Positions 1 to 64,000 of a DNA stretch of 64,000 nt are shown here, in pieces; within the stretch, counting starts at the first letter, position 1; each line of letters begins with the position of its first letter. The stretch is from the NCBI RefSeq assembly GCF_022538055.1, contig NZ_JAKZAM010000001.1, positions 124,001-188,000 of the forward strand, given 5' to 3'. The stretch is from Cognataquiflexum nitidum (lineage in GTDB: Bacteria; Bacteroidota; Bacteroidia; Cytophagales; Cyclobacteriaceae). The notes under the pieces were generated by a model. It saw only the letters and a list, made by a program, of their open reading frames with translations. It ran no database searches and was not told where the DNA came from. Position numbers and translations under genes: made by a program.

Positions 1-447
1 AACCAGACTTTTCACACTAGTCCTGAACAGATGCCGATCGTAGCCCAACAGGTGATGAATGAAGGTAAAGGCAAATTTAAATTTGTGCATAAGCTTAAAT
101 CAGGAGAAATGAGGGATGTGGACGTCTTTTGCAGTAAAATATCAATAGGCAATGAAGATTTGGTTCATGAGATCATTCAGGATGTGACAGAAAGAAATAA
201 ATATCATAAGGCTTTGGAACAGCAAAATGAGTCTTTGAAAGAGATAGCTTGGATACAGTCACATATTGTGAGGGCACCTTTGGCCAAAATCATGGGATTG
301 GTACAGATTTTACAAGAAGAAAAAGAGGAGGAGGATTTTTCCCCTGACTTTGTACTCGATGCAATCTTAGACGCTTCTAATGAATTGGATAGAGTAGTTA
401 GGGAAATAAGCGAAAAATCAAATAAAGCCAGACATCTTTTTAACTAA
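1..447 (+). CDS. PAS / histidine-box sensor protein, C-terminal part (5' end outside window)
   Basis: The frame is open from base 1 and ends at the TAA at 445-447, so the start lies upstream of the window. The visible 148 residues hold the end of a PAS domain (QDVTERNKYHKALEQQN is the usual PAS exit into a coiled helix) followed by one dimerisation/phosphoacceptor-like helix pair with the box WIQSHIVRAPLAKIMGL. The protein stops about 60 residues after this box, so there is no HATPase catalytic domain. The residue after the histidine is Ile where kinases normally have Glu or Asp. A receiver protein begins 12 bases downstream, so the two probably form a signalling pair. Function in phosphotransfer is inferred; such PAS proteins without an ATPase domain are common in Cytophagales. 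Confidence 0.75.
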   Translation, partial: NQTFHTSPEQMPIVAQQVMNEGKGKFKFVHKLKSGEMRDVDVFCSKISIGNEDLVHEIIQDVTERNKYHKALEQQNESLKEIAWIQSHIVRAPLAKIMGLVQILQEEKEEEDFSPDFVLDAILDASNELDRVVREISEKSNKARHLFN

Positions 448-459
448 TAAGAGAGAAAT

Positions 460-843
460 ATGGAAATCATAATAGTGGATGATGAAGCAGTATTTTTGAT
501 GATACATGAAAATATTTTAAAACGTCATGGGGTCATATTCCCAATAAGGTCATTTTTGTGGGGGACAGAGTTAATTTCATTTTTAAAAAACAATAATTCT
601 GAGGACAAAAAGTTTTTAATACTCTTAGATATCTATATGGATAATATGGATGCCTGGGAGATTTTGGCCTATCTGGATGCTAGGGATTTCAAATGTAAAT
701 TCAAAGTAGTCATTGTAACCTCTTCCGTTGAGATTGAGGAAAGGGAGAAAAGTAAGAAATTTCATTTTGTCGTGGACTTCATCAACAAGCCACTAAATAG
801 AGATTTGGTTGAACAAATCATGGAAAGGGCACATTTTGAATAG
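460..843 (+). CDS. Single-domain response regulator (CheY-like receiver)
   Basis: A 127-residue protein that is only a receiver domain. The acidic pair D7/D8 (IIIVDDEAVF), the phosphoacceptor D57 (ILLDIYMDNMD), the switch Thr/Ser at 87-88 (VVIVTSS) and the conserved Lys in FINKP (K110) are all present. There is no output domain, so it probably signals by protein contact or passes phosphate on. It starts 12 bases after the PAS/histidine-box protein, indicating an operon. The partner kinase that would phosphorylate it is not in the window, because the upstream protein lacks an ATPase domain. Confidence 0.88.
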   Translation: MEIIIVDDEAVFLMIHENILKRHGVIFPIRSFLWGTELISFLKNNNSEDKKFLILLDIYMDNMDAWEILAYLDARDFKCKFKVVIVTSSVEIEEREKSKKFHFVVDFINKPLNRDLVEQIMERAHFE

Positions 844-970
844 AAAATATCAAAATATCCAGGATAGAAATTGCCCGGAAAAACATTTGACCTTTGGTGA
901 GATATGGATTATTGCCGGGACTATGTGGTAAAATATTTACCGAGCAGGATAAGAAGGTTTTGCAAAGGTC

Positions 971-1312
971 TCAAAGGATGTTGAACTTCCTACCCGGGTA
1001 ATTTTTGGTATTGGCGCCAAGCATGAATACTAACTGCACTTTTCTATCATAGTCAATCGGATAACCTTTGGTTGGGATATTTGATTGAACAGTCCAATTT
1101 ACTTCCGATGGCTTATGGATAGGTAGTTTGAATAGAAGGGGGGAATTATCTGCTGACAGCTATCCGCATCCACCATGTACTAATATCCAACGTTTGGCTA
1201 CGCCCCTCCGTGCACTCCCGGGTTTAGGATAATTATGAACTTTCCAAGGCGTAACTTTAATTCCCCTATTGTGGTCGTGGCTATAGTTCGAAAATTCTGA
1301 AAAATACTGATA
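971..1312 (-). pseudogene. Decayed reading frame or intergenic repeat with one in-frame TAG
   Basis: On the minus strand one frame is open from 1312 to the TGA at 971-973 except for a single TAG at 1160-1162. The two parts read as protein-like sequence, for example TPWKVHNYPKPG before the stop and KPSEVNWTVQSNIPTKGYP after it, with about 50 and 62 codons. There is no ATG near the 5' end. It could be the tail of a dead gene, or a mobile intergenic repeat that happens to stay open; I do not recognise the family. The flanking 844-970 shows no feature. Confidence 0.28.
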
Positions 1313-1330
1313 TCAGCAAACCTGTAAAAT

Positions 1331-1376
1331 TAAAAGCCTTCCTTAGACCTATTTAAAGGTTGAAAGAAGGCTTTTA
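1331..1376 (-). terminator. Rho-independent terminator of ssrA
   Basis: Perfect 11-bp inverted repeat TAAAAGCCTTC (1331-1341) and GAAGGCTTTTA (1366-1376), with a smaller nested stem ACCT/AGGT. It lies directly downstream of the 3' end of the tmRNA on the minus strand. Confidence 0.8.
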
Positions 1377-1381
1377 GGTTG

Positions 1382-1787
1382 TGGAGCTGGCGGGATTCGA
1401 ACCCGCGTCCAGATAGGGAAACACCGTACCGTCTACATGCTTAGTCATCTGTTGGGTTTTCGTCAGTGTACTGCTGGATGACACACCTATTCACTGCTTA
1501 GATACTTGAGCTTCGCACCGGCTTAGCATCATCACCGGCACTAGTCCGATCATTTCGACACCCCAGAATCAACCCCGAAAGGACGGGGGGTTGCGGGATG
1601 TGGCCGGGGAATCCACCTTGGCGGACTCAACCCTTTAAGCGTTATCTTGTCCCCGAAGGGTTAGATTATGCAGCCATGGCGTAAGAAGTTTCGCCAGTTA
1701 TGTTCGTATGAATTATTCAAGGCCATACATACTCCGGCCTGCATGCGAGCCCAGTCCTTACACCTACTGTCAAAACCGGTCAGCCCC
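1382..1787 (-). ncRNA. ssrA: Transfer-messenger RNA (tmRNA)
   Basis: Ribosome-rescue RNA. The 5' end GGGGCUG (1787-1781) pairs with the 3' end CAGCUCC (1389-1383) to form the acceptor stem, and the T-arm reads GGGTTCGAATCCCGCC near the 3' end. The discriminator A is at 1382; the next bases on the minus strand are CAA, so CCA is not encoded and must be added after transcription. The tag reading frame lies at 1666-1695: resume codon GGC, tag GETSYAMAA, then TAA. The hydrophobic YAMAA end fits proteolytic tags of Cytophagales tmRNAs. Length of about 406 nt suits a one-piece tmRNA. It has its own promoter and terminator. Confidence 0.96.
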
Positions 1788-1806
1788 ATTTTTCTACAAG
1801 GGGAGA

Positions 1807-1814
1807 CAAATATA
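1807..1814 (-). promoter_or_regulatory. Bacteroidota -7 element of ssrA
   Basis: On the minus strand the sequence is TATATTTG, an exact match to the Bacteroidota -7 consensus TAnnTTTG, about 20 bases before the mature tmRNA 5' end. A TTG about 21 bases further upstream may serve as the -33 element. The rest of 1815-2118 shows no gene I can support. Confidence 0.6.
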
Positions 1815-2118
1815 AGCTTAAATAAGTTCCGATATCAATAATTGTGGGTTGGGAAAATCGCTGCATTGGAGTTCCTTTGGGCTAGGGAGAGGATTTGGTA
1901 AAACCAAAAATTTAGAACCAAATTTAATCCTCTGATTTTGATCATTTTATTCAATTTCATTATTGCCTCGATCACTTTGCTTACTTAAATCTGATCTTCA
2001 TTTTTCGCTTCTTTATTTTTAGGACAGTACCTGCTACTTTTAATTTAATCAATAAATAAGCTAAGTCAAATTGTTTCCCCAAGACCAAAGCCTGAGTCGG
2101 TGAGTAAATACTTTAAAG

Positions 2119-2331
2119 ATGGAAAAATATCTGATCAAGTTGGAAATTAAAGGGGTTGAATTTCAAATCAGAACTTCAGCGGACAACCCTAAAGAGGCGG
2201 AAGATAACGCCTTGGAAGTTATCCGAAATAAAACAACTTTCATTTCAGTACTTGCAGAAAAAGATATTCATTCAAAAGATTCATTTGGCAAAAAAATTGG
2301 TAAAATTATCAAAGGGGCTTTATCATTTTGA
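2119..2331 (+). CDS. Small hypothetical protein (70 aa)
   Basis: A 70-residue charged protein without signal peptide or membrane segment. The middle (SADNPKEAEDNALEVIRNK) resembles the helix of small proteins that carry a mixed alpha/beta fold, and the tail is Lys/Gly rich. I do not recognise a family. Frame choice: of the overlapping open frames here this one has the most protein-like composition (alternating hydrophobic beta strand at the start, amphipathic helix next). It stands alone between the ssrA promoter region and dnaX. Bases 2332-2727 after it hold no gene I can support, only a short palindromic motif. Confidence 0.5.
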   Translation: MEKYLIKLEIKGVEFQIRTSADNPKEAEDNALEVIRNKTTFISVLAEKDIHSKDSFGKKIGKIIKGALSF

Positions 2332-2531
2332 AATCGATTCCCTCGCAAAACAGTTTTCGTCTCATTCAATTCTGAATTAAGATAAATTGATAAAGTATAG
2401 TCACCAGCATGAATTTTTTTAAAGCTACATTTCTTAATTTGAGACTGCCTCAGGTCTTGTGGATGGGGAAGATATCTAAAAGGGAGATTTAATAGCCACA
2501 TTTCCCCCCACCTCCTAATAGCACCAAATCC

Positions 2532-2554
2532 GGTGGCCGAGCGAAGTCGAGGCC
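2532..2554. repeat. Short intergenic palindromic motif
   Basis: GGTGGCCGAGCGAAGTCGAGGCC: an imperfect palindrome around a GAGCGAAGTCGA core. Similar GAGCG(A/C)AGTCGA motifs occur dispersed between genes in many Bacteroidota genomes (general knowledge); only one copy is visible here. Confidence 0.35.
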
Positions 2555-2727
2555 GTTTTGTCTAAAAGAAATAGAGGCAAGAATGCGGGTGATCAGATTA
2601 GGGAATTATCGGACTCCGTTAATTTTTACAGTATTTTCTTGAATAATTTTTTCAGCAACAAAAAAATATTGCCCACAATGATCAATTTGCCAAGCGCTGA
2701 ATTCCAATTATTTTATATCTTGCGACG

Positions 2728-3873
2728 ATGGAAAATTTTGTAGTATCCGCCAGAAAATACAGGCCTTCCGATTTTAATAGTGTAGTAGGGCAGCAGCATA
2801 TTACTACTACGCTGAAGAATGCCATCAAAAACAACCATCTGGCCCAGGCTTTTTTATTTTGTGGACCTAGGGGTGTAGGTAAGACTACCTGCGCTAGGAT
2901 TTTAGCCAAAACCATTAATTGTCAGCATAGGACTTCCGACTTTGAAGCATGTAACCAATGTGATTCTTGTTTGGCTTTTAACAACAACGCTTCATTCAAT
3001 GTACACGAACTAGATGCGGCCTCCAACAACTCTGTAGATGATATCCGGAATCTAGTAGAGCAGGTAAGGTATGCCCCGCAACAAGGTCTTTATAAAGTAT
3101 ATATCATTGATGAAGTGCACATGCTCTCCAATGCTGCTTTCAATGCATTTTTAAAGACTTTAGAGGAGCCACCAAAGTATGCCATTTTTATATTGGCCAC
3201 AACCGAAAAGCACAAAGTCATCCCAACAATATTATCACGTTGTCAGATTTTTGATTTCAACAGAATTCTTATCAATGACATTGCTGAGCACCTCAAGCAT
3301 ATTGCTGAGCAGGAAAAAATCGAGGCTGAAGAAGAGGCTTTGCGACTAATTGCTACCAAAGCTGACGGTGCTTTAAGAGATGCACTTTCGATGTTTGACC
3401 TGATCGTGACATATTCTTCCGGTAATCGGCTGACCTATTTGGAGACCATCAGCAACCTCCATATTCTAGATTATGATTATTATTTCAAGGTTGTTGAGTC
3501 TTTATTGGCAGGAAGTATTTCCAATGTTTTGCTGATTTTTGATGAAATCTTGAAAAAGGGGTTTGATGGACATAATTTCATAGTTGGACTTTCCGAACAT
3601 TTGAGAGACTTGATGGTATGCAAAGACCCTGCAACGGTCGACCTGATCCAGGTGTCTGATTCTGCGCGGGACAGGTACATCACCCAATCCCAACAATCAA
3701 GTATTTCATTTCTTTTGTCAGCCTTGACCATCTGTAATCAATGTGACATTCAATATAAAACCAGTAAAAACCAACGCCTGCATGTTGAATTGGCTTTGAT
3801 GAAAATGGCAAAATTGCCTCAGGCTCTTACTTTGGCTGCTTTGGCACAGGAGGAGTCAAAAAAAAAAGCCTGA
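2728..3873 (+). CDS. dnaX: DNA polymerase III subunit gamma (short frame of dnaX)
   Basis: Clamp-loader ATPase of the replicative polymerase. The 381-residue frame holds the AAA+ core: Walker A GPRGVGKT (residues 46-53), a zinc knuckle of four Cys (65, 75, 78, 81), Walker B IIDEVH (126-131), sensor 1 with ATT at 157-159 and the SRC arginine finger (170-172), followed by the collar domain. It ends with ESKKKA and a TGA directly after an A10 run. The next frame continues for 196 codons with a tau-like C-terminus, so this stop gives a gamma form and a -1 shift gives a 576-residue tau. Start ATG at 2728 gives MENFVVSARKYRP, the normal DnaX N-terminus. Confidence 0.95.
   Translation: MENFVVSARKYRPSDFNSVVGQQHITTTLKNAIKNNHLAQAFLFCGPRGVGKTTCARILAKTINCQHRTSDFEACNQCDSCLAFNNNASFNVHELDAASNNSVDDIRNLVEQVRYAPQQGLYKVYIIDEVHMLSNAAFNAFLKTLEEPPKYAIFILATTEKHKVIPTILSRCQIFDFNRILINDIAEHLKHIAEQEKIEAEEEALRLIATKADGALRDALSMFDLIVTYSSGNRLTYLETISNLHILDYDYYFKVVESLLAGSISNVLLIFDEILKKGFDGHNFIVGLSEHLRDLMVCKDPATVDLIQVSDSARDRYITQSQQSSISFLLSALTICNQCDIQYKTSKNQRLHVELALMKMAKLPQALTLAALAQEESKKKA
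3848..3873 (+). promoter_or_regulatory. dnaX -1 slippage site (A10 run with upstream AGGAGG)
   Basis: Ten consecutive A (3858-3867) cover the zero-frame codons AAA AAA AAA, so the two decoding-site codons plus the base before them read A AAA AAA (3861-3867). Slipping back one base enters the frame that is open to 4457. The zero frame ends two codons later at TGA 3871-3873. AGGAGG at 3848-3853 lies where the stimulatory Shine-Dalgarno sits in E. coli dnaX. RNA polymerase slippage, as in Thermus dnaX, is an equally good mechanism for a run of ten A. Confidence 0.7.
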
Positions 3874-4457
3874 TTGATGCACCTCAAGAAATTTTAAAAA
3901 AACCGGTAACCCCTCTTTTTAAAGAAGCAAATGCTTTTGCTGCAAAAAAAACACCTGTCCAAAAGACACTTTCCATACCCACAAGTATCGGTTCTGCCAA
4001 GGTGGTTATTGAGCAAAACTCCTCACTAGCAGTCTTAGAAGCAGAAATTGCTGAACCAAGTCCACTAAAACCATCAGAGCAACTAGCCGAGATTTTTGAC
4101 CTTGCGAGATTGAAATTTGAAATCAACGAAATTATTGAAGATTATAAATTACATCACCGTAGTCTAGAAATGACTGTACTGAAGCAGCCGGTGATCTTGG
4201 ACAAGGAAACCATCACTTTTCAGCTCAACGGTGATATCCAAGAAGGAATTTTTCAAAAAATCAAACCTGATATTCTCCAGATCCTCAGAAGAAAACTCAA
4301 TAATTACAGCATCCACTTAGAAGCCATAATAAAAGAAGAGGAGAATGAGGGTAAAAGAAAACTTTATACAAGTACTGACAAACTTAATTACCTTCTTGAT
4401 AAATCTCCTGCATTGATGGATTTGAAAAGAAGGTTTGGCTTGGAGACTGATTTCTAA
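3867..4457 (+). CDS. dnaX: DnaX tau-specific C-terminal region (reached by -1 shift)
   Basis: Second part of dnaX in the -1 frame. The frame is open from the slippage run without a suitable start of its own near the junction. It begins with a Lys/Pro/Ala-rich linker (KKPVTPLFKEANAF) of about 65 residues and then a compact alpha/beta C-terminal domain ending KRRFGLETDF, as seen in tau subunits, where this region binds the polymerase alpha subunit and the helicase. Joined at K380, tau would be 576 residues, normal for Bacteroidota. The last four bases overlap the convergent DUF3078 gene. A sequencing error in the homopolymer would fuse the two frames and cannot be excluded. Confidence 0.85.
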   Translation, partial: SLIDAPQEILKKPVTPLFKEANAFAAKKTPVQKTLSIPTSIGSAKVVIEQNSSLAVLEAEIAEPSPLKPSEQLAEIFDLARLKFEINEIIEDYKLHHRSLEMTVLKQPVILDKETITFQLNGDIQEGIFQKIKPDILQILRRKLNNYSIHLEAIIKEEENEGKRKLYTSTDKLNYLLDKSPALMDLKRRFGLETDF

Positions 4458-5443
4458 AAATCCAAACCTATGCCAAAATTGAACATATTTTGAAGCTGAA
4501 TTGCTTGCTTAGGCGGACCTGATTCTTGTTGGATCAAAACTTTTTCATCATAAATCAAAATGGTCTCAATCCTAGTTGTAATAAATTTATTGACCCGCAT
4601 TGAAACCACCGAATTAAGGTTCACTACAAAGTTACCCAATCTTTCAAAATTGGTAAATAGATTCAAATCTGCTCTCCATCGGATATTTTCATACAATTGG
4701 ATATCAGTGGTAGAACCAAAAGAAAGACCCGCCTCAGGGCGAACAGTTTCACCGGGTACCACTCCAAAAGCACCTGCATTGCTCAAAGAATCATCCATTA
4801 CTATAGTAAACCTGCCAGTAAATGGCGAAGCAATAAGGGAAATTCGGTCTTTGTTTTTGAATTCCCTCCTGTAATTCAAACCCGTAGAAGATTGGATGTA
4901 AGCAGGGGCAAGAAAATCTGATAACTTGGACCTGGAATCTTGCTCAGCACCTGCGGGCCTAAAATATCGGTAACCTTCCAGCAGTTGAGTTCTTGCATCT
5001 AGTTGGGTTGACAAAAACCAAGATTCGGTTAATTCTCTTCCGTATTTACTCAGGAAAATAAAGTTATCGTTGGTCTTACGGGTAGGGTAGTTTCTCCCTG
5101 ATTGCCTGTTGAATCCGGCATTTATATTCAGCTTGGTGTCCCAGATAATCGCATCTTTTTTGTAATTGCCAAATAATGTCAAGGCAGTATTCCAAGCAAG
5201 GTTACTCGATCCCCCTGCATTCCAGTTAGAAAGACTGACTTGCTGTATGCTAAGGTTGAAATTCCCTCCTTTTTCCCAATAAACTGGTTTAACCTGCTGT
5301 TTGAAAATAATGGAATCACCCAACATGATTATCGTATCCCCATCTATTAACAAGGTATCGGCTAGCTGAAGCCTGTCTTGGGCTGTTAGGAAGCCAAAAG
5401 AGCAGATGAAAAACACAAAGAATATCGAAAATCTTTTTCTCAT
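4454..5443 (-). CDS. DUF3078 family outer-membrane-type protein
   Basis: A 329-residue exported protein with signal peptide (MRKRFSIFFVFFICSFGFLTAQ). After about 60 residues the sequence shows alternating hydrophobic/polar strands typical of an outer-membrane beta barrel (NLSIQQVSLSNWNAGGSSN, then several YGREL.../LNINAGF-like strands) and ends with an aromatic Phe (IGLDF). The SNWNAGGS segment is the hallmark of DUF3078, a Bacteroidota family of unknown function. It overlaps dnaX tail to tail by four bases and follows the transglycosylase gene by 24 bases on the same strand, so it may be the last gene of that envelope operon. Confidence 0.8.
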   Translation of the reverse strand: MRKRFSIFFVFFICSFGFLTAQDRLQLADTLLIDGDTIIMLGDSIIFKQQVKPVYWEKGGNFNLSIQQVSLSNWNAGGSSNLAWNTALTLFGNYKKDAIIWDTKLNINAGFNRQSGRNYPTRKTNDNFIFLSKYGRELTESWFLSTQLDARTQLLEGYRYFRPAGAEQDSRSKLSDFLAPAYIQSSTGLNYRREFKNKDRISLIASPFTGRFTIVMDDSLSNAGAFGVVPGETVRPEAGLSFGSTTDIQLYENIRWRADLNLFTNFERLGNFVVNLNSVVSMRVNKFITTRIETILIYDEKVLIQQESGPPKQAIQLQNMFNFGIGLDF

Positions 5444-5467
5444 AGGTCAATTCACCTTGAATTAGGC

Positions 5468-7060
5468 TTAGGGCTTGTTGATGATGAGTTTTTGTCCAAC
5501 TTTAATATTGTTATCATGAAGTTTATTCAACTTCATGATTTCCTCTACACTGACCCCATACTTTTGGCCGATCCTGAAAAGGTTTTCACCTGCGGCTACT
5601 GTATGCGTGATCCTCTGACTGGAATTGGATGGGGCCACAGGATTATTGTTTTCCACTTTAATTGGTTGGGTTGTAATTGGATTGGGAGAAACGGTATTAT
5701 TTACTTGATTAGCAATGATTTTCCTGTATTCGGTAGCAGGGACCATGGGAATGGCTTCACCTCTTGGTCTGAAATCTCGGAGATTTAGAATCATGCCTGC
5801 TTTCAGTTCACGTTCGTCATTGATTCTGTTTTTGGACTTCAAAGCAGAAAGTTTGATTCCATACATCTGCGAAATAGACCAAAGCGTTTCGCCTGGAAGT
5901 ACAGTATGGGTATCAGCCTCTGCTTTGGTCTTTTTGGGTTTTGTATAATAGTACTTTCCTGCTTCTATTTTATCGGTTTTGTCCAAGTCATTGATACGCC
6001 GAAGTTTTGCTTCTTTGACCCCGACTGTTTCGCTAAAATTGTTTAAGGTAGTTGTAGATGCCGCTTTTACTCCATCGATATTGTTAACCTTGATCTTATT
6101 GGGTTGGGTAGCTTGTTGGGGGTTTCCAGAGATTTTGGGATATTCTGACTTCTTTTCGGGGGCTGTAATTACAGCTGAAGTGGAGCTATCGATCGATGGT
6201 GCTTGGGCGACAGCCTGCCGCGGTCTCGGAGTATTTTCCCTAAGGTAAATAACAGAATATGGTCTATCATCAGGGATGTTTCCTTTAGCGGTCCACTTGT
6301 TATATTCTTTGAGATGAGCTTCAGTGACTCCAAGCCTTGGGGCCAAGGCTTTTAAGGAAGTCGGTCCCTGAACCTGTACTTCTTCCAAAATACTGTTATT
6401 GCTCGCAAGCATGACAGTTGGTGCCTCAAATGCAATTTTGTGAGCCAGAAATTTCTTGAAGTACCAATGAAAATTTCTGTCCACTTCCACAATTTTTTTT
6501 CCATTATAGCTAGTGCCAAAATAAGATCTAGCACCACCAAGTCCCATCTGATATGCTACCAAGGCACACATCCAATTATCAAAAGGGCCATTATTTTTCT
6601 TCAGGTATCTTGCAGCACCCTGACTGGAAGCGACAATGTTTTTTCTTTCATCGATCTGTCCATCTACCCGCAAAGCGACTTCCTCGGCAGTTCCTTGCTT
6701 GAATTGCCAAAAACCTACTGCATTTGAAGTAGATACAGCGTCAGCTATAAGGCTGCTTTCTTGTATGACCAAGTATTTGAAATCCGTGGGTACGCCGGCA
6801 TTTCTCAGTTCTCGCTCCACTATTGGGAGATACAGGTTAACCCGTTCAGCTTTTACCTTGAAATACGTAGGATTACGATAGAGCGCATCTACATCACTTT
6901 GGATTTCTCGCCTTGCTTGCTCATTGATCTTTATGGTAAGGTCAGCAAATCTGAGTTCCGAAGGAACCTGAGGTACTTGGGCAAAAGCCAAGGAAACGGA
7001 AAAAAATATCAGAATACATGAAAAAGCAGATCTGAATAGGGGACTGTTTTTGTGTTTCAT
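5468..7060 (-). CDS. mltD: Membrane-bound lytic murein transglycosylase D-like, SLT plus LysM
   Basis: Peptidoglycan-cleaving enzyme of the periplasm (GH23). Signal peptide at 1-27; SLT domain roughly 90-220 with the catalytic Glu in KYLVIQESSL and the downstream NAVGFWQFKQGTA motif; a degenerate LysM-like stretch near 235-285; and two clear LysM domains, THTVLPGETLWSISQMYG near 385-430 and THTVAAGENLFRIGQKYG at the C-terminus. The linkers are Pro/Thr/Asn rich. LysM anchors the enzyme to glycan strands. Its start overlaps the stop of the upstream O-methyltransferase by four bases (ATGA), so the two are translationally coupled. The symbol is given by architecture; MltD is the closest named family. 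Confidence 0.88.
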   Translation of the reverse strand: MKHKNSPLFRSAFSCILIFFSVSLAFAQVPQVPSELRFADLTIKINEQARREIQSDVDALYRNPTYFKVKAERVNLYLPIVERELRNAGVPTDFKYLVIQESSLIADAVSTSNAVGFWQFKQGTAEEVALRVDGQIDERKNIVASSQGAARYLKKNNGPFDNWMCALVAYQMGLGGARSYFGTSYNGKKIVEVDRNFHWYFKKFLAHKIAFEAPTVMLASNNSILEEVQVQGPTSLKALAPRLGVTEAHLKEYNKWTAKGNIPDDRPYSVIYLRENTPRPRQAVAQAPSIDSSTSAVITAPEKKSEYPKISGNPQQATQPNKIKVNNIDGVKAASTTTLNNFSETVGVKEAKLRRINDLDKTDKIEAGKYYYTKPKKTKAEADTHTVLPGETLWSISQMYGIKLSALKSKNRINDERELKAGMILNLRDFRPRGEAIPMVPATEYRKIIANQVNNTVSPNPITTQPIKVENNNPVAPSNSSQRITHTVAAGENLFRIGQKYGVSVEEIMKLNKLHDNNIKVGQKLIINKP

Positions 7061-7701
7061 AGTTTTCTAGCCAGCATCAATCCATCCCTTATGGGAAGTA
7101 ATACATTTTCTACACGGGGGTCGTTTTGCACCATCCGGTTGTAATCCAAAATCGCCTGAGTGTCTTTGTCTATTTTTTGACCCTTTTCAAAAAGGATTTT
7201 TCCCGACCAAAGGACATTGTCTGCGATAATAATTCCTCCTGGATTAACCTTCTCAACGACAAGCTCATAATATTTGATATAATTGGACTTATCTGCATCG
7301 ATAAATACCATATCAAAATTTTCATTAAGGTCTGGGATGATATCCAAGGCGTTTCCAAGCCTGTAGTCGATTTTAGAGGATAGCCCTGACTTTTCAAAAA
7401 ATCCCCTAACCATTCTCTCCAATTCATCATTGATATCCACTGTGATCAATTTACCGTTTTTACCCAAACCTCTTGCTAGGCAAATACCTGAATAGCCGGT
7501 GTAGGTACCGATCTCAAGGATGATTTTTGGATTCAACATTTTGACCAAAAGCTCCAGTGTTTTGCCCTGTAAATGTCCTGAAAGCATCCTTGGCATAAGG
7601 ACCTTGGCGAATGTTTCACGCTTGACATATTGTAGGAGCTCATCCTCTATACTGCTGTGCTCTTCGCAATAGACCAATAATTCAGGTGCAATGAACTCCA
7701 T
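7057..7701 (-). CDS. Class I SAM-dependent O-methyltransferase (caffeoyl-CoA-OMT-like)
   Basis: A 214-residue protein with the methyltransferase fold: SAM-binding loop ILEIGTYTGYSGICLARGL, acidic end of strand 2 (ITVDIND), metal site VFIDADKSNY with Asp and the following NVLWSGK segment, all typical of the YrrM/caffeoyl-CoA O-methyltransferase family that needs Mg2+. In bacteria some members methylate tRNA 5-hydroxyuridine (TrmR), others small catechols; the sequence alone does not decide. It overlaps mltD by four bases and starts one base after the M16 peptidase stop region, so these three genes are probably co-transcribed. Confidence 0.85.
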   Translation of the reverse strand: MEFIAPELLVYCEEHSSIEDELLQYVKRETFAKVLMPRMLSGHLQGKTLELLVKMLNPKIILEIGTYTGYSGICLARGLGKNGKLITVDINDELERMVRGFFEKSGLSSKIDYRLGNALDIIPDLNENFDMVFIDADKSNYIKYYELVVEKVNPGGIIIADNVLWSGKILFEKGQKIDKDTQAILDYNRMVQNDPRVENVLLPIRDGLMLARKL

Positions 7702-7702
7702 A

Positions 7703-8932
7703 TCAGGCAGGGATGTAATTAAGAAAGCTGAGCTTTGTAGGATCGAAAACCTCGTTGGCTATGTCTATCAACTCTTCTGCAGTTGTTTCTCTCATGATTC
7801 CAAAGATAGTATCAAGGGAGTCAATTTTGCCTTTATCCAATAAGTTTTTGCCAAAAACAAGCATCAATGCAGCATAATTTTCTTCTGACATGGCCATTTG
7901 TCCGATTGCTTGTTCTTTGGCCATATGAAGTTGCATGGTTCCTAGTTTTTTGTTACGAAGCTTCTCCATTTCATTGAGGACAGATTTTCTTGCACGGTTG
8001 GCTTTATTTTGCTCCGTAGCAAAATACACCCCTATAAAACCCGTATCCGAATAGGTCTGGTAATGGGATTCGACACTGTAGACATAGCCGTACTTTTCCC
8101 GGAGAGCAAGATTAAGCCTTGAGTTCATGCTAGGACCTCCAAGGATATTGTTCAATAGATAGAGTTTGAACCTCCTGGGATCGTACATGGAATAAGCCGG
8201 TTGTCCAATGGCACAATGAGATTGTGTGATTTCTTTCTGTATGGTTTTGTTTTTTGGCCCATAATTGGAAAAACCACTTCTTACATAAAGGCTTCTTTTT
8301 GTTGGAATCTCAGTAAGAAAACCTTCCACTTCTTGTAGCACTTTTTTGAAAGTTACATTTCCCACAACAGAAAAAACCATCTGCGTGGTATCAAGTTTTG
8401 AAGTCAAAAAATCAAAAAAGTCCTCTTGATTAAAATTTTTGACCGTTTCCTCCGTGCCAAGAATATTTCTACCCAGAGCGTGTCCCTCAAATATGATTTC
8501 ATCAAAATCATCCTGTATAGAATCATCGGGAGAGTCTCTGTACATGGACATTTCCTCTAAAATCACCTGTCTTTCTTTGTCAATCTGTTTTTTTGGAAAG
8601 GTGCTGTTGAAAGTAATATCACAAAGCAACTCTGCCGCTTTGTCAAAATGCTCTTTAAGTGTACTTGCGTAAAAACAAATCTTCTCCTTAGTTGTATAGG
8701 CGTTTAGTTCCCCACCCAATGTTTCCAGGCGGTTGATGATATGATAGGCTTTTCTTTTTTTGGTGCCTTTGAAGGCCATATGCTCCCAAAAGTGCGCAAG
8801 CCCTTCTTGCTCTTTGGATTCATCGCGACTCCCAATATTCAGCACAAAGCCACAATGAACAAGCCTCGTATGATTGACCTCCTGATGGACGATTTTGATG
8901 CCGTTGGGCAATTCTTTCAGATTGTATTGCAT
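7703..8932 (-). CDS. M16 family zinc metallopeptidase
   Basis: A 409-residue pitrilysin-family protein. The inverted zinc motif HFWEH is at residues 47-51 and the third ligand is E126 or E127 in ILEEMSMYRD. The second half-domain contains the R/Y substrate pair region (LREKYGYVYSVESHY), so it is a complete M16B-type subunit. There is no signal peptide, suggesting a cytoplasmic processing peptidase similar to YmxG. It is the first gene of a minus-strand run with the O-methyltransferase (gap of one base) and mltD, and is divergent from the M24 peptidase. Confidence 0.88.
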   Translation of the reverse strand: MQYNLKELPNGIKIVHQEVNHTRLVHCGFVLNIGSRDESKEQEGLAHFWEHMAFKGTKKRKAYHIINRLETLGGELNAYTTKEKICFYASTLKEHFDKAAELLCDITFNSTFPKKQIDKERQVILEEMSMYRDSPDDSIQDDFDEIIFEGHALGRNILGTEETVKNFNQEDFFDFLTSKLDTTQMVFSVVGNVTFKKVLQEVEGFLTEIPTKRSLYVRSGFSNYGPKNKTIQKEITQSHCAIGQPAYSMYDPRRFKLYLLNNILGGPSMNSRLNLALREKYGYVYSVESHYQTYSDTGFIGVYFATEQNKANRARKSVLNEMEKLRNKKLGTMQLHMAKEQAIGQMAMSEENYAALMLVFGKNLLDKGKIDSLDTIFGIMRETTAEELIDIANEVFDPTKLSFLNYIPA

Positions 8933-8958
8933 TCTTTTATTTTCCCTCCCTCAAAGTA

Positions 8959-8966
8959 CAAAAATA
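8959..8966 (-). promoter_or_regulatory. Candidate -7 element for the M16 peptidase operon
   Basis: Minus-strand TATTTTTG matches TAnnTTTG, 27 bases before the ATG. An adjacent inverted repeat AAAAGACTT/AAGTCTTTT (about 8967-8989) sits just upstream. No good -33 element is visible. Confidence 0.35.
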
Positions 8967-9059
8967 AAAGACTTTTTGAAGTCTTTTTTTAGCCAATGGA
9001 TAAATGGTATTTTTGGTTCAATTTTAAATTCCGATTTTGCCACTTAGAAAACCCTATAT

Positions 9060-10346
9060 ATGAAATATAAGCCCCTTCCACAATCTCTTTATATCCGCAA
9101 CAGACAAAAACTTAAGGCCAAGTTACCGGCAAAGTCGTTAGCGGTGTTTCACTCAAACGATATCATGCCTACCAATGCAGATGGAACTATGCGATTCAGG
9201 CAAAATAACGATCTTTTCTACCTATCTGGTATAGATCAGGAAGAGACAGTTTTGGTTATATGTCCTGATTTTCCGGATCCTAATCTCAGGGAGGTACTTT
9301 TTCTACGCGAAACCAGCGAACACATCGCCATTTGGGAAGGACATAAGTATACCAAAGAAGAAGCCTTTACTTCTTCGGGAATTGAAAATATCCTGTGGGT
9401 TTCAAATTTTGACAACATATTGAACACACTTATGGCATTAAGTGAGCATGTTTTTTTGAATGCCAATGAACATCTAAGGGCAGCTGTAGTTGTCGAAACA
9501 CGTGATGCAAGGTTTATCAAAAACTGTAAAGAGAGATATCCTCTTCATCAATACCATAGAGTGGCGCCACTGATGCATCAGCTTAGGGCATTTAAAGAAA
9601 AAGAGGAAATAGATCAGTTGCAGATTGCCTGTGATATTACCGAAAAAGGTTTTAGGCGCATTCTTTCTTTTGTAAAGCCCGGAGTGACTGAATATGAAAT
9701 TGAGGCTGAATTTATCCATGAATTTATCAAAAACCGAAGCAAGGGTTTTGCTTATGAACCCATCATTGCTTCCGGACTCAATGCTTGTGTCCTCCATTAT
9801 ATCGAAAATAAGGAAGTTTGTAAGGATGGTGACATGATTTTGCTTGATGTGGGAGCTGAATACGGTAACTACAATGCTGATATGACGAGGACTATCCCTG
9901 TCAATGGAAGATTTACTAAAAGACAAAGAGCCGTCTATGATGCGGTGCTAAGAGTCAAAAACCAAGCTTCTGAAATGCTAAGGCCCGGAATCAACATACA
10001 GGATTACCACAAAGAAGTGGGGCTGATTATGCAATCTGAATTATTGGGCTTGGGACTGATCGATCAGACTGACATCAAAAACCAAGATCCAAAATGGCCG
10101 GCATTCAAGAAATATTTTATGCACGGAACCTCTCATCATCTTGGATTGGACGTACATGATGTTGGTACTATGCATGATCCAATAACCGCGGGTATGGTAT
10201 TTACCGTCGAACCTGGGATTTATATTCCGGAGGAAGGACTTGGAGTTCGCCTAGAAAATGACATTTTGATTTTGGATAATGGGTATTTTGACCTGATGCG
10301 GAATATCCCGATTATCCCCGGCGAAATTGAAGATTTGATGAATTGA
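9060..10346 (+). CDS. pepP: Xaa-Pro aminopeptidase, M24B family
   Basis: Removes N-terminal residues before proline, dimetal enzyme of the cytoplasm. Residues 1-140 form the aminopeptidase P N-terminal domain (FRQNNDLFYLSGID); the pita-bread catalytic domain follows with metal-ligand motifs LDVGAEYGNYNADMTRT (two Asp), HGTSHHLGLDVHDVG (His), TVEPGIYIPEEGLGVRLEN (two Glu). Length of 428 residues is normal. It is transcribed alone, divergent from the M16 peptidase, and is closed by a strong terminator at 10386-10440. Confidence 0.92.
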   Translation: MKYKPLPQSLYIRNRQKLKAKLPAKSLAVFHSNDIMPTNADGTMRFRQNNDLFYLSGIDQEETVLVICPDFPDPNLREVLFLRETSEHIAIWEGHKYTKEEAFTSSGIENILWVSNFDNILNTLMALSEHVFLNANEHLRAAVVVETRDARFIKNCKERYPLHQYHRVAPLMHQLRAFKEKEEIDQLQIACDITEKGFRRILSFVKPGVTEYEIEAEFIHEFIKNRSKGFAYEPIIASGLNACVLHYIENKEVCKDGDMILLDVGAEYGNYNADMTRTIPVNGRFTKRQRAVYDAVLRVKNQASEMLRPGINIQDYHKEVGLIMQSELLGLGLIDQTDIKNQDPKWPAFKKYFMHGTSHHLGLDVHDVGTMHDPITAGMVFTVEPGIYIPEEGLGVRLENDILILDNGYFDLMRNIPIIPGEIEDLMN

Positions 10347-10385
10347 GCTGGAAGTTTTTTTGAATCCTTTGTTTCAAAAAATTAT

Positions 10386-10440
10386 AAAAAAAAGGAAAAG
10401 CGACAGAATTTCGAATTCTGTCGCTTTTCCTTTTTTTTTT
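10386..10440. terminator. Strong bidirectional terminator
   Basis: Near-perfect inverted repeat with arms of more than 20 bases around GACAGAATT-TCG-AATTCTGTC, flanked by A-rich and T10 tracts. It ends the pepP transcript on the plus strand and could end minus-strand transcripts from the VOC pseudogene. Confidence 0.85.
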
Positions 10441-10799
10441 GGAAGGTAGTGCAATTCCATATTCCTCCGAATCATGGAACATGCCATAAACCCAATTTCA
10501 GGAATTTGGGGTTTGGCCTTAATGGATTTCCCCTCCGGCTTTTTCAATTCTGCTGAGTTCGACGTCTTCATCTTCAGATGTAAAATAGATTTTGGAGCCC
10601 TCAGTACCCAGTTTATAAATTCCTTCAGCTTTACCCAGACTTCCTCCGGCATCGAGTCTGCCTTTATCCCTAGAAAATCATGTCAAAATGTTGGGACCCA
10701 TTTGGAGACCATCAAGTTTACAATCAAAGACCCCTTTGTAAAAAGCTATGGCTCTTTTCCTATTTTCGAACAGAACCTCAAACCAACAAATGCTTTCAT
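10441..10799 (-). pseudogene. VOC-family (glyoxalase/dioxygenase-like) protein, inactivated
   Basis: The minus strand encodes in pieces a typical 120-residue VOC protein: CWFEVLFENRKRAIAFYKGV (domain start), LQMGPNILT then TGA, then FSRDKGRLDAGGSLGKAEG, KIYFTSEDEDVELSRIEKAG, a TAA, and in the neighbouring frame KAKPQIPEIGFMAC, with the last strand (GMFHDSEEYGIALPS) back in the first frame. At least two stops (10678-10680 and about 10519-10521) and frame changes break it. The start ATG at 10799 is itself out of frame with the following domain. The order and spacing of the pieces match the family throughout, so this is a recent pseudogene. Bases 10800-10870 are the upstream region of the next gene. 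Confidence 0.8.
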
Positions 10800-10870
10800 A
10801 TTGGTAATGGGTTTAAAGAATAAATTTAAATAAATTCATCCAAAATTTCCCATTTCCAAAAAGCATCCTT

Positions 10871-11887
10871 ATGAAAAATAGAATTCGTAATTCCAGAAGA
10901 TTATTTTTAAAAACCACCACAATAGCCGGTGTCGGTCTAGGGCTTTATGGAAATTCGTTCGGTTTTTCTTCAGATCAAGTAAAGAACTCCCATGGAAAAA
11001 AAGTCGGGATAATTGGATTGGATACTTCGCACAGTATCGCATTTACCAAAGTATTGAATGGACATAAAGATGACCAAATGTATTTTGGTTACCATGTCGT
11101 CGCCGCTTATCCTTTTGGAAGTAAGGATATCAAATCGAGCATGGATAGAATTCCAGGTTACACTGAAGAAATCAAGAAAATGGGAGTGGAAATTGTAGGC
11201 TCTATTGAGGACTTGCTTCAAAAAGTAGATGTGGTGTTGTTGGAAACCAATGATGGGAAACTTCATCTAGAACAGGCTATGGAAGTATTTAAAGCTGGGA
11301 AGCGCATGTTCATTGACAAACCTATGACTGCTTCTCTTGAGGATGCCAAGGCTATTTTTGAAGCTTCCAAACAATACAAAATCCCGGTGTTTTCAGCATC
11401 TTCCTTGAGATACATTACAGGAATTGAAAAAATTGACAAAAGCACCGTCATCGGCGCCAGTACATTTAGCCCTGCTGAATTGGAACCGACGCATCCGGAT
11501 TTATTCTGGTATGGGATACACGGAGTGGAAACCTTATTTACCGTAATGGGTACTGGATGTGCGTCTGTTGTGAGGGTGTCTACCAATGATACAGATGTGG
11601 TCACCGGGATATGGAAAGATGGAAGAGTCGGGACTTTTAGAGGAACCCGAACAGGCAAACATGATTATGGAGGTACCGTTTTTACCCAAAATGGAAATGT
11701 GGTTTTAGGCCCTTATGCCGGATATGAACCTTTGCTTTTGGATATTGTAAAATATTTTGACACGGGTATTGTGCCAGTGTATCCTGAAGAAACCCTCGAA
11801 ATTTTAGCTTTTATGGAAGCGGCGGATATCAGCAAAAAGCTTGGTGGTAAATCTGTTTCTGTGATAGAACTATTGGATAAAAAATAA
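10871..11887 (+). CDS. Tat-exported Gfo/Idh/MocA family oxidoreductase
   Basis: A 338-residue protein with a twin-arginine signal (SRRLFLKTTTIAGVG) and a Rossmann fold beginning KKVGIIGLDTSHS, followed by VDVVLLETNDGKLH and the FIDKPMTAS motif that carries the conserved EKP-type lysine (here DKP). The usual GxGxxG is altered to GLDTSHS, as in a subgroup that keeps a DTSH motif. The substrate is unknown; related exported enzymes in Bacteroidota act on sugars or glycosides with tightly bound NAD. It stands alone between the VOC pseudogene and a terminator that it shares with the convergent Fic gene. Confidence 0.82.
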   Translation: MKNRIRNSRRLFLKTTTIAGVGLGLYGNSFGFSSDQVKNSHGKKVGIIGLDTSHSIAFTKVLNGHKDDQMYFGYHVVAAYPFGSKDIKSSMDRIPGYTEEIKKMGVEIVGSIEDLLQKVDVVLLETNDGKLHLEQAMEVFKAGKRMFIDKPMTASLEDAKAIFEASKQYKIPVFSASSLRYITGIEKIDKSTVIGASTFSPAELEPTHPDLFWYGIHGVETLFTVMGTGCASVVRVSTNDTDVVTGIWKDGRVGTFRGTRTGKHDYGGTVFTQNGNVVLGPYAGYEPLLLDIVKYFDTGIVPVYPEETLEILAFMEAADISKKLGGKSVSVIELLDKK

Positions 11888-11892
11888 AGAAA

Positions 11893-11932
11893 GGTCAAGG
11901 TAAAAATTTGGTCTTTACCTTGACCAGTTTTC
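11893..11932. terminator. Terminator between Gfo/Idh gene and Fic gene
   Basis: Twelve-base inverted repeat GGTCAAGGTAAA (11893-11904) and TTTACCTTGACC (11914-11925), followed by GTTTTCTTT on the plus strand. The right arm includes the last codons and stop of the convergent Fic gene. Confidence 0.75.
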
Positions 11933-13303
11933 TTTCCAAATATGGAATTCAGCAGGAGAAACCCTGAAACGGGCAAAACTTCCCTCATGAACACCGAGCA
12001 ATTCTGACTCCACATATTCAATAAACTTATTCTGATCGGTTTTCAGTATTTCATTAGCTTTCCTTTTGATCCTGTCTGATCCTTCTTTTGGACTCAGGTT
12101 ATTTGAGATGATCTCAGTGACAAGCTCCCTGATTTCATTTCGGTATCGGGTCCTAAATGCATCAGGTTCTCCTACTGTTTGTCTGATAGCAGCATACCGG
12201 ATTGCTGATCTTTCATAAGCCCAAATAAAAACATCCTTCAACAATTCAATCCTGTTGAGCTCATAAACCCCCAAAATCGCCTGAACATAGACCTCATTTG
12301 GGACATCCACAAAAGAAAGAGGAGACAGGTTATGTTTGAAGAAGGGAATATTTGCTGCAAGTCTCGAGGTCCTTTTGTTGACATCATCAAATGGCTGCAA
12401 ATATGGAAAATGCACCATAATGAAGAAGGCTTGCTCAAATGGATTCTGAATCTCCTTGACTTTTTGCAAGATCAACTCAAATTGGTCTGCTATCAGTTGC
12501 GGAATTGACAATGGCGTATAGGCGGATTTATGGATTCCTACCGGAATGGACCTCAGGCGGCCTATGGAATTCTGGTCCTGCAGAAGGTTATCAGCCAATA
12601 GCGCATGGAGATTTAGAATGATATAGGAATTGAATTCCAAATCATCTCCCAACTGTACCAAAAATTCTATAGCCTCTTTATGGTTGAGGATCATTTGGGA
12701 TTCCTCGATGGATTTTCCATCTGCAGATTCACCAAAATTCACCAACCTTTGAGTATCCAATAAAGAATAGGTATTTCCTTCCAATCTACTGGAATTCCAA
12801 CTCAGGTCAATCAGCAACCTGCTTAAGACCTCTTTGGCATGGGTTCCTGCTGGTTGGTTTTGATTTCCGGTTTTACCCAATTCTGTCAGTGTTTTAATTT
12901 CTTTTTCTGAGAGGTATTGGTCTACATTGGGTCGGTAAGATTCCAAAAACTGCCTGATGTAACCTACTTTTGGTCTGCTGATCAATGGTTTGGTTAATGC
13001 ATCTTTGATCTTTTTTCCTTCTTTGGAAATTGGAATTTCTTCCTTTTTTTCCACGATATACTTTGGCGGATCACTTTCTCTGACCACATTTCTTTCATAG
13101 ACCGGATGGTATTTTGTAGCTTTTGATCCTCCGCTTACATAAAGTCCCCCGTTTTCTTTTAGGATTTTAAGTCTTCGCTGTAATGTTCTTAGCTCTAGTT
13201 CAAAATCAAGATTTTCTTTGATTTCTTCCAAAGTGATTCCTTCAGGAAATTTTACCAAAATTTCCTTGATGGCATTTAGTTCTTTGGTTTTTGGAATTTT
13301 CAT
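11915..13303 (-). CDS. Fic-domain protein with N-terminal winged HTH; core motif substituted
   Basis: A 462-residue protein. Residues 1-70 look like a winged helix-turn-helix (GITLEEIKENL then LRTLQRRLKILKENGG and a wing). The Fic domain follows, with an inhibitory helix motif S171-SRL-E175-G that matches the class II (S/T)xxxE(G/N) pattern. The active-site loop reads QPFDDVNKRTSR (303-314) where active AMP-transferases have HPFxxGNGRxxR: the catalytic His is Gln and both loop glycines are changed (Val, Lys). Fic proteins normally move AMP or other phosphate groups to proteins; with this loop, catalysis is doubtful and a DNA-binding role is plausible. Its promoter is surrounded by six copies of an operator-like half-site. 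ATG start at 13303 agrees with the HTH start. Confidence 0.85.
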   Translation of the reverse strand: MKIPKTKELNAIKEILVKFPEGITLEEIKENLDFELELRTLQRRLKILKENGGLYVSGGSKATKYHPVYERNVVRESDPPKYIVEKKEEIPISKEGKKIKDALTKPLISRPKVGYIRQFLESYRPNVDQYLSEKEIKTLTELGKTGNQNQPAGTHAKEVLSRLLIDLSWNSSRLEGNTYSLLDTQRLVNFGESADGKSIEESQMILNHKEAIEFLVQLGDDLEFNSYIILNLHALLADNLLQDQNSIGRLRSIPVGIHKSAYTPLSIPQLIADQFELILQKVKEIQNPFEQAFFIMVHFPYLQPFDDVNKRTSRLAANIPFFKHNLSPLSFVDVPNEVYVQAILGVYELNRIELLKDVFIWAYERSAIRYAAIRQTVGEPDAFRTRYRNEIRELVTEIISNNLSPKEGSDRIKRKANEILKTDQNKFIEYVESELLGVHEGSFARFRVSPAEFHIWKENWSR

Positions 13304-13312
13304 TTCTTTCTA

Positions 13313-13418
13313 TTCGCGACAAATATAATATATTTTTTGTCGCGAAACTCATATTCACGACAATTTTTTTATCTCTCGCGACAATTAATTGTCGTGAATA
13401 TGGAAATTTTGTCGTAAA
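13313..13418. promoter_or_regulatory. Array of six operator-like half-sites over the Fic gene promoter
   Basis: Half-site TTCGCGACAAA appears at 13313-13323 (forward), 13336-13346 (reverse, exact), TTCACGACAAT at 13354-13364 (forward), TCGCGACAATT at 13376-13386 (forward), AATTGTCGTGAA at 13387-13398 (reverse) and TTTTGTCGTAAA at 13407-13418 (reverse). The first pair flanks a minus-strand -7 element TATATTTG (13320-13327), so binding would block the Fic promoter. The fourth and fifth abut to form a 22-base palindrome. No comparable array exists elsewhere in the window. Confidence 0.72.
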
Positions 13419-13432
13419 AGGTCAATTTTACG

Positions 13433-15319
13433 TCAATTATTGAAAACCATTCCGTCTTTTATGACGTGAAAGATTTTGATCTTTTTGTTGTCAAAAAATC
13501 TAAAAACGACAAGATCTACTTTATCATCCGGTTTTTGAAAACCGATTCCTAAAAAAGCCGCCGGTAAGACCGAGGCCATTTTCCAAGCCATCGAAAGGTC
13601 TTCTAGCTTTTTTTCAATCAGGTATTCTATGCCTTCAAGAAGGGTTTTACTTGCTCCTGCCAATAATCCATTGCCGTTTTTCAAGGATAATTTTCCATTT
13701 GGTGATAGGATTACTTCATCTCCAATATGGGTGTTGTATTCTCCGGGAGGCATTCCGCAAAACTTTGTTGCATCACTCACCAAAAAAGCTTTTTCTCCTT
13801 TAACCTTCAAAACCACTTTCAAAAATGAATCCGGCACATGAAATCCATCTGCGATCAAGCTTGCGTGAAGGTACCCTAAGGAGAGTTGATCCCAAAGGAT
13901 ATTGGGATGACGCGGAAGCATCAGCGGAACGGCATTTCCAAGATGGGTTGAAAGGCTTGCGCCTGCTTCTACTCCTTTTTCCAAATCCTCCATAGCAGCA
14001 TTGCTATGCCCAAAGGCTACTTTTATTCCATTGTCGCAACATTTTTTGATGAATGAAAATGCATTATCCAACTCAGGTGCCATGGTGATGAGCTTGATTC
14101 TTCCACCGGATGCATCCTGAAATTTGCTTAACAAATCCCAATTGGGCTTTTGGATAAATTTAGGATTATGCGCTCCTTTTGCTCCCTCTTCTGATGATAT
14201 GAAAGGACCTTCCAAGTGTATGCCTCCAATGCAGGATGCGACCAAAAGATTATTTTCGCAGGCTTCTTTGAAGGTAGATAAAATGGAGATGATAACTTGA
14301 TCTTCATTGGTAATCAGGGTTGGAAAAAAGGTAGTGACTCCTTTGCTCAATAAAAAGTCAGAGGCACTTTCGATATCCGACACAGAGAGATTTGGATCAT
14401 TGAAATCAATACCATTGACACCATTTACTTGCAAATCCACCAAACCGGGACCAATAAAAAAATGGTCATTCAACTGTTTTTTGGATGGTTTGATGCTTGT
14501 GGTAAAAAAAATCCCACTTGATTTGTAAACACTCAGCTTTCCTGTCAGGCAATCAATTCCGATAGATTCATCTTTGTCAATTGGTTCCAAAATTTCAGGA
14601 TAGGATTGGATATCCAAAAAGAGATGGCAATTGGCGTGGACTCTCAAAATTGAGGCCGGGCATTGTGTATCGATCGGACCTGAGATGGTGTCAGTGACAG
14701 CATGTCTTTTGTTTTTGCCGGGCACGACGCAACAGATATAAGCCGTGTCAAGAAGGGCGGTAATTGTCAGTGTCAAAGCATGGCTCGGTACTTCTTCCAA
14801 AGCTGAAAAGCAACCATCATTGACCTGTTGCTGCCTGCAAACCGGGTCTAACGCTACCATTTTTACTGTTTTGGAATCATTAAAATCTGCCACAGGAGGA
14901 TCATTGAAGGCAATGTGTCCGTTTTCACCGATTCCCATGCAGACCAAGTCGATAGGAGCCTGATGGAGCAAAGAAGCATACCGGTCACATTCTTCTTCCG
15001 GATTTTTGTTGCCATCAATGAGATTTATTTTCCCGAAAGGCAACTTGTCAAACAGTTTTTCTTTAAGAAAATTGGAAAAAAGTGCAGGTGAGTCCTTACT
15101 TAAACCCACATATTCATCCATGTGAAATGCGGTCACTTTTTCCCAAGGTATTTTTGAAGAATTGCGTAAAGCTGCTAAAAATTCATTTTGTGAAGGAGCC
15201 GCTGCAAAAACAATTCTCACGCTTTCTTTTTCTTCCAAAACCTTCAATATTCTTTCTTCTACTGCCTTTGCAGCAGTCTCTCCCATTTCTTTTCTTGAAT
15301 CGAATACATTGATTTCCAT
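13433..15319 (-). CDS. Fusion of glucosamine-6-phosphate deaminase and N-acetylglucosamine-6-phosphate deacetylase
   Basis: A 628-residue protein joining two consecutive enzymes of amino-sugar breakdown. Residues 1-240 are NagB-like: FHMDEYVGL (D68) and MGIGENGHIAFNDPP (H135), matching the NGH form of the deaminase active site. From about 250 the NagA deacetylase follows: small beta domain, GLVDLQVNGVNGIDF, metal Glu in IHLEGPFISSEEG, GHSNA and THLGNAV (zinc-ligand histidines), IADGFHV and LVSDATKF (catalytic Asp). NagA converts GlcNAc-6-P to GlcN-6-P, which NagB turns into fructose-6-P. No signal peptide, so cytoplasmic. It is the third gene of a minus-strand operon after a Gfo/Idh enzyme and an SSS symporter (gaps of 31 and 21 bases). 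The join is continuous, with no stop or start between domains. Confidence 0.9.
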   Translation of the reverse strand: MEINVFDSRKEMGETAAKAVEERILKVLEEKESVRIVFAAAPSQNEFLAALRNSSKIPWEKVTAFHMDEYVGLSKDSPALFSNFLKEKLFDKLPFGKINLIDGNKNPEEECDRYASLLHQAPIDLVCMGIGENGHIAFNDPPVADFNDSKTVKMVALDPVCRQQQVNDGCFSALEEVPSHALTLTITALLDTAYICCVVPGKNKRHAVTDTISGPIDTQCPASILRVHANCHLFLDIQSYPEILEPIDKDESIGIDCLTGKLSVYKSSGIFFTTSIKPSKKQLNDHFFIGPGLVDLQVNGVNGIDFNDPNLSVSDIESASDFLLSKGVTTFFPTLITNEDQVIISILSTFKEACENNLLVASCIGGIHLEGPFISSEEGAKGAHNPKFIQKPNWDLLSKFQDASGGRIKLITMAPELDNAFSFIKKCCDNGIKVAFGHSNAAMEDLEKGVEAGASLSTHLGNAVPLMLPRHPNILWDQLSLGYLHASLIADGFHVPDSFLKVVLKVKGEKAFLVSDATKFCGMPPGEYNTHIGDEVILSPNGKLSLKNGNGLLAGASKTLLEGIEYLIEKKLEDLSMAWKMASVLPAAFLGIGFQKPDDKVDLVVFRFFDNKKIKIFHVIKDGMVFNN

Positions 15320-15340
15320 TATTTCTTATTTCTGATGGTT

Positions 15341-16807
15341 TTATTCTTTACTGATCTCCTGAAGCATTGCTTTTACTTTATCAGGAACATTTCGGATTTG
15401 GGCTAGTCCAATGAATACATATACTAAACTAGATACTATCAGCGGAAGACTGACCTGTAAAGCCAAGCTGCTGATTTCAATATTCTTGGTGATGATGAAG
15501 GTGAGGAGGCCTGCAAAAATAGAACTGATGGCAGCGACCGGACCGCAAGATTTGAAGGTAGGAATGACCCCAAAAAGCATAGGGACGGCAATCGGTCCTA
15601 CCAAAGCCCCAAACCAAGTAATGATCAAGCCGAGAATTCCACCAAAATATTCATATTGAAGAGCGACAATGATAGTCAGTAAGGTAAATATGAAAGTCGT
15701 AACCCTCGCCGTGAGCAATGAAATTTTATTTAAGCTGAACTTCTCCGAAATGTTTGGCAGGATATCTCTTGTGATCACGGCAGAAATGGTATTGATGTCA
15801 GAGGAAGTCATGGACATGGTATTGGCAAAAAGGGAAGCGATCACCAGTCCAACCAAACCTGAAGGCAAAAGTAAAAGAGTCAACTGACCATAAGACTGAC
15901 TTGGATCTGCCAAATCAGGAAGCAAAATTGGTGCAGCCCACATCGGGAAAAATAAAATTAAAGGCCAAATCAAATATAGCCAACCTGATAGCCTTGCTGC
16001 TTTGGTAGCCTGAGATTCTGAAGGGGAAGAAATATAACGGGTGGCAAGATTCCATTGACCACCATTATAAGAGAGGAAATTTATAAACAAAAATGCAAGG
16101 GCAAAACCTACACCATAGGGATCATTAAATGGTTTGCTGTTGGCTGAAGGCAATTTTTCCCACATAGTAAAAATGCTTTCCAGTCCATCAAGCTTGTATA
16201 ACACTGCGAAGAACATAACTAGTCCTCCCAAAAGTTGAATGATAAATTGCGCAAAATCTGTGATGACAACAGCCCACAATCCACCAAAGGTGATGTACAA
16301 AAGAGAGATCCCTCCTGCAATTAAAATACCAATTGGAAGACTGATGCCGGTAAAAACATTGAGCAAAATGGCAATAGAGGCCCATTTGGCCCCGATATCG
16401 AATAGTTTTAACAGCACACCGCTCCAAGCCATGATCTGTTGGGTGAGGATATTGTAGCGTCGGGCAAGGAATTCAAGAGGAGATTGGATATGGAATTTTT
16501 TGCGAAGCCTGACCCAACGCACGGGAAATATTTTGGCACTGGCCAAAATTGTCAAGCCGATAGTAAATGCCCACCAAACATATATTGTAAATCCATGGGT
16601 ATAAGCAATGGCGGCATAAGCAACGAAAACTGCCCCACTATATCCCGAGACGTGGTGGGATATTCCTGAAAGCCACCAAGGCAAGTTCCCTCCTGCGACG
16701 AAATAATCGTCGGCGTTTTTATTTCGGAAATAGGAGTAAACCCCGATCACCAACATCAGGAGAAAAAAAGCGGTGATTACAATCAGGTCAAAAGAGGTGA
16801 GCTTCAT
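15341..16807 (-). CDS. Sodium:solute symporter (SSS family)
   Basis: A 488-residue inner-membrane protein with about 13 hydrophobic segments, beginning with SFDLIVITAFFLLMLVIGVY and the family segment DDYFVAGGNLPWWLSGISHH. TM-rich body includes GGLWAVVITDFAQFIIQ, the sodium-site region of SSS proteins. Substrate not readable; its place directly before the NagB-NagA fusion suggests an amino sugar, sialic acid or a related product. Same strand, 21 bases before nagBA and 31 after the Gfo/Idh gene. Confidence 0.9.
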   Translation of the reverse strand: MKLTSFDLIVITAFFLLMLVIGVYSYFRNKNADDYFVAGGNLPWWLSGISHHVSGYSGAVFVAYAAIAYTHGFTIYVWWAFTIGLTILASAKIFPVRWVRLRKKFHIQSPLEFLARRYNILTQQIMAWSGVLLKLFDIGAKWASIAILLNVFTGISLPIGILIAGGISLLYITFGGLWAVVITDFAQFIIQLLGGLVMFFAVLYKLDGLESIFTMWEKLPSANSKPFNDPYGVGFALAFLFINFLSYNGGQWNLATRYISSPSESQATKAARLSGWLYLIWPLILFFPMWAAPILLPDLADPSQSYGQLTLLLLPSGLVGLVIASLFANTMSMTSSDINTISAVITRDILPNISEKFSLNKISLLTARVTTFIFTLLTIIVALQYEYFGGILGLIITWFGALVGPIAVPMLFGVIPTFKSCGPVAAISSIFAGLLTFIITKNIEISSLALQVSLPLIVSSLVYVFIGLAQIRNVPDKVKAMLQEISKE

Positions 16808-16838
16808 GGTCGGGTGGAGGAGGAGTAGGGAATTGGGT

Positions 16839-18191
16839 TTATACTTTTGGTTCCCACCCAGGTTGATAATCCCTTCTCCAATATTTCATCGCTTCTTTGC
16901 TCCCGATAATATGGCCGTTTTTTGGATCCACGTTCAATGTCTCACCTGTCCTTTGTGCAATATTTCCCAATTGGACCAAGAGTGTACTCGTCTGTCCCCC
17001 GATAATTTCAGCTGCTAGTGGAGTTCCTTTTTTAATTCCATCAAACATGTTTTGGATATGGATGGCGTCAAGTTCCTGGGTTGGGTCGGAAAGATTTCTC
17101 GCATCCACGGGCCGGTCGTATTTTACTTCTTTGACGAGTTTGTTTTTTAAGTCATAAATGGAGTAAGCATTGCCACCTCCAATATTCACAGAACCCTCTT
17201 CCCCGTAGAAAATCACGCCTACACTCGATCCTTCATTGTTGATACCGTTGCAGCTTCTTCCTTCCCAACTGATCATACTTTTATTTTCAAATTCCAGATT
17301 GATCATTTGGGTATCCGGGGTTTCCCAATCATCCTGATATCGGTACCTTCCACCTGCGGAAGTAACTTTCGTCGGGAATTCCACACCCAATCCCCATCGT
17401 GCCAGATCGACCATGTGGGTACCATTGTTCAATGCTTCGCCGGTTCCCCAATTCCAGAACCAATGCCAATTGTAATGGATGACATTGTCTCTAAAGTCTT
17501 CTCTTGGGGCCGGACCTTGCCATAAGTCATAATCCAAATGGGCAGGGACTGCTGTTTTTTTACCGATTCCAATAGGCCCGCGGTTGTTGGTATACCAGGT
17601 TTTGGCATAATATGGTCTTCCGATAGTACCGTCATGGACTTCTTTGATGGCGGCGGCCACATTTGGCCATGACCTTCTTTGGTTTCCCATTTGGATCAGT
17701 CTTTTGTACCTGGCAGCAGCTTGGAGCAATATTTCCCCTTCGTTGGGATTATGGCTGGAAGGTTTTTCCAGGTAAACATCCTTTCCTGCTTTGCAGGCGA
17801 GAATGGCTGCCGGGGCATGCCAATGGTCCGGGGCTGCAATCACCAATACATCTACATCCTTGTCCTCCAGGCTTTTTCTAAAATCCGGAGTAGCTTTTGG
17901 AATGGAGTTTTGGATTTTAGCTACTGTATTGATGCATTTTTCTGCGGCCAATTGATCCACGTCGCAGATATGGATTACCTCTGCATTTGGTTGGTTTGCA
18001 AAATTCTGTGCCAAAGCATTTCCACGGCTGTTCACACCCATCACTGAAACCTTGATTCTTTCATTGGCTCCAAGGATTTTTCCGTAGCTTTTTGGACTGA
18101 AGGCAGGAAGTATTCCTCCTATCGAAAATACCGCAGTACCTGCGATGGATTTTTTGAGAAAATCTCTCCTGGAATCTTTGGAAGTTGTCAT
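16839..18191 (-). CDS. Tat-exported Gfo/Idh/MocA oxidoreductase, first gene of amino-sugar operon
   Basis: A 450-residue protein with twin-arginine signal (DSRRDFLKKSIAGTAVF) and Rossmann start VSVMGVNSRGNALAQNFA. VLVIAAPDHWHAPAAILA and DVYLEKPSSHNP carry the conserved EKP lysine; the substrate-side domain has HYNWHWFWNWGTGEALNNG and GTHMVDLARWGLG. This subfamily is abundant in Bacteroidota and Planctomycetota, with NAD carried by the folded protein through Tat. A GH109-type NAD-dependent glycosidase is an alternative because some of those share this build, but I cannot assign it. It heads an operon with the symporter and NagBA fusion. Confidence 0.85.
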   Translation of the reverse strand: MTTSKDSRRDFLKKSIAGTAVFSIGGILPAFSPKSYGKILGANERIKVSVMGVNSRGNALAQNFANQPNAEVIHICDVDQLAAEKCINTVAKIQNSIPKATPDFRKSLEDKDVDVLVIAAPDHWHAPAAILACKAGKDVYLEKPSSHNPNEGEILLQAAARYKRLIQMGNQRRSWPNVAAAIKEVHDGTIGRPYYAKTWYTNNRGPIGIGKKTAVPAHLDYDLWQGPAPREDFRDNVIHYNWHWFWNWGTGEALNNGTHMVDLARWGLGVEFPTKVTSAGGRYRYQDDWETPDTQMINLEFENKSMISWEGRSCNGINNEGSSVGVIFYGEEGSVNIGGGNAYSIYDLKNKLVKEVKYDRPVDARNLSDPTQELDAIHIQNMFDGIKKGTPLAAEIIGGQTSTLLVQLGNIAQRTGETLNVDPKNGHIIGSKEAMKYWRRDYQPGWEPKV

Positions 18192-18563
18192 GTTATGTAG
18201 TGGTGGGTTAAAGTGATTTTTGAAGAAATGACTCGGGAATTATTTCTCCATCATTTACAATATATTGATTAATACTTCGCAGATAAAGATTTTTTACGGG
18301 ACAGGTTATTTCATGTAATTCCCAACTTTCACCGTTATCTCAATGGCTGCTAAAATAGGCTTTCAGTCATTTTTTATTTTCCAACTGCCATCAGTCCAAT
18401 ACTCCAAGAAGTCATGGTTTATTGAAAGATTTTAATTGGAGAGCTCGACCAAAAAACCGATTTTTTTGAATTAGTGGATAGATATTGTATTTTACTGATA
18501 ATTAATAGATTGGAAAGATTAAAATATATTTCCATATACATACCCAAAATAAAACGCATTTAT
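18192..18563. other. Divergent intergenic region
   Basis: AT-rich region of about 370 bases between two divergent Gfo/Idh genes. It should hold both promoters, but I see no exact TAnnTTTG element, operator repeat or RNA structure. An upstream in-frame ATG at 18474 would extend the plus-strand protein by 30 residues, but that extension does not look like the family. Confidence 0.4.
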
Positions 18564-19877
18564 ATGTCAGATAAAATTTATTCGCCCGAAAAAAAAGACA
18601 GGAGGGAATTTCTTAAATCCACTGGGACGGCCTTGATAGGAAGTGCCGCTCTCCCTTTTGTATTTCAGGTCAATCCTGCTTTTGCCATGAAGAACAATAC
18701 CCTCAAAGTGGGCTTGATTGGATGTGGAGGTAGGGGAACCGGAGCGGCACTGCAGGCTCTAAAAGCAGATTCTGACGCAGTTCTGACCTGTATGGGAGAT
18801 ATTTTTTCCGATTATCTGGATGAATCTTATCAGGCACTTTTTGAGGCAAATCCCAATCAAGTCAAAGTGGGTAAAGAAAACCGTTTTGTTGGATTTGATG
18901 CCTACAAAAAAGTCATAGAATCTGACGTGGATGTGGTTATCCTAACTACTCCTCCTGTATTCCGGCCCGGTCATTTCAAAGCTGCTATTGAGGCCGGAAA
19001 ACATGTTTTTTGCGAAAAGCCCGTCGCTGTGGATGCTCCCGGTGTTCGGAGTGTTTTGGAAACAGCCAAACTAGCCAAGTCCAAAAACCTTTCCGTGGTT
19101 TCAGGATTTACATTTCGGTATGATTTTCCCAAAAGGGCTCTTTTTGAAAGGATCAACAAGGGGCACATCGGTGAAGTAGCTTCCGTGCTTACGGTAAGAA
19201 ATGGGGGAGGATTGTGGTATAAGGACAGGAAACCTGAGTGGAAAGAAATGGAATACCAATTAAGAAACTGGTATTACTATGATTGGCTTTCGGGTGATTA
19301 TATCGTAGAGATGATGGTCCACAGCCTTGACATGATGTCATGGGCTTTTGGAGACAAACTTCCAGTAAAAGCCACAGGGTCAGGTGGCAGACAATCCCGA
19401 ACCGAAGAAAAGTTCGGAAATATCTATGACCACTTTGCCATAGAATATGAATATGAAAACGGCGCAAAAGGAATCCATTTCAGTAGACAACAACAAGGGG
19501 CTTCCAATGTCAATAAGGCAGAAATCACGGGAAGAAATGGAAATGCTATCGTGGATATCGGAAGGCAAATTCATCGAATTGATGGTCAAAATGCTTGGAA
19601 TTATGAGGGTGAAAAAAACAATCCTTATGAAACCCAACATGAGGAATTGTTTGTAGCTATAAGGTCTGGCAGGCCTATCAATGAAGGAGACCTGATGGCA
19701 AACAGCACGATGTTGGCGGTTTTGGGGAGAATGGTCGGCTACACGGGTCAAACCATTGGATGGCAAGAAGCGCTCAACTCCACCCAAACCTTAGGGCCTA
19801 AATTGGAGGAGTATGATTGGGACCTCAAATGGCCTGTTCCCGCTGTGTCCATCCCGGGAAAGAACAAGTTTTTTTGA
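18564..19877 (+). CDS. Tat-exported Gfo/Idh/MocA oxidoreductase
   Basis: A 437-residue protein when started at 18564, which places the twin-arginine motif (KKDRREFLKSTGTALIG) near the N-terminus. NAD-binding start KVGLIGCGGRGTGAALQ; VVILTTPPVFRPGHF and HVFCEKPVAVDAPG follow with the EKP lysine; the C-terminal half has DWLSGDYIVEMMVHSLDMMSWAFG with the catalytic-side His/Asp. It is followed 61 bases later by a DUF1080 gene on the same strand. In the known 3-keto-glycoside pathways this enzyme type oxidises C3 of a sugar so that a DUF1080 enzyme can cleave it; that role is inferred from the neighbours. Confidence 0.87.
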   Translation: MSDKIYSPEKKDRREFLKSTGTALIGSAALPFVFQVNPAFAMKNNTLKVGLIGCGGRGTGAALQALKADSDAVLTCMGDIFSDYLDESYQALFEANPNQVKVGKENRFVGFDAYKKVIESDVDVVILTTPPVFRPGHFKAAIEAGKHVFCEKPVAVDAPGVRSVLETAKLAKSKNLSVVSGFTFRYDFPKRALFERINKGHIGEVASVLTVRNGGGLWYKDRKPEWKEMEYQLRNWYYYDWLSGDYIVEMMVHSLDMMSWAFGDKLPVKATGSGGRQSRTEEKFGNIYDHFAIEYEYENGAKGIHFSRQQQGASNVNKAEITGRNGNAIVDIGRQIHRIDGQNAWNYEGEKNNPYETQHEELFVAIRSGRPINEGDLMANSTMLAVLGRMVGYTGQTIGWQEALNSTQTLGPKLEEYDWDLKWPVPAVSIPGKNKFF

Positions 19878-19938
19878 CCAAACTTTCCATCCTCGATCGA
19901 TTTCTTTTCTTAAAAATCCTTTAAAATATTTCCGCTAA

Positions 19939-20700
19939 ATGAAAAACCTGAAATCATTGTCTTTTGTCTTTTTCTTAATTCTTGTGCAAAATTTCTCCGC
20001 TTTTTGTCAGGAATATCTTTTTGAGTTTGGGAAATCAAGAGGAATAGAAGCCCTCATTTCCGATCAGTCACCAAAAGAAACTTCATTGAAATGGTATAAT
20101 GTCAATACAGAAAAAGACACCTGGTATTTTGAAGGGCAGGAACTGGTATGTAGGGGATTGCCCATTGGAGTGATCCGATCCGAAAAGCAATATGAAAACT
20201 TCATCATGCATATAGAATGGAAGCACATGGAACTCGGGGGAAACTCAGGGAGTTTTGTTTGGAGCAGTGCTGTCCCCGGAGAGCAGAGGCTGCCCGATGG
20301 CGTCGAGGTGCAGATGCTGGAATTGGACTGGGTCAACCAAAATAAAAAAGACGGCGTCTTGCCTCCAATCGCTTATGTCCATGGCGAATTGTTTGGTGTG
20401 GGCGGAGTGACTACGGTACCTGATAACCCACGTGGGACCCGGAGTAAATCCATTGAAAACAGATGCTTGGGAAGAGGAGAGTGGAATACTTATGTGGTCA
20501 TTTGTGCAGATGGCGTCATCAAGCTCTCAGTAAACGGTAAATTTGTCAACGGTATCAGCCAATCAAGTCAAAAGAAAGGATACATCTGCTTGGAATCTGA
20601 AGGAGCTCCGATTCATTTCAGAAACCTGAAAATTACCGAATTACCTTCAGGAGTCATCTCAGCCGAACAAATCGCCCCTCTTTTGACCTCTGGAAATTAA
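19939..20700 (+). CDS. DUF1080 / 3-keto-disaccharide hydrolase domain protein
   Basis: A 253-residue exported protein with signal peptide ([24 protein letters not shown]). The single beta-jelly-roll domain shows the family markers [35 protein letters not shown] and [12 protein letters not shown]1080 proteins are concanavalin-like folds, several of which hydrolyse or eliminate 3-keto-glycosides. Directly follows a Gfo/Idh oxidoreductase, which would supply such a substrate, and is convergent with the NHL protein (13-base gap). Confidence 0.87.
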
Positions 20701-20713
20701 AAGACCTGAAAGA

Positions 20714-21760
20714 TTATACCCGCGTTAGTTTGATGGGGTAACTTTTTGAGGCATTCCACTGACAGACATAGATATTCTCGTCCTGATCTATGCATACATC
20801 GTGGCAATGCTTGAAAATAGGTTCTTTTTGGATCATCAATTGGAGCTCTCCATCGATGTATTTTGGTTGGGTACCACCAGGATTAGAGACAACTTTATTG
20901 TTTTCATCCAGAATAGTCACAAACCCCGAGTTGTCCATTTGCTCCAGGTATTTGGATCTGGACCAGCAAACCCCTGCATAGAGATTTTTACCATGAATAA
21001 CAGGACGGCAAACAAAAGCCCCCGGAAGAAAAAGTGTTTCTAAATATTCACCTTCCATAGTAAATCTTTTGAATGAATTATGACCCCGGGAAGTACAAAG
21101 TAGGGTAGGAGTTCCTCCTTTTCTTTGGTCGACGGCTATTCCATGGACAGTTTTGAATTGGGAATCACCGTGTCCATCGCCACCAAACATCCTGATAAAT
21201 TTTCCTTTGCTGTCATATTGAAGTACATACTGAGAGCCATAGCCATCGGTAATATACAAGTCACCATTTGGTGCAACGACAGTTTCGGTTGGAGTGTAGC
21301 GCATCCCTTCTTTATAGATTTCCTGACTTGTCGGTGTAGCTATTTCTGTAATTATTTTCCCTTTAAGATCGGTTTTGATGACCCTGCCACCATTGTCTAC
21401 GATCCATAAAAATTCTTCACCACCTTCATCGACTAGGCTCAGGCCATGCGCAGAACCCAATCCCAATGTCCACGAATCGAGGTACTTCCCTGATTGGTCG
21501 TAGATAATGATGTTGTTTTTGGATTCATCAGTTACCATCAGCAGTCTTCCTTTCTTGTCCATGACCATTTCGTGGCAATTGACCACCGGAAATTTGGCGG
21601 GATCAAGATTTCCCCAAGAGGTATTTACTTTATATTTGAAATCCCCGTGACCAATGATGGTGTCAGGTTGAGATGCAAAAGAATAAGAAGGTGTTATCGC
21701 CATTGCGGCACCTGCTAATGCGGAATGCTTGATGAATTGTCTTCTAGAGAAATCTGTCAT
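20714..21760 (-). CDS. Tat-exported NHL-repeat beta-propeller protein
   Basis: A 348-residue protein with twin-arginine signal (FSRRQFIKHSALAGAAM) and a six-bladed NHL-type propeller: repeated blades of the form G.LLMVTDESKNNIIIYDQSG, EEFLWIVDNGGRVIKTD, GDLYITDGYGSQYVLQYD, ENIYVCQWNASKSYPIKL. Exact function unknown; such propellers resemble the lyase half of peptidyl-glycine alpha-amidating enzymes and often sit with Gfo/Idh and isomerase genes in Bacteroidota. Divergent from the isomerase gene (21913) and convergent with the DUF1080 gene. Confidence 0.82.
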   Translation of the reverse strand: MTDFSRRQFIKHSALAGAAMAITPSYSFASQPDTIIGHGDFKYKVNTSWGNLDPAKFPVVNCHEMVMDKKGRLLMVTDESKNNIIIYDQSGKYLDSWTLGLGSAHGLSLVDEGGEEFLWIVDNGGRVIKTDLKGKIITEIATPTSQEIYKEGMRYTPTETVVAPNGDLYITDGYGSQYVLQYDSKGKFIRMFGGDGHGDSQFKTVHGIAVDQRKGGTPTLLCTSRGHNSFKRFTMEGEYLETLFLPGAFVCRPVIHGKNLYAGVCWSRSKYLEQMDNSGFVTILDENNKVVSNPGGTQPKYIDGELQLMIQKEPIFKHCHDVCIDQDENIYVCQWNASKSYPIKLTRV

Positions 21761-21912
21761 GGGTTATTGAGTTTTGAAGAAGTAATTTAGCAAAGTATCA
21801 CAAAATTCACATTTTGTTTTTTCCTGGATGATAAAATTTCCATCAGTCACATTCTTGGATGGCAATTTTAATCGGATTCACTATCTTCAATCAAACAAAC
21901 CCAATAAGACCT

Positions 21913-22752
21913 ATGGAAAACCTCTTTAAAAAATTATTCTCTTTAGCAATTGCGATTCTCCTGTCTGCACAGGTACAGGCACAGGAGATTGCATTGCAGA
22001 TGTATAGCCTGCGCAATGAAATGAAAACCGATGTCAAAGGCACCCATGCCCTAATTCCCAAAATGGGCATCAAATTCATCGAAGGCGGGGGTACTTACGG
22101 CATGAGTCAGGATGAATACAAGACTTTTATTTCGGGCCTTGGCCTTTCTGTAGTGGCTGTCGGGGCAGATTACAAGCAATTGCAGGAAAACCCGCAGGAG
22201 ATCATAGATAATGCCAAAGCCTACGGTGCGAAATATGCTACCTGTTTTTGGATTCCCCATACTTCCGGAAAATTCAGCATCAAGGAGACACAGGAAGCCG
22301 TGGAGTTATTCAACAAAGCAGGTAAAATCTTACATGATGCAGGAATTACCCTTTGTTACCATCCACATGGATATGAGTTTACTGCCCATGGCAAAGGTGT
22401 TTTATTCGATGAAATGCTCAAGAATGCCAAGAACTTCGATTTCAATATGGATGTCTTTTGGGTGCAGATGGGTGGAGGCGATCCTTTGGCAATCATGAAA
22501 AAATACCCTGATAAATTCCCTTTGCTCCACTTGAAGGACAGGGCAAAAGGAACCCCGGGAAGTTCTGATGGAAAAGGAGATGTTGAGACTAACGTGGTAC
22601 TCGGAACGGGAGACATCGATATCAAAGGACTGATCAAACAGGCCCAAAAGTCAGGAACAAAATACCTGATTATTGAGGATGAGTCTTCGAGATCTGTACA
22701 ACAAATCCCTCAAAGTGTGGCCTATATCAAAAAAGTGATGGCTGAGAAATAA
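21913..22752 (+). CDS. Exported sugar phosphate isomerase/epimerase-type TIM-barrel protein
   Basis: A 279-residue protein starting at 21913 with a signal peptide (FKKLFSLAIAILLSAQVQAQ); an upstream in-frame ATG at 21859 adds 18 residues that spoil the signal and is rejected. The AP endonuclease 2-type barrel shows ALQMYSLRNEMK, FIEGGGTYGMS, ITLCYHPHGYEF (His), FNMDVFWVQMGGGDP, FPLLHLKDR and YLIIEDESS, giving the Glu/Asp/His metal site. Likely a 3-keto-sugar isomerase or epimerase of the periplasm, inferred from the adjacent Gfo/Idh-DUF1080 pair. Ends at a strong terminator. Confidence 0.85.
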   Translation: MENLFKKLFSLAIAILLSAQVQAQEIALQMYSLRNEMKTDVKGTHALIPKMGIKFIEGGGTYGMSQDEYKTFISGLGLSVVAVGADYKQLQENPQEIIDNAKAYGAKYATCFWIPHTSGKFSIKETQEAVELFNKAGKILHDAGITLCYHPHGYEFTAHGKGVLFDEMLKNAKNFDFNMDVFWVQMGGGDPLAIMKKYPDKFPLLHLKDRAKGTPGSSDGKGDVETNVVLGTGDIDIKGLIKQAQKSGTKYLIIEDESSRSVQQIPQSVAYIKKVMAEK

Positions 22753-22770
22753 TCTTCACTGGTTGAAAAG

Positions 22771-22813
22771 AAAAAAAGCCATGGAAACTTTTTGATGTTT
22801 CCATGGCTTTTTT
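22771..22813. terminator. Bidirectional terminator between isomerase gene and pyrF
   Basis: AAAAAAGCCATGGAAAC (22772-22788) and GTTTCCATGGCTTTTTT (22797-22813) form a perfect 17-base stem with A and T tracts on both sides; it serves two convergent genes. Confidence 0.88.
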
Positions 22814-22829
22814 ATGGTTTAATTGGGTC

Positions 22830-23648
22830 TTAGAAGCAATATTGATTTAAAAGAACTTCCATTTCCTGTTGCAGCTTTTTAGCTTCTTTTCTGGCTTCGG
22901 TTCCAAAATCAGCACCTTTGCCTGCATAAATGATTCCTCTCGAAGAGTTGACCAATAGTCCGCAACGGCTGTTCATTCCATATTTGGCTACGTCTTCCAG
23001 ACTTCCACCTTGTGCCCCAACTCCCGGGACAAGAAAGAAATGCTCAGGGACAATTTTTCTTACCTCACCGATTTTTTCTCCTCGTGTGGCTCCGACTACG
23101 TACATCATGTTGTCAGGATTTCCCCATTTACTGCTTTTTTCCAAGACCTCTTGGTAGACAGGTTTTCCGATTTTTAATTCCGAAAACTGAAAATCCAGAC
23201 TCCCTTCATTGGAAGTCAAAGCCAATAATATGACCCATTTGTTTTCGTAAGAAAGAAAAGGACTCACGCTGTCGATGCCCATGTATGGCGCGACGGTGAT
23301 GGAATCAAAATCCATGGTTTCAAAAAATGCCTTGGCATAAAGGCCGGAAGTATTTCCGATATCGCCCCGCTTGGCATCTGCTATGCTAAAAATATTTTTA
23401 GGGATATAATCCAAGGTCTTCTGCAGACTTTCCCATCCTTTTGGCCCCAATGCCTCATAGAAGGCAATATTGGGTTTGTAGGCTACTGCAAAGTCTGCTG
23501 TCTGATCAATAATCTGCTTGTTGAATTCAAAGATGGGATCAGCTTCTTTTTGAAGATGGCTTGGGATTTTGTTCAGGTCTGTATCCAGACCTACACATAA
23601 AAAAGATTGCTTGATTTTGATTTGTTCAAATAGTTCCTGTCGCGTCAT
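22830..23648 (-). CDS. pyrF: Orotidine 5'-phosphate decarboxylase (type 2)
   Basis: Last step of UMP synthesis, OMP to UMP plus CO2. The 272-residue protein is of the longer PyrF2 class with [13 protein letters not shown] at the start, the catalytic Lys/Asp set in [18 protein letters not shown] and the phosphate-binding [13 protein letters not shown] plus [10 protein letters not shown] near the end. It is followed on the same strand by... no close partner: lolA-like gene lies upstream at 39 bases. pyrD is nearby (26972-28030), so two pyrimidine genes share the region without being adjacent. Confidence 0.94.
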
Positions 23649-23687
23649 TTTGAATTTTTTTCCTAAAAGTAGGGATAAAAATCAAAA

Positions 23688-24341
23688 TCAGCGGAGGTCT
23701 ATTATTTCTACCTTTCCGTATTTCTGCGGATTGAATGTGAAATAGTCATCTGTCAGTTCGGCATTGGTATTGACAGATTTGAATTTATACTTGAAAGTCC
23801 CCCCTTGGTCATCATAGATTTCCCAACTAATGAGGTCCTTTTTATTTTTATCAACAAAAAGCTTTACCCGCTTAAAAGGTGCGTTTGATTTTTCAGCAGT
23901 CAGTTCGATTTCTTGGATAACCATGCTACCTTCTGTTTTTTCACCTATCAATCTGTAATTGTATCCTTTTTGATAAATGGTATAGACAGATGATGGAGTT
24001 AGCTCATTTTCCATATCAGAGGAATTATTTATGGTCACCTCTTTGTAGCTGTCAGATTCGATATATGTCCAAACGGTCTTGCCGTTATTGAAAATTTCTT
24101 GTTCAGGTAATTTCAAGTGGTATTTATTGCCTTTGATAGCTATCTCTCCGCTTTGGTTTTGGGTGCGCCCATCCGAGACGTCCGAGTAGGAAAACTCAAA
24201 ACTCGCTTTGAGGCCTTTTATAGAAGCGTATTTCTGGCTGACCCCATCTAACACTGCTTTTGCCTTTGGGTCTTTGGTCTGAGAAAAGACTCCAGAAACA
24301 AAAAATATAGCGATAATTAAAGTGGCTGATAATTTTTTCAT
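23688..24341 (-). CDS. lolA: Outer membrane lipoprotein carrier protein, LolA-like
   Basis: Periplasmic chaperone that carries lipoproteins from the inner to the outer membrane. 217 residues with signal peptide (LSATLIIAIFFVSGVFSQ), then a half-barrel of antiparallel strands: IKGLKASFEFSYSDV, GEIAIKGNKYHLKLPEQE, GKTVWTYIE, FKRVKLFVDKNKKDLIS, with the conserved TVWTY strand. It lies directly downstream of ftsK, the same order as ftsK-lolA in many bacteria, which supports the name. The symbol is by context and fold; sequence conservation in the family is low. Confidence 0.85.
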   Translation of the reverse strand: MKKLSATLIIAIFFVSGVFSQTKDPKAKAVLDGVSQKYASIKGLKASFEFSYSDVSDGRTQNQSGEIAIKGNKYHLKLPEQEIFNNGKTVWTYIESDSYKEVTINNSSDMENELTPSSVYTIYQKGYNYRLIGEKTEGSMVIQEIELTAEKSNAPFKRVKLFVDKNKKDLISWEIYDDQGGTFKYKFKSVNTNAELTDDYFTFNPQKYGKVEIIDLR

Positions 24342-24385
24342 TTTGGTATGGTGAATATCACTTTCCGGAATTTAAATCCTGATAA

Positions 24386-26848
24386 TTACAAATTGTTCAA
24401 TAACCGTTCCAAACTTGCCTCATCCTGTACCAATACCTCTCTGGCTTTACTACCTTCAAAGGGTCCAACAATTCCCGCGGCCTCGAGTTGATCTACAATT
24501 CTACCGGCTCGGTTATAGCCAAGTTTCAGTTTTCTTTGGATCAAAGAAGTACTTCCCTGCTGATGCAAAACAATGAGCCTTGCCGCGTCGTTAAATAATG
24601 GATCTCTATCTGACAAATCAATATCAGATAGACTTCCTTCTCCTTCTTCGCCCGCAAATTCCGGTAGTAAATAAGCATCCGGATAGCCTTTTTGTGCACC
24701 TATCCAATCGCAGATAGAATCTACCTCGGGAGTATCTAGAAATGCACATTGGATCCGTGTCACGTCTGATCCTTGGGAAAGCAACATGTCTCCCATACCG
24801 ATCAGCTGCTCGGCTCCACCTGCATCGAGAATGGTGCGGCTATCAATTTTGGAAGTAACTCTGAAGGAAAGTCTTGCAGGAAAATTGGCTTTGATTATAC
24901 CTGTGATGACATTGACAGAAGGCCTTTGCGTTGCCACGACCAAGTGTATCCCAATCGCTCTCGCAAGTTGGGCGAGTCTGGCTATAGGTGCTTCAATTTC
25001 CTTACCGGCTGTCATCATCAAGTCAGCCAACTCATCTATCACCAAGACTATGTATGGCATAAACTTGTGCCCTTTTTCAGGACTGAGTTTTCTGGCTACA
25101 AATTTCGCATTGTATTCCTTGAGATTTCTACATCCTGCATCTTTGAGTAAATCATAGCGGTTGTCCATTTCTATACACAAGGAATTTAGGGTATAGATTA
25201 CTTTTTTGGTATCTGTAATGATGGCCTCATCTGTGCCAGGAAGTTTCGCCAGAAAATGCCTTTCAATTTTGTTGAAAAGTGTCAATTCTACTTTTTTGGG
25301 ATCGACGAGTACAAACTTCAATTGGGAAGGATGCTTCTTATATACCAAAGAGGCCAAAATCATATTCAGACCAACTGATTTTCCCTGACCTGTCGCCCCT
25401 GCCATCAGCAGGTGAGGCATCTTAGCCAGATCCATGACAAAGACTTCATTGGAAATGGTTTTGCCCAATGCAACAGGCAAATCTTTGTCGCTGTGTAGAA
25501 ATTTTTCCGTTCCAAGTACTGATTTTGCAGGTACAAGCTCCCGATTTTTGTTTGGTACTTCAATACCGATAGTGCCTTTTCCTGGCATCGGGGCTATGAT
25601 CCGTATTCCGAGTGCCGCCAAACTCAAGGCAATATCATCTTCTAGGTTTTTGATTTTGGAAATTTTAACACCTGGGTCAGGGATGATTTCATACAAGGTG
25701 ACCGTTGGGCCGATGGTGGCCTTTATTTCCTGGATCCCAATTTTGAAATTGACCAGAGTCTCCACAATCTTGTTTTTGTTTTCTTCAAGTTCCTGTCTCG
25801 ATACGGTCACTTTTTGTACATCATATTCATTCAATAAATCCAAAGTGGGATACTTATAATTAGGCAGATCCAATGTCGGGTCATAAGGGTCAAGGTTTTC
25901 AACCTCAAGGGCTGTCTTTTCTTCTTTAGGTTTGTTGATTGCAAATTTCTTTTCCTCGGGTTTTTCAATAACGATTTCGTCTTCCAAGTCATCATCCCCT
26001 TGTATATTAAAAACAGGATCTTTCGATGGAGCAGGTTTTTCTTTTTCTTCTGATTTAATGGTCCAGGAACTCGCTTCTTCTTCCATGTCTATTTCTTCCA
26101 TCTCCTCTTCAAAACCAACTTCATCCCTAACTTCATCTAGCTCGGTCAAAGCTTCGGCACTGGTGGAAGTTTGGGATTTTTCCGCTATGCTTTCTGGTGG
26201 AGAGGAAGTCGCAAACCAACTTAGCTGACGGATATCAAAATAAAAAATAATGAAAATCAAAATTGAGCCGAAAATCAGTATAAAAGTTCCCCAACCCAAA
26301 AACTCGTCAGCCAATAGACCAAGTTCAAACCCAAACCCACCACTCAAATACCCCAAAGTGCTATATCCATCCGCAAGCTGGACAAGATAACCGCTGAGAA
26401 GACCAATCCAAAAAACGAAAAACAAGGCAAAGCCGCTGTACCTTGACAAAGAGACCAGGGATTTTTTGAAAGCCAATTTAAAACCAAGAAAAAACAAGTA
26501 GGGTGGCAAAAGAAATGCTGACAGACCAAACCATTTACGGATAAAAACATCGGACATTTTTGCACCGAACAGCCCCAGCCAATTACGAGCCTCAGCAGCT
26601 GTAGTTCGGATTCCTTCTTGGATTTCCGATTCTACGAGACTTTGATCGGCTTTTCCGGAAAATATATAACTCAGAAATGCAAAAAATGAGAATATAGCAA
26701 ATGACATCAGAATGATCCCCAAAGTCAGTGGAATTCTTTTATCTCTCGCAAAAGCTATTGAAAACCTTGTAGGGTTACTTTCCTGTGCCCTAGGTTTTGA
26801 ATCGCTTTTTTTTCTGAAAGTATTTGTTTTTGGGGTATCCGAAGTCAT
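24386..26848 (-). CDS. ftsK: FtsK/SpoIIIE DNA translocase
   Basis: Division-septum motor that pumps chromosome ends and activates XerCD recombination at dif. The 820-residue protein has four N-terminal membrane segments (about 40-62, 106-127, 139-158, 186-204), an acidic Glu/Lys-rich linker (about 215-320), then the alpha/beta RecA-like motor with Walker A GATGQGKS (484-491) and Walker B VLVIDELADLM, and ends with a winged-helix gamma domain (LIQRKLKLGYNRAGRIVDQL) that would read KOPS sequences. The linker is short compared with E. coli FtsK, as usual in Bacteroidota. lolA follows at 44 bases; xerD is 2.2 kb upstream. Confidence 0.95.
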   Translation of the reverse strand: MTSDTPKTNTFRKKSDSKPRAQESNPTRFSIAFARDKRIPLTLGIILMSFAIFSFFAFLSYIFSGKADQSLVESEIQEGIRTTAAEARNWLGLFGAKMSDVFIRKWFGLSAFLLPPYLFFLGFKLAFKKSLVSLSRYSGFALFFVFWIGLLSGYLVQLADGYSTLGYLSGGFGFELGLLADEFLGWGTFILIFGSILIFIIFYFDIRQLSWFATSSPPESIAEKSQTSTSAEALTELDEVRDEVGFEEEMEEIDMEEEASSWTIKSEEKEKPAPSKDPVFNIQGDDDLEDEIVIEKPEEKKFAINKPKEEKTALEVENLDPYDPTLDLPNYKYPTLDLLNEYDVQKVTVSRQELEENKNKIVETLVNFKIGIQEIKATIGPTVTLYEIIPDPGVKISKIKNLEDDIALSLAALGIRIIAPMPGKGTIGIEVPNKNRELVPAKSVLGTEKFLHSDKDLPVALGKTISNEVFVMDLAKMPHLLMAGATGQGKSVGLNMILASLVYKKHPSQLKFVLVDPKKVELTLFNKIERHFLAKLPGTDEAIITDTKKVIYTLNSLCIEMDNRYDLLKDAGCRNLKEYNAKFVARKLSPEKGHKFMPYIVLVIDELADLMMTAGKEIEAPIARLAQLARAIGIHLVVATQRPSVNVITGIIKANFPARLSFRVTSKIDSRTILDAGGAEQLIGMGDMLLSQGSDVTRIQCAFLDTPEVDSICDWIGAQKGYPDAYLLPEFAGEEGEGSLSDIDLSDRDPLFNDAARLIVLHQQGSTSLIQRKLKLGYNRAGRIVDQLEAAGIVGPFEGSKAREVLVQDEASLERLLNNL

Positions 26849-26971
26849 ATTAAGTTATACTGTCACTCTTCAAATTAAAGGAAGATTGCTGAAATATACA
26901 GATTTCAAATCTAGGAGTTTTACAAATCGGTCAAAACCAAGAGTAAAGAATTAACTGTGATCAATTCAAAA

Positions 26972-28030
26972 TCAATTGGGATTAATGGATTTGCCTTTCA
27001 AATATTTGACCAAACCTTTATTGATATTTTTGATCAATCCAGGCCCTTCATAAATCATTCCTGTGTAGACCTGAACAAGAGAAGCTCCTGCCTCCAATTT
27101 GTCGATGGCATCTTGGGCAGAGAAAATCCCACCCACTCCTATGATAGGGAATGCCTTGTTGGATTGACTGGATAGGTATCTGATAACTTCGGTACTTCTT
27201 TTGGCAATGACCTTTCCGCTCACCCCGCCTGCACCGATCGCATCTATTTTATAAGCATTAGTTTTTAGTTGAGACCTGTCGATGGTAGTATTGGTCGCTA
27301 TGACACCATCAATTTCGGTTTCTATGACTATTTCGATAATATCATCCAATTGGCCTACAGTCAGGTCAGGAGCAATTTTTAATAGTATGGGCTTTGGACT
27401 AGATTTTTTTGCGTTTGCTTCCTTGACAGCTAGCAAAAGCTTTTTTAAAGGTTCTTTTTCTTGAAGTTCACGAAGATTTGGCGTATTCGGTGAACTGACA
27501 TTGACCACAAAATAATCTACATAAGGATGTAACGCATGCAGACAATAGAGGTAATCTTCCACAGCGTTTTCATTGGGAGTTAATTTGTTTTTTCCGATGT
27601 TTCCTCCAATGAGCACATTTGTTTTTACATTTTGAAGTCTTTTGATTGCTTCTTGTACACCGCCGTTGTTAAATCCCATTCTATTGATTAACGCCTCATC
27701 TTCGGGAAGTCTAAACAATCGGGGCAGGGGATTACCCTCCTGTCCTTTTGGTGTTAAAGTCCCGATTTCAATAAAACCAAAACCCAACATAGCCATTTCT
27801 TCAATAAGCTTGGCGTCTTTGTCAAAGCCGGCTGCGAGGCCAACAGGGTTTTTGAAGTGCAGGCCAAATACTTCTCTTTCCAAAATGGGATTTTGATAAT
27901 CAAATATTCCCTCAATGATGTTTTTGATTAGAGGAAGATTGAAAGTTTTTTTTATCCAAGAAAAAGTAAAATGGTGTGCGTCCTCCGGATTTTTGGTAAA
28001 AAGTATTGGCTTGAGTAAAGATTTATACAC
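26972..28030 (-). CDS. pyrD: Dihydroorotate dehydrogenase (quinone), class 2
   Basis: Oxidises dihydroorotate to orotate with FMN and passes electrons to the quinone pool at the inner membrane. [58 protein letters not shown] (catalytic Ser of class 2), [17 protein letters not shown] and [13 protein letters not shown] are all present. An N-terminal helix ([20 protein letters not shown]) is the membrane-association helix. I start it at the GTG at 28030, giving MYKSLLKP as in relatives; a TTG at 28051 would add seven residues. 352 residues. Upstream neighbour is xerD. Confidence 0.94.
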
Positions 28031-28098
28031 AGTGATCTGGTTTTTTTTCAATGCGCTAAAATAAGGTAAATGCTTGGGAAAATAGAAGAAAATCAGTC

Positions 28099-29004
28099 TT
28101 ATTTCCTAGGATGAAACTCATTGAGCACCTGTCTCAAATAATCTCTGTCCAAATGTGTGTAAATCTCTGTTGTAGTGATACTTTCATGACCGAGCATTTC
28201 CTGAACGGCACGGAGATCGGCGCCGCCTTCGATCAGGTGAGTCGCGAAACTGTGCCTGAAGGTATGGGGACTTACATTTTTCTGAAGGCCTATGGTTCCG
28301 ACCTGCTTTTTGATGATAAGAAAAACCATCACCCGACTCAGTTTTTTGCCGCGACGGTTTAGAAACACATATTGTTCATGACCTTTGACTGGATCAATTT
28401 CTTTTCTTTTTTCTTCGATATAATATTTTAGGTATTTCAAAGCGTCCCTTCCAATAGGAACCAGACGCTCTTTGTTTCCTTTGCCTATTACTCTCAAAAA
28501 ACCTATATCAGGATAGACATTTGCAATTTTGAGGTCAGTCAGTTCAGACACCCTCAATCCTGAGCTGTACAAAATCTCCAACATTGCCCTGTTTCGGTGA
28601 CCTTCTGGTTCGCCGAGTGGAATGCTCTCGAGAATTTGGGTGATTTCGATGTAACTGAGTGTATCGGGCAGTTTGCGGCCTAGCTTTGGAGCTTCCAAAA
28701 GCTGGGCTGGATCTTCGGATATGAGGTCCTCATACATCAGAAATCGGAAAAATGCTTTTATCCCCGAAATTATCCTCGCCTGTGTATATTCTGAGATTTC
28801 AAGTTCTGCGAGTCCATTCACAAAATACCTTAAATGCTGTAACTGAACCTCGGTCGGTTTGGTGTCGGGAAAATACTTAACCATATACCTGCTTAGTTTT
28901 TCCATATCCTGTTGGTAGGCTAGGATGGAGTTTGGGCTTAGGGAGCGCTCCAGCTTAAGGTAATGTTGAAACTGACGGAGGGATGCATCCCAATGGTTGG
29001 ACAT
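28099..29004 (-). CDS. xerD: Site-specific tyrosine recombinase XerD
   Basis: Resolves chromosome dimers at dif together with XerC. The 301-residue protein has the SAM-like N-terminal core-binding domain (1-100) and the catalytic domain with the complete set R151 (SGLRVSEL), K175 (GKGNKERL), H247/R250 (HTFRHSF), H273 (LGHESI) and Y282 ([11 protein letters not shown]). It lacks transposon-type extensions, so a housekeeping recombinase. ftsK lies on the same strand downstream of pyrD. A toxin-antitoxin pair is inserted between xerD and aroQ. Confidence 0.94.
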
Positions 29005-29096
29005 TTTTGATTTTTTGGGGTGAGTTTATTTTTTTGGAAAGGGGGTAAAGAAAACATATAATTCTGAATCAAGCACTTCCGTTTCAAAAGCAGTAT

Positions 29097-29489
29097 TCAG
29101 AAGATCTGAAGTGTGGAGTGGGTTGCAATCATATCAAAATCTCTGTCCAAATGCCAGACCTTCAAATCGTGTTCAATTGTATACCATGCAATAAGGCAAT
29201 CGTTACTTTTTCTAATCGTTGCTCCTTTCTGTCCCAGTTCCAAATATAGATTTGCTGCTCCGATGGCGGCATCGTATGGCTCATTTATGAGTTGCTTCAA
29301 TCCTGATATTTTATCCTCCAAAATTTTGAACTCTTTCTTATTTCTGCAGCCTTGGAGAAGTTCCTGGATTATGGGTGGGCAGACACAAATTCTATCTTCC
29401 AAAATTAACTCATAAAACCTGTCTGAGTCTTTATCCTCAGGATTATTCAGAAACGAAATCCACTTTGAGGTATCTACAAAAATATCTAT
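29097..29489 (-). CDS. vapC: PIN-domain toxin (VapC-like) without a standard start codon
   Basis: The minus-strand frame reads from just after the antitoxin stop: IDIFVDTSKWISFL, then FYELILEDRI, CPPIIQELLQG, SNDCLIAWYTI and VWHLDRDFDMIA. This is a complete PIN nuclease with its acidic residues (Asp in FVDTS, Glu in IIQELL, Asp in SNDCLIA, Asp in HLDRDFD), about 130 residues. No ATG, GTG or TTG lies at the proper N-terminus: the frame after the antitoxin TAA (29493-29495) begins AAT ATA GAT ATT. I place the start at the ATA (29489); ATT at 29483 is the alternative. A TTG at 29402 would cut off the first catalytic Asp. Likely a ribonuclease toxin coupled to vapB, or a toxin silenced by start loss. 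Confidence 0.72.
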   Translation of the reverse strand: MDIFVDTSKWISFLNNPEDKDSDRFYELILEDRICVCPPIIQELLQGCRNKKEFKILEDKISGLKQLINEPYDAAIGAANLYLELGQKGATIRKSNDCLIAWYTIEHDLKVWHLDRDFDMIATHSTLQIF

Positions 29490-29492
29490 ATT

Positions 29493-29684
29493 TTAAATTG
29501 ACCTCATTTCTTCAAGGTTTCCTTCCCATTTGATTTTTCTCCTGAGGTCGGCCAATTCCTGCAATTTGATTTTTCTTACAAATTCCCTCAATGCAGTGTC
29601 CACCGCCTCTTTTTTTGTTTTGATGGATGTTTTTTGAAGAATTTCATTCTTCAATTTTTCATCTATCTCTATATTGGTTCTCAT
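29493..29684 (-). CDS. vapB: VapB-like ribbon-helix-helix antitoxin
   Basis: A 63-residue protein starting MRTNIEIDEKL, with a beta strand (residues 2-8) and two helices typical of the type II VapB ribbon-helix-helix fold (KTKKEAVDTALREFVRK), and a C-terminal toxin-binding tail. An in-frame ATG three codons earlier (29693) is possible but the later start fits relatives. It is followed within three bases by the PIN toxin. It should bind its own promoter; the upstream region has two TAYACACAAA direct repeats (29698-29707 and 29720-29729). Confidence 0.82.
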   Translation of the reverse strand: MRTNIEIDEKLKNEILQKTSIKTKKEAVDTALREFVRKIKLQELADLRRKIKWEGNLEEMRSI

Positions 29685-29697
29685 GGAATACATAATC

Positions 29698-29729
29698 TAC
29701 ACACAAAAAAAGCAATTTTTATACACAAA
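29698..29729. repeat. Direct repeat upstream of vapB, possible antitoxin operator
   Basis: TACACACAAA at 29698-29707 and TATACACAAA at 29720-29729, 22 bases apart (two helical turns), just before the vapB start. Confidence 0.3.
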
Positions 29730-29806
29730 GACTGTCTTTTTTTTGGATTATCAACTCAAACTGTTTTAAAACAAAAGGTTTATCCTTTTTAAAACAAATC
29801 CTTCCT

Positions 29807-29814
29807 TAACTTTG
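29807..29814 (+). promoter_or_regulatory. Bacteroidota -7 element of aroQ
   Basis: TAACTTTG is an exact TAnnTTTG match, 31 bases before the TTG start of aroQ. A 12-base direct repeat TTTTAAAACAAA (29764-29775 and 29787-29798) lies just upstream, in the place of the -33 region. Confidence 0.55.
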
Positions 29815-29844
29815 AACTCAGATAACCACTAAACCTATTTTGCC

Positions 29845-30264
29845 TTGAAAATCATCATCATCAACGGTCCCAATCTCAATCTCTTGGGAAAAAGAGAACC
29901 CGAGATTTATGGGAGCACTTCTTTCGAAGAATTCTTTGACACGCTCAAAACCAAATTTTCCGAAATTGATCTTTCCTATTTCCAAAGTAATATTGAGGGA
30001 GAAATTATTGACAAGATCCATGAGGTGGGCTTTTCATATGATGCGATTTTGCTCAATGCCGGCGGGTATACGCACACTTCGGTGGCCATTTCTGATGCGA
30101 TAGCGGGAGTAAAAACACCCGTGTTGGAAGTGCATATCTCAAACATCTACAAGCGTGAAGAGTTCCGTCACAAGAGTATCATCACCAAAGAATGTGTGGG
30201 CATGATTTCAGGCCTTGGACTCAAAGGTTATGAATTGGCTATCCGTTATTTTCTTAACAATTAA
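29845..30264 (+). CDS. aroQ: 3-dehydroquinate dehydratase, type II
   Basis: Third step of the shikimate pathway, 3-dehydroquinate to 3-dehydroshikimate. 139 residues, normal for the dodecameric type II enzyme. Motifs INGPNLNLLGKREPEIYG (with the catalytic Tyr), NAGGYTHTSVAISDA and EVHISNIYKREEFRHKS (catalytic His) are complete. The start is a TTG at 29845: no in-frame ATG exists near, and the protein must begin before NGPNLN. The start of the serC-like gene follows six bases after the stop. Confidence 0.94.
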   Translation: MKIIIINGPNLNLLGKREPEIYGSTSFEEFFDTLKTKFSEIDLSYFQSNIEGEIIDKIHEVGFSYDAILLNAGGYTHTSVAISDAIAGVKTPVLEVHISNIYKREEFRHKSIITKECVGMISGLGLKGYELAIRYFLNN

Positions 30265-30270
30265 TTGACC

Positions 30271-31326
30271 ATGGTAACATTTGCTCCAGGACCTTCCAAA
30301 GTCTATGACAGTCTTCCAAAATACATGCAGGAAGCATACGAAAAAGGTATTTTGAGTGCCAATCACCGCTCGGCTGTATTTATGAACCTCTATCAGGAGA
30401 CTGAAACCCTGATGAGAGAAAAGCTACACATGCCCCAAGATTACAAGTTGCTTTTCACATCATCAGCTACAGAAAATTGGGAGATTATTTCCCAATCCAT
30501 TGTGCAGTCTGCGGGCTACCATATTTTCTCTGGTTCTTTTGGCAAAAAATGGTATGAATATGCCAGGTATATCGAACCCAAAACATTTGCCCACAAGCTT
30601 GATCCAGACAAAACTGTCGACGTGGAATCATTACAAATCGGAGAGGAATTTGACCTGATCGCCATTACCCAAAACGAGACCTCTAATGCCACTCAGGTGA
30701 CGAATGAGACAATCGCTGCGATTGCCAACAAGTATCCCGAAAAGATGATCGTTGTAGATACGACTTCTTCCATGGCAGGAATCGAGCTCAATTTTAATTT
30801 GGCAGATATTTGGTATGCTTCAGTTCAAAAATGCTTTGGTCTTCCTGCAGGATTGGGGATTCTGATTGTTTCTCCAAAAGCCATTGCCAAAGCAAAAGAT
30901 AAAGGGGAAAAAGGCAGGTACAACAGCCTTAATTTCATGTTAGAAAATGCCGAAATCTACCAGACCCATTACACGCCAAATGTTTTTGGAATATACTTGC
31001 TCTACCGGGTACTTAAGGATATGCCTGAAATCCAGCATATCGACCAACAGACCCGGGACCGAATGAGAAAATTGGAAGATACCATTGCAAATACCTCCGA
31101 GCTGAGGATGCTTATCCATAATCCCGAAGCCCGAAGCAGTACAGTTTTGGCTATTTCAGGAAAGGAGGAATTCATCTCAGAAATCAAAAAAGCTGCAGAA
31201 AAGGAAGGAATGCAATTGGGAAGTGGATATGGTCCCCTGAAGCCGACCAGCTTTAGAATTGCCAATTTCCCGGCCATCAATGAGTCCGAATTTTCAAAGT
31301 TGGTGGAATTTCTAAAGAAATATTGA
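30271..31326 (+). CDS. serC: Class V aminotransferase, phosphoserine aminotransferase-like
   Basis: A PLP enzyme of 351 residues beginning VTFAPGPSKVYDSLPKYM. The PLP lysine is in ASVQKCFGLPAGLG and the Asp that holds the pyridine nitrogen is in VVDTTSSMAGI. HRSAVF and TSSATENWEIISQS match SerC-type serine pathway enzymes; an alanine-glyoxylate aminotransferase is the main alternative. The start is ATG at 30271; a TTG six bases earlier is ignored. Second gene after aroQ on the same strand, with marC next at four bases. The symbol is likely, not certain. Confidence 0.8.
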   Translation: MVTFAPGPSKVYDSLPKYMQEAYEKGILSANHRSAVFMNLYQETETLMREKLHMPQDYKLLFTSSATENWEIISQSIVQSAGYHIFSGSFGKKWYEYARYIEPKTFAHKLDPDKTVDVESLQIGEEFDLIAITQNETSNATQVTNETIAAIANKYPEKMIVVDTTSSMAGIELNFNLADIWYASVQKCFGLPAGLGILIVSPKAIAKAKDKGEKGRYNSLNFMLENAEIYQTHYTPNVFGIYLLYRVLKDMPEIQHIDQQTRDRMRKLEDTIANTSELRMLIHNPEARSSTVLAISGKEEFISEIKKAAEKEGMQLGSGYGPLKPTSFRIANFPAINESEFSKLVEFLKKY

Positions 31327-31330
31327 CCCA

Positions 31331-31915
31331 ATGTTCAATCTCAAAGAGATTTTCTCAGTTACCCTAATCCTTTTTTCTGTAATTGATATTTTGGGATCAA
31401 TTCCCATCGTCATCAATCTCAGAAAAAAAGTGGGCCATATCCAATCCGGTAAAGCAACCATAGCTGCAGGATTTCTGATGATCCTTTTTTTATTTTTTGG
31501 GGAATCCATCTTGAAATTATTTGGTATTGGAGTCGATGACTTTGCCATTGCAGGGGCTTTGATCATTTTTGCCATCGGCGCCGAAATGATTTTGGGAATA
31601 GAGCTTTTCAAACCGGATCCGGAGGCTTCAACAACAAGTGCTTCTATAGTACCCATCGCATTTCCTCTGATTGCGGGGGCAGGAACACTGACGACGATTT
31701 TGACCTTAAAAGCAGAATATACCCAAGCAAATATTGCCGTGGGGATGATCATCAACCTCGGGATAGTATATGCTGTTTTGAAAAGTACCAATTGGTTAGA
31801 AAGGAAATTGGGTAAAACGGGATTAGACGTTTTGAGAAGAATCTTCGGAATTATCCTATTATCGATTGCCATCAAGATTTTCAAAGGAGCTTTATTTTCC
31901 GGTGAGTTGGATTGA
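31331..31915 (+). CDS. MarC family integral membrane protein
   Basis: A 194-residue protein with six hydrophobic segments, starting IFSVTLILFSVIDILGSIPI, and with the MarC repeat DDFAIAGALIIFAIGAEMILG and PIAFPLIAGAGTLTTI. MarC proteins were once linked to antibiotic resistance but their substrate is unknown; some act as amino-acid exporters. It follows the serC-like gene by four bases, so it is probably in the aroQ operon. Confidence 0.9.
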   Translation: MFNLKEIFSVTLILFSVIDILGSIPIVINLRKKVGHIQSGKATIAAGFLMILFLFFGESILKLFGIGVDDFAIAGALIIFAIGAEMILGIELFKPDPEASTTSASIVPIAFPLIAGAGTLTTILTLKAEYTQANIAVGMIINLGIVYAVLKSTNWLERKLGKTGLDVLRRIFGIILLSIAIKIFKGALFSGELD

Positions 31916-31973
31916 TTTCTAACTTCCATGAAAGAGACTATTTTTGGTCTAAGTTTAGCTGAGATTTATTAAA

Positions 31974-32429
31974 ATGATTATAATATTTACAGATGGAGCG
32001 GCCAAGGGCAATCCCGGGCCGGGAGGTTATGGCGTAGTGATGAAGTATAACCAACACCGAAAGGAACTTTCAGAGGGTTTTCGGTACACTACCAACAACA
32101 GAATGGAACTTTTGGCGGTCATCCGTGCACTTCAGGAAATCAAAGTGAGAGATATCCCTGTCACCATTTATTCTGATAGTAAGTATGTGGTAGATGCCAT
32201 CGAAAAAGGTTGGCTTTGGGGCTGGCAAAAAAAAGGATTCAAGGATAAAAAAAACCCGGATCTATGGAGGCAATATATCCCATTGCATGTAAAGTACAAG
32301 CCTAAATTTGTGTGGGTGAAAGGTCACGCAGGACATCTTGAAAATGAGCGTTGCGACCAATTGGCCGTTGAGGCTGCTGAAAGACCCAACTTACCTCCGG
32401 ATGAGGAATATGAAAAAGGAGAGCTATAA
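31974..32429 (+). CDS. rnhA: Ribonuclease HI
   Basis: Cleaves RNA in RNA-DNA hybrids. 151 residues with catalytic DEDD set: IIIFTDGAAKGNPGPGGYG (Asp), TTNNRMELLAVIRAL (Glu), IYSDSKYVVDAI (Asp), NERCDQLAVEAA (Asp). The basic handle segment GWQKKGFKDKKNPDLW is present. Normal length. It is 58 bases downstream of marC and upstream of trmN6. Confidence 0.95.
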   Translation: MIIIFTDGAAKGNPGPGGYGVVMKYNQHRKELSEGFRYTTNNRMELLAVIRALQEIKVRDIPVTIYSDSKYVVDAIEKGWLWGWQKKGFKDKKNPDLWRQYIPLHVKYKPKFVWVKGHAGHLENERCDQLAVEAAERPNLPPDEEYEKGEL

Positions 32430-32493
32430 ATTTTATCCGGAATAAGGCAAATAAAATTTGATTCACATTTTTTTCAACTTTCAATACAATCCC

Positions 32494-33210
32494 ATGAGCC
32501 AATCGACACCTTTCTGTTTCAAGCGATTTTCGATCCATCATGACCGTTGTGCTATGAAAGTGGGTACCGATGGCGTACTTTTGGGAGCCTTAGCAGGCGA
32601 CGAAAATCCAAAAAATATTCTTGAAATAGGGGTTGGGACGGGTGTTGTGTCATTGATGTTGGCACAAAGATTTCCCGAGGCAAAGATTACCGGTGTGGAA
32701 ATCGAAAAGGAGGCTTGGATTCAAGCCACCGAAAATGCTAAGCAGAGCCCTTGGAGCGATAGGATCGAATTCATCAACATGCCCTTTCAGGAATTTTGGA
32801 TAAACCAAAGCAAAAAATATGACTTGATAGTAAGCAATCCCCCTTATTTTACAAACCATCTCAAATCCCCTGATCCAAAACGAAATATGGCTCTGCATAA
32901 CGACGGCCTGACTTTTGGGGAATTAGCTGCAGGAGTTGTTTCCTTAATCGATACCAAATCGGAGTTTTGGGTGATTTTACCTCCAAGTCAAATGCTTGAA
33001 TTGGAAAAACAATTTTCTCCTTACGGGTTAAAAATCACTTCAAAGATCCAGATTAAGGATAATCCCTCAAAAAATATTATACGGGCTATATTTAAGTTTT
33101 CTTTATTTGATCAAATTTTAAGTGTAAGAAGCTTATCAATAAAGTCGGAAAGCGGAATTTATTCCAATGATTATTCTGAACTACTACGGGAATTTCTGAT
33201 TGTTTTTTAG
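32494..33210 (+). CDS. trmN6: tRNA1(Val) (adenine-N6)-methyltransferase, TrmN6-like
   Basis: A 238-residue SAM methyltransferase beginning MSQSTPFCFKRFSIHHDRCAMKVGTDGVLLG, the family's N-terminal signature; ILEIGVGTGVVSLMLAQ is the SAM loop and VSNPPYF is the catalytic N6-adenine motif (NPPY). It methylates adenine 37 of tRNA1(Val) in enterobacteria. An upstream in-frame TTG would add 12 residues, which do not belong to the family. Confidence 0.9.
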   Translation: MSQSTPFCFKRFSIHHDRCAMKVGTDGVLLGALAGDENPKNILEIGVGTGVVSLMLAQRFPEAKITGVEIEKEAWIQATENAKQSPWSDRIEFINMPFQEFWINQSKKYDLIVSNPPYFTNHLKSPDPKRNMALHNDGLTFGELAAGVVSLIDTKSEFWVILPPSQMLELEKQFSPYGLKITSKIQIKDNPSKNIIRAIFKFSLFDQILSVRSLSIKSESGIYSNDYSELLREFLIVF

Positions 33211-33294
33211 TTTATAATAAAACCACATTTGATCAAATTGTTTTTTTAAATCCAATATTGATGTATTTTTAGCCCTGCATTAAGTTTGAATTAC

Positions 33295-34761
33295 ATGGAT
33301 AAAAGTAAATTTGGGTTAATTACGTTGCTGCTTTGTTTTTTTGGAATTTTCTCTTCCTGTGAAGAAGAAAGTCAGATTACAACTTCTCTTATCACGGAGG
33401 AAGTGATATACCTAAGTGGTGAAAGAGCACGGATTTTGGGGAGAATTATCACCAATCAAAATGTTGAAGCAAGTGACCATGGTTTTTACCTATCAGAGAG
33501 TGAATCATTTTCCCAACCGATTGTAATTTCACTGGGAGAAAGAGTCGCACCGGGAAGATTTATCGGGGAGACAAGCGAACTTGATATTCAGAAAAAATAT
33601 TTTGTAAAGTCCTTTATTTCCCTTCCTGATGGTATTCAGTTTGGGAATGTATTGGAAGTAACTACTTTAAGTCCTGACGTGGATAGTTTTTCACCTCAAA
33701 ATGGCCCTGTAGGGACTACCATTAATATAAAAGGGAAAAACTTCACTTCCGATACAAGGGTTTTTGTCGGAGACCGTGAAGCCCAAGTAATTAGGATTGA
33801 TTTTGAATCCTCTATCACTGCAATAATTCCTGCTAGCGGCACTGTCGCTTTGGAGGAAGTGAAGGTAGTGGTTCAGAATCAGGAAATTCTTTTCGATGAC
33901 AAGTTTGAGTATACCACCGGTAAATTTACGCAGTTAGCAGATTTTCCTTTTCCTGCTAGAATATCAGAAAATATCTACTTCCAAGATAATTCAGGGTTTT
34001 ATTTTGGTTTAGGATCTGAAGGTTCACGCTTTCTAAACCCAACTATCTGGAAGTATAATTTGTCTAACAATCAATGGGCTACCATTCCCTTTTCGGGTGC
34101 GCCTTTGTGGCGTGCTTTTTCTACTCCGAAATACTTTGGCGGAGGAGCATCAGCGATCACATTAGTTCCGTATATACCAAGTTTCGATTTTTGGAAAATT
34201 GAAAATGGAAATTTCAATAAACTTCCTGATTTAAGTTTCCAAGCCATTAATTCTATATCGTTTGAGTTAAACGATAAGCTATATGTTTTTGGGGGTTCTG
34301 TTGGGACAGGTAATGAATCTTATGTGTACACAGCGAATACGGGCCAATGGCGAAAAATTGCAAATACGCCATTTCCTATGAACAACACGATGGCTAATTT
34401 CAATTTCGAAAGAAAAGGCTATGTCATCAATCCCGAAAACAGGGAAATTTATTTATTTGATTCAGATACAGATACTTGGAGCTATTTTGGGATTTTTCCG
34501 GGGGAGTTGGGGGGTGGCTCAGCTTTGGGGATTACGGTTGGAAATAAGGTTTTTGTAGGTCTAGCCAATAGATCCCTACAGATTTGGGAGTTGAATATGG
34601 AAACAAACGGTTGGGTTAAAAAGAACAATTTCACAGGTTCTCCCATAGCCAGAAACATCGCCACCTTTGTTGACAATGGATTGATTTATTTTATAAGAAA
34701 TGGAGAAATGCAAGGCTTTGGTTCAATGGAGTTTTGGGTTTTTGATCCACAAGCGTTATGA
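33295..34761 (+). CDS. Surface lipoprotein with IPT/TIG and Kelch-like repeats
   Basis: A 488-residue protein. Lipoprotein signal LLCFFGIFSSCEEES (lipid-modified Cys); an N-terminal beta domain (about 30-110); an IPT/TIG immunoglobulin-like domain (FSPQNGPVGTTINIKGKNF, about 135-215); and a C-terminal Kelch-type propeller with blades such as DKLYVFGGSVGTGNESYVY and DTDTWSYFGIFP. The start is ATG 33295, since a TTG nine bases earlier adds nothing. It is outward-facing by analogy with Sus-type binding lipoproteins. It overlaps the TonB receptor gene by four bases, so they are coupled. Confidence 0.8.
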   Translation: MDKSKFGLITLLLCFFGIFSSCEEESQITTSLITEEVIYLSGERARILGRIITNQNVEASDHGFYLSESESFSQPIVISLGERVAPGRFIGETSELDIQKKYFVKSFISLPDGIQFGNVLEVTTLSPDVDSFSPQNGPVGTTINIKGKNFTSDTRVFVGDREAQVIRIDFESSITAIIPASGTVALEEVKVVVQNQEILFDDKFEYTTGKFTQLADFPFPARISENIYFQDNSGFYFGLGSEGSRFLNPTIWKYNLSNNQWATIPFSGAPLWRAFSTPKYFGGGASAITLVPYIPSFDFWKIENGNFNKLPDLSFQAINSISFELNDKLYVFGGSVGTGNESYVYTANTGQWRKIANTPFPMNNTMANFNFERKGYVINPENREIYLFDSDTDTWSYFGIFPGELGGGSALGITVGNKVFVGLANRSLQIWELNMETNGWVKKNNFTGSPIARNIATFVDNGLIYFIRNGEMQGFGSMEFWVFDPQAL

Positions 34762-37172
34762 TGATTGATATGAAAAAATGTTTACCCTATATTTTCTTAT
34801 TCTTCCTTCTGGTTTCAGGGGAGCTTTTGGCCCAACAAAAAAATATTGTTGGCAGAGACATCGGCCAATTGAAGGACATAAAAATCAGTGGTCGCCTTAT
34901 TGATCAAATATCCGGAGATCCCCTTGTAGGTGCCACAGTTACCGTAAAGGAGCTAAATAAGACCGAAATTACCAATACCAATGGTGCTTTCAACCTTGTT
35001 CTGGATAGGGCAGATTATATTTTAGAAATTCGTTACGTGGGATATGAAACTGTCATTTATCCATTTGTCGCAGTTGGGGATGGAAGGATAAGTTTAACCA
35101 TGATTCAAGAGGATTTTACCTTGGATGATGTTGTAATCTATGGAAGGGATCCTGAAAAAAATATTAGGAGTACCGATATGGGAGCGATTAGTGTGAGCAT
35201 GAACACCTTGAAGGAACTCCCCCCATTCATGGGAGAAGTAGATATAATCCGGTCATTGGCCACATTACCTGGAGTGAGTCAGGTTGGCGAAGCCTCATCA
35301 GGCCTAAATGTAAGAGGTGGCGGAGCCGACCAAAACCTAATTCTATTTGCAGGGGCGCCTATTTACAATCCTTCACACCTATTTGGATTGTTCACTGCCT
35401 TTAATCCTGATGTTGTCAATGATTTTGTTTTATACAAAGCAATTATTCCCACGAAGTTTGGTGGTAGGGGTTCATCTATCCTTGACATTTCGCCCAAATC
35501 CGGCAGTCTGGATAAATGGGGTGGAGATATGATGGTGGGGACAGTTTCAGGAAAGCTGTCTGTTAACGGACCTGTCATCAAAGATAAAGTTTCCGCAAAA
35601 ATTGGATTTAGAGGTTCTTATATCAATTGGCTCTTAGGAGCGATGAACAATCCTGACCTCCGTTCCAGTCAAGCAAATTTTAATGATGTAAATGGTATTA
35701 TATATGGAGAAATCAATGAAAACCATAATGTCACCTACAGTTTTTACAGGAGTTATGATGATTTTGCTTTAGCTTCTGATACTACAATTTCCTGGACCAA
35801 CTTGAGCCATACGGTAAGATATCAAGGAAAATTCTCAGAGAGGCTGTCTGCTGATTTTGTAGGGTATTATTCAAAATATGACTTTTCCATTTTTAATAAA
35901 TCTGGAATAAACAATTTTGACTTAGAATCAGGAATCACAGATGTAGGATTAAGGTTAAATTTCACCTATGCACTGGGAGAAAACAACAGGATTTCATTTG
36001 GTGGAGATACCAAAAACATCACTATAAGACCCGGAGAACTTATACCGGGCATCTCTGAAGGTGAAGCGACTATTTTGCCTAAGAAGGTACAGGACGAATT
36101 TGCAAGGGAATCTGGATTTTATCTTCAGCATGAACTTGAATTTGGTGAGAAAATAGGGCTTTCTTATGGAATAAGGTATGATATGTACCAATATTATGGG
36201 CCTAGGACAGTAAAAGAATATGCTCCTAACCTTCCCTTGAATGAAGGAAATGTAATAGGAGAAAGAACCTATGCATCGGGAGAAACCATTCAAACCTATG
36301 ATGGCTGGGGCCCAAGGGCATCTCTTAGATATTCTTTGGATTCAAAAACTTCGATCAAGGCAGGATATAACAAAATGTATCAATTTATCCATTTGATTTC
36401 AAATACTGCGACAATAGCGCCAACTGATGTTTGGAAGCTCAGTGACCAGTTTTTTAAGCCCCAGATAGTAGACCAATATTCATTGGGGATTTACAAAAAC
36501 CTCAAAGGCAATATTTTTGAAACTTCCATTGAGGTTTATTATAAGGAAATCGATAATGTTTTGGAATATAAAGACGGAGCAAGACTTTTGCTCCAACAAA
36601 ATCTCGAAACTGAAATTGTTCCCGGACAAGGTCAAGCATATGGCGTAGAAGTTTATGTTAAGAAAAATCTTGGAAGAACCACGGGATGGGCGAGTTATAC
36701 TTACTCCCGTTCATTGAGGAGGGTAATTACGCCATTTGAGGAAGAGATAATCAATGATGGTGAATGGTTTGCTTCAAACTTTGACAAACCGCATGATCTG
36801 ACTTTGATAGGAAATTACAAATTGGCAACTAATGCCTCCATCTCTGCTACTTTCTCCTATAGCACAGGTAGGCCTGTTTCTTTCCCTGAAGCCAAATTTG
36901 ACTTTGCGGGAAATTCCCTCGCTTTTTTCAAGGAAAGAAACACCCAGAGGATTCCTGATTTCCACAGGCTAGATCTTTCCTTGAATTTTAAATTAAAGGG
37001 AAATACTAAGTTTCATGATGGAGATTGGACTTTTGCAGTTATGAACGTATATGGAAGAAAAAACCCTTTCTCAGTATTCTTTGCAGACCAAGCGGGATCT
37101 CCTCCCCAATCTTATATATTGGCCATTCTTGGAGTGCCATTCCCAACCTTAAGTTATTCGCTTAAATTCTGA
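34758..37172 (+). CDS. TonB-dependent receptor with carboxypeptidase-like N-terminal domain
   Basis: An 804-residue outer-membrane transporter. Signal peptide (YIFLFFLLVSGELLAQQ), a carboxypeptidase-D regulatory-like domain (KISGRLIDQISGDPLVGATVTVKE, about 40-120), a plug domain (EVDIIRSLATLPGVSQVGEASSGLNVRGGG), then a 22-strand-type beta barrel ending in SYSLKF with a terminal Phe. There is no canonical TonB box that I can point to. It is shorter than SusC (about 1000). It overlaps the TIG-Kelch lipoprotein by four bases, and DUF4249 follows within six bases; an in-frame ATG at 34770 is a possible later start. Confidence 0.9.
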   Translation: MMIDMKKCLPYIFLFFLLVSGELLAQQKNIVGRDIGQLKDIKISGRLIDQISGDPLVGATVTVKELNKTEITNTNGAFNLVLDRADYILEIRYVGYETVIYPFVAVGDGRISLTMIQEDFTLDDVVIYGRDPEKNIRSTDMGAISVSMNTLKELPPFMGEVDIIRSLATLPGVSQVGEASSGLNVRGGGADQNLILFAGAPIYNPSHLFGLFTAFNPDVVNDFVLYKAIIPTKFGGRGSSILDISPKSGSLDKWGGDMMVGTVSGKLSVNGPVIKDKVSAKIGFRGSYINWLLGAMNNPDLRSSQANFNDVNGIIYGEINENHNVTYSFYRSYDDFALASDTTISWTNLSHTVRYQGKFSERLSADFVGYYSKYDFSIFNKSGINNFDLESGITDVGLRLNFTYALGENNRISFGGDTKNITIRPGELIPGISEGEATILPKKVQDEFARESGFYLQHELEFGEKIGLSYGIRYDMYQYYGPRTVKEYAPNLPLNEGNVIGERTYASGETIQTYDGWGPRASLRYSLDSKTSIKAGYNKMYQFIHLISNTATIAPTDVWKLSDQFFKPQIVDQYSLGIYKNLKGNIFETSIEVYYKEIDNVLEYKDGARLLLQQNLETEIVPGQGQAYGVEVYVKKNLGRTTGWASYTYSRSLRRVITPFEEEIINDGEWFASNFDKPHDLTLIGNYKLATNASISATFSYSTGRPVSFPEAKFDFAGNSLAFFKERNTQRIPDFHRLDLSLNFKLKGNTKFHDGDWTFAVMNVYGRKNPFSVFFADQAGSPPQSYILAILGVPFPTLSYSLKF

Positions 37173-37177
37173 TCGTG

Positions 37178-38242
37178 ATGTTGAAAAGATTAATTTATAT
37201 TCTGTTACTGTTTCCGATTTCATGTATTGAACCATATAGGGTTGAGTTGCCAGAAGGTGAACAACTCCTCACTGTAGATGGATTTGTAACCACAGAACCG
37301 GGACCTCATAATATTAGGCTAACCAGAAGTGATACTTATGGGAGTGTTTTTGAGGGACTTATACGACCTGTTTCCCAAGCAAGTGTGGCTATCCGCGATA
37401 GTGAAGGAAATGTTGTTTTTCTCACAGAATCTGAAGAAAGAGGAGTCTACCAAACTCCGGCCGATTTTCAGGCCAGAGTTGGGATTTCTTATTCACTTCT
37501 TATCGAACTCCAAGGTGGGAAGTCGTATACTTCCTTACCTGAAATGGTAAATTCAGTACCTGAAATTGAGGCCTTGACGTATAGGGCTATTGAAGTAAAA
37601 ACTGCCAATAGGCTTCAAGATAAGATCGGTGTCCAGATTTTTACACAATTCAGAGATCCAAGCGATCAGACTAACTTCTATTATTGGAGACAGGGCCGGG
37701 GTTCATATGTTTTGGTAGCTAATCCTGAGCTGTTTACTTTACCTCCGGACCACCCCACCAATCCCAGAGGCTCAGCACCAAAGGATTGTTGTTCTACTTG
37801 CTTCTTACAGGAGCAATCCCGAATTCAAACATTTTCCCTTGCTTCAGATCTTGATTTTAACGGATTAAGACAAAATATTCCCATTGCTTTCATAGAAGAC
37901 GATGGCCTAAGATTTAAAAGTACCTATCGTGCCGAAATCCTTCAAATGTCAGTATCAAGAGAGGCGCATCGCTTTTTGAGACTTATTGAGCAGCAGATAA
38001 GTCTAACAGGGAGTGTTTTTGATCAGCCTCCCGCCAATATCAGGGGTAATATGATCAGTCTAGATGATCCCGATGAAACTGTTTTAGGGTTTTTTATTGC
38101 AGCCTCCGTCTCCAAAAAAGAGGTTTTTATCCAGCGAAACAACTTAGAGTTTACCCAAACACCAAAAGTAATTGCTGACGACTGCCTTACTGTAAGGGGA
38201 GCTACTTTAGATCCACCTGCAGGTTGGAATATTGATGATTAA
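37178..38242 (+). CDS. DUF4249 lipoprotein
   Basis: A 354-residue lipoprotein (IYILLLFPISCIEPYRVE) with the DUF4249 pattern: LLTVDGFVTTEPGPHNIRLTRSD, SVAIRDSEGNVVFLTES, VGISYSLLIELQGGKSY. It has a Cys cluster DCCSTC (37784-37801) in the middle. DUF4249 genes regularly follow TonB receptor genes in Bacteroidota, and the encoded protein is thought to sit at the receptor; the substrate is unknown. A GTG three bases earlier is an alternative start. The unit ends with a terminator at 38268-38300. Confidence 0.85.
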   Translation: MLKRLIYILLLFPISCIEPYRVELPEGEQLLTVDGFVTTEPGPHNIRLTRSDTYGSVFEGLIRPVSQASVAIRDSEGNVVFLTESEERGVYQTPADFQARVGISYSLLIELQGGKSYTSLPEMVNSVPEIEALTYRAIEVKTANRLQDKIGVQIFTQFRDPSDQTNFYYWRQGRGSYVLVANPELFTLPPDHPTNPRGSAPKDCCSTCFLQEQSRIQTFSLASDLDFNGLRQNIPIAFIEDDGLRFKSTYRAEILQMSVSREAHRFLRLIEQQISLTGSVFDQPPANIRGNMISLDDPDETVLGFFIAASVSKKEVFIQRNNLEFTQTPKVIADDCLTVRGATLDPPAGWNIDD

Positions 38243-38267
38243 ATTTCAGTTTATTGTTATATTTTGG

Positions 38268-38300
38268 AAAGACATGGATACAAAATCCATGTCTTTTTTT
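38268..38300 (+). terminator. Terminator of the TonB/DUF4249 unit
   Basis: AAAGACATGGAT (38268-38279) and ATCCATGTCTTT (38285-38296) with a T run; also lies at the 3' side of the convergent saccharopine dehydrogenase-like gene. Confidence 0.8.
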
Positions 38301-38331
38301 GAATCTTGCCGTCTTGACAGATTTATTGATG

Positions 38332-39669
38332 TTAGTGGATTTCCAGCTTTTCATTTTCTTCGAAAACGATCCCCTTTTTTTCCAAGGCACCCAAGATGGG
38401 TTCAAAAAATTCCTTGTGGACAGGTATTTGTAAACCTCTTGATTTAATCTTTCCATCTAAAAATATATCCACGGCGATTGCAAGTGGGAGCCCTACAGTT
38501 TTGGACATTGCGGTATATTCTTGATTTTCTCCCTTACAAACCAAACTAGAGATGATTTCTTTTACTCCAAAAGCTCCTTTTACTTCAAATTGGTGCTGCA
38601 GTACAACCATGTCTTTATCCTTTGGCCCCAATTGCCATTTTTCTTCCAATATTTTCTGAAGGATAGCGGCAGGACTGCCTATGGCATAGGGGATGGGCTT
38701 TTCAGAAAACAGTCCCAGCCATTCAATCTTTGATAGGGTATCTTGATTAATTTTTGGAAGATATTCCTGTAATTTTTCCTCTACTATTTTTGAAGGATGA
38801 AAGGGTAAGAAGGAATTTAGAAAACTTCTGTAGCTTACACCTTTTGGAAAATCCATTTGAAAAGAATCATCTGTCATCCCTAGTTGAACTAAAACATTCC
38901 ATGCTTGGCAAAAGCCCGATCTCCTAAGTGTACCTCTCAGAATTGTAGGGATATTATCTAGCCCGTAGATTGATCTATATTTTAAAGAATCCCGGTTAGC
39001 ATAACCATCAAATTCTCCTGCTTGGGAAAAACTTACTTTGTCAAGTCTTTCGAACAGTTTATGGTATGGGATGCATTTAATTTGGCCTGCTTGAAAATAA
39101 CGCGATACTCCCTGACCTGCTAGGACTACATTCCTTGGGTTCCAGGTAAATTTGTATTTCCACGGATTGTCTTCGCTTTCCGGTGCGAGTACTCCTCCAC
39201 AAAAAGATTTAAAGGAAATGATTTCGTGACCTTTCGCTTTTTCTTCTGTAATTATTTTCATGGCTGACATATGGTCAATACCCGGGTCTAGTCCACATTC
39301 ATTGAGGAAAAGAAGGTTTTTTACCTTGACCTCATTGGCTAGTTTTCTTAAATCCTCGGATTCATAGGAGGCTGTGAAGAAGTGTTTGCCAAATGTCAGA
39401 CAGTCCTTCGCTATGATAGGGTGCAAAGATGCCGGCAACATGGATACAACTATGTCTGATTTTTGTATAAGAGAAATTCTTTCCTCACTATTGTCAATAT
39501 CTATAGCTACTGCTGTGGCATTTGGATTTGATTTGACCTTTTCGGCTGCCATTTTTTCTGACATATCAGCTACAATGACTTTTCTATTCTTAGGTCCGGC
39601 ACTTTCCAAAAGAAAATCAATTAAATAAGAAGATGATTTGCCTGCGCCGATAATTAGAATAGTTTGCAT
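38332..39669 (-). CDS. Saccharopine dehydrogenase-like oxidoreductase
   Basis: A 445-residue two-domain protein. Rossmann fold starts ILIIGAGKSSSYLIDFLLES; SDIVVSMLPASLHPIIAKDCL and FFTASYESEDLRKLANEVK are typical of the family; the C-terminal half (GLDPGIDHMSAMKIITEEKAKG, FKSFCGGVLAPESEDNPWKYKFTWNPRNV) is the substrate domain. In Bacteroidota such proteins act in lysine breakdown or synthesis through saccharopine (or carboxynorspermidine); I cannot choose. Single gene, convergent with the DUF4249 unit and divergent from cdd. Confidence 0.87.
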   Translation of the reverse strand: MQTILIIGAGKSSSYLIDFLLESAGPKNRKVIVADMSEKMAAEKVKSNPNATAVAIDIDNSEERISLIQKSDIVVSMLPASLHPIIAKDCLTFGKHFFTASYESEDLRKLANEVKVKNLLFLNECGLDPGIDHMSAMKIITEEKAKGHEIISFKSFCGGVLAPESEDNPWKYKFTWNPRNVVLAGQGVSRYFQAGQIKCIPYHKLFERLDKVSFSQAGEFDGYANRDSLKYRSIYGLDNIPTILRGTLRRSGFCQAWNVLVQLGMTDDSFQMDFPKGVSYRSFLNSFLPFHPSKIVEEKLQEYLPKINQDTLSKIEWLGLFSEKPIPYAIGSPAAILQKILEEKWQLGPKDKDMVVLQHQFEVKGAFGVKEIISSLVCKGENQEYTAMSKTVGLPLAIAVDIFLDGKIKSRGLQIPVHKEFFEPILGALEKKGIVFEENEKLEIH

Positions 39670-39803
39670 AAAGTCAATAAAAGATTATCAATTCCCGAAA
39701 TTGTAAAAAAAGGATGAAGGCTAAAAATCAAAAAGGCTTAATTAGAAAAATAGTGCAATTCCCGTTTTTTTTTTGTTAATTCCGTCCCTTTTTAAATAGA
39801 ATA

Positions 39804-40286
39804 ATGAATAGAAAATTAGAAATGACTGCCTCTCTTGAAGTGATACCTAAAAACAATTGGACAGTTGAGGAAGCGATGCTTATTTCAAAAGCAAAAGAAA
39901 TTTTAGAAATGGCACATGCTCCGTATTCCAAGTTTCTAGTTGGAGCGTCTTTGCTGCTTGAAAATGGAGAGGTTTTTTCCGGCAACAATCAAGAAAATGT
40001 GTCGTTCCCTGTCGGCGTTTGTGCAGAACGGGCAGTTTTGAGTTATGTGATGGGGAATTTTCCAAATACCCGACCGCTCAAGATCGCAATTGCAGCTAAG
40101 AGAATGGGGGAAACTAGTTATGCTTATGTGACTCCTTGCGGGATGTGCAGGCAGATGATCAATGAATATGAGATTAAATTTGGCTGTACTATTGAAATTT
40201 TGATGCTCAACGGTCAAGATGAGATATTGAAAGCTGCCGGGATAGAACAACTTTTACCCTTTAGATTCCATAATCTTAATTGCTAA
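39804..40286 (+). CDS. cdd: Cytidine deaminase
   Basis: Pyrimidine salvage, cytidine to uridine. The 160-residue protein is the homotetrameric type: HAPYSKFLVGASLLLENG, VGVCAERAVL (catalytic Glu with zinc Cys) and VTPCGMCRQMI (two zinc Cys). The ATG at 39804 is the only good start, and the first 20 residues are extra compared with short homologues. The esterase gene starts immediately at the stop codon. Confidence 0.95.
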   Translation: MNRKLEMTASLEVIPKNNWTVEEAMLISKAKEILEMAHAPYSKFLVGASLLLENGEVFSGNNQENVSFPVGVCAERAVLSYVMGNFPNTRPLKIAIAAKRMGETSYAYVTPCGMCRQMINEYEIKFGCTIEILMLNGQDEILKAAGIEQLLPFRFHNLNC

Positions 40287-40925
40287 ATGAAAGCCACATT
40301 GACTTATCGCCACAGAGGACAATACCATATGTCCCATCTGCCAAATAGAAATGAAAAAGAAATTATCGTTGCCCTTCATGGCTATGGGCAATTAGCTGAA
40401 TATTTTCTAAAAAAACTTGAACCTATTTTTAGTGATGATAGACTGGTTATTGTGCCTGAAGCCACAAATTATTCTTACCAAAAGGGATTTTCAGGAAGGG
40501 TTGGAGCCAATTGGATGACAAGCCATGAGAGAGAAACAGCGATTCAAAATAATAATAATTATTTGAACGAAATATTGGAATCAGTTTTGATGAAGTATGG
40601 CCAAAAGCCTTCTGTGAAGGTTATCGGATTCTCTCAAGGAGCAGCTACGGCGACGAGGTGGGTAAGTCAACTTTCTTTTAAAATTGATAAACTTGTCTTG
40701 TGGAGTGGAGGATTTGCACATGACCTGAATGTCTCCAATGCCGGAGAGAAGTTAAAAAATACTGATGTAGTCGTGGTTTTGGGAAATTCAGATCCAATGC
40801 TCACACCTGAATCTATTCAAAAACAAGACGAATTTATTGCTTCTTTACCATTTGAGGTCAGGAGACTCGAATTTAATGGAGGACATGATTTAGATTTACC
40901 GCTGATGAGAAGTATTTTTACATGA
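40287..40925 (+). CDS. Alpha/beta-hydrolase, carboxylesterase/phospholipase type
   Basis: A 212-residue cytoplasmic hydrolase: IIVALHGYGQLAEYF (oxyanion hole HGYG), VKVIGFSQGAATATRW (nucleophile Ser in GFSQG), and late NGGHDLDLP with the His. VVVLGNSDPMLTP gives the Asp. Similar to the phospholipase/carboxylesterase family acting on short acyl or aryl esters; no substrate can be named. Starts one base after the cdd stop, so co-transcribed. Confidence 0.85.
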   Translation: MKATLTYRHRGQYHMSHLPNRNEKEIIVALHGYGQLAEYFLKKLEPIFSDDRLVIVPEATNYSYQKGFSGRVGANWMTSHERETAIQNNNNYLNEILESVLMKYGQKPSVKVIGFSQGAATATRWVSQLSFKIDKLVLWSGGFAHDLNVSNAGEKLKNTDVVVVLGNSDPMLTPESIQKQDEFIASLPFEVRRLEFNGGHDLDLPLMRSIFT

Positions 40926-41012
40926 CTAATCGGGTCCTAGTTTAGATGGCTAAAAAGTTTGATTTATTCCGGCAGTTATTTAATTTTCTTAAAAATTTAT
41001 TTTAATCCCAAC

Positions 41013-41453
41013 ATGCTTACCCTATCTGAAAAAGAAGTAGAGAAAATAGCAGTCCAGCTGCTTAAGGGAATGATTTGTTTTTATCAATTAGACAATAAAA
41101 AAATCTACCAACTTCCCGATGATGAAGATTATTTCAATTATGATTTGACACCTGAAGAGGAGGATATCTTAGATGAAATTGACGATAATCCTGACAATTT
41201 TGCGGAATTTGTCAAAATGGAACCAAACCAAGAACATCAGATGATGGAGAGGTTTGCCGATAGAATAGTGAAAGAAAGAGTTTTTCAAGATGAATTGGTC
41301 AATGCATTAAGCAAACCCAAGGCTGCCACAGCATTTAAGTTTTTGATTGACTCTTCAGGAAAATATAATGAGGTATGGAAAGAATACAGACTTCAGAACT
41401 ATAAGGATTGGATCAAAGAACAGATAGACAGCTTCAATTATGCAGAAGAATAA
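41013..41453 (+). CDS. UPF0158 family protein
   Basis: A 146-residue acidic protein beginning LTLSEKEVEKIAVQLL, with a repeated Asp/Glu-rich region (YFNYDLTPEEEDILDEIDDNPD) and FKFLIDSSGKYNEVWKEYRLQ near the end. This matches the UPF0158 family, of unknown function. The longer frame from 40959 has a non-ATG start and is rejected. It ends at a strong bidirectional terminator. Confidence 0.82.
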   Translation: MLTLSEKEVEKIAVQLLKGMICFYQLDNKKIYQLPDDEDYFNYDLTPEEEDILDEIDDNPDNFAEFVKMEPNQEHQMMERFADRIVKERVFQDELVNALSKPKAATAFKFLIDSSGKYNEVWKEYRLQNYKDWIKEQIDSFNYAEE

Positions 41454-41490
41454 AAAAAGAAAGAGCCTTGCGTGGCTCTTTCTTTTTTTT
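41452..41490. terminator. Bidirectional terminator
   Basis: AAAAAAAGAAAGAGCC (41452-41466) and GGCTCTTTCTTTTTTT (41474-41490) form a perfect stem around TTGCGT, between convergent genes. Confidence 0.88.
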
Positions 41491-41510
41491 AAGGAGTTTT
41501 TATTTGTGGT

Positions 41511-42818
41511 TTAATTCGTAATTATCCACCTCCAAAGAGTCTTGTAATTTACTTTACTTCCATGCATCAATATTCCAATTCGGTAGACTTTACCTGCCAC
41601 CCATGTACTGAAAAAGAATCCTAAAATTAGTAGGGACATCGATAACAAGAGATCAAAGATCGGAACACCATAACTTACCCTACCCATCATGGCAATAGGT
41701 GAAGTAAATGGAATGATTGAAAGCCAAAAGGAGACATTGCTGTTTGGATCATTGAGAACAAATACAAAAAGGCCTAGATAACCGACTAGCAAAGGAATAG
41801 TAATTGGTAGCATAAACTGCTGTGCTTCAGAGGGAGCATCTACAGCCGCTCCAACAGCCGCAAAAAAAGCCCCATAAAGGAGATAACCTCCCAAAAAATA
41901 AAAGATAAATGTTAGCGTCAGTTGAACGAAGTCAATACCATTGATAACTTGAAGGATGTTCTTGAGATTGCTTTGAGTTTCGATCATTTGACCTATCTCA
42001 GGATTGGCCAGCTCCAGAGCCTGTTGTTGGGGCATATGCAAGCCAAAATACCCCATGACTATGGAAGATATTCCCCCTATCAAAACAACCCATATTAAAA
42101 ACTGTGTCAAACCAACAGCACCGATTCCTATGATCTTACCCAACATAAGCTGAAAAGGTTTGATAGAGGAAACCAAGATTTCAATGATTCGGCTTGATTT
42201 TTCCTCAATCACTCCTTGCATGATCTGATTGCCATAGATAAAAATAAACATGTAAATCATTATACCCGCTAGGAATCCAATGGCATAATTAACCGTGGCA
42301 TCTGTGATTTTTTCTTCTCCGCTGTTGTCCAGTGTAATTGCCTGAATTGATACTTTGGTACGATAGGCATTTATGGCTTCAGGGCTTATGCCTGATTCAA
42401 AAAGCCTTTGCTCCTCAATTCTCCTCTTTAAGGCTGATTCCAGAAGGGAGATGAGGTTCATACTTGGGTTTTTCTCTCCATAATAAGTAATGCCAGATGG
42501 ATTTCGGAGATCGATTTTAGGAATGTATAAGAATCCAAAACGATCGCCGTTATTTACCATTTGTTTTCCTTCATCGGTACTTATTTTAGAAAATGAAAAT
42601 GCGTATTGATCAGAACTTTCTATAAAAAATATATTGTTTTCATCCACTACTTCGATGATCTGTAAAGAGGGATTTTCAGACTCTCCAATTGAGATCCACA
42701 AAAAAATCCCCATAATGGAGGGGAAAATCAAGGGAGTCAATAAGGTAGCCAAAAGGAAAGATTTTTTTTGTACCCTAGAAAGATATTCCCTTTGGATGAC
42801 CAACCATATTTTATTCAT
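41511..42818 (-). CDS. ABC-2 type exporter permease (NatB-like)
   Basis: A 435-residue inner-membrane permease starting MNKIWLVIQREYLSRVQKKSF, the usual ABC-2 beginning. One N-terminal membrane helix (LLATLLTPLIFPSIMGIFLW), a large extracytoplasmic domain (about 50-200), then five to six helices with GVIEEKSSRIIEILVSSIKPFQLMLGK, the conserved ABC-2 coupling segment. Its start overlaps the ATPase gene by eight bases. Substrate unknown; NatB-type exporters have been linked to Na+ or antimicrobial resistance. Confidence 0.88.
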   Translation of the reverse strand: MNKIWLVIQREYLSRVQKKSFLLATLLTPLIFPSIMGIFLWISIGESENPSLQIIEVVDENNIFFIESSDQYAFSFSKISTDEGKQMVNNGDRFGFLYIPKIDLRNPSGITYYGEKNPSMNLISLLESALKRRIEEQRLFESGISPEAINAYRTKVSIQAITLDNSGEEKITDATVNYAIGFLAGIMIYMFIFIYGNQIMQGVIEEKSSRIIEILVSSIKPFQLMLGKIIGIGAVGLTQFLIWVVLIGGISSIVMGYFGLHMPQQQALELANPEIGQMIETQSNLKNILQVINGIDFVQLTLTFIFYFLGGYLLYGAFFAAVGAAVDAPSEAQQFMLPITIPLLVGYLGLFVFVLNDPNSNVSFWLSIIPFTSPIAMMGRVSYGVPIFDLLLSMSLLILGFFFSTWVAGKVYRIGILMHGSKVNYKTLWRWIITN

Positions 42819-43710
42819 AAGAATGATTTTTGACCTGTTGGATAAAGATTTCTTCCATAGTGGGTAAGATTTCCCTAAAACCCACCACTTCGCCATACTG
42901 CATAAGTTTCGTCAAGGTGCTATTCGGAGAATCCTGACCTAGCGGTATTGAGAATACCGAATTTCCATTTATATTCTGAACATCCCATTTTTCGGGAAGG
43001 GAATCAGAGAATCCAGCGAGAATAACTTCATAAGAATTTGGTCTAAACTGCTGCTTGATTTCTGATAAACGCCCTTCCAAAATTTTATGGGAACGGTGAA
43101 TCATGGCGATTTGATCACAAAGCAACTCCACAGATTCCATCCTGTGTGTAGATAGTACCACTGTAATTCCTTTGTTTTTCAGTTCAATGATTTCATTTTT
43201 AATGATTTCAGCATTTAGGGGGTCAAAACCTGAGAAAGGTTCATCCAAAATCAACAATTCAGGCTCATGGATTATGGTCGAAATAAATTGCACTTTTTGT
43301 GCCATACCTTTGGAAAGATCATCGATTCTTTTGTCCTTCCAAGAGCTGATATCCATTTTCTTTAACCAATAGGAAACCCGTTCTTTGGCCAAAGATGCCG
43401 GCATATCTTTCAGCCTTGCGAAATAAACCAATTGATCCCAAACCTTCATTTTTTTATATAGGCCTCTTTCTTCAGGCAAATATCCAATTTGGGAGATGTG
43501 CTTTGGCTGAAGGATTACCCCATTGAAAAAAACTTCTCCAGAATCTCCTTCGATGATTTGGTTAATAATTCTGATCAAAGTGGTTTTTCCTGCGCCATTT
43601 GGACCTAGAAGACCAAAAATCCCACCCTTTGGAATCGTCAAACTGATGTCGCTTAGGGCCTTTTGGTTCCCATATTTTTTGGTGAGATTTCGGATTTCAA
43701 GAATTTCCAA
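42811..43710 (-). CDS. ABC transporter ATP-binding protein (NatA-like)
   Basis: A 299-residue ATPase. Walker A GLLGPNGAGKTTLIR, signature DLSKGMAQKVQ, Walker B LLILDEPFSGFD and the His switch LSTHRMESVE are intact. The C-terminal 70 residues (PNSYEVILAGFSDSL) are the extension seen in NatA-type exporters. The start codon is TTG at 43710; there is no ATG in frame upstream. Pairs with the ABC-2 permease, with which it overlaps by eight bases. Confidence 0.9.
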   Translation of the reverse strand: MEILEIRNLTKKYGNQKALSDISLTIPKGGIFGLLGPNGAGKTTLIRIINQIIEGDSGEVFFNGVILQPKHISQIGYLPEERGLYKKMKVWDQLVYFARLKDMPASLAKERVSYWLKKMDISSWKDKRIDDLSKGMAQKVQFISTIIHEPELLILDEPFSGFDPLNAEIIKNEIIELKNKGITVVLSTHRMESVELLCDQIAMIHRSHKILEGRLSEIKQQFRPNSYEVILAGFSDSLPEKWDVQNINGNSVFSIPLGQDSPNSTLTKLMQYGEVVGFREILPTMEEIFIQQVKNHSYE

Positions 43711-43756
43711 GGTTGAATGTGTTTTGCTTAATTAGAAAAAAAATAGGTTTGCTTTA

Positions 43757-44644
43757 TTACTTTATGGTAACTGAACCCACTGATACATCAATATTGAAGC
43801 TCATGAGGTTTTCACTATTTTCTCTGTAGGCTTTGCTTGCATAGGTATTATTGCCGAGGTCTTTTAAGTACTTTGGGATATATGTCCTGCACATGGGTGT
43901 GGAGGTTATTTTCAGGATATAAGGATGATTTTCACTTGGCAGCTGAAGGTTTACTTTTCCTACCCCGACCATGGCTTTGATATTACATGATTCAGCCATT
44001 TTATCAGAAAAAGAAAGATTCAATGTGCCATAATTGGATTCAAAAATCATTTCTTTGGCATTGGTGAAATTGAGATTTGTTGCTTCCAGGTTTCCCATAT
44101 TAATGGTCACAGAAAGGGTATCCATTTTTACTGAATTAGCAAAATTTTTACTGTATTCCAGTTTTATATCAGCACTAGTAGATTTGATAAGACAATTTGA
44201 AATTGGCAAATGGGAAAGGTCAAATGAAGCTAAACCAATCCCAAAGTAAAAATGAAGGTTATATAGATTGTGAGAATTGAGACCTACATTCCATTTGTGA
44301 TCAAAATCCTCGTTTGAGCTTGAAAAAAGCTTGTAAGAAAGACTCTTTCCTAAATTTTCAGATTCAACATTTCTGTGTGAAAGATTGGCAAATAAAACCT
44401 GATCCTTTATCCTGTAAGAGAATGAAGGAAGGATATTCACTTTGTTGAGTTCTGATTGGATTGTCAAAGGCCCATCTATCTGATCCCTTTTGATGGAAGA
44501 TATTCCTTTATAAACGTTGAAATCTAAATATACTAGGTTGTAGCCGCTTTTATCCTCGACTTTGAACTCCTTAGTAATTTGGGCATCGGACCAAGACGTA
44601 CTCCCCAGAACCAATCCAATTAGTAAGCAAAATTTGTTCAGCAT
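43757..44644 (-). CDS. Exported beta-rich protein of unknown function
   Basis: A 295-residue protein with signal peptide (LNKFCLLIGLVLGSTSWSDAQ). The second half is a series of short strands, DIKLEYSKNF, SVTINMGNLEATNL, MIFESNYGTLNLSFS, GVGKVNLQLPSENH, SFNIDVSVGSVTIK, that looks like the toast-rack or DUF4097-like adhesin folds. I recognise no named family. It lies 46 bases upstream of the natA-like gene on the same strand and downstream of dnaJ. Confidence 0.65.
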   Translation of the reverse strand: MLNKFCLLIGLVLGSTSWSDAQITKEFKVEDKSGYNLVYLDFNVYKGISSIKRDQIDGPLTIQSELNKVNILPSFSYRIKDQVLFANLSHRNVESENLGKSLSYKLFSSSNEDFDHKWNVGLNSHNLYNLHFYFGIGLASFDLSHLPISNCLIKSTSADIKLEYSKNFANSVKMDTLSVTINMGNLEATNLNFTNAKEMIFESNYGTLNLSFSDKMAESCNIKAMVGVGKVNLQLPSENHPYILKITSTPMCRTYIPKYLKDLGNNTYASKAYRENSENLMSFNIDVSVGSVTIK

Positions 44645-44691
44645 ACGGTAAGGTTACGGCGATCAATTTAAAAGGTTATTAAAGGTATAAA

Positions 44692-44716
44692 AAAAGCCGG
44701 ATTTTCATCCGGCTGC
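44692..44716 (-). terminator. Terminator of dnaJ
   Basis: AGCCGGAT/ATCCGGCT stem (44695-44702, 44707-44714) followed by a T-rich tract on the minus strand. Confidence 0.8.
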
Positions 44717-44723
44717 AAGTTTT

Positions 44724-45830
44724 TTAGAAAAATTCTTTCATTTTGTCAAAGAAGCTTTTTTCTGATTTTCCCGGATCTGGCTTAAAGTTTTCGGAATTTT
44801 TCAGATTTTCTAGAATTTGTCGCTCATCTTTTGAAAGCTGTTTGGGGGTCCAGACATTTACTTGGATCAATTGATCTCCCCGGCTATATCCATTGATGTC
44901 TTTTATTCCTTTTCCTTTCAGCCTCAACATTTTGCCACTTTGCGTCCCCGGATCAAGTTTGATTTTTACTTTCCCTTCAATGGTGGGTACCTCAATTTGA
45001 GATCCTAATGCCGCGTCAATAAAACTCACATACAGTTCAAAGATGACATCGTTTCCGTTTCTTTGGAGTACATCATCTTCAATCTCCTCAATAACGATAA
45101 GTAAATCGCCGGGAACGCCTCCAGCTGTTTCGTTTCCTTTACCAGACATACTGAGTTGCATGCCATCAGCGACCCCAGCAGGGATGTTGATCGATATAAC
45201 TTCTTCTTTCAGAATAAGTCCTCTGATGTCTGCCTCAGCTGGTTTTTTATCTACAATCTGGCCATTTCCACCACATACATGACAAGCGCTGGCAGAAACC
45301 ATCTGACCAAGCATCGTATTGACAACTTTTTTGATTTGCCCTGAACCTTGACAGGTCGAACAATTTTTGAAAGTAACCCCATCCGCAAGGACATGGCGTT
45401 TTACTTTGATTTTCTTTTCTACTCCGTTGGCAATTTCTCTAAGGTTCATTTTTAATTTCACCCTGAGATTAGTTCCTTTTTTTACTCTTCTTCCTCCTCT
45501 GTTTCCTCCAAAAAATGAATCGAAGCCGCCACCACCAAAAATATCGCCAAATTGAGAGAAAATATCATCCATATTCATGCCGCCTCCTCCGTAGCCTCCG
45601 TTTCCACCAAGACCTTGATGACCAAATTGGTCATACCTTTGACGCTTTTCTGGATTACTCAAGACCTCATAGGCTTCCGCAGCTTCTTTGAATTTGTCTT
45701 CTGCCTCAGGATTATCGGGATTTTTATCTGGATGATATTGTATTGCAAGCTTTCTGTAAGCCTTTTTTATTTCCTCAGGAGTGGCACTTTTTGTTACCCC
45801 CAAAATTTCATAATAGTCTCTTTTTGCCAT
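44724..45830 (-). CDS. dnaJ: Chaperone protein DnaJ (reduced zinc-finger form)
   Basis: Co-chaperone of DnaK. The 368-residue protein has a J-domain with HPD (33-35), a Gly/Phe-rich linker (about 75-110), a zinc-binding domain with only two CxxCxGxG motifs, CSTCQGSG (C157/C160) and CHVCGGNG (C183/C186), instead of four, and the two beta-barrel client domains. Spacing suggests motifs 2 and 3 of the standard set survive, i.e. one zinc centre. It follows grpE by nine bases on the same strand. Confidence 0.95.
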
Positions 45831-45839
45831 ATTTCTTGA

Positions 45840-46406
45840 TTATGCTCCAATAACAACTTTAGCAAACCTGATGACCTTATCTCCAAGGGTATATCCGTTT
45901 TCAATAACATCGATTACCTTTCCTTTCATTTCTTCATTTGGGGAAGCGATTTGTGTGATTGCCTCTTGTGTCTCTGCATCAAATGGCTTTCCCACGAGAC
46001 TTTCCATTGGTTTAAGGCCCTTTTGCTCTAATATTCTCAATAGTTTATGAAAAACAAGTTGGTTGCCTTCTCTTACCTTTGAGGCATCAGTTTCATTCTG
46101 ATGGGCCCTGAATGCCCTTTCAAAATCGTCGACTACAGGAAGTATTTCGGTCATCAAATCTTCAGAAGCCGTCTTGATAAGATCAATCCGTTCCTTTGCC
46201 GTTCTTCTTCTGTAATTTTCAAATTCGGAGTAAAGCCTTAAATATTTATCTTTCAGTTCGGCTACTTCTTTTACTAATTTTTCTTCTTGAGAAGTATCTG
46301 CTTTTCCAGTATATTCTTTTTGATCTTCATTAACAACCTGTTCTTCTTGCGTTCCTTGTTCTTCAGAAGCAATTGGATCCTCATTGAATATTTGTTTTTC
46401 CTCCAT
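45840..46406 (-). CDS. grpE: Nucleotide exchange factor GrpE
   Basis: Exchange factor for DnaK. 188 residues: an acidic/Gln-rich disordered start (about 1-40), a long coiled helix (LVKEVAELKDKYLRLYSEFENYRRRTAKE), and a C-terminal beta domain (GLKPMESLVGKPFDAETQEAI, VIDVIENGYTLGDKVIRFAKVVIG) that grips DnaK. The dnaJ gene follows at nine bases; dnaK itself is not in the window, so the operon is split. Confidence 0.95.
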   Translation of the reverse strand: MEEKQIFNEDPIASEEQGTQEEQVVNEDQKEYTGKADTSQEEKLVKEVAELKDKYLRLYSEFENYRRRTAKERIDLIKTASEDLMTEILPVVDDFERAFRAHQNETDASKVREGNQLVFHKLLRILEQKGLKPMESLVGKPFDAETQEAITQIASPNEEMKGKVIDVIENGYTLGDKVIRFAKVVIGA

Positions 46407-46480
46407 TTTTTATTTCGAAATTTGACTTTTTATTTTCTATCAATTTTTTTGCCAAGGGCTCAAAACTGACAACTTGGCAT

Positions 46481-47476
46481 TTATTGGCCATTGATGGCCT
46501 GCCAAAGCATATCTTTCAATTTGTCAAGATTATATCCAGAGACTGATGAAATGAATATCCAATCGAGGTCTCTAGGGACTTCTTTTTTCATTTGTTCTAT
46601 CAACTCCTCATCTAACATATCTGCCTTTGTAATGGCTAATAACCTTTTTTTATCCAACAATTCCGGGTTATATTTTTGGAGTTCTCCAATAAGGATTTTA
46701 TACTGCTCTTTGATATTGTCGGAATCTGCCGGTATCATAAACAATAAAATAGAGTTTCGCTCTATATGCCTTAAAAATCTCAGCCCTAAACCTTTGCCTT
46801 CAGCCGCACCTTCAATTATCCCGGGAATGTCAGCCATGACAAATGACTTTTCATCCCTGTATGGAATTACACCGAGATTGGGTACCAAAGTAGTAAAAGG
46901 ATAATCACCGATTTCAGGCCGTGCGGCAGATATGCTGGATAGGAGAGTTGACTTTCCTGCATTTGGAAATCCTACCAATCCCACATCTGCCAATAATTTG
47001 AGTTCAAGAATTATCCATTCTTCAATTCCCTCTTCCCCAGGCTGTGCAAAATGAGGAGCTTGGTTGGTTGCAGTCTTGAAATGATCGTTTCCCAAACCAC
47101 CCCTTCCGCCTCTTGAGAGGATAACTTCCTGTCCTTCTTCAGTTATTTCAAACCTTGTCTGGAAAGTTTCAGCATCTTTTGCGATCGTTCCAAGAGGAAC
47201 CTCGAGGATTATATCTTTTCCGTCTCTTCCTTTTCTTCTTCCCCCTTCACCTCCTTTACCTTCCTCGGCTATAACATGTTTTTTATATTTCAAATGGAGC
47301 AATGTCCATACTTGGGTGCTTCCTTTCAATATAATATGCCCCCCTCTTCCGCCGTCACCTCCATCAGGTCCGCCTTTCGGTACATGTTTTTCTCTTCGAA
47401 AATGTACCGAACCTGCTCCTCCTGCGCCTGATCTGGAACAGAATTTTACGTAATCTATAAAGTTGGGATCTGCCAC
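46481..47476 (-). CDS. obgE: GTPase ObgE/CgtA
   Basis: Ribosome assembly and stress GTPase. The 331-residue protein has the Gly-rich Obg domain (1-158, [26 protein letters not shown]) and the G domain with [11 protein letters not shown] (G1), FTTLVPNLG (switch), [11 protein letters not shown] (G3), ITKADM (G4). It lacks the OCT extension. The start is a GTG at 47476 (GTG GCA GAT CCC), with no ATG in frame upstream. Preceded by adk with its own terminator. Confidence 0.95.
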
Positions 47477-47496
47477 TTTTTCTAAATGTTTTAAAC

Positions 47497-47524
47497 AAAA
47501 ATGGCTAAGCTTGAAGGCTTAGCC
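47497..47524 (-). terminator. Terminator of adk
   Basis: GGCTAAGC (47503-47510) and GCTTAGCC (47517-47524) stem, followed on the minus strand by a TTTTTG tract. Confidence 0.72.
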
Positions 47525-47561
47525 GGATAATCTTCCCTACAAAGGTAAGAAATAATCAGAA

Positions 47562-48134
47562 TTAGTATTGGTCAATCACTTTTGTAATGTCAGCAAAAAT
47601 ACCTTCTATGGTTCCGACACCATTTATCTTGGTGAATTTCCCTTGTTTTTCATAATATTCAGCAACAGGAAGGGTTTCGTCAAGATATACCTTGATCCTA
47701 GTCTCAATTTTAGCTTCATCCTGGTCATCGGTTCTCCCGGAAGTTTTCCCTCTTTCTCTAATTCTCTCTTTAAGTACATCTTCTGCCACCTCGAGTGCGA
47801 TCATCCCTGAAATTTTGATTTGGTTTTTCTCCATTAATTTATCCAAAGCTTCAGCTTGCGCCACAGTCCTCGGAAATCCGTCAAAAATAAAACCATTTGT
47901 TTCAGGAGTATTGGCGATTTTATCATCAACCATTCCAATGACGACTTCATCAGGCACTAGCCTTCCCTCATCCATAAATTTTCTGGCAAGTTTTCCAAGT
48001 TCGGTACCTTCGCCTAGGTGTTTTCTGAATAAATCTCCCGTAGATAAATGGGTAAGCTTATATTTTGAAATAATATTTTCACTTTGGGTTCCTTTGCCAG
48101 CCCCCGGAGGGCCAAATAATACAATATTGAGCAT
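47562..48134 (-). CDS. adk: Adenylate kinase (short form)
   Basis: Interconverts ATP, AMP and ADP. 190 residues, the short form with a minimal LID and no zinc knuckle, as usual in Bacteroidota. P-loop GPPGAGKGTQS, AMP site TGDLFRKHLGEGTELGK, FDGFPRTVAQAE, RGKTSGRTDDQDEAKIETR. The ATG at 48134 gives MLNIVLFGPPGAGKG. Followed by obgE after a terminator; hpt lies 27 bases upstream. Confidence 0.96.
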   Translation of the reverse strand: MLNIVLFGPPGAGKGTQSENIISKYKLTHLSTGDLFRKHLGEGTELGKLARKFMDEGRLVPDEVVIGMVDDKIANTPETNGFIFDGFPRTVAQAEALDKLMEKNQIKISGMIALEVAEDVLKERIRERGKTSGRTDDQDEAKIETRIKVYLDETLPVAEYYEKQGKFTKINGVGTIEGIFADITKVIDQY

Positions 48135-48161
48135 ATTCTGATCTAATTAATATGTTTATAC

Positions 48162-48689
48162 TTATTTCAATTGATAGATTTCAGGAAGATTTCTACCCAA
48201 TCCATCAAAGTCCAATCCATATCCTACGACAAACTTATTAGGAATTTCGTATCCTATGTAATTAATATTGATAGGATATGCTAAAGCATCAGGCTTAAAA
48301 AGCAATGTCGCTATAGCTATTTTTTTTGGGCTTTCTTTTTTTATCATTTCCAAAAGATAATTCATACTCAACCCCGTGTCAATAATGTCCTCAACAATTA
48401 TAACTGACCTATTTTTTAAATCAATATCAAGGCCAAGCAGATTTCTGACATTTCCCGTTGAGCTTGTACCTGAATAGGAGGAGATTTTGACAAAGGAAAC
48501 CTCCAAAGGGATTGAGATGGATTTTGCCAAATCTGAGAGAAATATGAAAGAACCGTTAAGTATACCAAGTAAAACTGGACAATCTTCTTTGAAATCCTTA
48601 GAAATTTCACCTCCAATTTCACCAACTCTCTGGGTTAGAGAATTTGCCGTAATATAAGGAACAAATATTTTGTCTTTAATTGATATCAT
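48162..48689 (-). CDS. hpt: Hypoxanthine phosphoribosyltransferase
   Basis: Purine salvage, PRPP plus hypoxanthine or guanine. 175 residues from the ATG at 48689; an upstream ATG at 48755 would add 22 residues that do not fit the family. The PRPP loop VIIVEDIIDTGLSMNYLLE, the early SY/EVSFVKISSYSGT flexible loop and the purine-specific KFVVGYGLDFDGLGRNLP near the end are present. Lies directly upstream of adk. Confidence 0.92.
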   Translation of the reverse strand: MISIKDKIFVPYITANSLTQRVGEIGGEISKDFKEDCPVLLGILNGSFIFLSDLAKSISIPLEVSFVKISSYSGTSSTGNVRNLLGLDIDLKNRSVIIVEDIIDTGLSMNYLLEMIKKESPKKIAIATLLFKPDALAYPININYIGYEIPNKFVVGYGLDFDGLGRNLPEIYQLK

Positions 48690-48772
48690 AAGATCAAATA
48701 AAAATGCCCTTTTTTCAAGGGCAGGGCAAATATAAAAAAAAAGATTCCTCTTCATCTAATTTATTGTGAATA

Positions 48773-49708
48773 CTATAATCTCTTCATCAAATATTTATAA
48801 AAGTCAATCATGTTTTGTAAATCCTTCAGGGAAACTTTCTCATATGGAGTATGTACATTATCCTCAGGTGCCCCGATAAAACACCAGTCTATTGGGTAAG
48901 GAGAAAATTGAATTTCACGACCGTCACTTCCCCCTATACCTTCTACTTCCAATTGGAAAGGAATTCCACTTTCATCAGCAAGTTTGAGTATTTTTTCTAG
49001 AAATTTTTTTCTTGGTATATATTTGTCTCTAATGGAAATAGCCACTCCACCATGATGATGGACTCCCTCTGTGACCCATGTAATGTCAGAAATCAGTGCG
49101 TATTTTATTGGTGCCAACTCCTGAATAAAGCGAAGTAAAAAGGGAATGCTTCCTCCTCCGTGTTCTTCATAAGTTGAAAATACAATCCAACCATTTTCCA
49201 GATCCTCACATAATTTTAAGCAGTTGTAAATACCTAGCCTATTGTCTAAATAGGCTGCTTGGATAAATTCATCGTCTATGACTATGGATTGTTCATAGGA
49301 TAGCAAGGTCCCCCTTTCTATGGCTCTTGGGAAATCATGAAAAACAAAATCGTCATTCAAAACTATTTTACAGGAAATAGGCCCTAGCCTGTCTTCTCCA
49401 ACAAGTCTTATCCCTTCGTCAATTTCTGGCCCGCCAATAGGTAAAAGTTGGTTTTCATATCTTGTCGTAAACCCGATTGTATCGATGTGTGCAAACACAG
49501 CAGTTTTGGGATTTCCAAATTTAAGTAACAGACAGTCATGTAAATCCTCTCCAAAATATATTTCAGGCTGAACATTCCAAGTATATTTGCGTTTGTTAAT
49601 ATATTCGAGTAGAAAATTTCTCATAGGTGTTTCATTTCCGGAAACACTGTTTATCTTTAAAAGATCAATAAGTAACTCTGACATAGATTTATTTATTTCC
49701 AATACCAT
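48773..49708 (-). CDS. M42 family metallopeptidase (cellulase/aminopeptidase-like)
   Basis: A 311-residue di-metal aminopeptidase: FAHIDTIGF (His), AAYLDNRLGIY (bridging Asp), STYEEHGGGS (Glu pair), SDITWVTEG (Asp), VHTPYEKV (His) match the M42 metal and catalytic residues. Shorter than typical (350-360) because it lacks part of the dimerisation domain insert. No signal peptide, so cytoplasmic. Start ATG at 49708; a second ATG eight codons later (49684) is also possible. Divergent from the ompA-like gene. Confidence 0.85.
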   Translation of the reverse strand: MVLEINKSMSELLIDLLKINSVSGNETPMRNFLLEYINKRKYTWNVQPEIYFGEDLHDCLLLKFGNPKTAVFAHIDTIGFTTRYENQLLPIGGPEIDEGIRLVGEDRLGPISCKIVLNDDFVFHDFPRAIERGTLLSYEQSIVIDDEFIQAAYLDNRLGIYNCLKLCEDLENGWIVFSTYEEHGGGSIPFLLRFIQELAPIKYALISDITWVTEGVHHHGGVAISIRDKYIPRKKFLEKILKLADESGIPFQLEVEGIGGSDGREIQFSPYPIDWCFIGAPEDNVHTPYEKVSLKDLQNMIDFYKYLMKRL

Positions 49709-49771
49709 TAAATTGTGAATTGATTAAAAATCAAAAAGAATTTTGGTATAGTTTTAAAATATTAATATACA

Positions 49772-49801
49772 TTTGTGAATAGTTAAAAGTTTATAAATTT
49801 G
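49772..49801 (+). promoter_or_regulatory. Bacteroidota promoter of the ompA-like gene
   Basis: TTTG at 49772-49775 and TAAATTTG at 49794-49801, 18 bases apart: both elements of the Bacteroidota -33/-7 promoter. The 5' leader of about 45 bases is A/T rich (ACAAAAAATTTTTTATT), a hallmark of highly expressed Bacteroidota genes that lack a Shine-Dalgarno site. Confidence 0.8.
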
Positions 49802-49850
49802 CAGTCAAATCAATTAAACACCTAAAAATCTGAACAAAAAATTTTTTATT

Positions 49851-51131
49851 ATGAAAAAAATATTACTATCTACAATTATGGCGGGCTGTTTAGCTTTAGG
49901 AGTTAACGCCCAGGACGACTTTAATAAGTGGTCTTTAGAGCTCAATGGAGGTTTCAACAAACCGATGGCTCCTTTGTCACCTGGATATTTCTCACCTACG
50001 TTAAATCTTGGTCATGTTGACTTTGGAGTTAGGTATATGTTCAATGACAAATTTGGTGCAAAACTGGATTATGGTTTGGGTTCATTCAGTGAATCCGGAA
50101 AAGACAATAACCCTGCGTTTTCTACAAGTTATTACAGATTAAACCTTCAAGGTATTGCTAACCTAGGTAGAATCATGAAATTTGAATCCTTTACTAGAAG
50201 GGTCAATTTGCTTGGTCACTTAGGAGCAGGTATTGGACAGGTAAGACATGATGGTCCTCCTATTACATTCGATGATAATGTTTACAACATTATTACAGGT
50301 TTGACCACTCAAATCAAACTTTCTGAAAGAATTGCCCTTACAGGAGATATCAGCACTATCCTCAATGGAAGACAGACTGTTACTTTTGATGGTAACACAA
50401 ATATACAGCCATCAATTGAAAATGGATTTTATGGAACAAATGGTACTTGGTGGACAGGTACTCTAGGTTTGACTTTCTATCTTGGAAAGAGTGCTACTCA
50501 TGCTGACTGGTACGTAGAGGCTGACAAATATGCTACAAAAGCTGAATTGGCTCAACAAATCGGTGAGATTAAAGATATGCTTAAGGATTCTGACGGTGAT
50601 GGTATTCCTGATTACCTTGATAAGGAACCAAACACTCCATCTGGTGCTAGGGTAGATTCTAATGGTAGAACAATTGACTCTGATGGTGACGGAATTCCTG
50701 ATCATTTGGATAAATGTCCGTTTGCTCCGGGTCCTGCTTCAAACAATGGCTGTCCTATAGAGCAAGTGAAAGAAGAAGTTGATTTCTTTAAAAGAGCTAT
50801 CAACGAGAACTATGTAAACGTTTATTACGCTTTTGATTCTGCCAAGCCTCTTGGATTCTCAGCTTCAGCCGTTAATTATGTATCTAACTTCTTAAAAAGA
50901 AATCCTGGAGTGAAGCTAGAAGTTAAAGGTTTTGCTGACGAATTAGGTCCTGAAGACTACAACATGAAGTTATCTGAAAGACGTGCCAAGGCTGTTTATG
51001 AATTATTGATAGCTGCAGGCATTGATTCTTCTAGACTTTCTTACAAAGGTTATGGAGAAGATACAAGCGTTGACAAAAACTCTGCTGATGCAAGACAATT
51101 GTCAAGAAGAGCAAGCTTTGAAGTAAAGTAA
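49851..51131 (+). CDS. OmpA family outer-membrane protein
   Basis: Major envelope protein linking the outer membrane to peptidoglycan. 426 residues: signal peptide (IMAGCLALGVNA), an eight-stranded-type N-terminal barrel (about 25-215), two thrombospondin type 3 repeats (DSDGDGIPDYLDKEP and DSDGDGIPDHLDKCP, calcium-binding), and the C-terminal OmpA domain (YYAFDSAKP, LEVKGFADELGPEDYNMKLSERRAKAV) with the peptidoglycan-binding Asp/Arg pair. Own strong promoter and terminator; expected to be highly expressed. Confidence 0.93.
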   Translation: MKKILLSTIMAGCLALGVNAQDDFNKWSLELNGGFNKPMAPLSPGYFSPTLNLGHVDFGVRYMFNDKFGAKLDYGLGSFSESGKDNNPAFSTSYYRLNLQGIANLGRIMKFESFTRRVNLLGHLGAGIGQVRHDGPPITFDDNVYNIITGLTTQIKLSERIALTGDISTILNGRQTVTFDGNTNIQPSIENGFYGTNGTWWTGTLGLTFYLGKSATHADWYVEADKYATKAELAQQIGEIKDMLKDSDGDGIPDYLDKEPNTPSGARVDSNGRTIDSDGDGIPDHLDKCPFAPGPASNNGCPIEQVKEEVDFFKRAINENYVNVYYAFDSAKPLGFSASAVNYVSNFLKRNPGVKLEVKGFADELGPEDYNMKLSERRAKAVYELLIAAGIDSSRLSYKGYGEDTSVDKNSADARQLSRRASFEVK

Positions 51132-51150
51132 TAATTACCAAATTTATTCA

Positions 51151-51182
51151 AAGCCCGATTCTTAGAATCGGGCTTTTTTTTT
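51151..51182 (+). terminator. Terminator of the ompA-like gene
   Basis: AGCCCGATT (51152-51160) and AATCGGGCT (51166-51174) stem with T8 tail. Confidence 0.88.
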
Positions 51183-51263
51183 GAATATATTTTAAAATTT
51201 TCCTCCTTTTGGTTAATTCAATTATTCCGATATTTGATTGGAGTTAAACTAAAAATTATTGAT

Positions 51264-51914
51264 ATGTTCGTTTTGGAAGATACAAATAGTGTAGCCAATC
51301 ATTTTCTTGCTGAGCTCAGAGACATTAATCATCAAAATGACAGGTTGAAATTTCGTAAAAATCTCGAAAGATTGGGAGAAGTAATGGCCTATGAGATTTC
51401 TAAATCATTTAATTTTCATGAGGTTGAGGTTTTGACCCCTTTAGGGGCAAAAAATACATATTTGATCTATGAAGAACCGGTTTTAATTGCGGTATTGAGA
51501 GCGGCGCTGCCTTTTTACAATGGATTTTTAAATTTTTTTGACAAAGCGGATAGTGGATTTATAGGTGCTTATCGAAAAGAGGAAGGAAGTCAAAATACAG
51601 ATATTGAAATCGAATATTTATATCAGGCTACTCCTGAGATTGATAATAAAAACCTTATTTTAATTGATCCGATGCTTGCAACGGGAAAATCAATAGTAAA
51701 AACAATTGACAACCTTCTTTTGAAGGGAAGTCCTAAAAGTATTCAAATTGTAAGTGTCATCGCTGCTCCTGAAGGGATAGATTTCATAAATCAAAGCATT
51801 AAAGCCCCTTTTAAATTATGGGTCTGTTCTATAGACAAATGCCTAAATGAGCAGTCTTATATTATCCCAGGCCTTGGAGATGCCGGAGATCTTAGTTTTG
51901 GAGATAAGATCTGA
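51264..51914 (+). CDS. upp: Uracil phosphoribosyltransferase
   Basis: Makes UMP from uracil and PRPP. 216 residues from the ATG at 51264; a TTG at 51234 would add ten residues, not family-like. RNDRLKFR-type start (QNDRLKFRKNLERLG), VLIAVLRAALPFYNG, DPMLATGKSIVKTID (PRPP loop) and the C-terminal YIIPGLGDAGDLSFGDKI are complete. The calcium/sodium antiporter gene starts seven bases later. Confidence 0.94.
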   Translation: MFVLEDTNSVANHFLAELRDINHQNDRLKFRKNLERLGEVMAYEISKSFNFHEVEVLTPLGAKNTYLIYEEPVLIAVLRAALPFYNGFLNFFDKADSGFIGAYRKEEGSQNTDIEIEYLYQATPEIDNKNLILIDPMLATGKSIVKTIDNLLLKGSPKSIQIVSVIAAPEGIDFINQSIKAPFKLWVCSIDKCLNEQSYIIPGLGDAGDLSFGDKI

Positions 51915-51921
51915 TAAGTAA

Positions 51922-52845
51922 ATGATTTATTTGTTTTTGTGCTTAGGCTTGTTGATCCTTTTAGGAGGAGGGAAACTTTTGGTCGATGGAGCATCTTCTT
52001 TGGCTCTAAAATTCGGTTTGAGTCAAGGCTTTATTGGATTGACAATTGTTGCTTTTGGCACATCTGCGCCCGAACTATTAGTAAGTTTGAATGCTGCCCT
52101 GAGTGGGAAGGGTGATATTGCAATAGGTAATGTAATTGGTTCTAATATAGCTAATATCTCATTGGTTTTGGGAATTAGTGCGGTCCTGTTTCCAATCAAG
52201 ATTAACCCTTCTGTTTTCAAAGTTGATTACTTGGTATTGGTTTTTAGTTCTATCCTTTTCTATCTACTTTCTTTTAATGGAGTAATTTCAAGGCTTGAGG
52301 GCTTTTTTTTGCTAATAATCCTTATTTTGATAAACATATATTTTTTTTTCAAACTAGGTAAAAGTAATCTAAATGAATTGGAAATGGATTTGATCTTACC
52401 GCTCTCAGGTTGGAAATCTTCGCTGTTTCTGATTTTAGGAATTTTTGGACTGTATTATGGTGCAGACATGTTTGTAGATAGCGCTGTGGAAATTGCCTCC
52501 ATTTTTGGGGTAAGTGAAAGAATAATTGGAATTACTGTAATTGCAATAGGTACAAGCTTACCCGAGATGGCAACTTCCGTAATCGCTGCATTAAATAAAA
52601 AAACCGATATTGCTGTTGGAAATATACTCGGAAGCAATATTATGAATATTCTGGCTATAGTCGGAGCAACTGCCGTAATCAGTCCAATCCCTATTTCCGA
52701 GAGTTTCCTAAATCAAGATTTTTATTGGATGCTAGGTTTGACAATTGTCTTGTTTCCGATCTTGAGGACGGGGGATAGGGTTACTAGAATTGAGGGTACA
52801 TTTCTCTTTGTTGCTTACATTACATACATTTTGATTATTTTATGA
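51922..52845 (+). CDS. Calcium/sodium antiporter (YrbG/CaCA family)
   Basis: A 307-residue inner-membrane exchanger with ten hydrophobic helices in two inverted halves. The alpha repeats read GTSAPELLVS... GNVIGSNIANISLVLG and GTSLPEMATSV... GNILGSNIMNILAIVG, the ion-binding motifs of CaCA antiporters. Its stop overlaps the start of the small membrane protein by four bases (ATGA), so they are coupled. Confidence 0.93.
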   Translation: MIYLFLCLGLLILLGGGKLLVDGASSLALKFGLSQGFIGLTIVAFGTSAPELLVSLNAALSGKGDIAIGNVIGSNIANISLVLGISAVLFPIKINPSVFKVDYLVLVFSSILFYLLSFNGVISRLEGFFLLIILILINIYFFFKLGKSNLNELEMDLILPLSGWKSSLFLILGIFGLYYGADMFVDSAVEIASIFGVSERIIGITVIAIGTSLPEMATSVIAALNKKTDIAVGNILGSNIMNILAIVGATAVISPIPISESFLNQDFYWMLGLTIVLFPILRTGDRVTRIEGTFLFVAYITYILIIL

Positions 52846-53300
52846 CAAGCTATATTTGGAAATTTCTGGGCATTTATCTGGCTTGTCTATTCAAATTCAT
52901 TTCAGGTCCAGTTTTGGGTGCGGCCGCAGGTTTTTCGTTGTTGGAGATTGTCATTGTTTCAGTTGGTGGAATGATGACAACTGTGATTTCATTATCTTAT
53001 GTAGGGGATTGGTTTAAGTCATATTGGAACCTTAAAATATCGCCTAATAGAAAGCGATTTTCCCCGAAATCTCGGAAAATAGTAAGAATATGGCGAAAGT
53101 TTGGGCCAATTGGAGTCGCGGTTTTTACGCCTCTTTTTCTAACTCCGATTGGGGGCACTGTAGTGATGAATGCCTTCAACGTGGATAAAAGGAAAATTAT
53201 ATTTTATATGTCAATCAGTGCTTTATTTTGGGCACTTGTTCTTGGTGGATCAATTAATTGGATTTTGACTATTCCATTTTTTGACACCTTATTACGATGA
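52842..53300 (+). CDS. Small multi-pass membrane protein
   Basis: A 152-residue protein with four hydrophobic segments (FLGIYLACLFKFISGPVLGAA, LLEIVIVSVGGMMTTVISL, GVAVFTPLFLTPIGGTVVM, FYMSISALFWALVLGGSI) and a basic loop between (KRFSPKSRKIVRIWRKFG). This layout resembles the small multidrug export family PF06695 but I only infer that. The start overlaps the antiporter stop; its end overlaps the convergent sdaA by nine bases. Confidence 0.72.
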   Translation: MTSYIWKFLGIYLACLFKFISGPVLGAAAGFSLLEIVIVSVGGMMTTVISLSYVGDWFKSYWNLKISPNRKRFSPKSRKIVRIWRKFGPIGVAVFTPLFLTPIGGTVVMNAFNVDKRKIIFYMSISALFWALVLGGSINWILTIPFFDTLLR

Positions 53301-54197
53301 AAGTTCATCAGGTAAGATTTCAATATCTTGAATCAAAACCCTTTTCGAAATTTCCTGGCCTGTCAATGTAGCTGCCAAGCCCCCCATTGCAGTTTCTTTA
53401 TACCTACTTTCCATACTAGACCCTATTTCGCCCATTGCTTCTATGCACTCATCTACGGGAATAACGGAACTCACGGATGCAATAGCAATTTGAGCAGAAC
53501 TGAAGGCAATTGCAGCTGCACTTGCATTTCTAACTACACAGGGGACTTCTACAAGCCCTGCTACAGGGTCACATACGAGGCCTAGCATACATTGAATTGT
53601 GATTGCAACAGCATTGAAAACCTGATCTACAGTTCCCCCCAAACAATATACAATCGCTCCTGAAGCCATCGCTGCTGCGGAGCCTGTTTCAGCCTGACAT
53701 CCTCCGACCGCTCCTGCCAAGCTAGCTTTTTGCTCAATAATTAAGGCAATTCCTGCACCAACCAATAATCCTTCAATAATTTTTGAATCCGGAAACCCAT
53801 GAATTTCCTGCAAAGTATATAAAGTACCTGGCAAAATTCCCGAAGCACCCGCAGTCGGCGCTGCAACCACCCTTCCCATACAGGAATTGACCTCTTTGGC
53901 AGCCAAGGCTCTAGAAATTAACTTTTGAAAATCTAGGGATAAAACTGCAAGAGGATGGTTGTAGACTTTTTTTGCACCATTGTTTATCATACCTGACCTT
54001 GAAGTCATCTCCGAGCTTAGACCTGTATCAACGGCTTCTTTCATGACATCAAAGGCCCTTTGCAATCCCAAAAAGATATCCTCTTCCATCCCATTTTTTT
54101 GAGAGATTTCAAAATCAATCACAGCTTGGTGTAAGCTGATTTGGTTTTTCTCACAATAGGATTTCCATCCAACAAAACTATCAAATAAGAAACTCAT
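53292..54197 (-). CDS. sdaA: L-serine dehydratase, iron-sulfur type (alpha part)
   Basis: Converts serine to pyruvate and ammonia with a [4Fe-4S] cluster. 301 residues from the ATG at 54197; the longer frame up to 54281 would add 28 hydrophobic residues that do not fit. Conserved segments NSCMGRVVAAPTAGASG, GAVGGCQAETGSAAAMAS, GLVCDPVAGLVEVPC provide the three cluster cysteines. A beta (regulatory) chain is not next to it, so it must lie elsewhere. Ends nine bases inside the convergent membrane-protein gene. Confidence 0.9.
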   Translation of the reverse strand: MSFLFDSFVGWKSYCEKNQISLHQAVIDFEISQKNGMEEDIFLGLQRAFDVMKEAVDTGLSSEMTSRSGMINNGAKKVYNHPLAVLSLDFQKLISRALAAKEVNSCMGRVVAAPTAGASGILPGTLYTLQEIHGFPDSKIIEGLLVGAGIALIIEQKASLAGAVGGCQAETGSAAAMASGAIVYCLGGTVDQVFNAVAITIQCMLGLVCDPVAGLVEVPCVVRNASAAAIAFSSAQIAIASVSSVIPVDECIEAMGEIGSSMESRYKETAMGGLAATLTGQEISKRVLIQDIEILPDELSS

Positions 54198-54253
54198 AAA
54201 ATATTTGGGCTTTAGTTTAGACAAATTTGGATAAACTATCGAATAAAACAAAA

Positions 54254-54278
54254 GCCCCCACAATAAGTCTGTGAGGGC
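54254..54278 (-). terminator. Terminator between FKBP gene and sdaA
   Basis: GCCCCCACA (54254-54262) and TGTGAGGGC (54270-54278) stem with a following T-rich tract on the minus strand; ends the sigma factor/FKBP operon just before the sdaA gene. Confidence 0.72.
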
Positions 54279-54294
54279 CAAAATTATTTGATGG

Positions 54295-55251
54295 TTATCT
54301 GATATTTGTAACTGCCGCTCTAAAAATTATTGGTTCAAAAGGTCTTGCTATTTGGGTTAGAAATCCTTTTTCAAACAAATCCTTCCGAATAGTAAATGGA
54401 AAAACTTGTGCTGACAATCCAAAACCCCGATGTGAGGGTATAATTACTTCGATTTCCTGACCTTTTTTTACACCTTTTAAACTTAAATTTATAAACTCAG
54501 GATTTGAATCACTTCCAACGGTAATTTGAAAGGGAGTACTTCCGGTGGATTGTGCAATTGGGGTTTCGCTATCAAGTTGGAGGATTTGGTAGGTAAAGCT
54601 AATCACATCTCCATTTGTAGTGATTTTGCTGTTGGCTTCACCTTCCTTGGTTGTTTTTACATAAATACTGTCGGTTGTTTTTAAGAATCCTTCGAGATTT
54701 TTTTCCGCAATAAAATCAAGAATCATTTCTTCCTCCATTTCCTTGATTTCATTAGCAGTATAGGTTTTTGCATACTTTACTTTCACTACAAGGTTGGAAT
54801 TTGGAAGAATCAATTGTTGATAACTATACTCCTGATAAGCGAGATAAGATGGGACATATAGTGCGAATGTTTCACCGGTTTTGGCAAGTCCTGAAGCAAA
54901 ATTTATCGCCCTGGGAATAAGGCCTCCTTCAGTATGGCGGTAGATTCTTGGACTCTTGTTTTCATCTGTGTAATCTTCGATCAATTGACCATCTATCGTT
55001 TTAATTTCGTAATAAACGCCTACATTGTCATTGTTGATAATTTGATTCCCTGTTTCATTGGAGATCTCTTTTTTGTAAAAATAACCCAATTGGGTCTCAA
55101 TGGCATCAATATTATTTCGTGATAGAAAATTAGCCAAGAGCCTGTCATCTCTGTCAATTGCATTTTGTAAGTCAGACTCAGCTACCGGGAAACATCCTGA
55201 TATTCCTATGATTAATCCCACCATAAGTGACAAAGAAATTATTCTAATCAT
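54295..55251 (-). CDS. Lipoprotein with two FKBP-type peptidyl-prolyl isomerase domains
   Basis: A 318-residue lipoprotein (SLSLMVGLIIGISGCFPV, lipid-modified Cys). Two FKBP-like domains: about 65-165 (VGVYYEIKTIDGQLIEDY, GGLIPRAINFASGLAKTGE, LYVPSYLAYQEYS) and about 215-318 (GDVISFTYQILQLDSETPI, NLSLKGVKKGQEIEVIIPSHRGFG). The aromatic pocket residues are only partly conserved, so catalytic activity is uncertain. Last gene of the sigma factor unit; its start overlaps the barrel protein by eight bases. Confidence 0.85.
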   Translation of the reverse strand: MIRIISLSLMVGLIIGISGCFPVAESDLQNAIDRDDRLLANFLSRNNIDAIETQLGYFYKKEISNETGNQIINNDNVGVYYEIKTIDGQLIEDYTDENKSPRIYRHTEGGLIPRAINFASGLAKTGETFALYVPSYLAYQEYSYQQLILPNSNLVVKVKYAKTYTANEIKEMEEEMILDFIAEKNLEGFLKTTDSIYVKTTKEGEANSKITTNGDVISFTYQILQLDSETPIAQSTGSTPFQITVGSDSNPEFINLSLKGVKKGQEIEVIIPSHRGFGLSAQVFPFTIRKDLFEKGFLTQIARPFEPIIFRAAVTNIR

Positions 55252-56596
55252 CTGTCTTTTTTTTGTTTTTTAATTGAAAGTTCATTCTAAGATTAATTCC
55301 CCCTATGGAAAATTGCTGGTTTGTAAATGTTTGATTACCCAAAGCTATTTTATAAAAAGGTTCTATGGAAAGAAACGTTCCATTTTTGAGGTTTTGTTCA
55401 AAACCCACACCAAAATTCAACATTCTTCCAGTATCAATCCCGTTTCCTTGAGAATCAGGTTCTGCTAATTGGGTGTAGGTTTCTATAATTTGTTGGCTAT
55501 TTGCAAAATTCGATGTTGAGATATTTGCAGCACTGAAGGTGGTGACATCCTGCTGATTGAGATAAACCATGTTGGATACGCCGGAAATCAAATACAAATC
55601 AGACTCTTTTTTCTCTAATACTTTGTATTTAAGGTTCATTGGTATTTCCAATTGACCAAAGCTTAGCTCCCTTGAAGAATTGATGATATTTCCGGTAAAG
55701 GAGGCTAATTTCATGTCAAACGCTTCTGAATCATTTTGGGAACTAGCCGACATCGGCCCCCTATTTGCATTTGGGGCTAAATTCTGTTGGGCATAAGCCA
55801 ATCCAACATCAAACTTCAGTTTTTTTGAAATTGAGAATTCTGACATCAATCCTGCTCCCATGTTGATACTTTGGGTTGAATTTGAAATAGTCTGCGGCGC
55901 TACCAACACACCAAGTTTCATAGGGTTTTTAGCAAAAGAATCTTCTGATTTCTCCTTTTCATTCAAAGCAATATTATTCTCCCCTTTCCATTCCTCGATT
56001 TGAATAATTGCTTCCTGTTCAGTCATTTGCTCTGGTTCTGCCTTTGCTATCAGGTCCGAGGAGGTTTTTGGGTTATTGTAAATACTGACTTCAGTATTCG
56101 GTTTTTGTCTGGTTAAAGAATCTGCCGGTACATTTTCGGCCACAAGGGAATTGCTTTTAGTAATTTCTTTTGGGGCTGATGGGATTTCGGATAAATGAAT
56201 GGTTTTATTTTCAAAATTATGGTTTTGCCCAAGGTCTTCTATCAATTTATTTTTGTGTGGCTGATTGGAATCAGCCAAGGTGGATTTCAAATTTTTATCA
56301 TCAATCCCACCCAAACTTGTTTCAGGATTACTCGGCTCTTCAGTTATGGAAATATTGTTTTCATCTTCATTTGAGGTTTGTTGGATTGGTCTTATCAAGA
56401 TGTTTAACATGATTCCTAAAAGTATTGCTGCAGCAATCCCCGAAAACCACTTCAACCAAAACATTTTTTGTTTTGCTTCTTTTTTGAAATAAACCTTCGA
56501 AAATTTATCCCATTCCGAAGCATCAAACTTGCCTTCTTGTTCTTTAAAGGAAGATTTGATTTTGTCTACAAGTTTTTTATCGAATTGCTCCCGCAT
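55244..56596 (-). CDS. Anti-sigma-like transmembrane protein fused to outer-membrane barrel domain
   Basis: A 450-residue protein. Residues 1-50 form a helical cytoplasmic segment (FDKKLVDKIKSSFKEQEGKFDASEWDKF), one membrane helix follows (WFSGIAAAILLGIMLNILI, about 48-68), then a low-complexity Asn/Ser/Glu-rich stretch (about 70-230) and a C-terminal beta-barrel-like domain of the PorT type (ELSFGQLEIPMNLKYKVLE, SGVSNMVYLNQQ, LNFGVGFEQNLKNGT, ending INLRMNFQLKNKKK). One gene thus combines an anti-sigma-like anchor with an outer-membrane-type domain. Start overlaps the sigma gene by 20 bases. Confidence 0.72.
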   Translation of the reverse strand: MREQFDKKLVDKIKSSFKEQEGKFDASEWDKFSKVYFKKEAKQKMFWLKWFSGIAAAILLGIMLNILIRPIQQTSNEDENNISITEEPSNPETSLGGIDDKNLKSTLADSNQPHKNKLIEDLGQNHNFENKTIHLSEIPSAPKEITKSNSLVAENVPADSLTRQKPNTEVSIYNNPKTSSDLIAKAEPEQMTEQEAIIQIEEWKGENNIALNEKEKSEDSFAKNPMKLGVLVAPQTISNSTQSINMGAGLMSEFSISKKLKFDVGLAYAQQNLAPNANRGPMSASSQNDSEAFDMKLASFTGNIINSSRELSFGQLEIPMNLKYKVLEKKESDLYLISGVSNMVYLNQQDVTTFSAANISTSNFANSQQIIETYTQLAEPDSQGNGIDTGRMLNFGVGFEQNLKNGTFLSIEPFYKIALGNQTFTNQQFSIGGINLRMNFQLKNKKKTDD

Positions 56597-57125
56597 TTTT
56601 GATTTGATTTAACTCCAGGATTTTTTCTCGCAATTTCTTCTTTGCCCGTGCTAGGTATGTTCGCGATGTACTTGAAGGAATTCCCAACTGTTCGCTGATT
56701 TCGTTGTGGGAAAAACCTTCGATTTCGTACATATTGAAGATAATTCTGAGGATTTCAGGAAGATTCCTCAGTATCCTTAAAATATCTTCTGCAGAAAGCT
56801 GGTCTATGACATCGGGATCAAGAGTCTCAGCTCCCGCCTTTTCGATTTCCATAACAGCAGTATGCTTGGTATTCTTTCTATAATAATCTATTGAGGTATT
56901 GATTAATATACGTCTCAACCAGCCTTTGAAAGAGTTTTGGCTGTCGTATTGATCAAGCTTATCAAAAGCCTTCATAAAGCTGTCATTGATAATTTCGCAA
57001 GCTTCCTCCCTAGAATTGGAATACCTCAAAGCCACACTCATGGCATAGCCATAGAATTGCTTATAAAGCAGTTCTATGGATTTTCTGTCTCCATTTTTGG
57101 CTTCTTGGATGAGGTGTTTTTCCAA
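56577..57125 (-). CDS. ECF-type RNA polymerase sigma factor
   Basis: A 182-residue sigma-70 family protein with region 2 (ALRYSNSREEACEIINDSFMKAFDKLDQYD, SFKGWLRRILINTSIDYYR) and region 4 (LPEILRIIFNMYEIEGFSHNEISEQLGIPSSTSRTYLARAKKKL). No region 3, typical ECF. The start is TTG at 57125; in-frame upstream is a stop. The 3' end overlaps the membrane-anchored protein by 20 bases, the usual sigma/anti-sigma coupling in Cytophagales. Promoter sequence of its own regulon cannot be read here. Confidence 0.9.
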   Translation of the reverse strand: MEKHLIQEAKNGDRKSIELLYKQFYGYAMSVALRYSNSREEACEIINDSFMKAFDKLDQYDSQNSFKGWLRRILINTSIDYYRKNTKHTAVMEIEKAGAETLDPDVIDQLSAEDILRILRNLPEILRIIFNMYEIEGFSHNEISEQLGIPSSTSRTYLARAKKKLREKILELNQIKNAGAIR

Positions 57126-57421
57126 AGATTATTGCTTTTTATTAAGCCTGCTTTTTTAAGACGGCCTCAGTTGGGAAAATGCGACACAAGGGTTAAAAAT
57201 TTTTGTCTTTAAATCAAGATATATTTACCAATACGGGGATAGGATCGACTTGTTTCTGTCAGCTTGCCAAATAAAAGTAAATCTAATATTTGAAAAAAAT
57301 TGTCAAGAATTCTTGGACAAGAAATAGCACAAATTAGTCTTTGCTAAATAATTGACGGGTAATTTTGAATCGAACATTTCTTTGAGGTGAACTTTTTATC
57401 ATTGTCTTAAACTCTTACTTT

Positions 57422-57429
57422 TATATTTG
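57422..57429 (+). promoter_or_regulatory. Bacteroidota -7 element for 57461 gene
   Basis: TATATTTG at 57422-57429 matches TAnnTTTG exactly, about 32 bases before the ATG; a TTG at 57402-57404 (17 bases upstream) may be the -33 element. The rest of 57126-57460 shows no other feature. Confidence 0.6.
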
Positions 57430-57460
57430 CTTAAAAACTTACTTCAAAACTCTACGTTTA

Positions 57461-58207
57461 ATGGTTAACCAATTTATGATGAGAAGAATCGCCTATATTT
57501 CTATTTTATTTATTTTCCTTTCAGTCTCTTTTTCTTTTGCCCAAAGAGAAGATGCTGGTAATTATGAATATGACAGAGAAGTCCTTTTTGGGATCAATAA
57601 AAATACCAATGGGGGTTTGATAGGAGGCTTTGTTTTGAAAATGGGATATAGGATCGATGAAACTAATTTTCAATTTTTCGGTCTTGACCTAGTCAATGTC
57701 AAAAACCCAAAAGAAGTTAGGTACAATACGGTATTGGGCAATTCTTATATTTTTGGAAAATCTAATTATCTCTATTCCATCCGGCCATATTATGGGAGGG
57801 AAGTGATTGTGTTCAAAAAAGCACCTCAGCAAGGTGTACAAGTTTCACTCTTGGGAGCAGTAGGTCCTACAATTGGCATTATCGCTCCTTATTATATTGA
57901 ATATGCAATCAATAGGCTTGAAACAGTCAGAGAGCAATATGATCCTGAGGTGCATCAAAGTAGATTCAATATTTTGGGACCTGGAAGGATATTTGAAGGC
58001 ATTGGTGGATCAGATATTGCTTTTGGTGGAAATGCAAAAGCAGCTGTACTTTTTGAGTTTGGGGTATTCAAATCAAATGTGACCGGTTTGGAACTTGGAT
58101 ACCAATTAGAAGGTTTTACCAAAGAAATCCCGTTGATGCCCACTGTTGAAAACCGTCAGGTATTTCAATCGGTGTATTTTACGTTTTTCTATGGTTTTAG
58201 GAAATAG
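57461..58207 (+). CDS. Exported protein of unknown function
   Basis: A 248-residue protein with signal peptide (RIAYISILFIFLSVSFSFAQ). Strand-like segments with aromatic residues (VLFGINKNTNGGLIGGFVLKMGYR, YLYSIRPYYGREVIVF, GGSDIAFGGNAKAAVLFEFG, YQLEGFTKEIPLMP, VYFTFFYGFRK at the C-terminus) suggest an outer-membrane barrel of eight or so strands. I recognise no named family. It stands alone between the sigma gene and lipA, with its own promoter. Confidence 0.65.
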   Translation: MVNQFMMRRIAYISILFIFLSVSFSFAQREDAGNYEYDREVLFGINKNTNGGLIGGFVLKMGYRIDETNFQFFGLDLVNVKNPKEVRYNTVLGNSYIFGKSNYLYSIRPYYGREVIVFKKAPQQGVQVSLLGAVGPTIGIIAPYYIEYAINRLETVREQYDPEVHQSRFNILGPGRIFEGIGGSDIAFGGNAKAAVLFEFGVFKSNVTGLELGYQLEGFTKEIPLMPTVENRQVFQSVYFTFFYGFRK

Positions 58208-58266
58208 ACTCTTTATTGGGTTTAATCATCCCTAAGACTTAATTTCGCATTCCTAATCTTTAGAAC

Positions 58267-59145
58267 ATGATCGAATTACCTGTAATTTCCGAAGAGGCAA
58301 CAAAGAGAAAAAAACCTGACTGGTTGAGAGTAAAGTTGCCGATCGGAAAAGAATATGCCAAAGTTAGAAAACTAGTCGACGAACATAAGCTTCATACTAT
58401 CTGCGAAAGCGGTAATTGCCCTAATATGGGTGAATGCTGGGGAGCAGGGACAGCTACTTTTATGATATTGGGAAATGTATGTACCCGGTCCTGCTCTTTT
58501 TGTGCTGTAGCCACAGGAAGACCACCCGAATATGACACCGACGAACCAAGGAGAGTAGCTGAAGCCATTAAACTGATGGGAGTCAAACATGCTGTAATCA
58601 CTTCTGTCAACAGGGATGAACTCAAAGACAAAGGATCAGAGATATGGTATCAGACCGTTGTAGAGACCAAAAGACTTTCTCCACAAACTACAATAGAAAC
58701 CCTGATCCCTGATGTCAAGTCAAATTGGGAGGCATTATATAGAATGATCAGTGGAGGTCAGGAAGTGGTTTCCCATAATATGGAAACCGTTGAGACGCTT
58801 TATAGAAGGGTGAGGCCACAGGCAAAATACAGCCGATCTTTGGAACAGATCAAATTGACCAAAGAATACGGAAAAAGAACCAAAACCGGCATCATGCTCG
58901 GACTTGGAGAATCAAAGGAAGAACTTTACAAAGCAATGGACGATCTTGCTGCCCACGGGTGTGACATTCTTACTCTCGGTCAATACCTTCAGCCAACCAA
59001 AATGCATATCGAAGTGGCGGAATTTATCCATCCTGATCTATTTGCCCATTATAAAGAAGAGGGATTGAAAAGAGGAATTAAATATGTTGAATCGGGACCT
59101 TTAGTGAGATCTTCTTACCACGCCGAGAGACATGTAAATGTTTAA
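58267..59145 (+). CDS. lipA: Lipoyl synthase
   Basis: Radical-SAM enzyme that inserts two sulfurs into octanoylated E2 and H proteins. 292 residues with both clusters: [13 protein letters not shown] (auxiliary cluster Cys) and CTRSCSFC (radical-SAM CxxxCxxC). The SAM GE-type segments and the C-terminal [15 protein letters not shown] with the family Ser (RSSYHA) are present. Closed by a strong terminator shared with the convergent dps. Confidence 0.96.
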
Positions 59146-59150
59146 AACCA

Positions 59151-59187
59151 AAAAGAGGATGGGGTCTCGACCCCATCCTCTTTTTTT
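59151..59187. terminator. Bidirectional terminator between lipA and dps
   Basis: AAAAGAGGATGGGGTC (59151-59166) and GACCCCATCCTCTTTT (59169-59184), two-base loop, flanking A and T tracts. Confidence 0.88.
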
Positions 59188-59196
59188 CTGATTTTT

Positions 59197-59667
59197 TTAT
59201 CTTAGGTATGCGGAAAGCATCCACACCGTTTTTTCTTTTGCTGTGATATAATCGCTCATCAACGAAACTGTACCTTCATCACCTTGTAGGGTAGCCGCTT
59301 CCAAAGCTTCTCTTTCAAGCTTTAAAAGGGTGTTAAGATTGTCCCTTACGATCTCCACCATGGTTTTTGAATCATGGACTTTTTTGGCCTCCTTGATTTC
59401 AGAGTTTTCAATGTACTCCTCGTAGGAGGAAAAAGGTCTAGCTCCTAAAGTTAAAATCCTTTCGGCAGTTTCATCTACTCCGAGATTGGCAACATTGTAA
59501 AGTTCCTCAAATTTGGCATGCAATTCGAAAAAATTGGGACCGGACACATTCCAGTGGAAGTTCCTGAGGTTTTGGTAATACACCTGGTAATTTGCCAGGA
59601 GTACATTGAGTTTTTTTACCAAGACCTTACTTTCTTTTATTTCTAATCCGATATCGTTTGTGCTCAT
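59197..59667 (-). CDS. dps: Dps / ferritin-like DNA-protecting protein
   Basis: Stores iron and shields DNA under starvation and peroxide stress. 156 residues; the intersubunit ferroxidase set is visible in RNFHWNVSGPNFFELHAKFEELY (His, His, Glu) and NLGVDETAERI (Asp/Glu). QGDEGTVSLMSDYI is the C-terminal helix. The Lys-rich N-terminal tail is short, so DNA binding may be weak. Convergent with lipA; divergent from the kinase gene. Confidence 0.93.
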   Translation of the reverse strand: MSTNDIGLEIKESKVLVKKLNVLLANYQVYYQNLRNFHWNVSGPNFFELHAKFEELYNVANLGVDETAERILTLGARPFSSYEEYIENSEIKEAKKVHDSKTMVEIVRDNLNTLLKLEREALEAATLQGDEGTVSLMSDYITAKEKTVWMLSAYLR

Positions 59668-59813
59668 AATATTTATATTTATGGTTAGTTATAATAATAG
59701 TTGTACAAAAATGAAGCCACAGAAGGTAAACAAGTAATTTTGTCAGATTGATAATATCTATCTCAAAATTGAGTTTTCTATAACAACACCTTAAGTCAAT
59801 CTAAACGCACCCT

Positions 59814-61058
59814 ATGAGGAATACACTTCAGGATATTGGGATTTTGGACTTTTACCAAAACAAAAACCGTATCAAATGGCTCATCTTTATCAGTTCGGTG
59901 ATTATAAGCTTTGGCTCAATATATTATACCAATATTTTGGTAGAAGAACTAAAGGAAAGAGAAAAGCGTCAGATTGAATTACTCGCAAGGGCACTTGAAT
60001 ATGCATCAAGTGCTTCCATTGATTCAGACAATCTTAATTTTATCACACAGGAAATCATCACACAGAATAATTCTATTCCCGTCATCAGGGTAGACGCCAA
60101 TGGCGATCCCTTGGATCATAAAAACATCAAATTTAAAAGAAATGCAGACCAAGATGAAAAGGAAAAAGTATTGAGGGAAGAGCTTGTGAAAATGAAGGCC
60201 GAATATGAACCGATTAGGAGTGAAGAGTCATTGATTTATTATAGAAATTCTGAGCTTTTGACGTCCTTGAAATACTATCCTTACGTGCAGTTATCAGTGA
60301 TTTTGGTATTTGGGGTCCTGGCGTTTGCTGTTTTCAACCAATCTAAGATTGCAGAACAAAACCGTGTATGGGCAGGCCTCACCAAAGAAACTGCCCATCA
60401 GTTGGGAACTCCTATTGCCTCATTGATGGCTTGGATGGATTACCTCAAAAATTCACCTATCTGGGAAGAAAACAAGGAAGTCATCCAAGAAATGGATAAA
60501 GATGTCATTAAATTGAGAATGGTTACCGAACGTTTTAGCTCCATTGGCAGTAAACCTTCTATCCAACTCGAAAACGTATTTTTGGTAGTGGATGAGGCCA
60601 TCAATTACCTGCGTCCAAGGATTTCAACCAAAGTAGACATTCAGGTTAATGGTTATGCCAACAACATAGATGCTATGTTGAACAAGCCGCTTTTTGAATG
60701 GGTGATCGAAAACATTGTCAAAAACGCAGTAGATGCAATGAAAGGGCAGGGGAGTATTTCGATAGACATCGTGAAAGAAAGTGAAAAGTTTGTTTTTGTA
60801 GATATTACCGACAATGGGAAAGGAATGGATAAGGGAATGTTTAAAAAGGTTTTTAATCCCGGATTCACGACCAGAAAAAGAGGTTGGGGACTTGGATTAA
60901 CACTTGCTAAAAGGATAATAGAAGGATACCATAAAGGAAAAGTCTATGTCAAACATTCCGAATTGGGCGTTGGAACCACTTTTAGAATTATCCTCCACGG
61001 CAGTAAAGAAGGCATTCAGGGATTCAAACAGGAGGATTTTTTGGGTCAGAAAGTTTGA
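59814..61058 (+). CDS. Sensor histidine kinase
   Basis: A 414-residue kinase with two membrane helices (about 22-42 and 166-186), a periplasmic/linker region between them, then HisKA (GLTKETAHQLGTPIASLMAWM, His in the H-box) and HATPase: NIVKNAVDAM (N-box), DITDNGKGMD (G1), TTRKRGWGLGLTLAKRI (G2). The box AHQLGTP is the NtrY/PilS-like form. No response regulator gene is adjacent, so the partner is elsewhere. prfC follows after about 277 bases. Confidence 0.9.
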   Translation: MRNTLQDIGILDFYQNKNRIKWLIFISSVIISFGSIYYTNILVEELKEREKRQIELLARALEYASSASIDSDNLNFITQEIITQNNSIPVIRVDANGDPLDHKNIKFKRNADQDEKEKVLREELVKMKAEYEPIRSEESLIYYRNSELLTSLKYYPYVQLSVILVFGVLAFAVFNQSKIAEQNRVWAGLTKETAHQLGTPIASLMAWMDYLKNSPIWEENKEVIQEMDKDVIKLRMVTERFSSIGSKPSIQLENVFLVVDEAINYLRPRISTKVDIQVNGYANNIDAMLNKPLFEWVIENIVKNAVDAMKGQGSISIDIVKESEKFVFVDITDNGKGMDKGMFKKVFNPGFTTRKRGWGLGLTLAKRIIEGYHKGKVYVKHSELGVGTTFRIILHGSKEGIQGFKQEDFLGQKV

Positions 61059-61295
61059 GTTTTGATTCTAAGTATTTGCGAGTTTTTCTTGATTCAACTG
61101 AAAATTGTTCGGGAAATTACCGGCCACTTTAGAACCACACTAACCATAAATTTCTAAATCAATATCAATCAATATCCAATATCAATGAATATGTAAATTC
61201 AATAAATTGACTATTTATTTGATAAGAAGAAGTTTTCCAATGTTCCATATTCAACTTTTAAACTTTCCACCCTTCCAACCTTAGAATTAAAAGCC

Positions 61296-61303
61296 TACCT
61301 TTG
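61296..61303 (+). promoter_or_regulatory. Bacteroidota -7 element for prfC
   Basis: TACCTTTG matches TAnnTTTG, 32 bases before the prfC ATG. The 61059-61295 stretch before it contains three copies of an ATATCAAT motif (about 61163-61191) but no other recognisable signal. Confidence 0.5.
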
Positions 61304-61335
61304 CAGGCTGAAAAATTACAGAATCAGGACTTTAC

Positions 61336-62916
61336 ATGAGTTTGACTAAGGAAATACAAAAGAGAAGGACGTTTGCCATCATTGCCCACCCTGATGCGGG
61401 AAAGACTACTTTGACCGAAAAGCTGTTGCTATTTGGGGGTGCGATCCAGACTGCGGGTGCGGTGAAATCCAACAAAATCGACACTGCCACCAAATCCGAT
61501 TGGATGGAAATAGAAAAACAAAGAGGTATCTCTGTGGCTACCTCTGTTATGGGTTTTGAATATCAGGGTGTCAAAATCAACCTCTTGGATACGCCCGGTC
61601 ACCAGGATTTTGCGGAAGATACTTATCGGACTTTGACGGCTGTCGATTCGGTAATCATGGTCATCGATTGTGTCAAAGGAGTCGAAATCCAGACCGAAAA
61701 ACTCATGGAAGTCTGTAGGATGAGAAATACACCTGTCATCTGTTTTATAAATAAACTTGACCGTGAAGGAAGAGATCCTTACGAGTTGTTGGATGAGGTG
61801 GAAGAAAAATTGAACATTCAGGTAAGGCCACTTTCCTGGCCAATAGGAATGGGTAAGGGATTCAAAGGTGTCTATAATCTTTATGACAAAAAGCTCAATG
61901 TTTTCACCCCAAGTCAGCGGAAACTGAGCGATGCCAGAGAGACGATCCAAAATCTGGAAGACACCAAATTGGATGAATTGATTGGTGGAAATAATGCCTG
62001 GCAACTGCGTGAAGATGTGGAATTGATTGAGGGAGTTTATCCTGATTTTGATCCAAAAGAATACCTTGAAGGAAAGGTTGCGCCGGTGTTTTTCGGCTCT
62101 GCAGTCAATAACTTCGGTGTCAATGAAATGCTTGATACCTTTATCCGGATCGCCCCTTCACCCATAGGCAGGCATACAGAGGACCGTGAGGTAAACCCTG
62201 AGGAACCAAAGTTTTCAGGATTTGTCTTTAAGATCCACGCCAATATGGATCCGAACCATAGAAACAGGATCGCTTTCTTGAGGATAGTTTCCGGAAAATT
62301 TGAAAGGAACAAGCCTTACAACCATGTCCGTGGGCCTAAGCCGCTTCGGTTTTCTAACGTGACCCAATTTATGGCGCAGGACAGAGAGATCGTCGACGAG
62401 GCATTTCCAGGTGATATCGTCGGCTTATTTGATACCGGCAATTTGAAAATCGGTGATACGCTTACCGAAGGTGAAAACATGACCTTCAAAGGTATTCCGA
62501 GTTTCTCCCCTGAGATCTTCAAAGAAGTCATCAACAAAGATGCCATGAAGACCAAGCAATTGGAAAAGGGTTTAAAGCAATTGATGGAAGAGGGTGTTGC
62601 CCAATATTTCACTTACGAAATGGGTAACCGTAAAGTAGTGGGTACTGTGGGTCAGCTACAATTTGAGGTGATTCAATTCAGATTAAAAAATGAATACAAC
62701 GCTTCGGTGGAATTTGCATCGATGAACTTATATAAAGCCTGTTGGATCAGCAGCAAAGACAAAAAGCAGTTGGATGAATTTATCAGGTCCAAGAGCAGGC
62801 ACATTGCCTATGATAAAGACGGAAAAGTGGTCTTTATGGCCGAATCGAGGGCTTGGCTTCAGATGGTGCAGGACAATTATCCGGAGATAGAATTTCATTT
62901 CACTTCCGAGTTCTAA
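61336..62916 (+). CDS. prfC: Peptide chain release factor 3
   Basis: Translational GTPase that recycles RF1/RF2 after termination. 526 residues, full length: G1 [13 protein letters not shown], switch [13 protein letters not shown]3 [11 protein letters not shown]4 [12 protein letters not shown]; then domain II ([21 protein letters not shown]) and the RF3-specific C-terminal domain. RGISVAT (not RGITI) is the RF3-type effector loop. Own promoter; palindromic repeat after the stop. Confidence 0.96.
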
Positions 62917-62923
62917 ATTTAAT

Positions 62924-63006
62924 CCCACAAAGACGCAAAGTTTTTGTTTGTGAATATTTATTAACATTCAATTATATTTTCCTTCGTGGCTTAGTGTCTT
63001 TGTGGG
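62924..63006. repeat. Palindromic intergenic repeat (CCACAAAGAC type)
   Basis: CCCACAAAGACGCAAAG (62924-62940) is repeated in inverted form as CTTCGTGGCTTAGTGTCTTTGTGGG (about 62982-63006), with an AT-rich middle, about 83 bases in all. This CTTAGTGTCTTTGTGG/CCACAAAGAC pattern is seen as dispersed short repeats in many bacterial genomes (general knowledge). Could be an RNA hairpin or a miniature mobile repeat. Confidence 0.6.
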
Positions 63007-63030
63007 AGAAAAACCTTTAGCTCAAGTTTT

Positions 63031-63765
63031 ATGAAGAAGAAACCATTTTCAATAGTCTACGAAGACAATCACCTCCTGATAGTCAATAAGGCTGCAGGTG
63101 TGCTCGTGCAGGGTGACAAAACCAAAGACAAAACACTGACGGATTACTGCAGGGATTATATAGCCAAGAAATACAACAAACCTGGTGATGTTTTTTTACA
63201 TCCTGTTCACCGTCTTGACAGACCTGTCAGTGGATTGGTGGTTTTTGCGAGAACTTCCAAAGGACTCGAGCGCATGATGGAGCTTTTCCGCAAGCGGGAT
63301 ATCCATAAAGTGTATTGGGCAATAGTCAAAAACAGGCCAAAGGAAGAAACCGGAAAGCTGACTCATTATCTGGTGAAAGACGAGGTTAAAAACTTTGTCA
63401 CTGCACACGAAAAGGAAGTCGAAGGATCACAGAAGGCCGAACTCAATTACAAAACCTTGGGCAAATTGAATGACCATTGGCTGTTGGAGGTTCGCCCGGT
63501 TTCCGGAAGACCGCATCAGATCAGGGTGCAGTTGGCTTCCATGGGCTGCCCGATCAGGGGAGATTTGAAATATGGTTTTCATAAACCCAATATTGATGCC
63601 AGTATCAATCTCCATGCATTCCACTTGGTATTTGTCCATCCTATCAAAAAGGAAAAGATCTTTCTTAGAGCAGCATTGCCGGAAGAAGCTTTTTGGGAAC
63701 AATATCTGGAGTTTGAGCCTGTAAGAGGTAAAGACCAGCATTTGGAAAATACTTTTAGTGGGTAA
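63031..63765 (+). CDS. RNA pseudouridine synthase, RluA family
   Basis: Converts uridine to pseudouridine in rRNA or tRNA. 244 residues with the catalytic Asp in HPVHRLDRPVSGLVVFA and the family block RPVSGRPHQIRVQLASMG. No S4 domain, so it is the shorter RluA/RluC-like catalytic type; which base it modifies cannot be told from sequence. Starts 25 bases after the repeat that follows prfC. Confidence 0.93.
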   Translation: MKKKPFSIVYEDNHLLIVNKAAGVLVQGDKTKDKTLTDYCRDYIAKKYNKPGDVFLHPVHRLDRPVSGLVVFARTSKGLERMMELFRKRDIHKVYWAIVKNRPKEETGKLTHYLVKDEVKNFVTAHEKEVEGSQKAELNYKTLGKLNDHWLLEVRPVSGRPHQIRVQLASMGCPIRGDLKYGFHKPNIDASINLHAFHLVFVHPIKKEKIFLRAALPEEAFWEQYLEFEPVRGKDQHLENTFSG

Positions 63766-63840
63766 TTTCATTTCCGAATTGTTTTTGCTTGCCATTGTTT
63801 TCAGAATAGTTATTAAATTGATGTTTCAAAGCCTGAATTT

Positions 63841-64000
63841 ATGAAAACAATACAAGTCAAAGTAAGTGAAAAGGATCTAGAGAAGTATAATCTGGACAGT
63901 GACCCAATCATTGATTTCCAGCTCCTTGTTGAAAAAATAAACCTCGATTTTGCAAGGAAAGCACTCGAAGAATGTCAAAATATTGCCAAAGAGGTAGGGC
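63841..64000 (+). CDS. Small protein, partial (possible antitoxin-type)
   Basis: Open frame from ATG 63841 to the window edge, 53 codons visible: KTIQVKVSEKDLEKYNLDSD, a short strand followed by helices, then DFQLLVEKINLDFARKALEE and CQNIAKEVG. The strand-helix-helix shape and length suit small antitoxins of Bacteroidota but no named family can be assigned. The rest lies outside. Confidence 0.5.
   Translation, partial: MKTIQVKVSEKDLEKYNLDSDPIIDFQLLVEKINLDFARKALEECQNIAKEVG

Follow-up and report, generated by a model that had tools for sequence, protein, structure and literature searches.

Autoregulation is familiar from type II toxin–antitoxin systems, and phd-doc is an example in which a Fic-fold locus is autorepressed through a linked DNA-binding part. 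According to PMC2686095, the doc operon is autorepressed by phd; fusions of helix-turn-helix (HTH) and Fic domains were noted in 2009, and their HTH was proposed to regulate fic. A single-chain protein of this kind is CccR of Yersinia pseudotuberculosis (PDB 7XUX), which consists of a Fic domain and a C-terminal HTH and is reported to repress its own promoter via two 10-bp inverted repeats located 26 bp apart (PMC9755527). Among the matches listed in the open-access PMC literature, CccR was the sole Fic autorepressor that we recognised and the sole Fic–HTH fusion with a measured operator at its own promoter, and no autorepressor combining a winged HTH (wHTH) with a His-less Fic domain, nor a fic operator of multiple half-sites, was recognised among those matches.

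Here we consider a Fic–HTH gene in a 64,000-nucleotide stretch of the Cognataquiflexum nitidum genome (the window), which carries an array of half-sites directly over its promoter. An operator for local autorepression by the Fic–HTH protein is the best reading of this array and, judged from comparative sequence analysis, a very likely one.

The Fic–HTH protein and the array at its promoter

The coordinates of the gene, of the protein elements, and of the promoter and half-sites are collected in Table 1. The Fic/DOC profile (PF02661) covers residues 225–318 of the protein, its 39 bits comparing with a cut-off of 24, and is matched by all 64 aligned members. These 64 rows, the window protein and 63 of 76 related proteins (L096 and L113 were left out of the 76), were used to build an AlphaFold2 model with a mean pLDDT of 85 and a pTM of 0.65. 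In a fold search that mainly covered residues 111–378, the Fic body of the model matched FICD and SoFic structures with Z of about 19–21. The HTH of the window protein is seen by Pfam below threshold only (HTH_11, 10.8 bits), and HTH_20 is matched by 11 of the 64 aligned members. The C-terminal helical domain of the 462-residue protein is missing from relatives of 346 residues. No NCBIfam match was found for the protein; in PADLOC, its Fic domain matches PDC-S04 (58 bits), and residues 142–315 match the SoFic model (PDLC03963) at 34.2 bits, a partial match that falls short of full length.

Table 1. Features of the fic locus, in window coordinates
Feature	Positions	Strand	Remarks
Fic–HTH gene, 462 aa	11915-13303	-	Winged HTH at N terminus, then Fic domain (PF02661, 39 bits) and helical domain at C terminus
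Fic motif QPFDDVNKRTSR	12362-12397	-	Residues 303-314; Gln in place of catalytic His
Class II inhibitory motif (S/T)xxxE(G/N)	12773-12793	-	S171-N177 (S171..E175-G176); conforms to class II Fic proteins
Winged HTH	13103-13291	-	Residues 5-67: H5-18, H25-31, H38-50, E54-57, E64-67; AlphaFold2 model
Recognition helix	13154-13192	-	Residues 38-50; half-site classes sort by residue 43 (R)
Half-site 1	13313-13323	+	Exact, proximal; overlaps -7-like element of Fic–HTH promoter
Bacteroidota-type -7 element TATATTTG	13320-13327	-	TAnnTTTG type; fused to half-site 1
Half-site 2	13336-13346	-	Exact; about the expected position of a -33 element (inferred)
Half-site 3	13354-13364	+	Exact; belongs to 16-bp perfect inverted repeat 13350-13365/13387-13402
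Half-site 4	13375-13385	+	One mismatch; left arm of imperfect palindrome 13376-13397
Half-site 5	13388-13398	-	Exact; right arm of imperfect palindrome 13376-13397
Half-site 6	13408-13418	-	One mismatch
Weak half-site 7	13427-13437	+	Two mismatches; covers stop codon of upstream nagBA ORF

The Fic motif carries Gln (Q303) at the position of the catalytic His in 119 of 119 aligned members and does not match HPFx[D/E]GN[G/K]R, the motif of AMPylating enzymes. The original prediction also allowed that the system may sense nucleotides or the state of the Fic loop. The class II inhibitory motif likewise occurs in 119 of 119, a count that is partly imposed because SS[QR][IL]EGNTY was among the search patterns by which 80 of the loci were retrieved. 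A further locus of clade B (L137), likely a pseudogene, has an in-frame TAG, and its catalytic position is occupied by D and not Q.

A motif scan for TTCRCGACAAW fills positions 13313–13418 with six half-sites, four of them exact and two with one mismatch. By comparison, half-sites averaged 0.06 and numbered at most 2 over 2000 dinucleotide shuffles of the 150-bp region, and the six-copy array over the promoter claimed in the original prediction is thereby borne out. Across the 64 kb, matches with at most one mismatch number eight, six of them in the array. With at most two mismatches the motif is not enriched over the whole window (71 matches versus 64 expected); the signal therefore lies in the clustering at this one place. 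Weak half-site 7 is also found in four same-genus orthologues, and coding constraint may be the cause of its conservation.

The finer layout differs somewhat from what was first described. The exact pair formed by half-sites 1 and 2 is present, with the −7 element overlapping the proximal half-site rather than merely being flanked by the pair. The 22-base palindrome is present too, in imperfect form (91%), and the 11-mers said to abut in it are separated by 2 bp. The perfect 16-bp inverted repeat and weak half-site 7 were both absent from that description.

In Bacteroidota the −7 consensus is TAnnTTTG. Among 29 Bacteroidota members of the family, 18 carry this element within positions −80 to −1, versus 2.06 in shuffles. 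A −7-like box runs straight into a half-site in 17 of the 29, a count of the fused form that stands without a shuffle control and includes three members (L006, L007, and L041) in which the −7-like match is a looser form at −13.

Arrays and half-site letters across the family

Searching 59 genomes returned four orthologues from the same genus (97–99%), two at 67–70% from further genera within the family, and some more remote homologues. The same-genus promoters retain the array with nearly identical order and spacing, one of them (L002) with one weakened site. Over five genomes, invariant columns make up 51 of 66 in half-sites versus 24 of 49 in spacers (Fisher p=0.003). Arrays are thus present upstream of the orthologues, where their absence had been named beforehand as evidence against autoregulation.

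Across the wider family, the 150 bp upstream of each gene was searched for a repeated 9-mer (at most one mismatch, both strands) and compared with 60 dinucleotide shuffles each. From 121 loci, copies of L003 and L007 (L038 and L039) and the likely pseudogene were dropped, leaving 118; the window itself (L001) was tested apart from these. A significant repeated half-site (p≤0.02) was found upstream of 84 of the 118 members, which are not independent trials since several loci are near-copies. In a neighbour-gene control using one upstream region per locus where available, 12 of 108 regions were significant, a positive rate of 11% that exceeds the nominal 2%; one of the 12 (L044c), judging by where it lies, seems to include part of the family gene's own intergenic array. 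At another locus (L116), the control region upstream of a neighbouring ORF holds seven copies resembling AATATCCAA, oriented both ways and away from the upstream region of the Fic gene.

Members with such clusters span several bacterial phyla. Long members, resembling the 462-residue protein, pass the repeat test in 68 of 84 cases and 346-residue members in 16 of 34, the latter figure being obtained by subtraction. The individual test is failed by 34 of the 118, including L006 (p=0.08) and L007 (p=0.12), in which a motif-directed search nevertheless finds five and four sites, respectively. In clade B, a motif-directed count likewise gives 23 of 32 members with four [TG]GAGC sites, arranged as <<>> in 19. 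The half-site varies by subfamily: TTCRCGACAA here and, elsewhere, TATGCGCAA, GTGGCGCRA, TGAGCTRTAA, or TCCTATCA.

The spacing of the sites is regular. In the 29 Bacteroidota members, neighbours in the same orientation peak at 20 bp (18 of 44; 19–21 bp in 24 of 44), convergent neighbours lie 18–19 bp apart in 30 of 36 cases, and divergent neighbours lie 13–14 bp apart in 13 of 41 and 21–23 bp apart in 25 of 41. Same-orientation sites in clade B are 22 bp apart in 50 of 53 cases. Preferred spacings of this kind would fit an oligomer on DNA, and their regularity by itself suggests that binding could be cooperative.

Raw correlations of half-site similarity with similarity of the protein parts are close to one another (0.55 for the HTH, 0.52 for the Fic domain, and 0.51 for the linker). 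Given the Fic domain, the HTH retains a partial Mantel correlation of 0.27, which none of 999 permutations reached and which recurs in the long clade; the linker retains 0.07 (0.05 in the long clade). Given the HTH, the Fic domain retains 0.18, or 0.10 in the long clade. The closeness of the raw values and this residual Fic-domain correlation mean that shared ancestry explains much of the signal.

Among 187 columns tested in the long clade, the best sorter of half-site classes is residue 43 of the recognition helix; taken together, the HTH columns are not overrepresented among the best sorters, supplying 6 of the top 20 compared with 55 of the 187 tested. Residue 43 is R in 58 of the 84 long members, Y in 22, H in 3, and D in 1. 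With core words picked after inspection of the sites, at least two TGTCGY, TGGCGC, or TGACGC cores occur in 56 of 58 R43 members versus 0 of 22 Y43 members, and at least two TGCGCA or TTGCGC words occur in 21 of 22 Y43 members versus 3 of 58 R43 members. One H43 member (L095) has the other site type, and L080 (D43), L084, and L090 were left unclassed. On the best tree of the HTH-less part of the protein, residue 43 changes four times and the operator class three times, and the starred branches force two changes. Well-supported branches yield just two independent pairs of residue 43 and half-site class, which are never opposed, and with so few changes (two to four) an independent-pairs test is unable to reach significance. 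The covariation is consistent but reflects few evolutionary events.

Probable local autorepression and its alternatives

The original prediction had proposed a search for the half-site elsewhere to define a regulon, and none emerged. The genome of the window holds seven exact copies of WTTGTCGYGAA, four in the array, and 15 of a reversed control pattern. The three exact single sites outside the array all lie within ORFs, and exact-core pairs with gaps of 2–32 bp are found nowhere in this genome outside the array. A regulon controlled by the Fic–HTH protein is argued against by this restriction of pairs to the array and by the position of the other exact single sites inside ORFs. In four genomes (G001–G004), the single inverted paired layout tested occurs solely next to fic; two others (G005 and G025) have zero copies of that layout, and their sites are mostly in direct orientation. 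The clade C pattern matches one extra place in each of two genomes. One match to it, a 40-bp palindrome with CCTATCA ends, lies away from the fic gene (G032 C1:4881325–4881364).

Autoregulation by the HTH of the Fic protein itself, as originally predicted, is well supported by features that can be read from the DNA: arrays upstream of orthologues, covariation of half-site and HTH, overlap with the promoter, and the lack of any other exact-core pair in the genome. Since arrays occur family-wide and their letters tend to change with the DNA-reading helix, it is very probable that the gene is turned off by its own product. We infer the binding, the repression (rather than activation), the oligomerisation, and the purpose of the loop. 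In the mechanism that we propose, the array would act as the operator in a negative feedback loop. The N-terminal winged helix of the Fic–HTH protein would bind half-sites of ~11 bp, and the Fic body would join several winged helices such that half-sites in both orientations are filled across the promoter, with preferred spacings of about 20–22 bp (direct), 18–19 bp (convergent), and 13–14 or 21–23 bp (divergent). Bound protein would cover the −7 element, and probably the −33 element as well, keeping RNA polymerase out; the array would thereby set the dose of the protein. With no other exact-core pair in the genome the loop appears to be local, and its output is then probably whatever the Fic-like domain does, not transcription of other genes.

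Arrays were also sought at Fic genes with a canonical motif. A control set of 17 HPF-type Fic loci provided 15 that were usable (L019 and L026 are without the motif), of which one, L021, has a significant array, consisting of six copies of a different half-site. L021 matches the SoFic model over its full length (402.8 bits over 5–364), from which a C-terminal wHTH may be deduced. A search with the complete L021 protein retrieved 30 relatives, of which 29 were usable (L181 is without the motif), and 20 of the 29 pass the repeated-half-site test in the upstream 150 bp, in a comparison without a neighbour control of its own. With one array in 15 HPF-type genes and 20 of 29 in the L021 relatives, the arrays seem to be a trait of particular fusions of Fic with a winged helix and not of Fic genes generally. 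Some array-less HPF-type genes, for example L029, by eye seem to carry another HTH. Within the SoFic-like set (L154–L183), L167 has six exact CTAAACTAA copies upstream. The genome of the window contains four more genes like the L021 protein, on contigs C27 (two places), C46, and C48.

One proposal for the output, compatible with autorepression and not opposed to it, is that a single gene encodes a toxin or, as with SoFic, a defence protein that limits itself, the autorepressor holding some non-canonical activity of the Fic-like domain low. The PADLOC matches of the Fic domain (PDC-S04 and, partly, SoFic), the six-copy array of L021 together with the repeats of its relatives, and the negative regulon search in the window's own genome all agree with such a role. 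The replacement of the catalytic His by Gln throughout the aligned members speaks against it, as does the fact that the genus retains the gene beside nagBA, in keeping with a housekeeping function, and on balance we regard this output as rather unlikely. We propose, tentatively and with somewhat less doubt, a broader scheme in which wHTH–Fic proteins, both those with an N-terminal wHTH that lack the catalytic His and those with a C-terminal wHTH that have it, could make up a wide group of feedback modules built from one protein. Every such protein would control only itself via a multi-half-site array whose letters co-evolve with its recognition helix, residue 43 serving as the specificity switch in the long Gln clade. 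The Fic domain of the Gln subfamily might then be a sensor of a ligand or of DNA state, or an enzyme of other chemistry, and the array a dose threshold.

Other readings of the array itself are considerably less probable. The Fic–HTH protein could bind the array and activate its gene, or both activate and repress it, with distal sites aiding RNA polymerase and proximal sites shutting the promoter at high dose. The array does reach more than 100 bp upstream, beyond what simple steric repression needs; however, a half-site sits on a −7-like element in the 17 Bacteroidota members noted above, and CccR, a tested Fic–HTH fusion, is described in PMC9755527 as a repressor, and we consider activation improbable.

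The surroundings of the gene bear on whether another regulator binds the array, for example one for the upstream nagBA genes. The array lies between nagBA and fic, both on the same strand, as might be expected for such a regulator. The upstream ORF (13433–15319) is a fusion of domains resembling glucosamine-6-phosphate deaminase and N-acetylglucosamine-6-phosphate deacetylase. Yet the arrays go with the fic gene family amid unrelated neighbours. In flanks of at most 1.5–3 kb, no gene family is common to more than seven loci, the three largest groups belong to the window's close relatives, and beyond these close relatives no conserved neighbour was found except in groups of two or three loci. 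Half-sites that vary with the HTH and the lack of another exact-core pair in the window's own genome likewise argue against a second regulator, and we judge one very improbable. Slightly less probable still is that the inverted repeats are RNA structure such as a nagBA terminator, for although the imperfect 22-bp palindrome and the perfect 16-bp inverted repeat lie shortly past the nagBA stop codon, half-sites are direct as well as inverted and have preferred spacings, and L006 and L007 retain sites with no nagBA homologue clustered in their 1.5-kb flanks.

We also considered whether the family is phage or plasmid cargo. It is not characteristically mobile: 28 of 35 plasmid records are predicted to be non-mobilizable, and phage accounts for one partial match.

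Comparison with described Fic proteins

The comparison with phd-doc is one of organization, as there the Fic-fold protein and the DNA-binding part are two separate proteins, whereas the window encodes one chain. SoFic (SO_4266, PDB 3eqx and 3zcn) shares the Fic fold with the window protein (VIA-align Z 19.8, rmsd 3.1, 244 residues aligned to 3zcn_A), and genes of the SoFic type related to L021 also have repeated half-sites (20 of 29). The wHTH of SO_4266 is C-terminal as described in PMC2686095, unlike the N-terminal one of the window protein. SoFic is further reported to have the canonical HPF motif and to act through toxic AMPylation in anti-phage defence (PMC12249575), whereas the Fic motif of the window protein has Gln. 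The words transcription, HTH, and DNA-binding are absent from the main text of the SoFic paper (PMC12249575). CbFic2 of Coxiella burnetii is similarly a Fic protein with a wHTH that binds DNA, but its wHTH is C-terminal and it is an active enzyme; the portion of PMC10628234 available to us describes work on random DNA and reports no specific site.

CccR combines a Fic domain and an HTH in one chain, has the class II inhibitory motif, and has inverted repeats over its own promoter, all as in the window (PMC9755527). The original statement that no described system has this layout was therefore too strong, since CccR is a published Fic–HTH autorepressor, one with its HTH at the other end and with two inverted repeats in place of an array (PMC9755527). 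The differences from the window protein are nonetheless several. The HTH of CccR is C-terminal whereas the winged HTH here spans residues 5–67 at the N terminus; CccR has its catalytic residue, H192, and is a T6SS effector active on FtsZ, whereas the window protein is without the catalytic His; and the operator of CccR has two repeats with a 26-bp spacer, compared with six or seven half-sites and several inverted pairs in the window (PMC9755527).

The negative regulon search suggests that these Fic–HTH proteins act as effectors that limit themselves and not as transcription factors of the ordinary sort. Comparative genomics here provides operator sequences for many His-less Fic members, together with the half-sites of each subfamily, the spacings they favour, and a residue that is a candidate for specificity; how this large and uncharacterised class of proteins is regulated thereby becomes directly testable. 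Relative to CccR, what is new is the N-terminal wHTH, the lack of the catalytic His, the multi-site array, and the broad comparative basis.
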